A stretch of 33,074 nucleotides of DNA from an uncultured Candidatus Poseidoniales archaeon (lineage in GTDB: Archaea > Thermoplasmatota > Poseidoniia > Poseidoniales > Thalassarchaeaceae), in assembly GCA_902573015.1 (NCBI GenBank), contig CACGIE010000014.1:1-33074 (forward strand). The letters are read 5' to 3'. Each line of letters begins with the position of its first letter. The stretch's first letter is position 1. The position numbers were made by a program, and so were the translations under genes. Under the pieces are notes generated by a model. It ran no database searches, was not told where the DNA came from, and saw nothing but the letters and a program-made list of their open reading frames with translations. Shown piece by piece: positions 1 to 33,074 of the stretch.

Positions 1-1652
1 GTTTTATAGCTACTGCCAAGATTCATACCTGACATAAACTTATCTAGTTCTTGTTCTAGTAATTCTTCCTTACGTACTTGTATCTCATTATCAGCATCAG
101 AAGCCATTTGGTCTACCCAATACTGTACAGCCATAGCTAGTACGTCTAATCTATCGTCATGTGCTAACGCACCACGTAGCTTAGTAATACGTGTCATCTG
201 ATAGGTAAGCATATACTTGATACCCTTCTCAGGAGACATGTGCTGTACACTATCGTAGTCTTTCTGTACTACCTTTGGGTCTACTATAAGCCTGTGTTGG
301 TTCATAACAGGCTCTAACGTGTCTATAATACGACTTTCTTTTTGTGTATTATGTCTGACTTCTTCCATAGTGCATGGGTATGTCTTAGTCATGTATGGCT
401 TGAGTAGCTCAGTAAACATACCATCACCAAAGTTACTCTCAATGAGTACCATATTTACCTGATGTATCTTTGCAAGGTCTGTAAGATGCTGTAACGTACT
501 ATCAGAATACCCACCCTCTACGCCACCAGCATCTACAACGTACAGAAAACCATTAAGCATCTTTACAACAGCGTAGGCTGTCTCGTCAGAGCCTCTACCA
601 GAAGGGTCAATAGCAAGTACACTACCAGTATACTTAGTCCTTCCTATGGTATCCTCAGGAGCGTAGAACTTATCACCACTCAGACCTACGTTAGGAATGT
701 CAGACACAGGCTTCATAATGCCATACACCATCTTTTCAGGTGCTGTGTCCTTATCACAGGAGTAGATAATTAGGTCTGATAGTTTAAGGGGGTACTTATT
801 AGCATCCGATAGTGACGTGTCCAGCATAAACTGCAAAGCAAAACCACTACGTCCATAACTTAGCTCTCTTTCTAGTAGGTCTTCATCATTAAACCGTTTA
901 TCGTCTGTAGGAAGCCCATACAGTGCGCTACCTTTGTCCTGTAGTAGGTTATATAGTCTAGGAGCAAGTCGGCCACTGTACGCCCTCTCAGCACGTTCTA
1001 AAGAGGGGTAACGTGCAGGCCATACTCTCATCTCATATCCACGAGAAAGTAGTACGTTATACAAACTCATCTCGTTTTGAGGTGTTCCTAGATAGATAAT
1101 CTTACCATTAGGCTTAAGAACAGCGTCAAATTCCTTTACAGTTTCACCTAGCTTCTCACGCATCATGTGTGTCATAGAGTTATTAGGTACTTCTACGTCA
1201 TCAGCAATAATAATATCAGCACGAGAACCAGTAAGCTGTCCAGTAACACCCACACTCTTTACAGATGGGCTACCAGATGCTTTAGCAGGTGCGACATCAA
1301 AGGCAATCTTTGACCATCTCTGACCTTCTTTAGCCACTAAGTGTTGGCATATAGGTAGCTCAGTAATAATACGCTGCGTAAACGTAGAGAAGTCATCAGC
1401 ACGTGCCTTAGACGCTGACACAACCATAAACTTTAGCTGTGGGTCTAGCAATAGCTGATGGACTACGTATGCAGCAGTGATGTAGGACTTACCTACACCA
1501 CGAAATGCCTCAATGATACAACGCTTGGGACTGTCCTGTAGATAGTTAGCTATGTCATACTGTACTGGAGTAGGTTCAGGTAGTCCTAAATGCTGCCACA
1601 CAAGATAGGTAAAGTTCCTGAAGTCTCTCAGTGGCTCTGGTATTTTATTCAC
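1..1652 (-). CDS. terL: Terminase large subunit (T7 gp19-like), 3' end cut by window
   Basis: Packaging motor ATPase and headful/concatemer nuclease that docks on the portal. My translation gives 550 codons, still open at the left edge; T7 gp19 has 586 residues, so only a short C-terminal piece should be missing. Walker A is FRGVGKS (residues 50-56). Walker B is IIIADDVE (147-154). The nuclease domain shows VLAIDPSGRGSDE (acidic D349) and HDDRLDVLAMAVQYW (D499, D500, D503). The start must be GTG at 1652: an in-frame TGA lies seven codons upstream and no ATG is nearby. That GTG overlaps the stop of the small subunit (GTGA), suggesting translational coupling. The family call is from recognised motifs and is secure; the exact C-terminus is not visible. 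Confidence 0.95.
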   Translation of the reverse strand, partial: MNKIPEPLRDFRNFTYLVWQHLGLPEPTPVQYDIANYLQDSPKRCIIEAFRGVGKSYITAAYVVHQLLLDPQLKFMVVSASKARADDFSTFTQRIITELPICQHLVAKEGQRWSKIAFDVAPAKASGSPSVKSVGVTGQLTGSRADIIIADDVEVPNNSMTHMMREKLGETVKEFDAVLKPNGKIIYLGTPQNEMSLYNVLLSRGYEMRVWPARYPSLERAERAYSGRLAPRLYNLLQDKGSALYGLPTDDKRFNDEDLLERELSYGRSGFALQFMLDTSLSDANKYPLKLSDLIIYSCDKDTAPEKMVYGIMKPVSDIPNVGLSGDKFYAPEDTIGRTKYTGSVLAIDPSGRGSDETAYAVVKMLNGFLYVVDAGGVEGGYSDSTLQHLTDLAKIHQVNMVLIESNFGDGMFTELLKPYMTKTYPCTMEEVRHNTQKESRIIDTLEPVMNQHRLIVDPKVVQKDYDSVQHMSPEKGIKYMLTYQMTRITKLRGALAHDDRLDVLAMAVQYWVDQMASDADNEIQVRKEELLEQELDKFMSGMNLGSSYK

Positions 1653-1864
1653 TGTATACTCTCTGCTACCTCAAAAGGTAAATCTTTTAACAGGTTATCC
1701 ATTGGACTGTCTGCCATAATAGCATCGAGACTAGCACCATTGTCTTTGAGAAACTTGACAGCTACTGATAGTTCTGATGCTGTAGCCTCACCACTACGTA
1801 CACGTAGCAACAGTTCTTGTGTTATAGCATCGTGCAAATCGTCAATCTGTTGTTTTTTATTCAT
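1649..1864 (-). CDS. terS: Terminase small subunit (T7 gp18-like)
   Basis: DNA-recognition subunit of the packaging terminase. The product is about 71 residues, compared with 89 for T7 gp18. It carries the helical segment typical of this family: a Gln/Glu-Leu-Leu-rich N-terminal half followed by RSGEATASELSVAVKFLKDN. Its place directly before the large subunit, with a GTGA overlap, supports the call. I chose the ATG at 1864, which has a GGA element a few bases upstream. A TTG at 1876, touching the previous stop, would add four residues (MDVK). Short length and lack of catalytic residues make the motif and context the main evidence. Confidence 0.85.
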   Translation of the reverse strand: MNKKQQIDDLHDAITQELLLRVRSGEATASELSVAVKFLKDNGASLDAIMADSPMDNLLKDLPFEVAESIQ

Positions 1865-1876
1865 TTTAACATCCAA

Positions 1877-2125
1877 TTAAAATTCTATCCTAGTGCCTTT
1901 ACCACCACCAATAGGGTATACATCAAGATAACCACGAGAAGCTTCTCTTAAATCTCCAGTAACACCATGCTTTTTAAGTATCTTACGAACATCAGCAGGT
2001 TTAGATTTACCAGAAGCCCAAGAATGTAAACTACGGTCTATTTCAATTATAGCTGGTTCTGAAAGACCTACCTTTTTCTTTATCTTTAAATTTTTCTTAG
2101 CTGGTTTCTTAGGGGCTTGTTTCAT
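1877..2125 (-). CDS. Small basic protein of unknown function
   Basis: A protein of about 82 residues that I do not recognise. The first 20 residues are Lys/Pro/Ala-rich (KQAPKKPAKKNLKIKKK) and probably disordered. A folded-looking segment follows (SEPAIIEIDRSLHSWASGK, then RKILKKHGVTGDLREASRGYL) and the end is Gly-rich. It sits between the endolysin and the small terminase. I chose the second ATG (2125) because AGGAG lies seven bases before it and it overlaps the endolysin stop as ATGA; an upstream ATG at 2131 overlaps that ribosome-binding site. The charge suggests nucleic-acid or terminase association, but this is only inference. Confidence 0.75.
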   Translation of the reverse strand: MKQAPKKPAKKNLKIKKKVGLSEPAIIEIDRSLHSWASGKSKPADVRKILKKHGVTGDLREASRGYLDVYPIGGGKGTRIEF

Positions 2126-2535
2126 TGCCATTCTCCTGTGCGTATCTGCTCAGTGACCTCTACAGCACGTTGACCTACCTGTTCAGCCCAACGACTTTTA
2201 AGAAACTCGTCTGCTGCCATATCGTATTTTTTTCCCTTTAGCAGAGCCATTGCGTTTACGAATTTGGAGACTGTTCCTATCCCTACGTTGAAGGTGAAGT
2301 TGATAAGGGCTGCGAAACGTACCTCGTCTAATTCCAACGTCCAAGGAAAGCGTTCCTTCAGTTGGCCTACTGCCCTCTGTATATCGTTTTGTAACAGTAT
2401 CTCTGCTTCCTCTTCGGAGATACCTACGTCTTCCAGATTTCTCCCAACGCCTATGGTCAACTTGTCTGATGTACATTTGTATGGTGTTAGCTTAATGCCC
2501 TCATGTCGTTTTAGTTGTTCAATCAGTTCTGTCAT
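2122..2535 (-). CDS. Endolysin, GH24 (T4/P1-type) lysozyme
   Basis: Muramidase that cuts the glycan strands of peptidoglycan at lysis. It has 137 residues, which is a single GH24 domain. The N-terminal signature reads RHEGIKLTPYKCTSDKLTIGVG. The catalytic Glu is E12, and T27 matches T26 of T4 lysozyme. The position of T4 D20 is Cys (C21), as in the P1 Lyz branch, where the triad is Glu-Cys-Thr. Downstream, FAALINFTFNVGIG and the RW-E motif fit the C-terminal lobe. There is no signal peptide or signal-anchor, so export should need a holin. Its ATG overlaps the stop of a 33-residue membrane peptide gene (ATGA). T7 uses an amidase instead, so this lysis enzyme is not the T7 type. Confidence 0.93.
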   Translation of the reverse strand: MTELIEQLKRHEGIKLTPYKCTSDKLTIGVGRNLEDVGISEEEAEILLQNDIQRAVGQLKERFPWTLELDEVRFAALINFTFNVGIGTVSKFVNAMALLKGKKYDMAADEFLKSRWAEQVGQRAVEVTEQIRTGEWQ

Positions 2536-2633
2536 TTTGCATTTATCCTGTGAACAATGTTAATTGCTGTGTTAATCCATACCCCTATAAGTACAAGGAC
2601 ATGGATAATCATTTCTACGTGACTTATTTCCAT
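2532..2633 (-). CDS. 33-residue membrane peptide beside the endolysin
   Basis: A 34-codon reading frame from ATG 2633 to TGA 2534-2532. Residues 8-27 are almost wholly hydrophobic (MIIHVLVLIGVWINTAINIV), forming one predicted membrane span with a short basic tail ending HRINAK. Its ATG lies inside the end of the preceding gene and its stop overlaps the endolysin start as ATGA. It therefore fills the only gap between two real genes. I infer a lysis role (pinholin-like, antiholin or spanin partner) from context. No family was recognised, the ribosome-binding site is weak, and the frame is short, so it could be non-coding. Confidence 0.55.
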   Translation of the reverse strand: MEISHVEMIIHVLVLIGVWINTAINIVHRINAK

Positions 2634-2932
2634 CTACCAGTATTCTGTTCTAATATAAGTTTCATCTTAGCTAGTTCAATTTCTAACTCTTGTACCCTAG
2701 CTACTGTATCCTGAACTGCCTTAGGTGGTTGGAACTCATCAATCCATGTATCGTTCTCTTCAACCTCTGCCATAGTTAGCTCAAGATTATGTTCTAAGAA
2801 AGATATGCGTTCTGTCAAACCAAAGTATACCCAAACAGAAACAGCAGTAAAAGCAATCATACTAACTAAATTACGTAGTGGAATAGTTATCTCACTACCC
2901 TCGTTTAATCGTGTCACTGCCTCTCTTGGCAT
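2624..2932 (-). CDS. Membrane-anchored coiled-coil protein, i-spanin or holin candidate
   Basis: A 102-residue protein. A basic N-terminus (R3, R8, R20) precedes one membrane segment at about residues 22-41 (LVSMIAFTAVSVWVYFGL). A charged heptad-rich tail follows (ERISFLEHNLELTMAEVEEN, then DTVARVQELEIELAKMKLIL), which should form a coiled coil. A single N-terminal anchor plus a long coiled tail is the plan of Rz-type inner-membrane spanins. The gene sits in the lysis cluster two genes before the endolysin. I saw no adjacent lipoprotein to act as outer-membrane partner. The ATG at 2932 has AGAGAGG about nine bases upstream and overlaps the previous gene by 38 bases. The spanin role is inference. 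Confidence 0.65.
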   Translation of the reverse strand: MPREAVTRLNEGSEITIPLRNLVSMIAFTAVSVWVYFGLTERISFLEHNLELTMAEVEENDTWIDEFQPPKAVQDTVARVQELEIELAKMKLILEQNTGRWK

Positions 2933-3071
2933 CGTTATAATCCTCTCTTATTGGAGATTTGTATGGCACTCTACGCCTTTTGTTTTTTAGTCTACCAAAA
3001 TCAAAGTATTTCTTTAATCTATTCTTTCGTGCTTGACTAGCTGTTGTTCTTTGAGAGTGGTCAAATACCAT
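2895..3071 (-). CDS. Small, highly basic protein of unknown function
   Basis: A 58-residue product from ATG 3071, two bases after the stop of the holin-like gene. It is very rich in Arg and Lys (SQARKNRLKKYF, GRLKNKRRRV) with Tyr and Asp toward the end, and has no hydrophobic span. A longer frame up to 3128 would run deep into the upstream gene, so I reject that start. The position, tight spacing and absence of a gap suggest a real gene. I do not recognise the family. Its charge would allow binding to nucleic acid or phospholipid, but the sequence shows nothing more specific. Confidence 0.55.
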   Translation of the reverse strand: MVFDHSQRTTASQARKNRLKKYFDFGRLKNKRRRVPYKSPIREDYNDAKRGSDTIKRG

Positions 3072-3072
3072 T

Positions 3073-3456
3073 TTATTTTTTACCAAACATCTTTGTTGCA
3101 CCTTTGATGCCAAAGCTTGCTGATACAATTACACCTAGCGTATATTTGTACCAATCTGGTGTCATAGCAAGAGCTTCAAAACCACGTTCTACATACTCTA
3201 CAGTAAAGGGCAAGAAGCAGAGCAACAGAGGAATGGAAAACAAAATTGTTAAATACTCGTCCTTCCAGCTTCCGCTAGAATTTTTTTGAGCAGCTACATC
3301 CCAATCTATTTCACCAGATATCTGCTTTTCCATAATAGTTGTTTCAGCTTCAATCTGTACTAGCTTCTGCTTTGCTTTAGCTTTTTTAGTTTCTACATAA
3401 CCACCAATAGCATCAGAGGCAACACCCATCAAACCTTGTACAAGTAAATTTATCAT
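3073..3456 (-). CDS. Probable holin (3TM gene-transfer-agent holin type)
   Basis: A 127-residue membrane protein. It has an amphipathic N-terminus (INLLVQGLMGVASDAIGGYV), a charged Lys/Glu/Gln helix, then a short segment ending SWKDEYLTILFSIPLLLCFL. The first clear span is at about residues 69-84 (LTILFSIPLLLCFLPF) and a second is near 105-118 (YTLGVIVSASFGIKG). The SWKDE motif before the first span is what I remember from the GTA-holin-3TM/DUF3154 family (PF11351). It would form the inner-membrane lesion that releases the endolysin. The ATG overlaps the previous stop as ATGA. A profile search would settle the family; the holin role also fits its position. Confidence 0.65.
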   Translation of the reverse strand: MINLLVQGLMGVASDAIGGYVETKKAKAKQKLVQIEAETTIMEKQISGEIDWDVAAQKNSSGSWKDEYLTILFSIPLLLCFLPFTVEYVERGFEALAMTPDWYKYTLGVIVSASFGIKGATKMFGKK

Positions 3457-3650
3457 GTTGCCTCGCCTTTATTTTTTAAACATTTATATTGAACAGCAAG
3501 CATTTGTGGTAGCTGACTTGTAATGTCAGAGCTTAATTCTACTGCTCTTATCATACATTGTTCCTGCGTGTCATGCAAGCCTCTTACATCTTTTAAGGCT
3601 ACACATTCTTTTGTTATCACGTGACACATAAGTACAAATGTGGTAAACAT
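3453..3650 (-). CDS. Small four-cysteine protein, possibly exported
   Basis: A 65-residue protein with a short hydrophobic start (MFTTFVLMCHVI) and four cysteines at about 9, 16, 32 and 57. This pattern would suit a disulfide-bonded periplasmic domain. The N-terminus is not a good signal peptide and VLMC is not a good lipobox, so export is uncertain. The ATG has AGAGG about eight bases upstream, which supports expression. It lies between two membrane-protein genes of the lysis block. A role as a spanin subunit or lysis regulator is possible, but I recognise no family. Confidence 0.65.
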   Translation of the reverse strand: MFTTFVLMCHVITKECVALKDVRGLHDTQEQCMIRAVELSSDITSQLPQMLAVQYKCLKNKGEAT

Positions 3651-3654
3651 TAAA

Positions 3655-4113
3655 TTATCCTCTCGTTGCTAGGTAGAAAAAGAACGCAAAGTATAGTACT
3701 AAAGCTCCAAACACTATTGTTAATCCTGCTATGGTCAGAAGCTCTATCAATTTTTTTCGTTTCTTTATTCTTTCTTCTTGTTCTAATTGTCTGCGTTTTC
3801 TTGCTTCAGCTTGAAACTTAATCCAATCTTGCCAAAGACCAGCACGTCCATAAAGCTGCATAGTTTCACGTAGCTGGTTTTCTTGTTTACGTACCTTTTC
3901 AAGTGCCATAAACTCTTCTAAGTCATCGCCAGCACTACCGCCTACCTTATTCCAAAACGAGTTTTTCTTCTTATGCGCTTTTTTCTGAAGAGTATCCTTT
4001 GCTGTAACAAAGTCTGTTATAGCTTTACTACAATCAACCAACTCACGTCCATTACTCAAAGTTTGTTTTATAATAGCAAAGGCGGCATTACAAGCTGCTA
4101 ATTCAGCTAACAC
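3655..4113 (-). CDS. C-terminally anchored helical membrane protein
   Basis: A 152-residue protein, helical and highly charged, with a hydrophobic span near the C-terminus (residues about 124-147, ELLTIAGLTIVFGALVLYFA). The N-terminal segment (LAELAACNAAFAIIKQTLSN) is amphipathic, and the middle is Lys/Glu/Gln-rich and likely coiled. Similar proteins occur near the fibre and lysis genes of marine phages, in my recollection without assigned function. The start is GTG at 4113; GGAAAG lies a few bases upstream and no ATG fits. Tail-anchored topology with a long charged cytoplasmic or periplasmic part suggests a lysis or membrane role. This is inference. Confidence 0.75.
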   Translation of the reverse strand: MLAELAACNAAFAIIKQTLSNGRELVDCSKAITDFVTAKDTLQKKAHKKKNSFWNKVGGSAGDDLEEFMALEKVRKQENQLRETMQLYGRAGLWQDWIKFQAEARKRRQLEQEERIKKRKKLIELLTIAGLTIVFGALVLYFAFFFYLATRG

Positions 4114-4116
4114 CTT

Positions 4117-4269
4117 TTACTTTCCTTTCCAAAAGAACTCGTATATTTTAAAAGCTAGGTAGATTATTGATAGTACCCCTACAGTTAAGGCCACCCACTC
4201 GTTGAGAGCAGGAAGCCATAAGGGGGCAGAAACACCCCCTGTAGCTATTGCTATGTCACTCTGGTTCAT
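4117..4269 (-). CDS. 50-residue membrane protein, holin-like
   Basis: A 51-codon frame from ATG 4269 to TAA 4119-4117. Residues 10-22 are mildly hydrophobic (TGGVSAPLWLPAL) and residues 25-44 form a clear membrane span (WVALTVGVLSIIYLAFKIYE), ending in a basic FFWKGK tail. Its ATG overlaps the second fibre gene's TGA (ATGA), and it fills the space before the next gene. Small single-span proteins with this Pro-Leu-Trp-Leu-Pro-Ala opening are common next to fibre and lysis genes in marine podoviruses and T7-like phages, where they are often called holins. I am fairly confident it is coding; the holin role is inference. Confidence 0.7.
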   Translation of the reverse strand: MNQSDIAIATGGVSAPLWLPALNEWVALTVGVLSIIYLAFKIYEFFWKGK

Positions 4270-5555
4270 CCTACATAAACCTTACTGTGATTTATAAGTT
4301 GATAATTTGTACCACTGTTAGTTGTTTCAAACTCAAGAAAATGTCTATAACTTCTTGAGAAGTGACCGACATCGCCAGTAACACTACTAGGCAAAGTAGG
4401 TCTGTAACCTGTGCCACATTCTATCAGATATCCGTGCGAAAATGATTCAAAACTACAAATCATCATTACGTCATTAGGAATCCAAGTAGCGGCTCTTGGG
4501 GAATTTGCATCACCCCCAAAAGTAGATGTTTGTTTATAGTCAGAGGTAGCATATGAACAATTTTGTAAACTGTAAGGATATTGTGAAGTATTTACAGATA
4601 CAATTACAGAGGGGTTTGTCTGTTGCCAACCAAAAAGCCTCTTACCATCTTTACCCCATAAAAGACAACCTAATCCGCTAGAGGTAAACTGACTGTAATG
4701 ACCAAAACTTCTTTGGAAACTAGATGAGTTTGCCCTAAAAGCATTTGTGGTAATCTCGTTTAAATCATCGCCAGAAGAACCAGAGAAAACTATTTTAGTA
4801 CCATCAGGACTTGCGACAACGTGTGTAGGAGCAGTTTCTTGACCAGAAACACCTGAAGATTCAGCACCAGTATAGGTACTTAGGTCATATCCTGTGCTGA
4901 AACTCAAACTCCAATATTTGTCAGTACCACTATCTATGAGATTAATTCTAGTGCCATCAGGGTTTACAACCAATCCTCTTGGTGTTGAAATGTTTAGACT
5001 AGTTGCATTTACACCATTGCTGAGGCCATTCAAAGCATCAAGTCTTAGCACTTGTGTATTAGCATCAAACGGTTGTGCGCTTGAAAAATCGTATGGAGCA
5101 TTTAGGTCAAGTTGTATAAGAGTATCAGTAGTATACCAACAGCCTATAACACCAAGACCGTTGTTATAAAAATGAATACCACTTAACTGTGCGTTAGAAG
5201 TATTTAGTGTTTGGTCAGCAACCCATGTATCTGTGTCGTTTACAGATGATTCACTGCTGTCATAGCTCGGAATAAAAGTGTAGATAAATCTTTTAGTTGT
5301 AGGTGCGTTAGTAAATGAAAGGGTAGTATTACCTGTTAAAGTTCCAGCATCATAGTAATTAGTATTACCACTTAAATCTAAAGAAACACTACCAGTGCTT
5401 CCTACGGTTGTTTTAGTGTGACCTCCAGAAGATGCGTTAGTAAGCCGACTTGCATCAAACGCACCACTAGTAATTTTAGACGCTGATAAATCTGGTATAT
5501 CTGCTTCAGTAAAACCACCAGAAATAATATTAGCTAAATCTCTTGCTCGTGTCAT
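4266..5555 (-). CDS. Second tail fibre / receptor-binding protein
   Basis: A 429-residue virion protein likely to bind the host surface. The N-terminus (MTRARDLANIISGGFTEADI, then DLSASKITSGAFDASRLTNA) is the short adaptor-like repeat often seen in marine phage fibres. The rest is Ser/Thr/Gly/Asn-rich. It contains PDGT[RK]-type repeats near residues 199 and 250 and a related KDGKR near 303, about 52 residues apart, which looks like beta-propeller blades. The start has GGAG nine bases upstream. It follows a chaperone-like gene that separates it from the longer fibre. It may attach to the main fibre or act as an independent spike; this cannot be decided here. Confidence 0.8.
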   Translation of the reverse strand: MTRARDLANIISGGFTEADIPDLSASKITSGAFDASRLTNASSGGHTKTTVGSTGSVSLDLSGNTNYYDAGTLTGNTTLSFTNAPTTKRFIYTFIPSYDSSESSVNDTDTWVADQTLNTSNAQLSGIHFYNNGLGVIGCWYTTDTLIQLDLNAPYDFSSAQPFDANTQVLRLDALNGLSNGVNATSLNISTPRGLVVNPDGTRINLIDSGTDKYWSLSFSTGYDLSTYTGAESSGVSGQETAPTHVVASPDGTKIVFSGSSGDDLNEITTNAFRANSSSFQRSFGHYSQFTSSGLGCLLWGKDGKRLFGWQQTNPSVIVSVNTSQYPYSLQNCSYATSDYKQTSTFGGDANSPRAATWIPNDVMMICSFESFSHGYLIECGTGYRPTLPSSVTGDVGHFSRSYRHFLEFETTNSGTNYQLINHSKVYVG

Positions 5556-5561
5556 AGCTTG

Positions 5562-5882
5562 TTACTCCGGTTTGTCAGGCCACACAACAGTGCGTGGGTT
5601 GTTGTGTGTTTTTGTTATGTCTCGCAATGCCTGTCGATAAGTTACATAAGAATTTTTGATGGAAGAGGGGACATCTGCCCCCTGCGTCCAATCTGTTTCC
5701 GCTAGTTTTTTATCACGTTCTACACGCAAGGCTCTTATTGCTCTTTCTGCATCAGTGCCTTCTTCGGCTTCTTCAGCTTGCCTTGTGGTAATTTCTTCAG
5801 ATGTCATTTCAACTTCTGCATCAAGCACCTTTGGATTTATGTCATCAGACATATTATTAAAATCTACTACAAACTTCTTCAT
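5562..5882 (-). CDS. Tail fibre assembly chaperone-like protein
   Basis: A 106-residue protein. Its C-terminal half has the pattern RDKKLAETDWTQGADVPSSI, then YVTYRQALRDITKT and VVWPDKPE. This R-x-LL-x-x-TDWT...YRQALRDI...WP order is the hallmark of the phage tail assembly chaperone family (PF16778 type). Members are thought to help trimerise or attach fibres. The N-terminal half is acidic (EEITTRQAEEAEEGTDAE). It sits between the two fibre genes and overlaps the upstream fibre stop (ATGA), which fits a fibre-specific partner. Whether it serves one or both fibres is unknown. Confidence 0.8.
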   Translation of the reverse strand: MKKFVVDFNNMSDDINPKVLDAEVEMTSEEITTRQAEEAEEGTDAERAIRALRVERDKKLAETDWTQGADVPSSIKNSYVTYRQALRDITKTHNNPRTVVWPDKPE

Positions 5883-8548
5883 GTGTTTTGCACCCCAAAT
5901 ACTTGCACTGTTGCTTTGGCTATATTACCACTACTAAAGTAAAACTGTATGCCGTTTATAGCTTGAACATTGTTATCATTCATCATTCCATAAGTGGAAC
6001 CACCAGAAGCCACGCTTGAATTGTAATGGCCTACAATAGTTCCCTGAATAGTTGGCGGCACTACCTCAACACTAGAAGTTGTAAAGTTTCTGCCTTGCAA
6101 TATTAGATTAGCTACTACCCCCTCATAATTGGAACTGCCAATAGAGTTTCCTGTGTGTTGTATAAAAGTAGCATTGTCAGAATCCCCATCTCCACCATCT
6201 GTTTCACGATAATAACCATAGGTATTGCTGGCTGATATAGGATTTCCAGAAGTGTCTATAAATCTTGACCTAAAACTTACAGTGTCATCCACAGGGTGTG
6301 CATTTATAACAAAATAAAAAGTGTCAAAATTTGCTGGTAAGTTAGTAAAGTCAATTGAAGCTGCATTTACCACACTTGATGTAGATATAGCGCAGTAACC
6401 TAGTGTTCCTGATTGGACATTTGGAAGAGTTACATGGGTGTTTTGTGAAGGTGTTTCCCAAAATAATCTACAGAAACTATTTGTTCCTTTGTGGGCTTCC
6501 CAATGTAATATTTGTTCAGATTCAAAGTAAATAAACTTATTAACAGTATTTGGATGATACAAACGCATAACATTACCTTGCGCTGCAAGATACAAACTAC
6601 TGTCTTCTGTACCAGAGGTAGGGTCATATATATCTGCATACACAGAACCATAGACTTCATCGCTACCATTACTGTCCTTACCAACAAAGTTAATTCTTCC
6701 TAAATTATCTCCGGCTGCTGGACTTGAACTATTCCTTTTTAGTTCAAGAATAGGATTAGTGCCAGAACCAGAATCATCCTCATTAATAATAACTCTGTCT
6801 GTATTCATCACAACATCACCAGTGCCGTCTGGGCTGAGTGTAATGTCTTGATTGCTTGTGCTTACAATCGAATGTGTCTGGACATCCAAATTGCCGCCCA
6901 ACTGCGGAGTGGTATCTGCCGCCAAATCTGTATTTATGCCTGTTAGATTCGCACCTGACACGGCTGGCAGTGTAGCAGGAAACGTAGCATCAGGTAGAGT
7001 TCCTGTAAGATTACCTGCTGGTATAGAAGTAAGATTAGTAGCAGAGGCCGCCGGAAGTGTTGCTGGAAAACGTGCATCAGGTATTGTACCAGATGTTAAG
7101 TTTGAAGCACTAATGTTACCTACGTTAAATATTCCATAGGCTACCATATCAACAGTATCGCCAGAGCCAGCCGCAGTTCCTAATGTTACAGTTGTACCGT
7201 TTGTTGCTGTAAAGTCAGCAGGAGCTAACTTAACACCGTTTAGATAAACATCTACAAAGCCAACATCGTATGTAATTGGGAACACAGTTGTTGAGCCATT
7301 ATAGCTACCAGACGCAGTACCTACTGTGTAAGTCTGACGTTCAAATGTTCCATTAGTTATTGATGCTGTGGTTGCATTTACAAAACTTGTACCATTAAAA
7401 TATTTTAGTTGGTTATCAGTCGAATTGTAAATTAAATCACCTTCGTCATTATCTTCTGTAGGGTCTCCTGTAACTACTCTATATCTTTCTCCAAACAAGT
7501 TTATTGTACCAAGACTTCCAGCTACTGAATTAATGTTTGTTAATGCACCAGCAACATTATTCAGATTGGAAACATTCTGCGTAGTAGCCATAGTGTTCAA
7601 GTCAGAAACAAAATCACTAGTACCTAATAGGTTTAGGTCATTGATAACATCAGTCGTTGCTAGTGTGTTTATGTCATTTACTATGTCTGTTGTTGCTAAC
7701 GTATTTAAATCTGACACAATATCAGAAGTAGCAAGAGTGTTTAGGTCTGACACAATATCAGAAGTAGCCAGCGTATTAATGTCGTTGATTACATCAGTTA
7801 CTGCAACAGTGTTAAGGTCTGATACAAAGTCAGAAGTAATCAAAGACGCCTTACCAGCTACTGTAGTAATGTCAGTGGATATGTCAGCTAGTGTATCCAT
7901 GTCTGCACGAACAGAAGCTGGCGCAAGTGCGTTTATATCAGAAACAGCTTGGGCTGTACCTAAGTTACCTATTTCTGTAGCAAGTCCAGCAACAGTAGAT
8001 ATATTGTTTGTTGGGCTAATCTGACCAGCAACTGTTCCTATATCTGTTGCGTCTGCGGCTACATTTGTAACATCTGTGGCAATACCTGCTACAGTGTTGA
8101 TATTTGGTAAGTTTGTAGAGATGAACTGTTTGTTTACAGCATCTGTATTATTTACAGGGTCTGCTAAGTTTTTAATTACTTTGTTCTGTGCATTAAACTT
8201 ACCATCACTATCCAAAGCAATAGAATCGTTAGCTTTATCAATAGCTTCCTGTGAAGCTCTAAAGACCTGAATATTAGAATTATCCAAATCTTCCTCAGTT
8301 AGTACTGAGCCAGAGGCAAAGTCTACTGAACGTGCTGTAAGGTCTGTTGTTCTACGTACCTGTACTAATGCACCGGAGGATACAGGAGCAGTCAACTGTA
8401 CTGATGAAGCAGAAGGAAAAGTAAGGCCTGTCTGTGCCACACCATCTACAGTCACACTAATCTCTGATTGAGCAGTAAATGTAAAAGGGATATTAAAAGT
8501 ATCCGTTGTGTTATTTGTTGGTGTATAGTTTTGATATGAAAAAGGCAT
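5879..8548 (-). CDS. Tail fibre (T7 gp17-like N-terminus, repeat-bearing)
   Basis: An 889-residue main tail fibre. Residues 1 to about 150 match the T7 gp17 attachment domain (SYQNYTPTNNTTDTFNIPF, VRRTTDLTARSVDF, LTEEDLDNSNIQ, then DAVNKQFI). Residues about 238-326 hold seven to eight copies of a 12-residue repeat of the form DIVSDLNTLATS, an alpha-helical or coiled shaft element. From about residue 390, short GTLPDATFPATLP-type repeats follow. The last 200 residues look like a lectin-type tip (FTNLPANFDTFYFVINAHPV). T7 gp17 is 553 residues, so the shaft and tip are enlarged. The ATG has AGAGGA at good spacing and lies just downstream of a candidate phage promoter. Confidence 0.93.
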   Translation of the reverse strand: MPFSYQNYTPTNNTTDTFNIPFTFTAQSEISVTVDGVAQTGLTFPSASSVQLTAPVSSGALVQVRRTTDLTARSVDFASGSVLTEEDLDNSNIQVFRASQEAIDKANDSIALDSDGKFNAQNKVIKNLADPVNNTDAVNKQFISTNLPNINTVAGIATDVTNVAADATDIGTVAGQISPTNNISTVAGLATEIGNLGTAQAVSDINALAPASVRADMDTLADISTDITTVAGKASLITSDFVSDLNTVAVTDVINDINTLATSDIVSDLNTLATSDIVSDLNTLATTDIVNDINTLATTDVINDLNLLGTSDFVSDLNTMATTQNVSNLNNVAGALTNINSVAGSLGTINLFGERYRVVTGDPTEDNDEGDLIYNSTDNQLKYFNGTSFVNATTASITNGTFERQTYTVGTASGSYNGSTTVFPITYDVGFVDVYLNGVKLAPADFTATNGTTVTLGTAAGSGDTVDMVAYGIFNVGNISASNLTSGTIPDARFPATLPAASATNLTSIPAGNLTGTLPDATFPATLPAVSGANLTGINTDLAADTTPQLGGNLDVQTHSIVSTSNQDITLSPDGTGDVVMNTDRVIINEDDSGSGTNPILELKRNSSSPAAGDNLGRINFVGKDSNGSDEVYGSVYADIYDPTSGTEDSSLYLAAQGNVMRLYHPNTVNKFIYFESEQILHWEAHKGTNSFCRLFWETPSQNTHVTLPNVQSGTLGYCAISTSSVVNAASIDFTNLPANFDTFYFVINAHPVDDTVSFRSRFIDTSGNPISASNTYGYYRETDGGDGDSDNATFIQHTGNSIGSSNYEGVVANLILQGRNFTTSSVEVVPPTIQGTIVGHYNSSVASGGSTYGMMNDNNVQAINGIQFYFSSGNIAKATVQVFGVQNT
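7571..7837 (-). repeat. 36-bp coding repeats in the tail fibre shaft
   Basis: Seven to eight tandem units of 36 bp, each encoding a 12-residue repeat (consensus DIVSDLNTLATS). Some neighbouring units are nearly identical at DNA level: the phrase GACACAATATCAGAAGTAGC recurs on the plus strand. Others have diverged at third positions. The array is in frame throughout, so gain or loss of a unit would change fibre length without a frameshift. It is a protein repeat rather than a CRISPR or mobile element. Confidence 0.85.
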
Positions 8549-8564
8549 TTCTTTTCCTCTTATA

Positions 8565-8589
8565 TTTCGTCAATGATGTAACTTTAGAT
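8565..8589 (-). promoter_or_regulatory. Candidate phage RNA polymerase promoter before the tail fibre
   Basis: This 25-bp block matches 24776-24800 at 23 positions. On the minus strand the shared core reads ATCTAAAGTTACATCATT, then GA or AG, then CGAAA. It lies between the gp16-like gene and the fibre gene, 17 bases before the fibre ATG, and touches the gp16-like stop codon. T7 has promoter phi17 in the same relative place. The layout (A/T-rich, then a G near the presumed start) would suit a single-subunit phage polymerase, but start sites are not proven. Confidence 0.55.
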
Positions 8590-11500
8590 TAGTTAGCAAA
8601 TTCATTAGCCATTCCATTTAATATTTGTCTAGCACCGTATAATGATTGTAAAGGTAGTATTCTTAACAAAGTTCTATACTCTGATTCAGAAAGGTCTCCT
8701 TCCCAAATGTTCTTACCAGATTTCATTACAGACTGAGCAATAGAGAAAGCAGGTGGAGTAATGGCATAAGTATTACCATTCATAGCACCTGTTGTCACTT
8801 GAAAAATGTAACTAAACAAAGATGCTGCACCTATCTGTGACATAGCACCACCAGCCAAACGTCCTAGACTTAAGTTATCACGAATGTACTGGTCTGCATC
8901 GCTTCGTCCTTGTGCATTAAGATGTACACGTGTAGCATACATAAGCCCACCCATCATGGCGGCTGACATTAAAATCTTTACAACAGTCATGTCTCCACGT
9001 ACGAAACGTACTCCTAGTCGCTGTCCTTGTTGCTCCATAGAAGCCATTGTAAAACTAAGAAACTGAAAGAACGTGCGTCCAAGCTCACTACGCATAAACG
9101 CATTGGTAGAACCTATGTTAGCTTCCTGTACATTCTGCCTAGCGTCCTTAAAACCAGAAGCCTCAAATGCATTACGAACTTCTGTAGGCCACTGCTTTAG
9201 GTTTAAACGCCTAACAGTACCATTAGGTCTTTTTTCTACAATATTACTACGCATAATAGTCTGTATTCTAGTAGCCATGTCCTCACTCAAACCAAGCTGT
9301 TGACGCTTAATTACAGAGAAAGGTATTTTACCATTAGCAGCTTGTAATGCCCACTCATTAACATAGTGGTGCATACTCATTCTACGCAGTACCTGTGTTA
9401 CGCTAGTCAGTCCTGACCAGTATGCTACAGTTTTTTGCAAAGACTGACCAGCTTGCATTGCTCTAGCACCAAAGCCCTTCTTGTCAGCCCACGCTCTCTC
9501 AGGAGATATAGTTACACCTACATCGTCCATGTCATAACGTGTGACGTTGTTCCACTTACCTAGTGCAACTTCCTCACCCAAGCCAAAGGCATCAATCAGT
9601 TCTACCATTAGGGGGTCATTTTCATCTATCTGACCCTTGCTCATTCTGCCAAGCAAGTTTTTATATTCAGGCGCAGATTTAAGAAGTGTTTTAAATGAGT
9701 ACTCAAACAGTACGTTAGTCAACTCCATGAGAGCAGACATACCTGACATACCCATATTAACAGCAAAACTATATGCTCTAAATGCTACGTTAATGTCACG
9801 TGTACGATTGCTAATATCTTCTCGTTGTGGTAATCTACCAGTAATACCATCATAGATAAACTCTAAGGCATCTAGTTCGCCTCTTAGCTTTTCCTTATCT
9901 AGTGCAGGAGCAGCCCTTATGTCATCATTAATTTGTCTTACCAGAGATTCCCAACTAGAATTAGCAGCATTAGTATTTATACCATTACGAGCAAGACCAA
10001 TAGCACCTGATAGTTGGAATACATAACTGTTAAATAACTGTTCTGCATCTTGCTCTAGCAGGTCATTAAAGCTATATTCTTCAATACTACCATCAGCATT
10101 ACGTAGAGGAAGTCTAGCACTTTCGTTTAGAACCATACGGTTTCTTGCTCTTTTGTGCGCTTTAGGTATGTTAGTACGAGTTAAGATATCTGTCAGTACG
10201 TCAATCTCATCCTCGTCAAAGTTACCTGCTCTGAGAATGTCAGACAGGTCTTGCAGGTTCATTTCGTTAGCACCAGCGTGACCCATCTTACCAAGCTTGG
10301 GGTCAGTGATAGATTTAGTGTACGCCATAGAGATACGCTTGATGTAATCAGCTACCTGTTTAGGTGTACCTTTACGTTTGCCCTTACTACGTTTAATAAG
10401 CCAGTTCTTTACATTTTCTTCGATAGCTGGCTGTCCTTCACGTATAGCTTTTTCAACAAGCAGAGCAATCTGGTCATCAGCATCATTGCCTAATCTTAGA
10501 CGCAAAGCAGCAATCTGGTCATCGTTAAACAGGCGTGTCATGTAGTTCCTGTTAGCGTTTAGCATATCAATACTAAAACCTGCTACATCTTCTGCTACAG
10601 CTTCTTCAGCTATTTCTCTTTGTAACTTCTTTACAGCCTCTCCAGCCCTTTGTATTTCAGGAGCTACATTGGCATCAACTCCACGTATATAGCGTGATAC
10701 AGAAGCGTTAAACTCAGCTATAGACAGACCTGTTCTTTTTTTCCACAATGCCTGTGCATTGGGCAGAATTTCTGACATCTTACTTCTGTATTTTAGCTGT
10801 AGTCTTTCAGCTACCTCAGATGCAGATTGGTTGTTAGTTTCTAACTTACCACCTTTATACCCTGCACTGTTCTGCGATAGCAGTCTAGCTGCGTAGCGAA
10901 TACGACCTAGCTCTGAGTTAGCAGCACGTGCGCCTGATGAGATGATGTTACGTAGACCAAACATATTAAAACCAGCTATCTTAGGTATAGCTTCTACTTG
11001 TTCTTTTGTTGCTTCTGTAGCGGCTTCTCTACGTGTAGGTAGGCCATCTACAGCATCAATTAACTCTGTACCTTCTAACTCTCTTTGAATTAGTTTGTTT
11101 GCTAGAGCATCTACATTGTACTGGTCATGGAACAGACGTTCATTAGGTGTTAGTTCTTCTCCTCTTGCTACTTTGGCAGCAATGCGTGAGCGTTCCCCTG
11201 CACGTCTGAAAGCTGTTGTAGCAGCATCCAAGCCGCCTGTAATACCTGCGCCAATACCTGCTGCAATCATTACATCATGTGCCTCAATATCATAACGATA
11301 CTTAGCTCTAATAGCTTCAAAGGCTGCAAGTTCTGCACCACCAATCGCAGCTACTTTTGCAGTACGATATGCGTTGCGTCCTTGCTTACCTGCTCCTGCA
11401 AGAAATGCACCAACGCCAGCAGCAGGAGTACCTACAGCAGAAACAGCAGCACTTGTTCCAAATATAGCTGCCCACTCAACAGGGTCAAACATTACTGCTA

Positions 11501-11933
11501 ATGCTGTAGCTGTAATACCTGACCAACCATCTGAGTTAATCTGCTGTAAGTTTTTCTGTGTTCGTAGATAAGACTTCTGCATGAGTTTAGCACTAGAGTA
11601 GCCATTTACTTGAGCGTCCTCTATAACCTCACGTACAGCACGACTATCTTCTAGTCCTTCTGTTAAGTCTCTTACTAAGTCTGGTGTAAACTTATCAATA
11701 GGTTCACCAGCAGGTGCAGTAATCCTATCCATATTATTAATGACTGTGGGCAGTACCCACTCTTCTTGTATTGCACTGCCCAAGCTAGTAAAGAACTTTG
11801 ACTTTTGGCTATCAGCCAATAGCTGCTGCTTTAGAAACACAGATTCATCCATGTTTGTGACGAGAGGTAAACGCTCTACGTCAGCAGGAGCAATGTTCAA
11901 GCCCTCAAGCAAATTGTTTTCTAGCGTTGCCAT
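8589..11933 (-). CDS. Large internal virion / ejection protein (T7 gp16-like)
   Basis: A 1114-residue protein expected to form the ejected channel across the host envelope with the gp14- and gp15-like proteins. T7 gp16 has 1318 residues with an N-terminal transglycosylase; I see no such domain here. Ala/Gly-rich hydrophobic stretches occur at about residues 140-185 (ALAVMFDPVEWAAIFGTSAA) and 220-235 (MIAAGIGAGITGG). More lie toward the C-terminus (VKILMSAAMMGGLMYATRV; GAMSQIGAASLFSYIFQV). The middle is long and helical. The ATG has AAGG about seven bases upstream. The call rests on size, order and composition rather than a catalytic motif. Confidence 0.85.
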   Translation of the reverse strand: MATLENNLLEGLNIAPADVERLPLVTNMDESVFLKQQLLADSQKSKFFTSLGSAIQEEWVLPTVINNMDRITAPAGEPIDKFTPDLVRDLTEGLEDSRAVREVIEDAQVNGYSSAKLMQKSYLRTQKNLQQINSDGWSGITATALAVMFDPVEWAAIFGTSAAVSAVGTPAAGVGAFLAGAGKQGRNAYRTAKVAAIGGAELAAFEAIRAKYRYDIEAHDVMIAAGIGAGITGGLDAATTAFRRAGERSRIAAKVARGEELTPNERLFHDQYNVDALANKLIQRELEGTELIDAVDGLPTRREAATEATKEQVEAIPKIAGFNMFGLRNIISSGARAANSELGRIRYAARLLSQNSAGYKGGKLETNNQSASEVAERLQLKYRSKMSEILPNAQALWKKRTGLSIAEFNASVSRYIRGVDANVAPEIQRAGEAVKKLQREIAEEAVAEDVAGFSIDMLNANRNYMTRLFNDDQIAALRLRLGNDADDQIALLVEKAIREGQPAIEENVKNWLIKRSKGKRKGTPKQVADYIKRISMAYTKSITDPKLGKMGHAGANEMNLQDLSDILRAGNFDEDEIDVLTDILTRTNIPKAHKRARNRMVLNESARLPLRNADGSIEEYSFNDLLEQDAEQLFNSYVFQLSGAIGLARNGINTNAANSSWESLVRQINDDIRAAPALDKEKLRGELDALEFIYDGITGRLPQREDISNRTRDINVAFRAYSFAVNMGMSGMSALMELTNVLFEYSFKTLLKSAPEYKNLLGRMSKGQIDENDPLMVELIDAFGLGEEVALGKWNNVTRYDMDDVGVTISPERAWADKKGFGARAMQAGQSLQKTVAYWSGLTSVTQVLRRMSMHHYVNEWALQAANGKIPFSVIKRQQLGLSEDMATRIQTIMRSNIVEKRPNGTVRRLNLKQWPTEVRNAFEASGFKDARQNVQEANIGSTNAFMRSELGRTFFQFLSFTMASMEQQGQRLGVRFVRGDMTVVKILMSAAMMGGLMYATRVHLNAQGRSDADQYIRDNLSLGRLAGGAMSQIGAASLFSYIFQVTTGAMNGNTYAITPPAFSIAQSVMKSGKNIWEGDLSESEYRTLLRILPLQSLYGARQILNGMANEFAN

Positions 11934-11954
11934 GTTTGCCTTACCTTTTTTTGT

Positions 11955-14900
11955 TTAGTTAAATATGTCAAGCATACTTGTCCATGCTGTTTCTAGTTTA
12001 TCTACAGCAGTACCAGCAATACCCCACTTCATTTCTCTTATGGATGGTATATTATTTACATCTGTGGGGGTCACACCGTCTAACCTACGAATACGTAAGT
12101 CTTTGCTGTGACTATAAGATGATACTTTAACCTTATCACCAGTGTTACCACCAATGTAATGCAGTTCACCATTTTCAGATTTAACAACAATGCCTAAATG
12201 CCCAAAGGCAGTTAGCTTCTCGCCTTTTTTCTTAAAGTACTCATCCTTATCAGATTTAGTATGAACCTTAATCATTATGTCACCAGCTTTTACATCAGCT
12301 AGTTCAACAGGCTTACCTATTTTTAAGTAGTTTTTAGAACGAGTAGCTTCGTACTTATCGGTTGCTCCCATAAGTTTATTAGCATCCAAACCTGCGTCAG
12401 CAAGTATCTGTGCTAAGAAGACAGCACACCAAGCGTTAGCTTTAGCAACTTCTTCAGGAGTACCCTTAAAGGCTTTACCACCTACAACATCATTAAAGAA
12501 ACCCTCAATAGCTTTTGCACCGTTTTTAGTACGTTCATTTATACCATAATATTTTAAAGCAGCAGTCACAAGGTCAGGGGCTGTAGCCATAGCTACTACA
12601 TCTTCACCTTTAGGCTGTTCCCCTACTTTAGCAGGTGTTATTGTAGACGCTTCAGCACTAGGAATAATAGACTCTGTAATAGCTTTTACTATACCTGAAC
12701 CTGCTTCTTGTGCGTCAGCAGCCATACCTTCAGCCATTCTCATAGCCCTGTCAGCAGTCTGTGTAGCCCACTTAGTAGCTGTTACAGCACCGTCCTCTGC
12801 TACATTGTATAGCATGTTGAACTTAGCTTTAGCAAGTGCAGCAGCCTGTTCAGCAGAACCTTCTGCATACTGACCAGCCTCTTTAATAGCTTCCATAAAC
12901 TTAGGCCACTCACGTGCTACGTTTTCTTTACCTAGCTGGTAAGCCATACTGATAGCTGATACCTGTGATGATTCTGGTAGATTAGAAAAGCCTTCTACTG
13001 TATCGTCCCACCAGTTAGATAACTTATCTACCTTTAGGTTAAGTACAGCATCTGCCTCTTCAGGTTTGACGTTGTTGATATCTTCAATCAACGCTTTCTC
13101 ATCTGCCTCAAGGCTCTCTATTTGAAAACCGTAGCCTACAGATTGTTTACCCATGTCATCGTATGGTGATGCCTCAAACCCCTCTTCTTCTATTAGTGTA
13201 GAAGCAGCGGCTGATTTAATACCTAAAGCACCCTTAACCAATGAACCTGTAGTTTCCTTTACTTTATCTACAAGTGCTTGCTCTTCAGCAGTTCTATTAC
13301 CCTCAGCTTTGACAAGAGAACCTAAGTAAGGCGTTGCTTTCTTGGCTGCATCTATAATAGCGTTAGTAGCCTGTTGTGGTAGTGATAGGTATGCTTCGTC
13401 AGCATCGTTAGAGAGTGTAATGTCACCTGTTTCTTTATCAACATTAAAGAGTGGTGGGTTCTCTACAAACCACTGTCCAAGATTATCTAACACACCAACT
13501 AAGTCAGACAGAGCAGGTACACCTTCTACATCTTTACCACCTAATAGGTACTGATTAAGAGAAAGGTCTTGCTCTAACTGTCCTTCAACAGCAGCATTAG
13601 AAGTAGACAAAGTATTTATGTCAGGTGTCGTAGCAAGTGATACATCATCAGGAATAACCAAGTTAGCTACAAGATTATTTAACTGTTGTCTATCTGTAAG
13701 TAAAGTTACTTTATCTAGCTTACCAGTAATAACACCAATGTCAGTTATCTGTCCATCTTGTTTTCTAAATGCACGTATGACAGCGTTCTTAGGATTAGTA
13801 GGGTCAGGTTGTACCTGTAATACAAAGTCTGTTGCTCCAAACTTTTCTAGCATGTACCTTTTTACTTGAGGTAAGTTTGCAAGTGTTTCGTTGTATTCAG
13901 TTATAATGGTTGCTACATCTAGTGCTTTGTCCATGCCTGTGTTTAAATCTTTAAAAGCATAAGGAGTACCGTCACTTGATTTAGGTATCTGATAATCCTT
14001 CTTAACAATGTTAGCAGCTTTTTCAATCAACTCTTCAGTTGTTCCACGTTCTCCTAGTATAGACAAAGCTTCGTAAGCTCTAACTACAGCATCTTCAACG
14101 TCAGCAGTGTTATAAGTTTCTGACAAGTCAGTGGTAAACACGTCAGCAAAAATACCTGCTTGTAGTGCATCTGTTACTTTAGCTCTAGTCTCTTTATCAA
14201 GTCTGACAAGTCTCTCTTCACTTAAACCTTGTATCTGCATAGCAGCATTACCAAAGTCTTGTACAGTCAATGTGCCTATTTGAGTGTCCATTTCTTCTTC
14301 GTACTGAGGAATCTCAATAGTACCTACATCAGCTTGGTCATATACCTTAAATGCTAACAAGTCATAACGTAGTTTCTCGTCATCTGTTAAGTCCATTTTA
14401 AGATTAGAGTTCTGCATCATAACATACATCTGCAAACCCTGTTGAACTTTTTCAAATCCTTCAGGGGTAGTAGGGTCTCCGCTACCAAGAACAGAAAGAC
14501 CATCAGATACAAAATCCATAAACTTTGTAGGCGTGATACCAGCATCTCTGAACATGTCTAACTGTCCACCAAGACCTAGACCTTGTTCTACTGCGTCTGC
14601 AAACAGAGCATCTTCTACTTCTTTAGCGGTATACTTTACAGTTGTTCCATCTTGCTTTGTGTAACCAATGTTATTAAATACACTGCCTCTTCTCTTAAGC
14701 CTAAACTGTTCAATAGCACCTGTCAAACCTGTAGCTTTAGCGTTAGCGTTAAATAATGCAGTTGCTGCTGTTTTCTGTCTTTTAGAAATAGTAGCAGATT
14801 CTTTAGCATAACGAGATTTATTAACTAATTGTCCCTTAGAATGTGTAGTAGATTGTAAATACTGTACTAAAGCATTATTAGGGTCAGCTACTGACAAATC

Positions 14901-15584
14901 ATTTGCCATCTCTACAAGAAAATCATTTACTTTGTTATCACTTACTTGAAAGTAATCACTATTAACTTGATGAAACTGAGCAAAGTTGTTTGCAATTTCT
15001 TGCATAGCGTCTTCAGGTTTTAAAAGACCTGCTGCTACTTCTGTATTAAGTTGACGTACATTATCACCAAAACCTTCTAACAACAAACCTTGTGTGTGTA
15101 CATATTTGGCAGGGCGAAAGGTCTCACCCATAAATGTTTCTAGACCTAGCTCAGTGTTCTGGTCAAAGATTTGTATAATATCATTAGCAACACCACTATC
15201 TTTTAGTGTTTGCATATAATCTTGCTTTTGCTGTCTAACAGTATTATATAAACTAGTTTGGTCTTGTTTTAAATAGTTCTGTTCATTTTTCTGATAATCA
15301 AGAGCAAGGTCTCCTAAAAACTTTCTAGCTTGTAGTTTTATTTGAAACTCTTTGTTGTCCTGAATACCATCAGCAATTTCTTTTTCTCTTTTAATTCTTT
15401 CTAACTTACGCTGTTCTGCGCCTGTCTCTATTGCAGGAGCTATAGCAGTTAGAAATTGACTAAGGGAACTAGCTTGTGTAGGCTGTGAAACAGTTCTAAC
15501 AAACGTATCAACAGGTCTAGCCACTGGCCTAATATCAGCTTGGGTAGGGGCTTGAAACTGTCTTACCTGTGGTCTTTCTGCCAT
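11955..15584 (-). CDS. Internal virion protein (gp15-like) with lysozyme and CHAP-like domains
   Basis: A 1209-residue ejection protein, far longer than T7 gp15 (747). The first about 780 residues are helical core-like sequence (Gln/Ala/Leu-rich). A GH24-type lysozyme follows: LIEEEGFEASPYDDMGKQS then VGYGF, with E801, D810 and S815 matching the T4 Glu-Asp-Thr triad. Residues about 1015-1165 resemble the TIGR02594/CHAP cysteine peptidase or amidase fold: TAALKYYGI, ANAWCAVFLAQ (C1053), FGHLGIVV (H1129), GGNTGD (N1147). Together these would open both the glycan and the peptide part of the wall during DNA entry. The start has AAGAGG six bases upstream. Domain identity is by motif; activity is inferred. 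Confidence 0.88.
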   Translation of the reverse strand: MAERPQVRQFQAPTQADIRPVARPVDTFVRTVSQPTQASSLSQFLTAIAPAIETGAEQRKLERIKREKEIADGIQDNKEFQIKLQARKFLGDLALDYQKNEQNYLKQDQTSLYNTVRQQKQDYMQTLKDSGVANDIIQIFDQNTELGLETFMGETFRPAKYVHTQGLLLEGFGDNVRQLNTEVAAGLLKPEDAMQEIANNFAQFHQVNSDYFQVSDNKVNDFLVEMANDLSVADPNNALVQYLQSTTHSKGQLVNKSRYAKESATISKRQKTAATALFNANAKATGLTGAIEQFRLKRRGSVFNNIGYTKQDGTTVKYTAKEVEDALFADAVEQGLGLGGQLDMFRDAGITPTKFMDFVSDGLSVLGSGDPTTPEGFEKVQQGLQMYVMMQNSNLKMDLTDDEKLRYDLLAFKVYDQADVGTIEIPQYEEEMDTQIGTLTVQDFGNAAMQIQGLSEERLVRLDKETRAKVTDALQAGIFADVFTTDLSETYNTADVEDAVVRAYEALSILGERGTTEELIEKAANIVKKDYQIPKSSDGTPYAFKDLNTGMDKALDVATIITEYNETLANLPQVKRYMLEKFGATDFVLQVQPDPTNPKNAVIRAFRKQDGQITDIGVITGKLDKVTLLTDRQQLNNLVANLVIPDDVSLATTPDINTLSTSNAAVEGQLEQDLSLNQYLLGGKDVEGVPALSDLVGVLDNLGQWFVENPPLFNVDKETGDITLSNDADEAYLSLPQQATNAIIDAAKKATPYLGSLVKAEGNRTAEEQALVDKVKETTGSLVKGALGIKSAAASTLIEEEGFEASPYDDMGKQSVGYGFQIESLEADEKALIEDINNVKPEEADAVLNLKVDKLSNWWDDTVEGFSNLPESSQVSAISMAYQLGKENVAREWPKFMEAIKEAGQYAEGSAEQAAALAKAKFNMLYNVAEDGAVTATKWATQTADRAMRMAEGMAADAQEAGSGIVKAITESIIPSAEASTITPAKVGEQPKGEDVVAMATAPDLVTAALKYYGINERTKNGAKAIEGFFNDVVGGKAFKGTPEEVAKANAWCAVFLAQILADAGLDANKLMGATDKYEATRSKNYLKIGKPVELADVKAGDIMIKVHTKSDKDEYFKKKGEKLTAFGHLGIVVKSENGELHYIGGNTGDKVKVSSYSHSKDLRIRRLDGVTPTDVNNIPSIREMKWGIAGTAVDKLETAWTSMLDIFN

Positions 15585-15593
15585 GTCTACCTC

Positions 15594-16262
15594 TTACCTA
15601 AATAAAGCATTATAATTTGTAGGTCTACCTAAAGTATTCATTACATTACTTTGTAAAGTATTAGGTAGAGCAGGTGCGCCTAAACCCATGTATCCAACAG
15701 TTTGTGGAATAACATAGTTAGGTTTTGTCTTTGCAATAGCCTGTCCTGTAAATAAGTTTTTACCTGTTACGCTTGCTTCGGCAGCATACGCATTAGCTGC
15801 TGTACCTATAGCAGCCGCTACAATATTAGGCTTTTGTCCTCTTGGCATACTATTGATTCTGTTTTTCATTGTGGCGTTTACGCCAATAATTTCATCGTCA
15901 ATCTGGTCTAGTGTCATAGCTAAGTTACTAGATATAATAGTTTTTGCACGTAGTTTTCGTGCTTCTACACCCTCTAACTTTATAGCTTCTGTTTGTCCTG
16001 CTACTCCTGATTCACCAGATACTACTTTTCGTGTTTCAGCTTCTTCTAGTGCTGCTATTTCTAATTCAAAGTTTTTACCAGCAGCAGCCTCGGTTTCTTG
16101 TATAGCTCTTTTATTTAATGAAGCTACAGTATCATCTCTTGCTCTAGCTGATTCCTGCCAGTTACGTTCATACTCAGCTTCTTTTTGTTTATATTGATTG
16201 TTAGCGTCTAAGAAACCTACTACACCTTGACCAATCATCAATGCGGTATATGGGTCAATCAT
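15594..16262 (-). CDS. Internal virion protein (T7 gp14-like)
   Basis: A 222-residue protein, compared with 196 for T7 gp14, which is ejected into the outer membrane at infection. It has a mildly hydrophobic start (TALMIGQGVVGFLDAN), a long charged helix (YKQKEAEYERNWQESARARD), then the family segment VVSGESGVAGQTEAI and a small-residue region (NIVAAAIGTAANAYAAEA). It lies between the gp13- and gp15-like genes, exactly as in T7. It overlaps the gp13-like stop by a few bases. The order and the SGESGVAGQT motif together make the call solid. Confidence 0.85.
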   Translation of the reverse strand: MIDPYTALMIGQGVVGFLDANNQYKQKEAEYERNWQESARARDDTVASLNKRAIQETEAAAGKNFELEIAALEEAETRKVVSGESGVAGQTEAIKLEGVEARKLRAKTIISSNLAMTLDQIDDEIIGVNATMKNRINSMPRGQKPNIVAAAIGTAANAYAAEASVTGKNLFTGQAIAKTKPNYVIPQTVGYMGLGAPALPNTLQSNVMNTLGRPTNYNALFR

Positions 16263-16719
16263 TGTCTATCCTCACAAATTCTAAGAAGGGTTTGTTACCC
16301 ACTCCCCATGTCTCATGTCGTTTAATAAATGTAAAGCCTACAAATTTTAGCCAATTAATAGCTACCTTATACTCTGCATCTACAGCGTTTGTTAGTAGGG
16401 GGTACTTCTTGTTTATCTCTGCTATCCACTTACGTGAACCACGTAGGAAAGGTAGCCATATCTTTGTTATAGGTGGAGAAGTAAGAAGCCACACAACTCC
16501 TGTCATATTGTCTTCTTTACATACACCATATATTCCTGCTATCTCTTCTGTATCGTCAACAATAATTGTCCAACATTCTTCAGAGTTGTCAAAACTTTCT
16601 TGTAACGCTTGTTCAGGGCTACCATGTGAGGCTGTAACCTCTTCTGCGTCCTCTGGTCTTAGATTATGTTTTAACCAATCAACGTCAGTTTGAGTACTCT
16701 TCCTCACATGACCCTTCAT
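16255..16719 (-). CDS. Internal virion protein gp13-like (DUF2833/GNAT-like fold)
   Basis: A 154-residue protein from ATG 16719. The N-terminus holds RPEDAEEVTASHGSPEQALQ, the signature I associate with the DUF2833/T7 gp13 family. The remainder resembles a small GNAT-like domain (CWTIIVDDTEEIAGIYGVC; AINWLKFVGFTFIKRHETWG). In T7, gp13 is needed for proper core or virion assembly. A longer frame starts at 16779 but would overlap the tail tube gene by 60 bases. The chosen ATG has AGGAG six bases upstream and overlaps that gene's stop as TAATG. Whether the acetyltransferase fold is active is unknown. Confidence 0.85.
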   Translation of the reverse strand: MKGHVRKSTQTDVDWLKHNLRPEDAEEVTASHGSPEQALQESFDNSEECWTIIVDDTEEIAGIYGVCKEDNMTGVVWLLTSPPITKIWLPFLRGSRKWIAEINKKYPLLTNAVDAEYKVAINWLKFVGFTFIKRHETWGVGNKPFLEFVRIDND

Positions 16720-19055
16720 TACATTCTCCTTGAACGTAGTGTATAGAACCCTTCCCACTCTGCGCTTTGAAAAACGCAAGGAAGATGATTATCACTTTCT
16801 AGTACTATCTCTGTGTCTGCGTTACCTACTACACCAAACTCGTAAGCACCACTATCAATAGCAGCTTTATTTAGTAAGTTAGTAGCACCACCTACTATGC
16901 GTCCTGTAAAGGTACGTGTGTAAGTAGTACGTCTAGCAGGTGTAGTTTTAACAGTAAAGAAACCTGTGTCGTTGTAAACTACAGACCAATTACGAATACG
17001 TAGGTCTGCTGTAGTAACAGGATTATTATTTATCTTAGGTACAGGTTCAGAGAACTGGTATTTAAATGTAAATGGTACACCAGCATATACTTTTTCACCA
17101 GCAGATAGTTTACCTGCTACAGCCGACAAAGCTATTATGCTACCGTCTTGTGCAATATACTTAGTATTACCATCTGTATAGGGTACAGTAGTTAGTCCTG
17201 ATGTTTCTAGTTGTACTCGTCTGTCTAGGTGTATAGAAAAGCTACCATCTGTATAGGAAGATGCCTCATCTACTGATAGGTTAATACGTTCTAAGAATAA
17301 ATTAGTACCTCGTTTAATTAGTAGGTAGATATCTGCTCTGTTAAATGATAGACCTATAACATCACCATTAAATACCCATCGTGACCAAGATGCTTGTAGT
17401 TTTTCTCTACCTTGCCAGTAGTATCTATATACGTAGAACGCCTGTGCATCGTCAGAGGATTGTAGTATGAGCATGTCTTCGTTAGAAGATGCTTGAATGT
17501 TTGTTACTTCACCATCAATGTACTCAGGTACGTGTGCTGTAATCTCACTAGCATCATTAGTATCTGTATCAGTATCTACAAAGTATTCCCACATACCAGA
17601 CCAAGCACCACGTTTAGAAGCAAAGTATACGTACTTACCAGCCTGTGCTGGTTTAGCTCGTAGTGACGCCTCAAACTCTGTGGTGTTAGCTACGTTTACA
17701 GTTTCTGGTGTAAGTACAGGGTCTCCTGTTAGCTTGAACTGTGTTAAGTCAGAGAAGAGCAATAGTGCTTCGTTAAATGGTACAGCATGTTTAAGTATAC
17801 TAACTTTATTAGAGGACACAGCCACATCAATGGGGTCACTATCTACAATTGTTAGTACTGACTTACGAAAGAAATCAAACGATAAAAACTCACCTGCACG
17901 AGATAAGATTACATTTTCATCTGCTAGTAATCCCAATCTATTTCGGTGAAAGAATATATCTGCAATAGTAAATCCTTCAAAAGATGGAAAAGGATTAGTA
18001 GCATCATCACCTACTTTTCTTTCTGTGTATGTTGCGACATCAAAAGTAAAGTTAGCACTTGCATCTTTAGTTAGTTTGTGTGGCATTGTAGCAGCATTTA
18101 AGTTAATTAGAATATTAGGCTCTACTGTTTCTTTCCACACACCATTGTTAAATTTAACATAGAAATCGTCTTGTGCTTTCTGATTATCACCTGCCACTTT
18201 TATGACAAAATCATTTGGAGATTCTACAGGTAGTTTTTTAAAATCAGGTGTTTCATCTTTAAATACGAGTAAGTGGTCTCCACCATGCGAATCACCTACC
18301 TCTACTTGGAAGTCTGTAGTGTTAGTAGATTGAATATGTAGTACAGAACCATAACGAGTAATTGTGATGCCAGTAACAGCAGAGCCATTTGTAATGTTAT
18401 CATAATAACTTGTAGCTACTGTTGAACTAGAAAACGTACTTAAGTTTTGTGCTATAATGTCAGTAGATGCACCACGTTCTGCGTTTTGTGCGGCTCCTGT
18501 GCTACTTTGTGTACTAGACTTTGTAGCAAATTCTACAGTACTAGTACTAGAACCTTTGGTAATTACTAGTCGATAGGTAGAAGAATAATCAGCTTGCTTA
18601 ACATATACTAGAGCTTCTGGATTACGTGTAGGTGATGTCGTAGCAGCTTTGGCTACTGTAGTGTTTTTATTTACAATAAAGGTAGCATCAGCAATAGACA
18701 CTGCTGCTAGTTCTTGGCTAGGGTCAGTCAATCCATTTAGGTAAGAAGATGCGTTGTTAGTAACAGTACGAGATGTACCGTTTTTATCAAACACACGAAT
18801 AGTACCTGCTGTGTCAATCACTAGAGAATAAAACTCATTCTCATCTCTACGAATAGTATGTATAAATGCTTTGTCAAGATTAGATATAGTTCCTAAATCA
18901 GCCACGTGCTGTGTGCTAGGACGTTTAGACAAACCTGATACCACACTAGACAATCCATTCTCTTGTAACTCTGCCTGTGTATTTAGGCGTAGAGAAGGTG
19001 GCTGTTGAGATACCCCATTGATAAGGTTGGGAATAGATTGACTGATGAGTGCCAT
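16719..19055 (-). CDS. Tail tubular protein B (T7 gp12-like)
   Basis: A 778-residue nozzle protein, close to T7 gp12 (794). The N-terminus SQSIPNLINGVSQQPPSLRL, followed by QAELQENGLSSVVSGLSKRP, is the diagnostic start of this family. Later segments such as FHRNRLGLLADENVILSRAG and the alanine-poor, beta-rich remainder fit the gp12 propeller. It forms the distal tail tube beneath tail tube A and carries the fibres. The ATG overlaps the preceding stop as TAATG, with AGGAG eight bases upstream. Confidence 0.96.
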   Translation of the reverse strand: MALISQSIPNLINGVSQQPPSLRLNTQAELQENGLSSVVSGLSKRPSTQHVADLGTISNLDKAFIHTIRRDENEFYSLVIDTAGTIRVFDKNGTSRTVTNNASSYLNGLTDPSQELAAVSIADATFIVNKNTTVAKAATTSPTRNPEALVYVKQADYSSTYRLVITKGSSTSTVEFATKSSTQSSTGAAQNAERGASTDIIAQNLSTFSSSTVATSYYDNITNGSAVTGITITRYGSVLHIQSTNTTDFQVEVGDSHGGDHLLVFKDETPDFKKLPVESPNDFVIKVAGDNQKAQDDFYVKFNNGVWKETVEPNILINLNAATMPHKLTKDASANFTFDVATYTERKVGDDATNPFPSFEGFTIADIFFHRNRLGLLADENVILSRAGEFLSFDFFRKSVLTIVDSDPIDVAVSSNKVSILKHAVPFNEALLLFSDLTQFKLTGDPVLTPETVNVANTTEFEASLRAKPAQAGKYVYFASKRGAWSGMWEYFVDTDTDTNDASEITAHVPEYIDGEVTNIQASSNEDMLILQSSDDAQAFYVYRYYWQGREKLQASWSRWVFNGDVIGLSFNRADIYLLIKRGTNLFLERINLSVDEASSYTDGSFSIHLDRRVQLETSGLTTVPYTDGNTKYIAQDGSIIALSAVAGKLSAGEKVYAGVPFTFKYQFSEPVPKINNNPVTTADLRIRNWSVVYNDTGFFTVKTTPARRTTYTRTFTGRIVGGATNLLNKAAIDSGAYEFGVVGNADTEIVLESDNHLPCVFQSAEWEGFYTLRSRRM

Positions 19056-19639
19056 TAGAAAGTTCTCCTACCCTGCCTATCAATAATACTAAATGTATCA
19101 TAGTTATCAAATATGTTGTGGTCATCAGCAGCCTTGTCAAACTCTTTGAGTTCAAACATTGCTCGTTCTTCATCACGTATCTGAAAGTCGTGAAGAGTGT
19201 TAGACCCAACAATACGGTCTTGGAATATTCTTGTTGCTCTGAGTGTAATATATCTTTTAGCTACCTCAGGCAAATCATTAAAAGTTAATTGAACCACTAC
19301 ATCCAAATTAGTGTTTGCTCCAATGTTAAATGTATGGTTTTTTCTGTCATACATTTTTAAGCCGCGCTGAACTAAGTCAGGGCTTTCTGCTTCTAGTGTA
19401 GCGTCAGCACGTAGGATATCTGTACCTAGTATTATGTTTCCACTAGTATCTGGTGCAAAGGATTTATTTAGTTCTGTGTTAAAGTGCCAGCCCATTGACT
19501 GTACTTCTCTGTCTACAGTGTTAAGTATAGTCTCTGCTATTTCGGCCTCAACCAAACCAGAGGAAAGGCTGTTGACAGGTGCTTCACCTATCGCAGAGAG
19601 CATAGTGTTTACTGCATCTAGTTGGGTTGTTGTTGCCAT
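19055..19639 (-). CDS. Tail tubular protein A (T7 gp11-like)
   Basis: A 194-residue gatekeeper of the head-tail junction, nearly the length of T7 gp11 (196). The start (TTTQLDAVNTMLSAIGEAPV) and the following LVEAEIAETILNTVDREVQS and GWHFNTE segments are typical of the family. The C-terminal part includes RYITLRATRIFQDRIVGS and a charged tail. It sits directly before tail tube B and shares a TAATG overlap with it, so the two should be made in a coupled way. Confidence 0.96.
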   Translation of the reverse strand: MATTTQLDAVNTMLSAIGEAPVNSLSSGLVEAEIAETILNTVDREVQSMGWHFNTELNKSFAPDTSGNIILGTDILRADATLEAESPDLVQRGLKMYDRKNHTFNIGANTNLDVVVQLTFNDLPEVAKRYITLRATRIFQDRIVGSNTLHDFQIRDEERAMFELKEFDKAADDHNIFDNYDTFSIIDRQGRRTF

Positions 19640-19650
19640 CTTGTTTTACC

Positions 19651-19908
19651 TTATGCTTGCCACTTGACCTTGTTAGCCCAATAAGCCGCACTAGTCTCAC
19701 CTTTAGCTATATTTCTAGCATGGCGAGATTTAAACTTTTTGCGTTGTGATGCGCTTTGATTGGTCTTTGCGCCTTGTTCCCCAAACCTTTTTAGTATAGG
19801 GTCTTTTTTTGTGCCAATAAGAACAGCATGGGACTTTGTTTTATGATTAGGTGTTCTGATTGGAATACGTAAACCTTTAAATGTGTGTCCACCACGCTCT
19901 ATGGTCAT
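19651..19908 (-). CDS. Small basic protein, marine-phage type (KSRHARNIAKG motif)
   Basis: An 85-residue, Lys/Arg-rich protein between the capsid and tail tube genes. The C-terminal phrase FKSRHARNIAKGETSAAYWA followed by NKVKW is one I recognise from many marine phages, usually annotated as hypothetical. The N-terminal half carries KDPILKRFGEQGAK. The charge suggests contact with DNA or RNA, or a capsid-lumen role. T7 has nothing in this place. It starts a few bases after the stop of a 39-residue gene. Function is unknown. Confidence 0.8.
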   Translation of the reverse strand: MTIERGGHTFKGLRIPIRTPNHKTKSHAVLIGTKKDPILKRFGEQGAKTNQSASQRKKFKSRHARNIAKGETSAAYWANKVKWQA

Positions 19909-19909
19909 G

Positions 19910-20029
19910 TTACTTCTTCTTCTTTTTATACTTGTTAATCATAGGTTTGCCTGTTTTTTCAGCTTCTTTTTTAGCCGCAGCCATACCTGTTTTTGTGTAC
20001 GAATATTTTTTACCTGCTACATTTGGCAT
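19910..20029 (-). CDS. 39-residue lysine-rich protein
   Basis: A short frame from ATG 20029 to TAA 19912-19910. It begins MPNVAGKKYSYTKTGMAAAK, continues through KKEAEKTGKP, and ends in KYKKKKK, so about 40 percent of residues are basic. Very similar small proteins (G-K-K-x-Y-T-K-x-G-M-A-A-A-K-K) are, from memory, widespread in marine phages. It fills the space between two similar basic genes with only a few spare bases on either side. Its composition fits a nucleic-acid-associated peptide, but no function is known to me. Confidence 0.7.
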   Translation of the reverse strand: MPNVAGKKYSYTKTGMAAAKKEAEKTGKPMINKYKKKKK

Positions 20030-20031
20030 GA

Positions 20032-20268
20032 TTAAGTCCTATACTGTCTAGTTTTCTTTGCAATTTTTAGTGGTTGACGTACATGCTGTTTGCCTTTACG
20101 CTTACCTTCTCGTTTAGCTTTGGTTGTTGCCGCATACTCCGCAGCACTCAAACTTTTTATAGCTGCTGAAGGCAAGTACCTTTCTCCAGTTACAGAGGAT
20201 TTTTTTCCAGATTTTGTTCGCCATTTTTGCTTTGTCCAATTCTTTAAACTTTGCTGTGGTGGCTTCAT
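20032..20268 (-). CDS. Small basic conserved protein (KQKWRTKSGKKSS type)
   Basis: A 78-residue basic protein. The segment NWTKQKWRTKSGKKSSVTGE, then RYLPSAAIKSLSAAEYAATT, is a conserved signature I recognise from marine phages and some large DNA viruses. I believe it is filed as DUF5872, but cannot confirm that here. The end (KHVRQPLKIAKKT-like, QYRT) is basic. It overlaps the stop of the upstream basic gene by four bases. It is one of four such genes in a row behind the capsid gene. Biochemical role unknown. Confidence 0.8.
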   Translation of the reverse strand: MKPPQQSLKNWTKQKWRTKSGKKSSVTGERYLPSAAIKSLSAAEYAATTKAKREGKRKGKQHVRQPLKIAKKTRQYRT

Positions 20269-20459
20269 GTTGTATAGCCCCCACCTGCTTTACGATAACG
20301 TGACGCAAGCAACTGAGCTTTTCTTGCTGACCATTGTCCAGCGTTACCGCCTTTTGTGCCAGCTTTAATTTGATTAAAAAGTCGCTTACGCATTGTAGGT
20401 TTTGTATAATTACCTGCCTCGTTTACACGAGACTTCTTTTTAACTTTTAATTTTTCCAT
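20265..20459 (-). CDS. Small basic conserved protein (EAGNYTKP type)
   Basis: A 64-residue basic protein with the conserved phrase VNEAGNYTKPTMRKRLFNQI, then KAGTKGGNAGQWSARKAQLL, which I recognise from small hypothetical proteins of marine phages. It has no hydrophobic span. The gene begins four bases after the T-tract of the capsid terminator and I see no Shine-Dalgarno element in the bases before the ATG. Its expression would depend on read-through of the terminator. It could bind nucleic acid, judging by charge only. Confidence 0.8.
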   Translation of the reverse strand: MEKLKVKKKSRVNEAGNYTKPTMRKRLFNQIKAGTKGGNAGQWSARKAQLLASRYRKAGGGYTT

Positions 20460-20462
20460 GAT

Positions 20463-20497
20463 AATAAAAAGAGAGAGGCTCTAGAAACCTCTCCCTC
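20463..20497 (-). terminator. Intrinsic terminator after the capsid gene
   Basis: On the minus strand GGGAGAGG pairs with CCTCTCTC (arms at 20488-20495 and 20471-20478; 8 pairs, one G-U). The loop has 9 bases and the stem is followed at once by TTTTTATTAT. It lies between the capsid stop and the first small basic gene. T7 terminator Tphi occupies the same place after gene 10, so partial read-through is expected to set lower expression of the tail genes. Confidence 0.85.
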
Positions 20498-20509
20498 TCC
20501 TTAATCTAC

Positions 20510-21628
20510 TTAGGCGTACTCAAGAAGAGCAATCGCAGAAGCAGGACGTAGGACGTTGTGTCCCATTGCGTACTTAGCAACCATCAGTGTACCCTGACGA
20601 TTAATCTGGTACTCAGATTCCATACCCAAGTCAAGGAGCTTGACTGTAGCTACAGCTTCAGGAGTAAAGACAAAGCCACGAATACGTGCTGCGAGAGCCA
20701 CCATGTCTACGCTATCTACGTTAGCAGTAGGTAGGTCATAGTGAGTAGTGCGGCCTGAACCAGCAGTATTAGCCAGTGGTGCATTGTCGGAAGTCTTACC
20801 TTCGTTAGCATCACCACCAGTAAAGTTCACATACAGGTTAGATACGTCAACATGGTTTGACATCAGAACAGGCATACCAGCAATATTTGGTACTACTGCA
20901 TTTGAAATAGAACCATTACCACCAAAGTCTCGATTCATGTAGACCAGCTTATTACCATCGGTAACATCTAGCAGAGCGTAGTACTGGTCAGGCGGAAGAA
21001 CAACACAAGCACCATCAGTAGGTATGTTTTTCTTCTCAAACTCTTTCTTCGCATTGAAGATAGCTTGTGCAAGGTCAGTTGCAACAAGGTCATCAGCAGC
21101 GTTATCGCCAATAATCACGTTATCTGTAAAGTCTTCTTCAGTAAAAGCCTTATAGTCTTGGATAAGACCAGCAGCACGTGTAGCATTAGTTGACAGAGCA
21201 GCTTTAACAAGCATACGAGCTACGTTCTTATCTGCTTCGTTAGCTAGTGCAATACCAGCTTCCTTAGAGTAGATTGAACGAACATCGTAGTGGTTAATTG
21301 CTTCGTCAATGTTTGCGATAAACTGAGAGCTAATCAGCAAATCATCAATGGAAACAATGCGTTCACCTGCACGAATTGCTCCACCAGTAATCTCATTTCC
21401 AGGGGTCAGGTACTCTGCTGATGCACGTCCTGTCATTGGAAATGATGCGGATTTACCTTTGGAAATAGTACGAGTACGCACTTTATCCATAAGGACTTTC
21501 TTTTCCTCAAAGGCAGTCAGAACCTCTCCAGCATACAGCTTAAGAAAGAGGTCACGAACGTCACCTGTGAGGTTATTTTGGCCTTGAAAGCTTACGCTAT
21601 AGGCCGGATTTGAAGCGGCTGAAGCCAT
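20510..21628 (-). CDS. Major capsid protein (T7 gp10A-like)
   Basis: A 372-residue HK97-fold shell protein, a little longer than T7 gp10A (345). The N-terminal arm (DVRDLFLKLYAGEVLTAFEE) and the P-domain and E-loop region are as in this family. The E-loop region includes SKGKSASFPMTGRASAEYLT then PGNEI. The C-terminal AKYAMGHNVLRPASAIAL is also typical. I chose ATG 21628: GAGGTG lies just before it, and the GTG at 21637 that would add three residues is part of this ribosome-binding site. The gene has its own 190-base leader with hairpins and is followed by a strong terminator, so it should be the most abundant late product. Confidence 0.97.
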   Translation of the reverse strand: MASAASNPAYSVSFQGQNNLTGDVRDLFLKLYAGEVLTAFEEKKVLMDKVRTRTISKGKSASFPMTGRASAEYLTPGNEITGGAIRAGERIVSIDDLLISSQFIANIDEAINHYDVRSIYSKEAGIALANEADKNVARMLVKAALSTNATRAAGLIQDYKAFTEEDFTDNVIIGDNAADDLVATDLAQAIFNAKKEFEKKNIPTDGACVVLPPDQYYALLDVTDGNKLVYMNRDFGGNGSISNAVVPNIAGMPVLMSNHVDVSNLYVNFTGGDANEGKTSDNAPLANTAGSGRTTHYDLPTANVDSVDMVALAARIRGFVFTPEAVATVKLLDLGMESEYQINRQGTLMVAKYAMGHNVLRPASAIALLEYA

Positions 21629-21821
21629 CTTATTCACCTCATTATGTTTAAGTTAAAGTTAGTGCCTCAACTTTACTATACTTTCGCCAACAGATTGTCC
21701 CTCGCAAGGGGTCAGGGTTATTCGTGCTTAGTAACTTTGAGAATAGGGTTGCCCCTTTTAAATACACCAGCTAGATGTACTTAAAAGGAGAGGGGGACGA
21801 ACCCCCTGCTCCCAACAACAA
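21629..21821 (-). promoter_or_regulatory. Capsid leader with four hairpins
   Basis: The longest intergenic stretch here (193 bases). Reading in the transcript direction I see four inverted repeats. The first is a GC-rich hairpin (arms 21802-21807 and 21791-21796, loop TTCGT) just after the scaffold stop. The second has a 13-pair stem (21776-21788 with 21754-21766, one G-U, 9-base loop). The third is a short CCCT/AGGG hairpin (21699-21710). The fourth is an AAAGTT/AACTTT hairpin (21655-21660 with 21669-21674). The first may attenuate transcription; the others could serve RNA processing or stability of the capsid message. No frame worth calling is present. Confidence 0.6.
21680..21704 (-). promoter_or_regulatory. 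Weak third copy of the candidate phage promoter
   Basis: On the minus strand this reads GGGACAATCTGTTGGCGAAAGT (in two parts: GGGACAATCTGTT and GGCGAAAGT). The 3' part, TTRGCGAAAGT, matches the element at 24776-24800, but the upstream half is only loosely similar. It lies about 50 bases before the capsid ATG, where T7 has promoter phi10. The match could be chance, so I give it low confidence. Confidence 0.35.
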
Positions 21822-22571
21822 TTAGAACAGGCTAGAACGAGCAAGCTTATCAGCTACCTGTTGCCTGTAGGCAGGGTCTTTACTGTATCTAGGGTCACTC
21901 ATAGCAGCAGTGAGTTCCGCATTGCTTTCAAAACGCCCACCAGAGGATACAGTACCTGTACTACCTTGCATAAGGGAAGGTTCTGCCTCTGAACGATAAC
22001 GAGCGTTAAGACCTTGTATTGCAAGCCTAATCATGCTAGGGTCTTGCGTTTCCATTGTTGTATTAAAGGCATCAACTTCACTCTCAGGTAGTGCGTCTGA
22101 TGCCCATGAAATCATCTGTTCGTATTCCTGTTGACCGCCAACTACATCGTACATTTCAGATGTAACTTGTGTGGCAAGAGCGTCCTGTCCTTGTATCCAT
22201 GTGTCTACAATTCCACGAGAAAAACCAGCTTGTTCTAATGCTGCATAAGCATCAGTAGATAACTCACCAGTTTCTGCGTACTCTTGTTGGAATACATCAA
22301 AGTCTAAACCATTGGCATCTAGAAGCTCAGATACTTCTGAGGCAGTTTCCTGTCCTGTAACTTCTGCTTCTTCTTCCTCTTGACCTTGACCTAGCTTACT
22401 CTCTAACTCTGAGTATGCTTTAGCCATGTCCTCTGCTGATTTAAACTTTTCAGGTAGCCACTCAGGACGTTCAGGGTCTTGCTGACTACCTTCTACTTTC
22501 TCAAGCATTTCTTTAACATGCTCTTGAGATTCAGCCTCAGGTTCTTGATAAGTGTTAATAGCTTCTGCCAT
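21822..22571 (-). CDS. Scaffolding / capsid assembly protein (T7 gp9-like)
   Basis: A 249-residue acidic, Gln/Glu-rich helical protein (T7 gp9 has 307). It shows PERPEWLPEKFKSAEDMAKA followed by YSELESKLGQ, the segment typical of T7-like scaffolds, and a C-terminal helix-rich end (DPAYRQQVADKLARSSLF) that should contact the capsid protein. It is placed between portal and capsid genes. The ATG has GGAG six bases upstream, in the end of the portal gene. It directs procapsid assembly and leaves before DNA packaging. Confidence 0.93.
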   Translation of the reverse strand: MAEAINTYQEPEAESQEHVKEMLEKVEGSQQDPERPEWLPEKFKSAEDMAKAYSELESKLGQGQEEEEAEVTGQETASEVSELLDANGLDFDVFQQEYAETGELSTDAYAALEQAGFSRGIVDTWIQGQDALATQVTSEMYDVVGGQQEYEQMISWASDALPESEVDAFNTTMETQDPSMIRLAIQGLNARYRSEAEPSLMQGSTGTVSSGGRFESNAELTAAMSDPRYSKDPAYRQQVADKLARSSLF

Positions 22572-22574
22572 TTA

Positions 22575-24128
22575 TTACTCCGCTTCCATTGCTCCTTTGG
22601 CTATTTGTGGTGCGGCTGCTTGCGCCATACCCATAGCCCCTTGTTCTAACATTTGTTGTTGCATTAGTTGTTGTTGCATCATTGCTTCTTGCTGCTTTTG
22701 TTCCTCTGATTTAATTAGACCAGAGGTGTCAATACCTAGAGAGGCTGCTAGTCTGTCTATGTAATCACCCAAATTCATCTCACTTGCAATAACTTCTGCA
22801 CCTAAAGGCTGAAGATATTGTAAGAATGTTGCAAGTTTGTTTAAGTCTTGTCCACGCCCTAGTGCCTCAATGCCTGTAACAACAGCAGGTTTAACACTAT
22901 CCTTAGGCATCTTTGGCATCTTGCCCTGTTTTTGCAGAGATGCTAGTAGTAGATTAATTAATGGCATCTGAAACTCTTGTGACAGAATAGAGTAGATACC
23001 ACCAATAGCAGTCTCTAACTCTTGTGCCATAAAGCGCACTTCTTCAGCAGTTACACGCTCTGCCGCACGTTGTACAGATGAATTTAACAGAAAGGCTGCT
23101 GCCAATCTGTCATTAATCATACGCATAGTTTCTAATGCAACTCTAAAGTCACCTGACTTCTGTACTTGCAGAGTAGAAACATCATTAGCGTCACCATTAA
23201 TAAACGCACCATTAGGTGCTTTGGACAAGTCCTTAGACTTTGTAGTACCATTTGGACGAACCATAAACAGTACCTTACTTGAAGCAGCACTACCTTGTAC
23301 AATAGCTTGGGTCAATGCCTCAAGACTACGTAGGTCTCCCATGTACTCTTCAATGAAACCACGTCCATAATCTTCACCATCAATACGTATAAAACGTAAT
23401 GGAATGAATGGGTTAGTTTCTTCTTTAAATGTACCACGTGAATTAGGTACTTCAATACCAGCTACCTCTTGGTGTGTCATGTAGCCATTTTTTTGCTTTG
23501 TAAGACAAGTATAAAGGTCATAGTTCTTTACAGGAGAACCTGTTTTATGCGAATCTTCTTGAGCAGGTATTAATGCACGTACTTCTTCTGGAAGCATAAG
23601 AGCAGATATGCTCTCTTTTGTAATAATTTCCAGTAGATTACCCATAGCGTCACGCTTGACGCAGTATCTATCTGGCCTATATACTTTCATGCCACCTTCT
23701 TTGGGCATATATACTAGTGCATTACCAGTTACGATAAGCAACTTTAGTGCCTCAAAGACAGGAACACGTATAGATTTACTCTCAATCTCCTGCATTGCTG
23801 CACGTTCAATACGTGCTAGTCCCTCTTCTACTTGACCACGATTGTCACCTGCTATAGCTTGCAAGTCAAAGTCATCAATCGTCAAACGAAAGAATGGACT
23901 GTTAGGTGGTAATAGAGCAAGTAGGAGTTTAGATGCTAGATTATTTACACCCCTTGCCCCAATGCCTTGATATGGTGTAGCATACCTAGTAGTACTGCTG
24001 TGTCCTTCATCTGGCAAAAGAGTAGGGATAGTTAGCTTTGCTGCTTCACGTCCTCTTTCTAGAAACGTGTCTCGTTCAGCCTCTAGCTGGCTGTAGCGTT
24101 TGGCTAGTGTTCCTACCTCTTGTTCCAT
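22575..24128 (-). CDS. Portal / head-tail connector (T7 gp8-like)
   Basis: A 517-residue portal subunit, close to T7 gp8 (536). The N-terminus (LAKRYSQLEAERDTFLERGR, then EAAKLTIPTLLPDEGHSS) and GARGVNNLASKLLLALLPPN are diagnostic of this family. The tail of the protein is Gln/Met-rich (EAMMQQQLMQQQMLEQGAMG). Twelve copies form the DNA channel at the head vertex, which the terminase and tail tube A bind. The ATG has AAGGGA upstream. Confidence 0.96.
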   Translation of the reverse strand: MEQEVGTLAKRYSQLEAERDTFLERGREAAKLTIPTLLPDEGHSSTTRYATPYQGIGARGVNNLASKLLLALLPPNSPFFRLTIDDFDLQAIAGDNRGQVEEGLARIERAAMQEIESKSIRVPVFEALKLLIVTGNALVYMPKEGGMKVYRPDRYCVKRDAMGNLLEIITKESISALMLPEEVRALIPAQEDSHKTGSPVKNYDLYTCLTKQKNGYMTHQEVAGIEVPNSRGTFKEETNPFIPLRFIRIDGEDYGRGFIEEYMGDLRSLEALTQAIVQGSAASSKVLFMVRPNGTTKSKDLSKAPNGAFINGDANDVSTLQVQKSGDFRVALETMRMINDRLAAAFLLNSSVQRAAERVTAEEVRFMAQELETAIGGIYSILSQEFQMPLINLLLASLQKQGKMPKMPKDSVKPAVVTGIEALGRGQDLNKLATFLQYLQPLGAEVIASEMNLGDYIDRLAASLGIDTSGLIKSEEQKQQEAMMQQQLMQQQMLEQGAMGMAQAAAPQIAKGAMEAE

Positions 24129-24132
24129 TTAC

Positions 24133-24351
24133 TTATCCCTTCGGAATCTGTAGCCCTGATGTACCTTCACCGCCTACATTAGCGGCTGCTGGCTGTGCTA
24201 TTAATGCACGTTTACCTCTACGTTTTCTACGTATACCTTCACCTTCTGTTTCTACAGTCATAGGAGTTTCCTGTTCCATTTCTTTCATAGAACCCCTTAA
24301 CATTACAGGAGGTGGTGGTGGTGCAGGTCTTGATTTACGTCCACCGCCCAT
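24133..24351 (-). CDS. Small Pro/Arg-rich virion protein, gp7.3-like
   Basis: A 72-residue protein just before the portal gene. It begins GGGRKSRPAPPPPPV and has a basic patch IRRKRRGKRALIAQP and a C-terminal GLQIPKG. T7 gp6.7 and gp7.3, small ejected virion proteins with low-complexity sequence, lie in the same place. T7 gp7.3 also ends in a GKKSL...GGINI pattern. It is clearly related to its upstream neighbour (shared MGG start, GKRAL and GLQI-x-KG end). The ribosome-binding site AAAGG is close before ATG 24351. The homology to gp7.3 is inferred from position and pattern. Confidence 0.7.
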   Translation of the reverse strand: MGGGRKSRPAPPPPPVMLRGSMKEMEQETPMTVETEGEGIRRKRRGKRALIAQPAAANVGGEGTSGLQIPKG

Positions 24352-24352
24352 T

Positions 24353-24580
24353 TTAACTACCTTTCTTTATTTGTAGACCAGCTACCGCTTTTGGTACTTG
24401 TCCAGTTTCTTGTTTAACATCTGTTCTTAACGCTCTCTTGCCCTTCTTTTTCTTACCTATTTCTGTTGTTACTTCTGTATCATCAGCTAATTCTAACTCA
24501 GGTGTTTTAGTAACAGCAGTAACAGGACGAGCAGGAGCAGGTAAAGGAGCAGGCGCACGTTGTGAAAAAACTCCACCCAT
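24353..24580 (-). CDS. Small Pro/Ala-Lys-rich virion protein, gp6.7/gp7.3-like
   Basis: A 75-residue protein from ATG 24580. It opens MGGVFSQRAPAPLPAPARP, has an acidic middle and then KKKKGKRALRTDVKQETGQV with a GLQIKKGS end. The pattern repeats in the next gene, so the two look like a tandem duplication. The ATG has GAGGA about nine bases upstream, inside the end of the previous gene; a TTG at 24595 would give five more residues and is less likely. The likely role is a minor ejected virion protein, as for T7 gp6.7/gp7.3. Confidence 0.7.
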   Translation of the reverse strand: MGGVFSQRAPAPLPAPARPVTAVTKTPELELADDTEVTTEIGKKKKGKRALRTDVKQETGQVPKAVAGLQIKKGS

Positions 24581-24581
24581 G

Positions 24582-24764
24582 TCAATCTTCCTCAAAATCT
24601 CTTTGTTGTAACTCTTTTAACTTATCTATTACAGATTGTTGTCCCCTGAGGAAAGCTAAATCCTCAGAGGAAATCTGTTCAAGCGGTAGTTTGTTGGGAT
24701 AGATTGCAGTCAAATGGTTTAGTAGGCCATCTGTAATGTTAAAGTCGTTTCCTAATACTTTCAT
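24582..24764 (-). CDS. Small protein of unknown function at the head of the structural block
   Basis: A 60-residue protein from ATG 24764 with sequence features NDFNITDGLLNHLTAIYPNK and LAFLRGQQSVIDKLKELQQR, then an acidic end. It is probably two helices. It is the first gene after the candidate phage promoter, so it should be expressed with the head genes. I see no good Shine-Dalgarno element; TTG 24773 is an alternative start three codons upstream. I recall similar short proteins before the portal gene in marine podoviruses but cannot name a function. Confidence 0.75.
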   Translation of the reverse strand: MKVLGNDFNITDGLLNHLTAIYPNKLPLEQISSEDLAFLRGQQSVIDKLKELQQRDFEED

Positions 24765-24775
24765 AATAAACAAAC

Positions 24776-24800
24776 TTTCGCTAATGATGTAACTTTAGAT
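24776..24800 (-). promoter_or_regulatory. Candidate phage RNA polymerase promoter before the head genes
   Basis: This is the better-formed copy of the 25-bp element also found at 8565-8589. On the minus strand it reads ATCTAAAGTTACATCATTAG then CGAAA. It contains the stop codon of the reductase gene and lies 12 bases before the ATG of the first structural-block gene. The position equals T7 phi6.5, ahead of the head genes. A polymerase gene is not in the window, but phages with this gene order usually encode one beyond the SSB gene. Confidence 0.55.
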
Positions 24801-26696
24801 ATCAACTATCTCACAAGCACCTGCTGTACAGGCTAGAGTTTGTGACCCACTGGTAGTATCTTCTTTCTCATATAGAGACAAAGCCGCCCAATCAATCTCC
24901 TTCGGCATCTTCTCATACAACTCTTCATATTCTTCCTTTGTAATGTCTTGATATGGAGCTTGTGCATAGGTGTGGTCACTGTGTGGTAGGAATGAGATAC
25001 CAGAACAAATGTCAAAGTTCTCATATACCCATGCTCCTACTTCCATCCACTCAGCATCACGTACTGTGATAGTCACAGATGGTTTGTGTTCACACCACGC
25101 CAAAGCGTAGTTCTTCCACAGAGCAAGTTGTTCTAATGCAGTCATATCATTGCGAGTAATAGCTCCTACAGGGGAACGCATTGGAAAACTAAACACTGTA
25201 GTGGCGTCAGGTTTCATCACACATGGTTCAGCAGGAATACCACTGTCTTTCATAAACTGTGTCAGTGGGTCTTTATTGTCACCACGAACAGTACGAATGT
25301 AGTACTCACTATGACGTGCATGTATTCCTGATGCACTGTCTACTAGCTGTGACACTGTACCAGAAGGTTTAACACATGTGATAGCTGATGAGTGTTCAAT
25401 GCCTAACTTATCAGCATACTCTGCGTTTGTATCAATAGCTACTTTCTTCATCTCTGCCAGCCAACGTGTACTGTCAATAGTCTTGGAAAGTAAGTAGTTA
25501 TCCATGATTCCTGTCAATGATACACCAAGTAGACGTTCTTCCTCTGTATTTTTCTGCCATATTTTACGCAAGTATGGCATCTTTGTAAAGGTAGATTGTA
25601 TTGTACCAAGTATAGTAGCCAAACGTACCTTGCGTTTTAGTTCATCTATGTTATCACTGTGACGTACTACTACCTCAGTTAGGTTACAGAATTGGTAAGG
25701 ACGTAAGATAATTTCTGAGCATGGGTTAGTACCCCACTCGTGTCCTGTCTCACGTCTGCCATTCTTCTCTACATGTTTGTTAGCAGCCACGCGACTAAAG
25801 ATACCACGCTCACCTGACTTGCTCTCTACTAGAGCCAGCCATTCACGCATGAATGTCTCCATGTCAGGCTTCTCAGTGTAGGCAGCAGAGTTGTTAGCCA
25901 ATGCTCTTTGTCCTTCATTCTCCCACCATGAACCAGATTTGGCATGTGCCATGCGTCCATCACTTAGGTTGGACAGGCTAATCATAGCTGACCTACGTAC
26001 ACCACCTACTACCACAATCTCACCAATCTTACACATGATATCGTGACACTCAAGACTGTTTAACCTACGTCCAGATGCACCTTTGAACTTAGCTACAACA
26101 AACTTAAACAAATCTTCTAGTGGTTCAGCACCGGATGCACGTCCACCAAATGTCTTTAGTCTAGAACCAGCAGGACGTACTTCAGATGTATCCCACACTG
26201 GAATGTCACCAGCATACAAGTACGTCATCAACCTATGTAAAGATTTAGCCCAACCTTCTTTGCTATCCTTTACCATGATGACATCGCTAGTAGTCTCTAG
26301 TTTCTCAGGAACTTCAGGTAACTTACTGATGAACTGACGCTCAACAGAAAAACCTACTCCTGTGCCACACAGTAGGATAAACATTGCCTCATCAAAAGCA
26401 CGAATGTTGTCTACTGGTAGGTAACTACAGTTATAGATACAGGTATTGTCTCTGTCTGCTGCATCACCTGCTGTCATCAACGCTCTCATAGATGGCATGA
26501 CTTCTAAGTTTAGAATGGCATCCTCTAGCTCATCCCATGTTTGATTTGGAAGCTTTACTTTACTACCCATGAAGTTGATGTACCTAGCTACAGTCTCACT
26601 CCATGTCTCACGTCTACCTTCATCCTCTAGCCATCGAGCGTACCTGCTCGTAGCTATAAACGTCTGATAGTCTGTTGGTAAGTGGTTGCTTATCAT
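24795..26696 (-). CDS. nrdJ: Class II (adenosylcobalamin) ribonucleotide reductase
   Basis: A 633-residue monomer-type enzyme that makes deoxyribonucleotides with B12 coenzyme, without a radical-subunit partner. Motifs follow the Lactobacillus leichmannii RTPR pattern. The active-site NPCSEI has N324, thiyl C326 and E328. The second redox Cys C337 is 11 residues further on, as C408 and C419 are in RTPR. The first redox Cys is C90 (YNCSYLP). The C-terminal shuttle pair is C623 and C628. RTPR has 739 residues, so part of the regulatory or N-terminal region is reduced here. The ATG overlaps the MazG-like stop (ATGA) with GAAGGGG upstream. It lets the phage reuse host RNA for DNA in an oxygen-independent way. 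Confidence 0.94.
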   Translation of the reverse strand: MISNHLPTDYQTFIATSRYARWLEDEGRRETWSETVARYINFMGSKVKLPNQTWDELEDAILNLEVMPSMRALMTAGDAADRDNTCIYNCSYLPVDNIRAFDEAMFILLCGTGVGFSVERQFISKLPEVPEKLETTSDVIMVKDSKEGWAKSLHRLMTYLYAGDIPVWDTSEVRPAGSRLKTFGGRASGAEPLEDLFKFVVAKFKGASGRRLNSLECHDIMCKIGEIVVVGGVRRSAMISLSNLSDGRMAHAKSGSWWENEGQRALANNSAAYTEKPDMETFMREWLALVESKSGERGIFSRVAANKHVEKNGRRETGHEWGTNPCSEIILRPYQFCNLTEVVVRHSDNIDELKRKVRLATILGTIQSTFTKMPYLRKIWQKNTEEERLLGVSLTGIMDNYLLSKTIDSTRWLAEMKKVAIDTNAEYADKLGIEHSSAITCVKPSGTVSQLVDSASGIHARHSEYYIRTVRGDNKDPLTQFMKDSGIPAEPCVMKPDATTVFSFPMRSPVGAITRNDMTALEQLALWKNYALAWCEHKPSVTITVRDAEWMEVGAWVYENFDICSGISFLPHSDHTYAQAPYQDITKEEYEELYEKMPKEIDWAALSLYEKEDTTSGSQTLACTAGACEIVDI

Positions 26697-27025
26697 CTAT
26701 TGTCCCCTTCGCCACCTAGTGTCCCACGTTCTGCTCTTGCTTTCAGCTTATCGAGATTCATCTTTGCAATGTCATCAAGATTAAAACCAATGTCACGAGC
26801 TAGTGTTGCACAATACCACAGTACATCTCCTACCTCACTTGCAAGCTCAATCTTCTTTTGCTCAAAGGTTTCTTGGTCATAACCATCACGTACAAACTTC
26901 TTCACTTTGTTAGCCACCTCACCAGCCTCACCAGCTAGACCTAACGCTGGATATAGGATGCTGTGTGAGTGTGGATAGATGGCAGTCTTTACTGCTTGCT
27001 TTTGATACTCATTAAATGTTGTCAC
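26693..27025 (-). CDS. MazG-like nucleotide pyrophosphohydrolase
   Basis: A 110-residue all-alpha NTP pyrophosphatase. The metal-binding motif is clear: GLAGEAGEVANKVKK (E33, E36) and ELASEVGDVLWY (E64, D67). The end RARAERGTLGGEGDNR-type loop (ARAERGTLGGEGDNR) is typical of phage members. It hydrolyses (d)NTPs to monophosphates. Proposed roles in phages are clearing abnormal nucleotides or changing host alarmone levels; neither is shown by sequence. The start is GTG 27025, which has GGAAAG upstream and a GTGA overlap with the previous gene. Confidence 0.92.
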   Translation of the reverse strand: MTTFNEYQKQAVKTAIYPHSHSILYPALGLAGEAGEVANKVKKFVRDGYDQETFEQKKIELASEVGDVLWYCATLARDIGFNLDDIAKMNLDKLKARAERGTLGGEGDNR

Positions 27026-27321
27026 CAGTTCTTTCCTTTTGTTTCTTTAAGTAGTTCAATCATCTTGTTAAGATACCAGATAGCTTTCTCAGCATCTTCT
27101 ATAGGTTTACCTTTCTTAAACAAACGTGAACCTGTGTATTTTATTACGTTACCATGACAGTAGCTGATAGCTTCCCATGCGCCTAAGACATCAACAATAT
27201 AATCTATAGTTTCAATCTTACCTTCAGCGTAGTGGGGTGGGCTATTCACCATATCAGTAAACCTGTTGTCAGTGGTGGGTCTGTCCATTTCAATCATCTC
27301 TTCTAGTGTGTGCCTGTCCAT
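27022..27321 (-). CDS. DUF3310 protein (nucleotide kinase-associated)
   Basis: A 99-residue protein with the DUF3310 signature: VNSPPHYAEGKIETIDYIVD, then CHGNVIKYTGSRLFKKGKPI and EKAIWYLNKMIELL. The same domain occurs in T7 gp1.7, a dTMP/dGMP kinase, so a nucleotide-metabolism role is likely, though this short copy has no P-loop. ATG 27321 has GAGGTG upstream and overlaps the exonuclease stop; a second ATG at 27288 is possible. It is grouped with a pyrophosphatase and a reductase, both nucleotide enzymes. Confidence 0.9.
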   Translation of the reverse strand: MDRHTLEEMIEMDRPTTDNRFTDMVNSPPHYAEGKIETIDYIVDVLGAWEAISYCHGNVIKYTGSRLFKKGKPIEDAEKAIWYLNKMIELLKETKGKNW

Positions 27322-28022
27322 AACTTCACCTCTGCTGTATCTGTGTCATACTCACCATTTCGTAGGATACGTGCTAGTCTTGCCTGTTCTAATGCGACAG
27401 CTTCTCCCAAACCTTGTTTAGCATACGCAGTGACCACTGTGTTCCATGTAGGTTCAACCTGAAGAAGTTTATGGGCAGTAACAGCACCAATTTTAGGACA
27501 GCCTTTATAGTTATCAGTAGCATCACCTGTAAGCGTTTGTACATAGTGATTGTAGTTAGCTTCTTCTTCGCTGATTTCAACCACCTCTCCATTAATCCAA
27601 TGTTTTGCTGGTACAGTAAGCAAGTCCTTATCTTCAGACCAGATAATAGTATCTGTATTCGCAGTACCCAATATCCCCAAGACATCATCTGCTTCTAGTC
27701 TCCTATATATTATAGTGTTATATGTATCTCGTAGATATTCTCTTGCCCATCCTAGTAGCAAAGGTTTACGAGTATCCTTACGATTAGCTTTATAGTAAGG
27801 TGCTAACTCCTTACGATAGTTCTGAGTATCAGACAAAGCTATAACACAATCCTTCACAGGTGCTTCGTCTAATAACTTATCTAACTGGTCATCTAATCTA
27901 ATTGCTACATCCTGCTCAAAGCAGTGAAGTGTCCACAAACCATCACCCCAATTAATAGGTGTCTCTGCTGACGCTGCTGCCTTGTATGCTACGATGTCAC
28001 CATCAACTAGCAAAATCGTCAT
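27303..28022 (-). CDS. 5'-3' exonuclease (T7 gp6-like, FEN family)
   Basis: A 239-residue nuclease (T7 gp6 has 300). Acidic metal ligands are visible in LLVDGDIVAYKAAA (D7, D9), RRLEADDVLGILG, SEDKDLLTV and the helix-turn region TLTGDATDNYKGCPKIGAVT, which is the FEN signature. It degrades DNA from 5' ends, removing primers and breaking host DNA. The ATG has AGAGG about eight bases before it, inside the end of the small membrane gene. It comes two genes after the polymerase, in T7 order. Confidence 0.92.
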   Translation of the reverse strand: MTILLVDGDIVAYKAAASAETPINWGDGLWTLHCFEQDVAIRLDDQLDKLLDEAPVKDCVIALSDTQNYRKELAPYYKANRKDTRKPLLLGWAREYLRDTYNTIIYRRLEADDVLGILGTANTDTIIWSEDKDLLTVPAKHWINGEVVEISEEEANYNHYVQTLTGDATDNYKGCPKIGAVTAHKLLQVEPTWNTVVTAYAKQGLGEAVALEQARLARILRNGEYDTDTAEVKLWTGTH

Positions 28023-28218
28023 CGTCCATACCTCTTCGTTCTAATCGTTCCTGTAATTCTAACCTGTCTTTCATCTGCTGCAACGTGATAACTTGAATAC
28101 CTTTCATTACTTGTTGATAATCAAGGTAGGTTTCTACAATCCACTTAATACATAAGCATATTGTAACACCAAAGAAGCAACAGGTCAAGACTAACTTAAA
28201 GATAAAATCAAAGTCCAT
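28003..28218 (-). CDS. Small single-span membrane protein
   Basis: A 71-residue protein. One hydrophobic span lies near residues 5-28 (FIFKLVLTCCFFGVTICLCI) with four cysteines in it. A helical tail follows (QQMKDRLELQERLERRGMDD) and an acidic end (DDDDFAS). It lies between the nuclease-like gene and the exonuclease, with overlaps at both ends. The Cys-rich span and charged coil resemble host-membrane effectors rather than replication enzymes, but I recognise no family. A role in host takeover is speculation. Confidence 0.75.
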   Translation of the reverse strand: MDFDFIFKLVLTCCFFGVTICLCIKWIVETYLDYQQVMKGIQVITLQQMKDRLELQERLERRGMDDDDFAS

Positions 28219-28681
28219 GCTGTATACACTCCTTTGCTTGGCCTACAGACATCTTGAACCACTCACCACTACGTTCTGCCACCTGCTCTGCTCTCTTATG
28301 GGCTTCACGTTCTGCCTTTCGTCTGTTTTTAGTATAGACAGCATAGGCTAGTTTGTAGTCACGCATTGGGCTACCTGTTTGATAGTTGTTCAATCTATCT
28401 TCTGCACTCATAGACTGTCCTATCTTAACCCAATCAGGCCATGCTGAGTTAGTAATAATGTACACTTCACCTGACTTCTTCTCGTTGTAAGAACGAATAG
28501 CTGTTGCACCAATCTGTTTGGCTAGTCTTTTGAGCCTGTTCTTTCTACCCTTGATGCTGTCACATGTTCGACATGTGTACTGCTTGGTACGAGCGTTGCC
28601 TTCTGACCAGTTGTCTCCATGTATCAGAGGTGTCGAACAGTGTAGACATTCTCTAGTGGGTGTCTGCCCAATTTCTGCCAT
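28208..28681 (-). CDS. Zinc-finger plus T5orf172 (GIY-YIG-like) nuclease protein
   Basis: A 157-residue protein from ATG 28681. An N-terminal zinc finger has C12-x2-C15 and C37-x2-C40. A T5orf172/MUG113-type GIY-YIG domain follows: SGEVYIITN (71-78), WVKIGQS (K86, G88), R96, then a helix with E124, E126 and H128, and SGEWFKM. This domain cuts or nicks DNA in homing endonucleases and some phage proteins. The longer frame to 28768 would overlap the polymerase by over 100 bases, so I chose the ATG that overlaps by about 30. It could be a homing-type endonuclease or a host-DNA nickase. Confidence 0.8.
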   Translation of the reverse strand: MAEIGQTPTRECLHCSTPLIHGDNWSEGNARTKQYTCRTCDSIKGRKNRLKRLAKQIGATAIRSYNEKKSGEVYIITNSAWPDWVKIGQSMSAEDRLNNYQTGSPMRDYKLAYAVYTKNRRKAEREAHKRAEQVAERSGEWFKMSVGQAKECIQHGL

Positions 28682-30365
28682 ATTTGTATTCACTGTCGAG
28701 CTTGCATCTGAAGTTGTAGTGTCGCTCGACTTCTTCCATACATAGCTGAATAAGTTTGCCTGTTGCATCTTCTTGACCTTTCTTTACTACTAGTTGTACC
28801 TCATCATGGATGAACGCTACAATCTGTGCGTCCAAGTTTGCTTCCTTGATAGCACGTGCAATAAACACGTACCAAGTCTTACAGATTATTGCGCCAGCAG
28901 ACTGAAGCAAAGTGTTCAGTGAAGCGTGGCTATGACGAACTGGTATGGCTCTACCATCCAATCCTTTCACCCATCCTCTGTCCTCTGCCGCTTTAGCAAC
29001 AGCGTCCTTCAGATACTTTAGAGCAGGTAGTTTCTTCAGAAACTTATTCTTTATAGACTTACCTTCCTTACTTCCTTTGTTGATTATCTTACCAATCTTC
29101 TCATCACCTGCGCCATACAAAAATCCATAGATAAATGTCTTTGCATTGGAACGAGTAGGCAGACCAGCAGCTTCTTGGTTTATGGTGTGAATGTCACCAT
29201 TAACTACCTCGTGTGCATAAGACCCATCATCATAAGCAGCCATGTAATGAGCAAGACAGCGCAACTCCAACCCACTAGCATCCGCACCCAATAAGGAGTA
29301 GCCTGTGGGTGCATGAAACAAACTCCTACACTCACTACCAAATGGCGAACCCACGCTAGGAACTTGCGCCATGTTCGGATTGTTGTGCGTACAACGTGAC
29401 GTGACAGCACCCATGTGATTAACTCTACCATGTAACTTACCATTCCTTTCTACCTTTAGCCAAGCCTGTTTGCCTGTAGCTAACTGACCTATGCGTTTAT
29501 TTAGGAGTAGGTACTCGCTCAGTAGTTTTGCTTCTGGCATCTCTAGTTTTTCTAGCACAGCCTCGTCTACCTTAGGCTCACCTGTGTTAGTAAAGCTAGT
29601 AGGCTTCCATCCTTTTGACATCAACCTCTCACCAATCTGCTTTCGTGATGCAGGATTGAATGGGATTGTCTTTGTCTTGGTCTTCATCTCAACAACAGTA
29701 GGTTCAAATGCTTCCTGTAGTTGTGTCTCAATGTTGTTCTTACGCTCTGCTATGTCAGCGTACAGAGATTGTGCAGCCTTTATATTAAAATCAAAGCCAC
29801 GTTTCTCCTGCTCTATCAGCAGAGTGTGTATCTCAGTCTCAAGGTCTAACGCTTTTTGGCTGAAATTTTTTTCCACAATTTTCTGATAAAGTTTTCTTGT
29901 AACTTTGGTGTCTTGCACACAGTAGTTGAGCATCTCTTTGCTGTAGCTTCCAAAGTCCTGACTATCACCACCGAAATCACCTTTTAATTCTCCTAGTCTG
30001 TAGCCCCAAGCTTTCAGGCTCTGCCTACCTAGCAGTGCCATAGGCATCCTACCTTGCTTGTGTAGCTTAAAGTCAACCTCACGTATGTCAGGCCAAATAG
30101 TTCTAGAGTATACCAACGTGTCAAGAACCTGTTGTCCATCTTCTAACTCAAAGCTATACAGCTTCCTGAGTACTGCTAAGTCATACTCAATAATGTTATG
30201 ACCTATCAACATCTCAGCACTAGCTAGATGAATCAACCCATCCTCAATACAAGTGGGGTCAAAGGCGTACACTTCGTCAGTGTCCACATCTCTTGTGACA
30301 ATGCACCACACCTGTGTTACATCGTCTAATAAGTTATCTGCTTCAATATCAAATATTAGTTTCAT
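28653..30365 (-). CDS. Family A DNA polymerase (T7 gp5-like)
   Basis: A 570-residue replicative polymerase with 3'-5' exonuclease. The exonuclease begins FDIEADNLLD (D6, E8), followed by IGHNIIEYDLAVL and MLNYCVQDTKVT. Polymerase motif A is DASGLELR (D362). Motif B is RSNAKTFIYGFLYGAG. Motif C is FIHDEVQL (D521). T7 gp5 has 704 residues. The missing part is largely the thioredoxin-binding loop of the thumb, replaced here by a short EPTVVEMKTKTKT stretch, so another processivity mechanism is implied. ATG 30365 has GGAG about nine bases upstream, just after the primase-helicase stop. Confidence 0.96.
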   Translation of the reverse strand: MKLIFDIEADNLLDDVTQVWCIVTRDVDTDEVYAFDPTCIEDGLIHLASAEMLIGHNIIEYDLAVLRKLYSFELEDGQQVLDTLVYSRTIWPDIREVDFKLHKQGRMPMALLGRQSLKAWGYRLGELKGDFGGDSQDFGSYSKEMLNYCVQDTKVTRKLYQKIVEKNFSQKALDLETEIHTLLIEQEKRGFDFNIKAAQSLYADIAERKNNIETQLQEAFEPTVVEMKTKTKTIPFNPASRKQIGERLMSKGWKPTSFTNTGEPKVDEAVLEKLEMPEAKLLSEYLLLNKRIGQLATGKQAWLKVERNGKLHGRVNHMGAVTSRCTHNNPNMAQVPSVGSPFGSECRSLFHAPTGYSLLGADASGLELRCLAHYMAAYDDGSYAHEVVNGDIHTINQEAAGLPTRSNAKTFIYGFLYGAGDEKIGKIINKGSKEGKSIKNKFLKKLPALKYLKDAVAKAAEDRGWVKGLDGRAIPVRHSHASLNTLLQSAGAIICKTWYVFIARAIKEANLDAQIVAFIHDEVQLVVKKGQEDATGKLIQLCMEEVERHYNFRCKLDSEYKYGRNWADTH

Positions 30366-30387
30366 GCTCTGTCTCCGCAGTAGCTAG

Positions 30388-31998
30388 TTAAAAATCTATG
30401 TCATCCTCTTCGTCATTGAAAATAGTCTCTACCATACGTCCGGTAGAAGTACTGTATTCCAAAGAGCAACATAGTCCGGTATCGCCTGACCACCTGTTCT
30501 TCAAAACTCTAACGTGGCTGACGTGTGGATTGTCCTTGTCCTGTTGGTTTCGTTCCAATCCAATTACCATGTCACTTAGCTGACCAATAGCAGCACTACC
30601 TCTCAACTGTGACATAGATGTTTGTGCGCCATCCTCATGTCCTCTGTCACCAGATGGACGCTTTAAGTGTGACACTAGTATCATACCACAGTTAAGCTCT
30701 TCAACTAAGGCACGTAGTCGTGTCATTGTATTATCAATTAGTCTCCTCTCATCTCCACCTTCTAGTCCACTGACTACAATACTGATATGGTCTAGTATGA
30801 TGTACTCACACTCACAACCATGAACCAAGTATCTTATTTTGTCAAGTAGATTATCACTATCAGTAGAACCCCAATGGTCATACAGATATACTCTGCCTGT
30901 TCCAAGAGTGGCATCGAAAGCATCTCTTAACTCCTCTTCTGCTATTCCAGTTGTCTGTAGATGCAGAGGTTTGTTCATCTCTATGGACATGAGACCTAAG
31001 GCTGTTCGTTTCATGCTTTCTTCTAAAGCAATGTAGCCTATTGTCTTACCATGTCTAATAAGATTGTGGGCAAACTCTCTAGCTAGTTGTGATTTCCCAA
31101 TACCAGAACCAGCAGTCACTGTTACTATCTCACCCATGCGACAGCCGCCTGTTTTATCCTGTAGTCCTGAGTAATGATATGGCACAGAATCTCTGTTGTC
31201 ATCTTGTGTAATAATATCCCACACCTCATTACCTGCTACAATTCCATCAGGTCTGTAAGTTCTAGCTGAGTAGACAGCATCGAGTAACTCTCTAACTCTG
31301 CCTTCCTGTACCATTTCACTAGCATCTTTAAGCGGTAGAGATGCTATCCTACATTTGTTTGGTGGTAGTACAGTAGCACATTCTTTAGCTGCTTTCTGTC
31401 CTGCCTCATCCATGTCAAACATAAGTACTACGTACTCATACTTAGATAGCCACTCAATAGATTTGCCTATCGCTTTCTTGGCAGATGTACAACCTGATGG
31501 GAGTGACACTACAGGCCACTTGTTATCCATAACCTGTGCAAGAGACAGAGCGTCAAGCTCACCTTCCACAATAGTGATGAACTTACCACCTTGACCATCT
31601 CTCCAAAGATGCTCACCATACAGACCAACCTGCTTGGCATCGCCAATAACAGAGAAGTCCTTGTTGGCAAAGCGTACCTTCTGTGCCTTTAGTTCTCCAT
31701 CTCTGCCTCTGTAGTTGGCTACCTGTACCTTCTGTCCTCTGTACTCTGACAGACCATAGCCCCAAAACTCACAGGTCTTTTGTGAAATCTTACGCTTGCT
31801 CAGTTCCTTGAACTCCACGTCCAAGAATACTGTATCGTGTGTTTCAAGTTTAGCCATTACTTCCTCTTGATTATCTGCTGGTGTCAAAGTCTGACACGAG
31901 AAGCAGTAGTGTTTACCATCACTATACAAAGCGTTGGCATCACTACTGCCACAGTGAGGACAGGCTGTATGCCTGATAAACTCACCTTCCTCAGTCAT
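30388..31998 (-). CDS. Primase-helicase (T7 gp4-like)
   Basis: A 536-residue two-domain replication protein (T7 gp4 has 566). The zinc site is C13-x2-C16 and C32-x2-C35. TOPRIM motifs are ITIVEGELDALSLAQ and YVVLMFDMDEAGQKAAKEC. The RecA-type helicase has Walker A GSGIGKS (K302), Walker B IILDHISIVVSG, the LVSHLKRPSG sensor motif, then TSMSQLRGSAAIGQLSDMVI. It unwinds the fork and lays primers. ATG 31998 lies inside the end of the previous gene, an 8-base overlap. The zinc domain is complete, so it should be a full-length primase. Confidence 0.96.
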   Translation of the reverse strand: MTEEGEFIRHTACPHCGSSDANALYSDGKHYCFSCQTLTPADNQEEVMAKLETHDTVFLDVEFKELSKRKISQKTCEFWGYGLSEYRGQKVQVANYRGRDGELKAQKVRFANKDFSVIGDAKQVGLYGEHLWRDGQGGKFITIVEGELDALSLAQVMDNKWPVVSLPSGCTSAKKAIGKSIEWLSKYEYVVLMFDMDEAGQKAAKECATVLPPNKCRIASLPLKDASEMVQEGRVRELLDAVYSARTYRPDGIVAGNEVWDIITQDDNRDSVPYHYSGLQDKTGGCRMGEIVTVTAGSGIGKSQLAREFAHNLIRHGKTIGYIALEESMKRTALGLMSIEMNKPLHLQTTGIAEEELRDAFDATLGTGRVYLYDHWGSTDSDNLLDKIRYLVHGCECEYIILDHISIVVSGLEGGDERRLIDNTMTRLRALVEELNCGMILVSHLKRPSGDRGHEDGAQTSMSQLRGSAAIGQLSDMVIGLERNQQDKDNPHVSHVRVLKNRWSGDTGLCCSLEYSTSTGRMVETIFNDEEDDIDF

Positions 31999-32236
31999 CC
32001 TCTACATCCTTTAGGATATCTACCATTCGTGCTAGACCTTTTCGTATTTTGTCCAGTACTTCTGGTGGATACTTGTCCTCGTCTTGTACCATCATATAGG
32101 CCATGTCCACAAAGTCAACATGCTCATGTATCTCAGCTTCATCTACGAATACAGATATGCTCAGACCATTCTTGTTAAACTCAGCGTTCACGTCAATCTC
32201 AGATGCAATCTCTTCTGTTATATCTACAATGCTCAT
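31991..32236 (-). CDS. Small acidic protein of unknown function
   Basis: An 81-residue, strongly acidic protein with Asp/Glu throughout (DITEEIASEIDVNAEF; VDEAEIHEHVDFVDMAYM). It has a helical end (PEVLDKIRKGLARMVDILKD). I chose ATG 32236: GAGGA lies six bases before it and it overlaps the endonuclease stop as ATGA. A second ATG at 32242 is too close to that element. It sits between the endonuclease and the primase-helicase. It might mimic nucleic acid or modulate a replication partner, but no motif supports this. Confidence 0.8.
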   Translation of the reverse strand: MSIVDITEEIASEIDVNAEFNKNGLSISVFVDEAEIHEHVDFVDMAYMMVQDEDKYPPEVLDKIRKGLARMVDILKDVEDD

Positions 32237-32592
32237 AACCATTCCTCAGGTATCGTTCCTTCACTAAAGACAAAACCATTACGTTCTGCCCACTCAGCGC
32301 AGGTCATCTTTGACCCATCCTTTCTTTTCTTTGCACCTTGTATCGTAGCTTGTGCGTTTTGAAATACGAACCTGATGTCCAACTCTGGATGTTGTGCCTT
32401 GACAGCCTTCATCTTTCGTTGTGCATCCTGTCTGAAGTACCCCTTCAACTCTACATACATAGTACCAACTTTCAAGTCAGGTACGTAGTGACGCTCCACA
32501 TAGTACGCCAGCTTCTCTGGTTCATACATATATGGAACATCACGCACGTTAAGGTCATCAATGACCCTTTCCTCAAAAGTCCCCTTCGGCAT
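32233..32592 (-). CDS. Endonuclease I, Holliday-junction resolvase (T7 gp3-like)
   Basis: A 119-residue resolvase from ATG 32592. Numbered from a TTG start five codons upstream (32607), the catalytic set is complete. GTFEERV has E12, matching T7 E20. YVPDLKVGTMYVELKG has D44, E53 and K55, matching D55, E65 and K67. The spacing between D and E is one residue shorter than in T7. HPELDIRFVFQNAQ and the end IPEEWL also follow T7. It debranches concatemers and breaks host DNA. It overlaps the SSB stop by 20 bases. Confidence 0.94.
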   Translation of the reverse strand: MPKGTFEERVIDDLNVRDVPYMYEPEKLAYYVERHYVPDLKVGTMYVELKGYFRQDAQRKMKAVKAQHPELDIRFVFQNAQATIQGAKKRKDGSKMTCAEWAERNGFVFSEGTIPEEWL

Positions 32593-33073
32593 CTGCGCTG
32601 TCACCAAACACGTCTACAGAATCATCCTTTGCTACTGCCTTAGTAACAAAGCCATCCTCTTCATCAAAGATGGAAGACACAGAATTACCATACTCTACCA
32701 AGTCGATAACCTGTACAGCCTTGAGGCGTAACGTAACACCTACGCTCTTGGTTGCTTGCATCATGTATGGGAAAGGTTCAACAGCTATCTTAACTACTGA
32801 GCCATTGCCTATCAAAGCGTTACCATCCATCGGTGTACGTTTTGCATCTACCACTGCTGGCTTCTGCTCATACACTCTACCATCACGTGACTTGATACGT
32901 GCTTTCATCTTAGCCTTGAAGACAATATCACCAGTAGGTGTACCAGCTTCGTCTGTATCATTGTCGTAACAAGAACGTGTGGACAGGACTGTTTTTAACT
33001 TTGGATTTTCCTTGACAGCTTCTTCAAGTTTGGCTTGTGCCATCTTGTCTAGCTGTTCACACACTTCTGCTGC
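32573..33073 (-). CDS. ssDNA-binding protein (T7 gp2.5-like), 5' end cut by window
   Basis: The frame stays open to the right edge, so the N-terminus is missing and the GTG at 33064 is not necessarily the start. The visible 166 residues contain the OB-fold part: GDIVFKAKMKARIKSRDGRV, QKPAVVDAKRTPM, then VVKIAVEPFPYMMQ and GVTLRLKAVQVIDL. The end is acidic and finishes in Phe (DVFGDSADAEGDF), as in T7 gp2.5, where the C-terminal acidic tail and Phe bind polymerase and primase-helicase. The DUF2815/gp2.5 family call is strong. Confidence 0.9.
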   Translation of the reverse strand, partial: AAEVCEQLDKMAQAKLEEAVKENPKLKTVLSTRSCYDNDTDEAGTPTGDIVFKAKMKARIKSRDGRVYEQKPAVVDAKRTPMDGNALIGNGSVVKIAVEPFPYMMQATKSVGVTLRLKAVQVIDLVEYGNSVSSIFDEEDGFVTKAVAKDDSVDVFGDSADAEGDF

Positions 33074-33074
33074 C

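Follow-up and report, generated by a model that had tools for sequence, protein, structure and literature searches.

The window, that is, the whole 33,074-nucleotide stretch of DNA analysed here, carries a set of phage genes in the order known from T7: tail tube, nozzle, internal virion protein-like, gp14-like, a gene for a protein of 1209 aa, gp16-like and a T7-type fibre. The 1209-aa reading frame, at 11955-15584 on the minus strand, is intact and begins with ATG, and the plus strand over the same interval is riddled with stops. The features referred to below are as follows.

2122-2535, minus strand: separate GH24 endolysin, 137 aa, with the motif E-x8-C-x5-T (phrog_7, E 6e-24)
5879-8548, minus strand: T7-type tail fibre (PF03906, E 2e-29)
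8589-11933, minus strand: gp16-like ejection protein of 1114 aa that lacks the transglycosylase found at the N-terminus in T7 (phrog_342, E 2e-102, from profile position 214)
11955-15584, minus strand: putative gp15-position ejection protein, 1209 aa, with a body, a GH24 domain and an NlpC/P60 (CHAP-like) domain (domains, alignment of relatives, gp16-neighbour survey)
12030-12587, minus strand: predicted NlpC/P60-CHAP (TIGR02594-like) peptidase domain, residues 1000-1185 (profile, predicted fold)
12144-12146, 12198-12200 and 12426-12428, minus strand: codons of N1147, H1129 and C1053, in the peptidase domain
12576-12659, minus strand: low-confidence linker, residues 976-1003 (pLDDT <50), an apparent recombination boundary where DNA identity to the relative L031 shifts
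12660-13229, minus strand: predicted GH24 lysozyme domain, residues 786-975 (profile, predicted fold, conserved motif)
13140-13142, 13155-13157 and 13182-13184, minus strand: codons of S815, D810 and E801, in the GH24 domain
13230-15584, minus strand: N-terminal body, residues 1-785, named gp15 from gene order alone and lying 5' of gp16-like genes in the surveyed relatives
15594-16262, minus strand: gp14-like ejection protein (PF24072, E 9e-16)
16255-16779, minus strand: internal virion protein-like gene (phrog_308, E 4e-38)
16719-19055, minus strand: tail nozzle protein, gp12-like (PF25675, E 2e-234)
19055-19639, minus strand: tail tubular protein A, gp11-like (PF17212, E 9e-51)
24795-26696, minus strand: ribonucleotide reductase of the phage (phrog_367, E 2e-191), with the portal gene on one side and replication genes on the other

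The 1209-aa gene sits between the homologues of gp14, which in T7 is the outer-membrane pore, and gp16; a gp16-like gene follows in every tripartite locus with enough downstream sequence. The body of 785 aa has no detectable sequence similarity to T7 gp15, K1E gp35 or phiKMV gp36 and no match in the PDB, and neither the body nor the fusion was found by tblastn in 50,697 phage records. The name gp15-like, given in a first-pass annotation of the same DNA, is thus upheld by gene order and not by sequence, and the body may be regarded as a gp15 analogue by its position. The gp16-like protein aligns to the T7 gp16 PHROG only from profile position 214, and to T7 gp16 itself only from residue 271. 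Since the T7 transglycosylase occupies residues 1-156 of gp16 (PMC8954989), this enzyme is absent here, as the annotation had supposed; in addition, a search of 20 gp16-like relatives showed no Pfam glycosidase or other lytic domain. The separate GH24 endolysin, of which an 81% identical copy is present in the genome of a close relative (L001), means that the ejection protein need not be required for lysis.

By its RpoB (99% identity) the assembly to which the window belongs is a bin of Poseidoniales (Marine Group II) archaea. The bin differs from the phage in base composition (GC 41% vs 48%, one region compared), and the phage contig was most likely mis-binned; the archaeon was rejected as a host, because Poseidoniales are no sensible target for a phage that has three domains of peptidoglycan hydrolases. 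A scan of genome contigs with the cassette formed by the two C-terminal domains found nothing. A T7-type RNA polymerase (PF00940) is encoded in all nine related virus records tested and was not found in the 33-kb contig, so that the window is placed in Autographiviridae by lineage only; the T7-type machinery points to a Gram-negative host. Another contig of the archaeal bin (L319:8259-12461, minus strand) encodes a protein of 1400 aa that includes a single-subunit RNA polymerase domain of the T7 type (PF00940, E 2e-43), and its gene adjoins cellular-looking genes (3HCDH/ECH, AAA, MarR-like).

The two predicted lytic domains

Residues 786-975 are a predicted GH24 domain with the T4-lysozyme fold. 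The lysozyme signal is weak on the single window sequence (Pfam Pesticin, E 0.006) and PF00959 is not matched on the window protein at the Pfam cut-off; the assignment comes from a profile and from the fold. A 19-sequence profile of residues 786-955 matched T4 lysozyme in the PDB with E ~1e-3; the same part was modelled by AlphaFold with a pLDDT of about 90, and the model was aligned by Foldseek to many T4 lysozyme entries (TM 0.70, target-normalised; prob 1.0). DCN1 and several receptors stand among the top Foldseek names; they were rejected as relatives, being presumably T4-lysozyme fusion constructs. The GH24 signature looked for was a catalytic Glu, an Asp (or Cys) nine positions further on and then a Thr; in the window motif, EGFEASPYDDMGKQSVGYG, Glu and Asp are nine apart and a Ser stands five after the Asp (E-x8-D-x4-S). 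E801 and the Asp at E+9 are conserved in 31/31 non-redundant homologues, and the position of S815 is occupied by Ser in 27, Thr in three and Ala in one (L045), that is, by a hydroxyl residue in 30/31, in most of them one residue closer than in T4. The dN/dS is 0-0.26 in eight pairs. The domain would putatively cut the glycan strands of peptidoglycan, at the MurNAc-GlcNAc bond.

Residues 1000-1185 are predicted to be a papain-like peptidase of the NlpC/P60-CHAP kind. TIGR02594 was matched at residues 1005-1160 with E 3.9e-7 and 30.4 bits, below the curated NCBIfam cut-off of 70.55, and by sequence the domain is thus a divergent TIGR02594 relative that falls short of called membership; PHROG 21357, 'endolysin', was matched at residues 1002-1156 (E 2e-8). 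Pfam CHAP gave no call on the window protein and was at threshold on the tripartite relatives L066 and L100. Because the two-domain model was poor in its C-terminal half, a separate model of the peptidase was computed from an alignment of 27 relatives; it reached a pLDDT of 92 and a pTM of 0.88. The PDB structures closest to it are the NlpC/P60 peptidoglycan endopeptidases CwlO, MepS, Acd24020 and RipA, and the predicted placement of C1053 at a helix N-terminus and of H1129 opening the sheet corresponds to the papain-like layout. CHAP, TIGR02594 and NlpC/P60 phage proteins are all among the named best viral matches, and the stand-alone TIGR02594 protein gp40 of phage CRP-804 was aligned by hhalign with E 1e-17. 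C1053, H1129 and N1147 are invariant in 33/33 aligned proteins and across the 31 non-redundant homologues, and the dN/dS of about 0.1-0.5 (eight pairs) indicates purifying selection. The domain would putatively cut stem peptides or cross-links. Sequence searches of the PDB with shallow single-domain profiles of either domain, or with the whole protein as a single sequence, gave chance matches only, and a deeper peptidase profile gave no match; the informative comparisons were those with the deeper GH24 profile and with the predicted folds.

The first-pass annotation had placed both triads (E801, D810 and S815; C1053, H1129 and N1147) exactly where they are found. Its label 'CHAP-like' names the right peptidase superfamily and is a close one, NlpC/P60 superfamily, TIGR02594 branch, being the better description. 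Of the profile families that it proposed for comparison (GH24, TIGR02594 and CHAP), TIGR02594 was matched below its cut-off; PF00959 and Pfam CHAP were not called on the window protein. It named two observations that would speak against it, folds unrelated to these hydrolases and a transglycosylase in the 1114-residue protein; both were looked into, the predicted folds match T4 lysozyme and NlpC/P60, and the transglycosylase was not seen.

Relatives, exchangeable positions and probable recombination

A close set of relatives (L001-L010) and a wider search yielded 31 non-redundant proteins (<90%), that of the window included, which are full-length or nearly so, come from uncultured T7-like genomes and consist of the body, GH24 and the peptidase. 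A survey independent of the cassette was made by scanning with the gp16-like profile and taking the best 80 of 212 loci; in 46 of these the gene upstream was complete and shared the body, and 32 of the 46 remained at <95% identity. The loci were classified with hmmsearch, whose E-values come from tiny databases and served for classification only. The contents of the two C-terminal positions (slot 1, held in the window by GH24, and slot 2, by the peptidase) in the 32 loci were:

GH24 and peptidase: 14
GH24 only: 6
GH24 and a 'DxYNFN' domain: 4
transglycosylase-like domain only: 4
transglycosylase-like domain and peptidase: 2
unknown domain without a recognised glycosidase: 1
none: 1

These proportions, drawn from the best 80 of 212 loci, describe this lineage only. 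Slot 1 nearly always holds a glycosidase; slot 2 may be empty, and its content can be exchanged. GH24 without the peptidase was found in 9/46 full-length loci, which shows that the lineage can do without the peptidase. In L283-L288, L290, L291, L293 and L295 GH24 is replaced in slot 1, with or without the peptidase, by a domain that is probably a transglycosylase, as judged only by its motif, HES...GPARG(L/V)MQ, and by weak Pfam matches. In L212, L217, L235, L237 and L252 it is the peptidase that is replaced after GH24, by the 'DxYNFN' domain with its shared [YW]-[ND]-F-N motif; this domain has no convincing Pfam match and chance matches only in the PDB, and one of its forms matches the C-terminus of phrog_7348, 'endolysin'.

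DNA comparisons with two relatives gave opposite patterns. The identity of the window to L031 is 44-66% in the body, about 70% in the lysozyme and, beginning at residue 976, 83-98%, while that to L003 runs in the reverse order: 77-96% in the body, 76-84% in the lysozyme and 55-60% in the peptidase. Synonymous differences agree with this: against L031 the pS is 0.23 for the peptidase and 0.68 for the lysozyme. Together these patterns indicate that the peptidase was most likely swapped recently by recombination at the linker, the segment being about 90% identical in DNA to that of L031, whose body is 44-66% identical. In L010 (1-1701) GH24 is 86% identical to that of the window and the preceding 137 aligned residues are 25% identical, an apparent second recombination boundary before the lysozyme.

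Interpretation and alternatives

The product of 11955-15584 is best read as an ejection protein of a marine T7-like phage that takes the place of the tunnel protein gp15 and bears a wall-opening cassette fused at its C-terminus; this reading may be given a probability of roughly three in four. Packaged in the head, the protein would leave through the tail once gp14 has opened the outer membrane, and its body would assemble as a tube in the periplasm. There the C-terminal GH24 lysozyme would cleave the glycan strands, and the NlpC/P60 domain next to it the stem peptides or cross-links, making a local hole in the wall through which the tube and gp16 could get to the inner membrane. The cassette would in this way stand in for the transglycosylase that T7 has at the N-terminus of gp16 and that is missing here.

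It is conceivable, if on balance unlikely, that the wall is opened by GH24 alone and that the NlpC/P60 domain acts as a protease in the virion or in assembly, or as a peptidoglycan binder that does not cut. The loci with GH24 and no peptidase agree with this, as do the ability of an unrelated domain of unknown function to fill slot 2 and the presence of the non-catalytic NlpC/P60 protein RipD in the PDB match list. Yet the Cys, His and Asn do not vary in any aligned protein, the peptidase is under purifying selection, its nearest structures are peptidoglycan endopeptidases, and its homologues in CRP-804 and CRP-403 are small stand-alone genes 3' of the tail fibre, as endolysins would be. A structural tail or capsid protein, resembling the T7 plan in position only, is improbable: the dissimilarity of the body to the three gp15-position proteins named above would be expected of it, whereas the genes are arranged as in T7, K1E and phiKMV and the C-terminal lysozyme is placed as in K1E gp35 and phiKMV gp36. 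Improbable too is a cassette working mainly in lysis, as a second endolysin, for although the TIGR02594 domains of cultured relatives are small stand-alone endolysin-like genes, here the cassette forms part of a protein whose gene lies between gp14 and gp16, the phage has its separate GH24 endolysin, and the internal Met near 998, where translation of a free peptidase might begin, is not conserved. A free peptidase starting at Met 998 was itself rejected, since the relatives in the alignment lack a Met at this place.

For the ejected, wall-opening protein a bolder reading, of low probability, would go further and see in it a two-slot exchangeable wall-crossing cassette on an ejected tube protein, in which a freely swapped slot 2 (peptidase or 'DxYNFN') would fit entry to the stem-peptide chemistry of the hosts; peptidoglycan might then be a host-range determinant of T7-like phages. 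The natural series of relatives, with glycosidase only, with the peptidase added or with an unknown domain added, offers a comparison for the part of each enzyme in genome entry, and is also a source of paired lysins.

Comparison with known wall-crossing systems

The window shares with T7 the order of the ejectosome genes and the C-terminal part of gp16, and differs in that T7 has one enzyme, the transglycosylase at the N-terminus of gp16, whereas here two are predicted on the gp15-position protein. A lysozyme in that position is itself already known. The gp15 homologues of K1E and K1-5 bear the lysozyme activity located on gp16 in T7, a difference that has been termed domain swapping (PMC8954989). 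In K1E gp35 the lysozyme was located at residues 776-910 (PF00959, E 4e-10), and none was found by Pfam in K1E gp36, the gp16 homologue; K1E gp35 and SP6 gp36 (Molineuxvirinae) thus resemble the window protein but have a single lytic domain. The lysozymes listed in PMC5380687 include SP6 gp36 and phiKMV gp36, the latter an active enzyme. Like the window protein, phiKMV gp36 (898 aa, Pseudomonas phage) is in the gp15 position and ends in a GH24-type lysozyme, gp36C, whose motif EAYRGEAYKDADGYSVGLG has a spacing identical to that of EGFEASPYDDMGKQSVGYG, E-x8-D-x4-S, and which has the same K-W-x-T-Q-T-x-x-R-A tail (hhalign E 6e-6); it differs in having no peptidase domain and in a body not detectably related.

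What is new is therefore the added, predicted peptide-cutting enzyme, and no description of a glycosidase and a peptidase on an ejection protein was found in the open-access literature. The first-pass annotation had called two cleavage types on one ejected protein unusual; this is borne out for their pairing on a putative ejection protein of a Gram-negative-type phage, and not for the lysozyme in the gp15 position, published for K1E, SP6 and phiKMV. HydH5, phi11 gp49 and SP-beta CwlP also combine a glycosidase with an amidase or peptidase on one virion protein (PMC5380687), but they belong to phages of Gram-positive hosts, have an unrelated scaffold and are not podovirus ejection proteins. According to a 2017 review, all virion lysins with two lytic domains come from phages of Gram-positive bacteria, and the two cleavages had been tied to the thick Gram-positive wall (PMC5380687). 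The pairing in many T7-like phages, whose machinery is built for thin-walled diderms, argues for another pressure, perhaps the heavily cross-linked walls of slow-growing marine cells.

Two other phages each have one of the parts on a separate gene. In Pelagibacter phage Bylgja EXVC010P (gp10-gp11-gp12) a Pesticin/GH24 protein (PF16754, E 2.5e-41) is encoded between the gp15-position and gp16-like genes; it differs from the window in that this domain is on a protein of its own, and no peptidase was found. The TIGR02594 peptidase of Roseobacter phage CRP-804, gp40 (E 2.8e-32), is homologous to slot 2 but is a stand-alone gene of 211 aa. It is also worth recording that proteins of 340-349 aa with a peptidase of the same family (L052, L054, L060, L062, L063, L084, L086, L091, L094 and L098) lie in another gene order, followed by a gene for 418-419 aa; in L052, L084 and L086 LysM and the peptidase were recognised by Pfam or profile.
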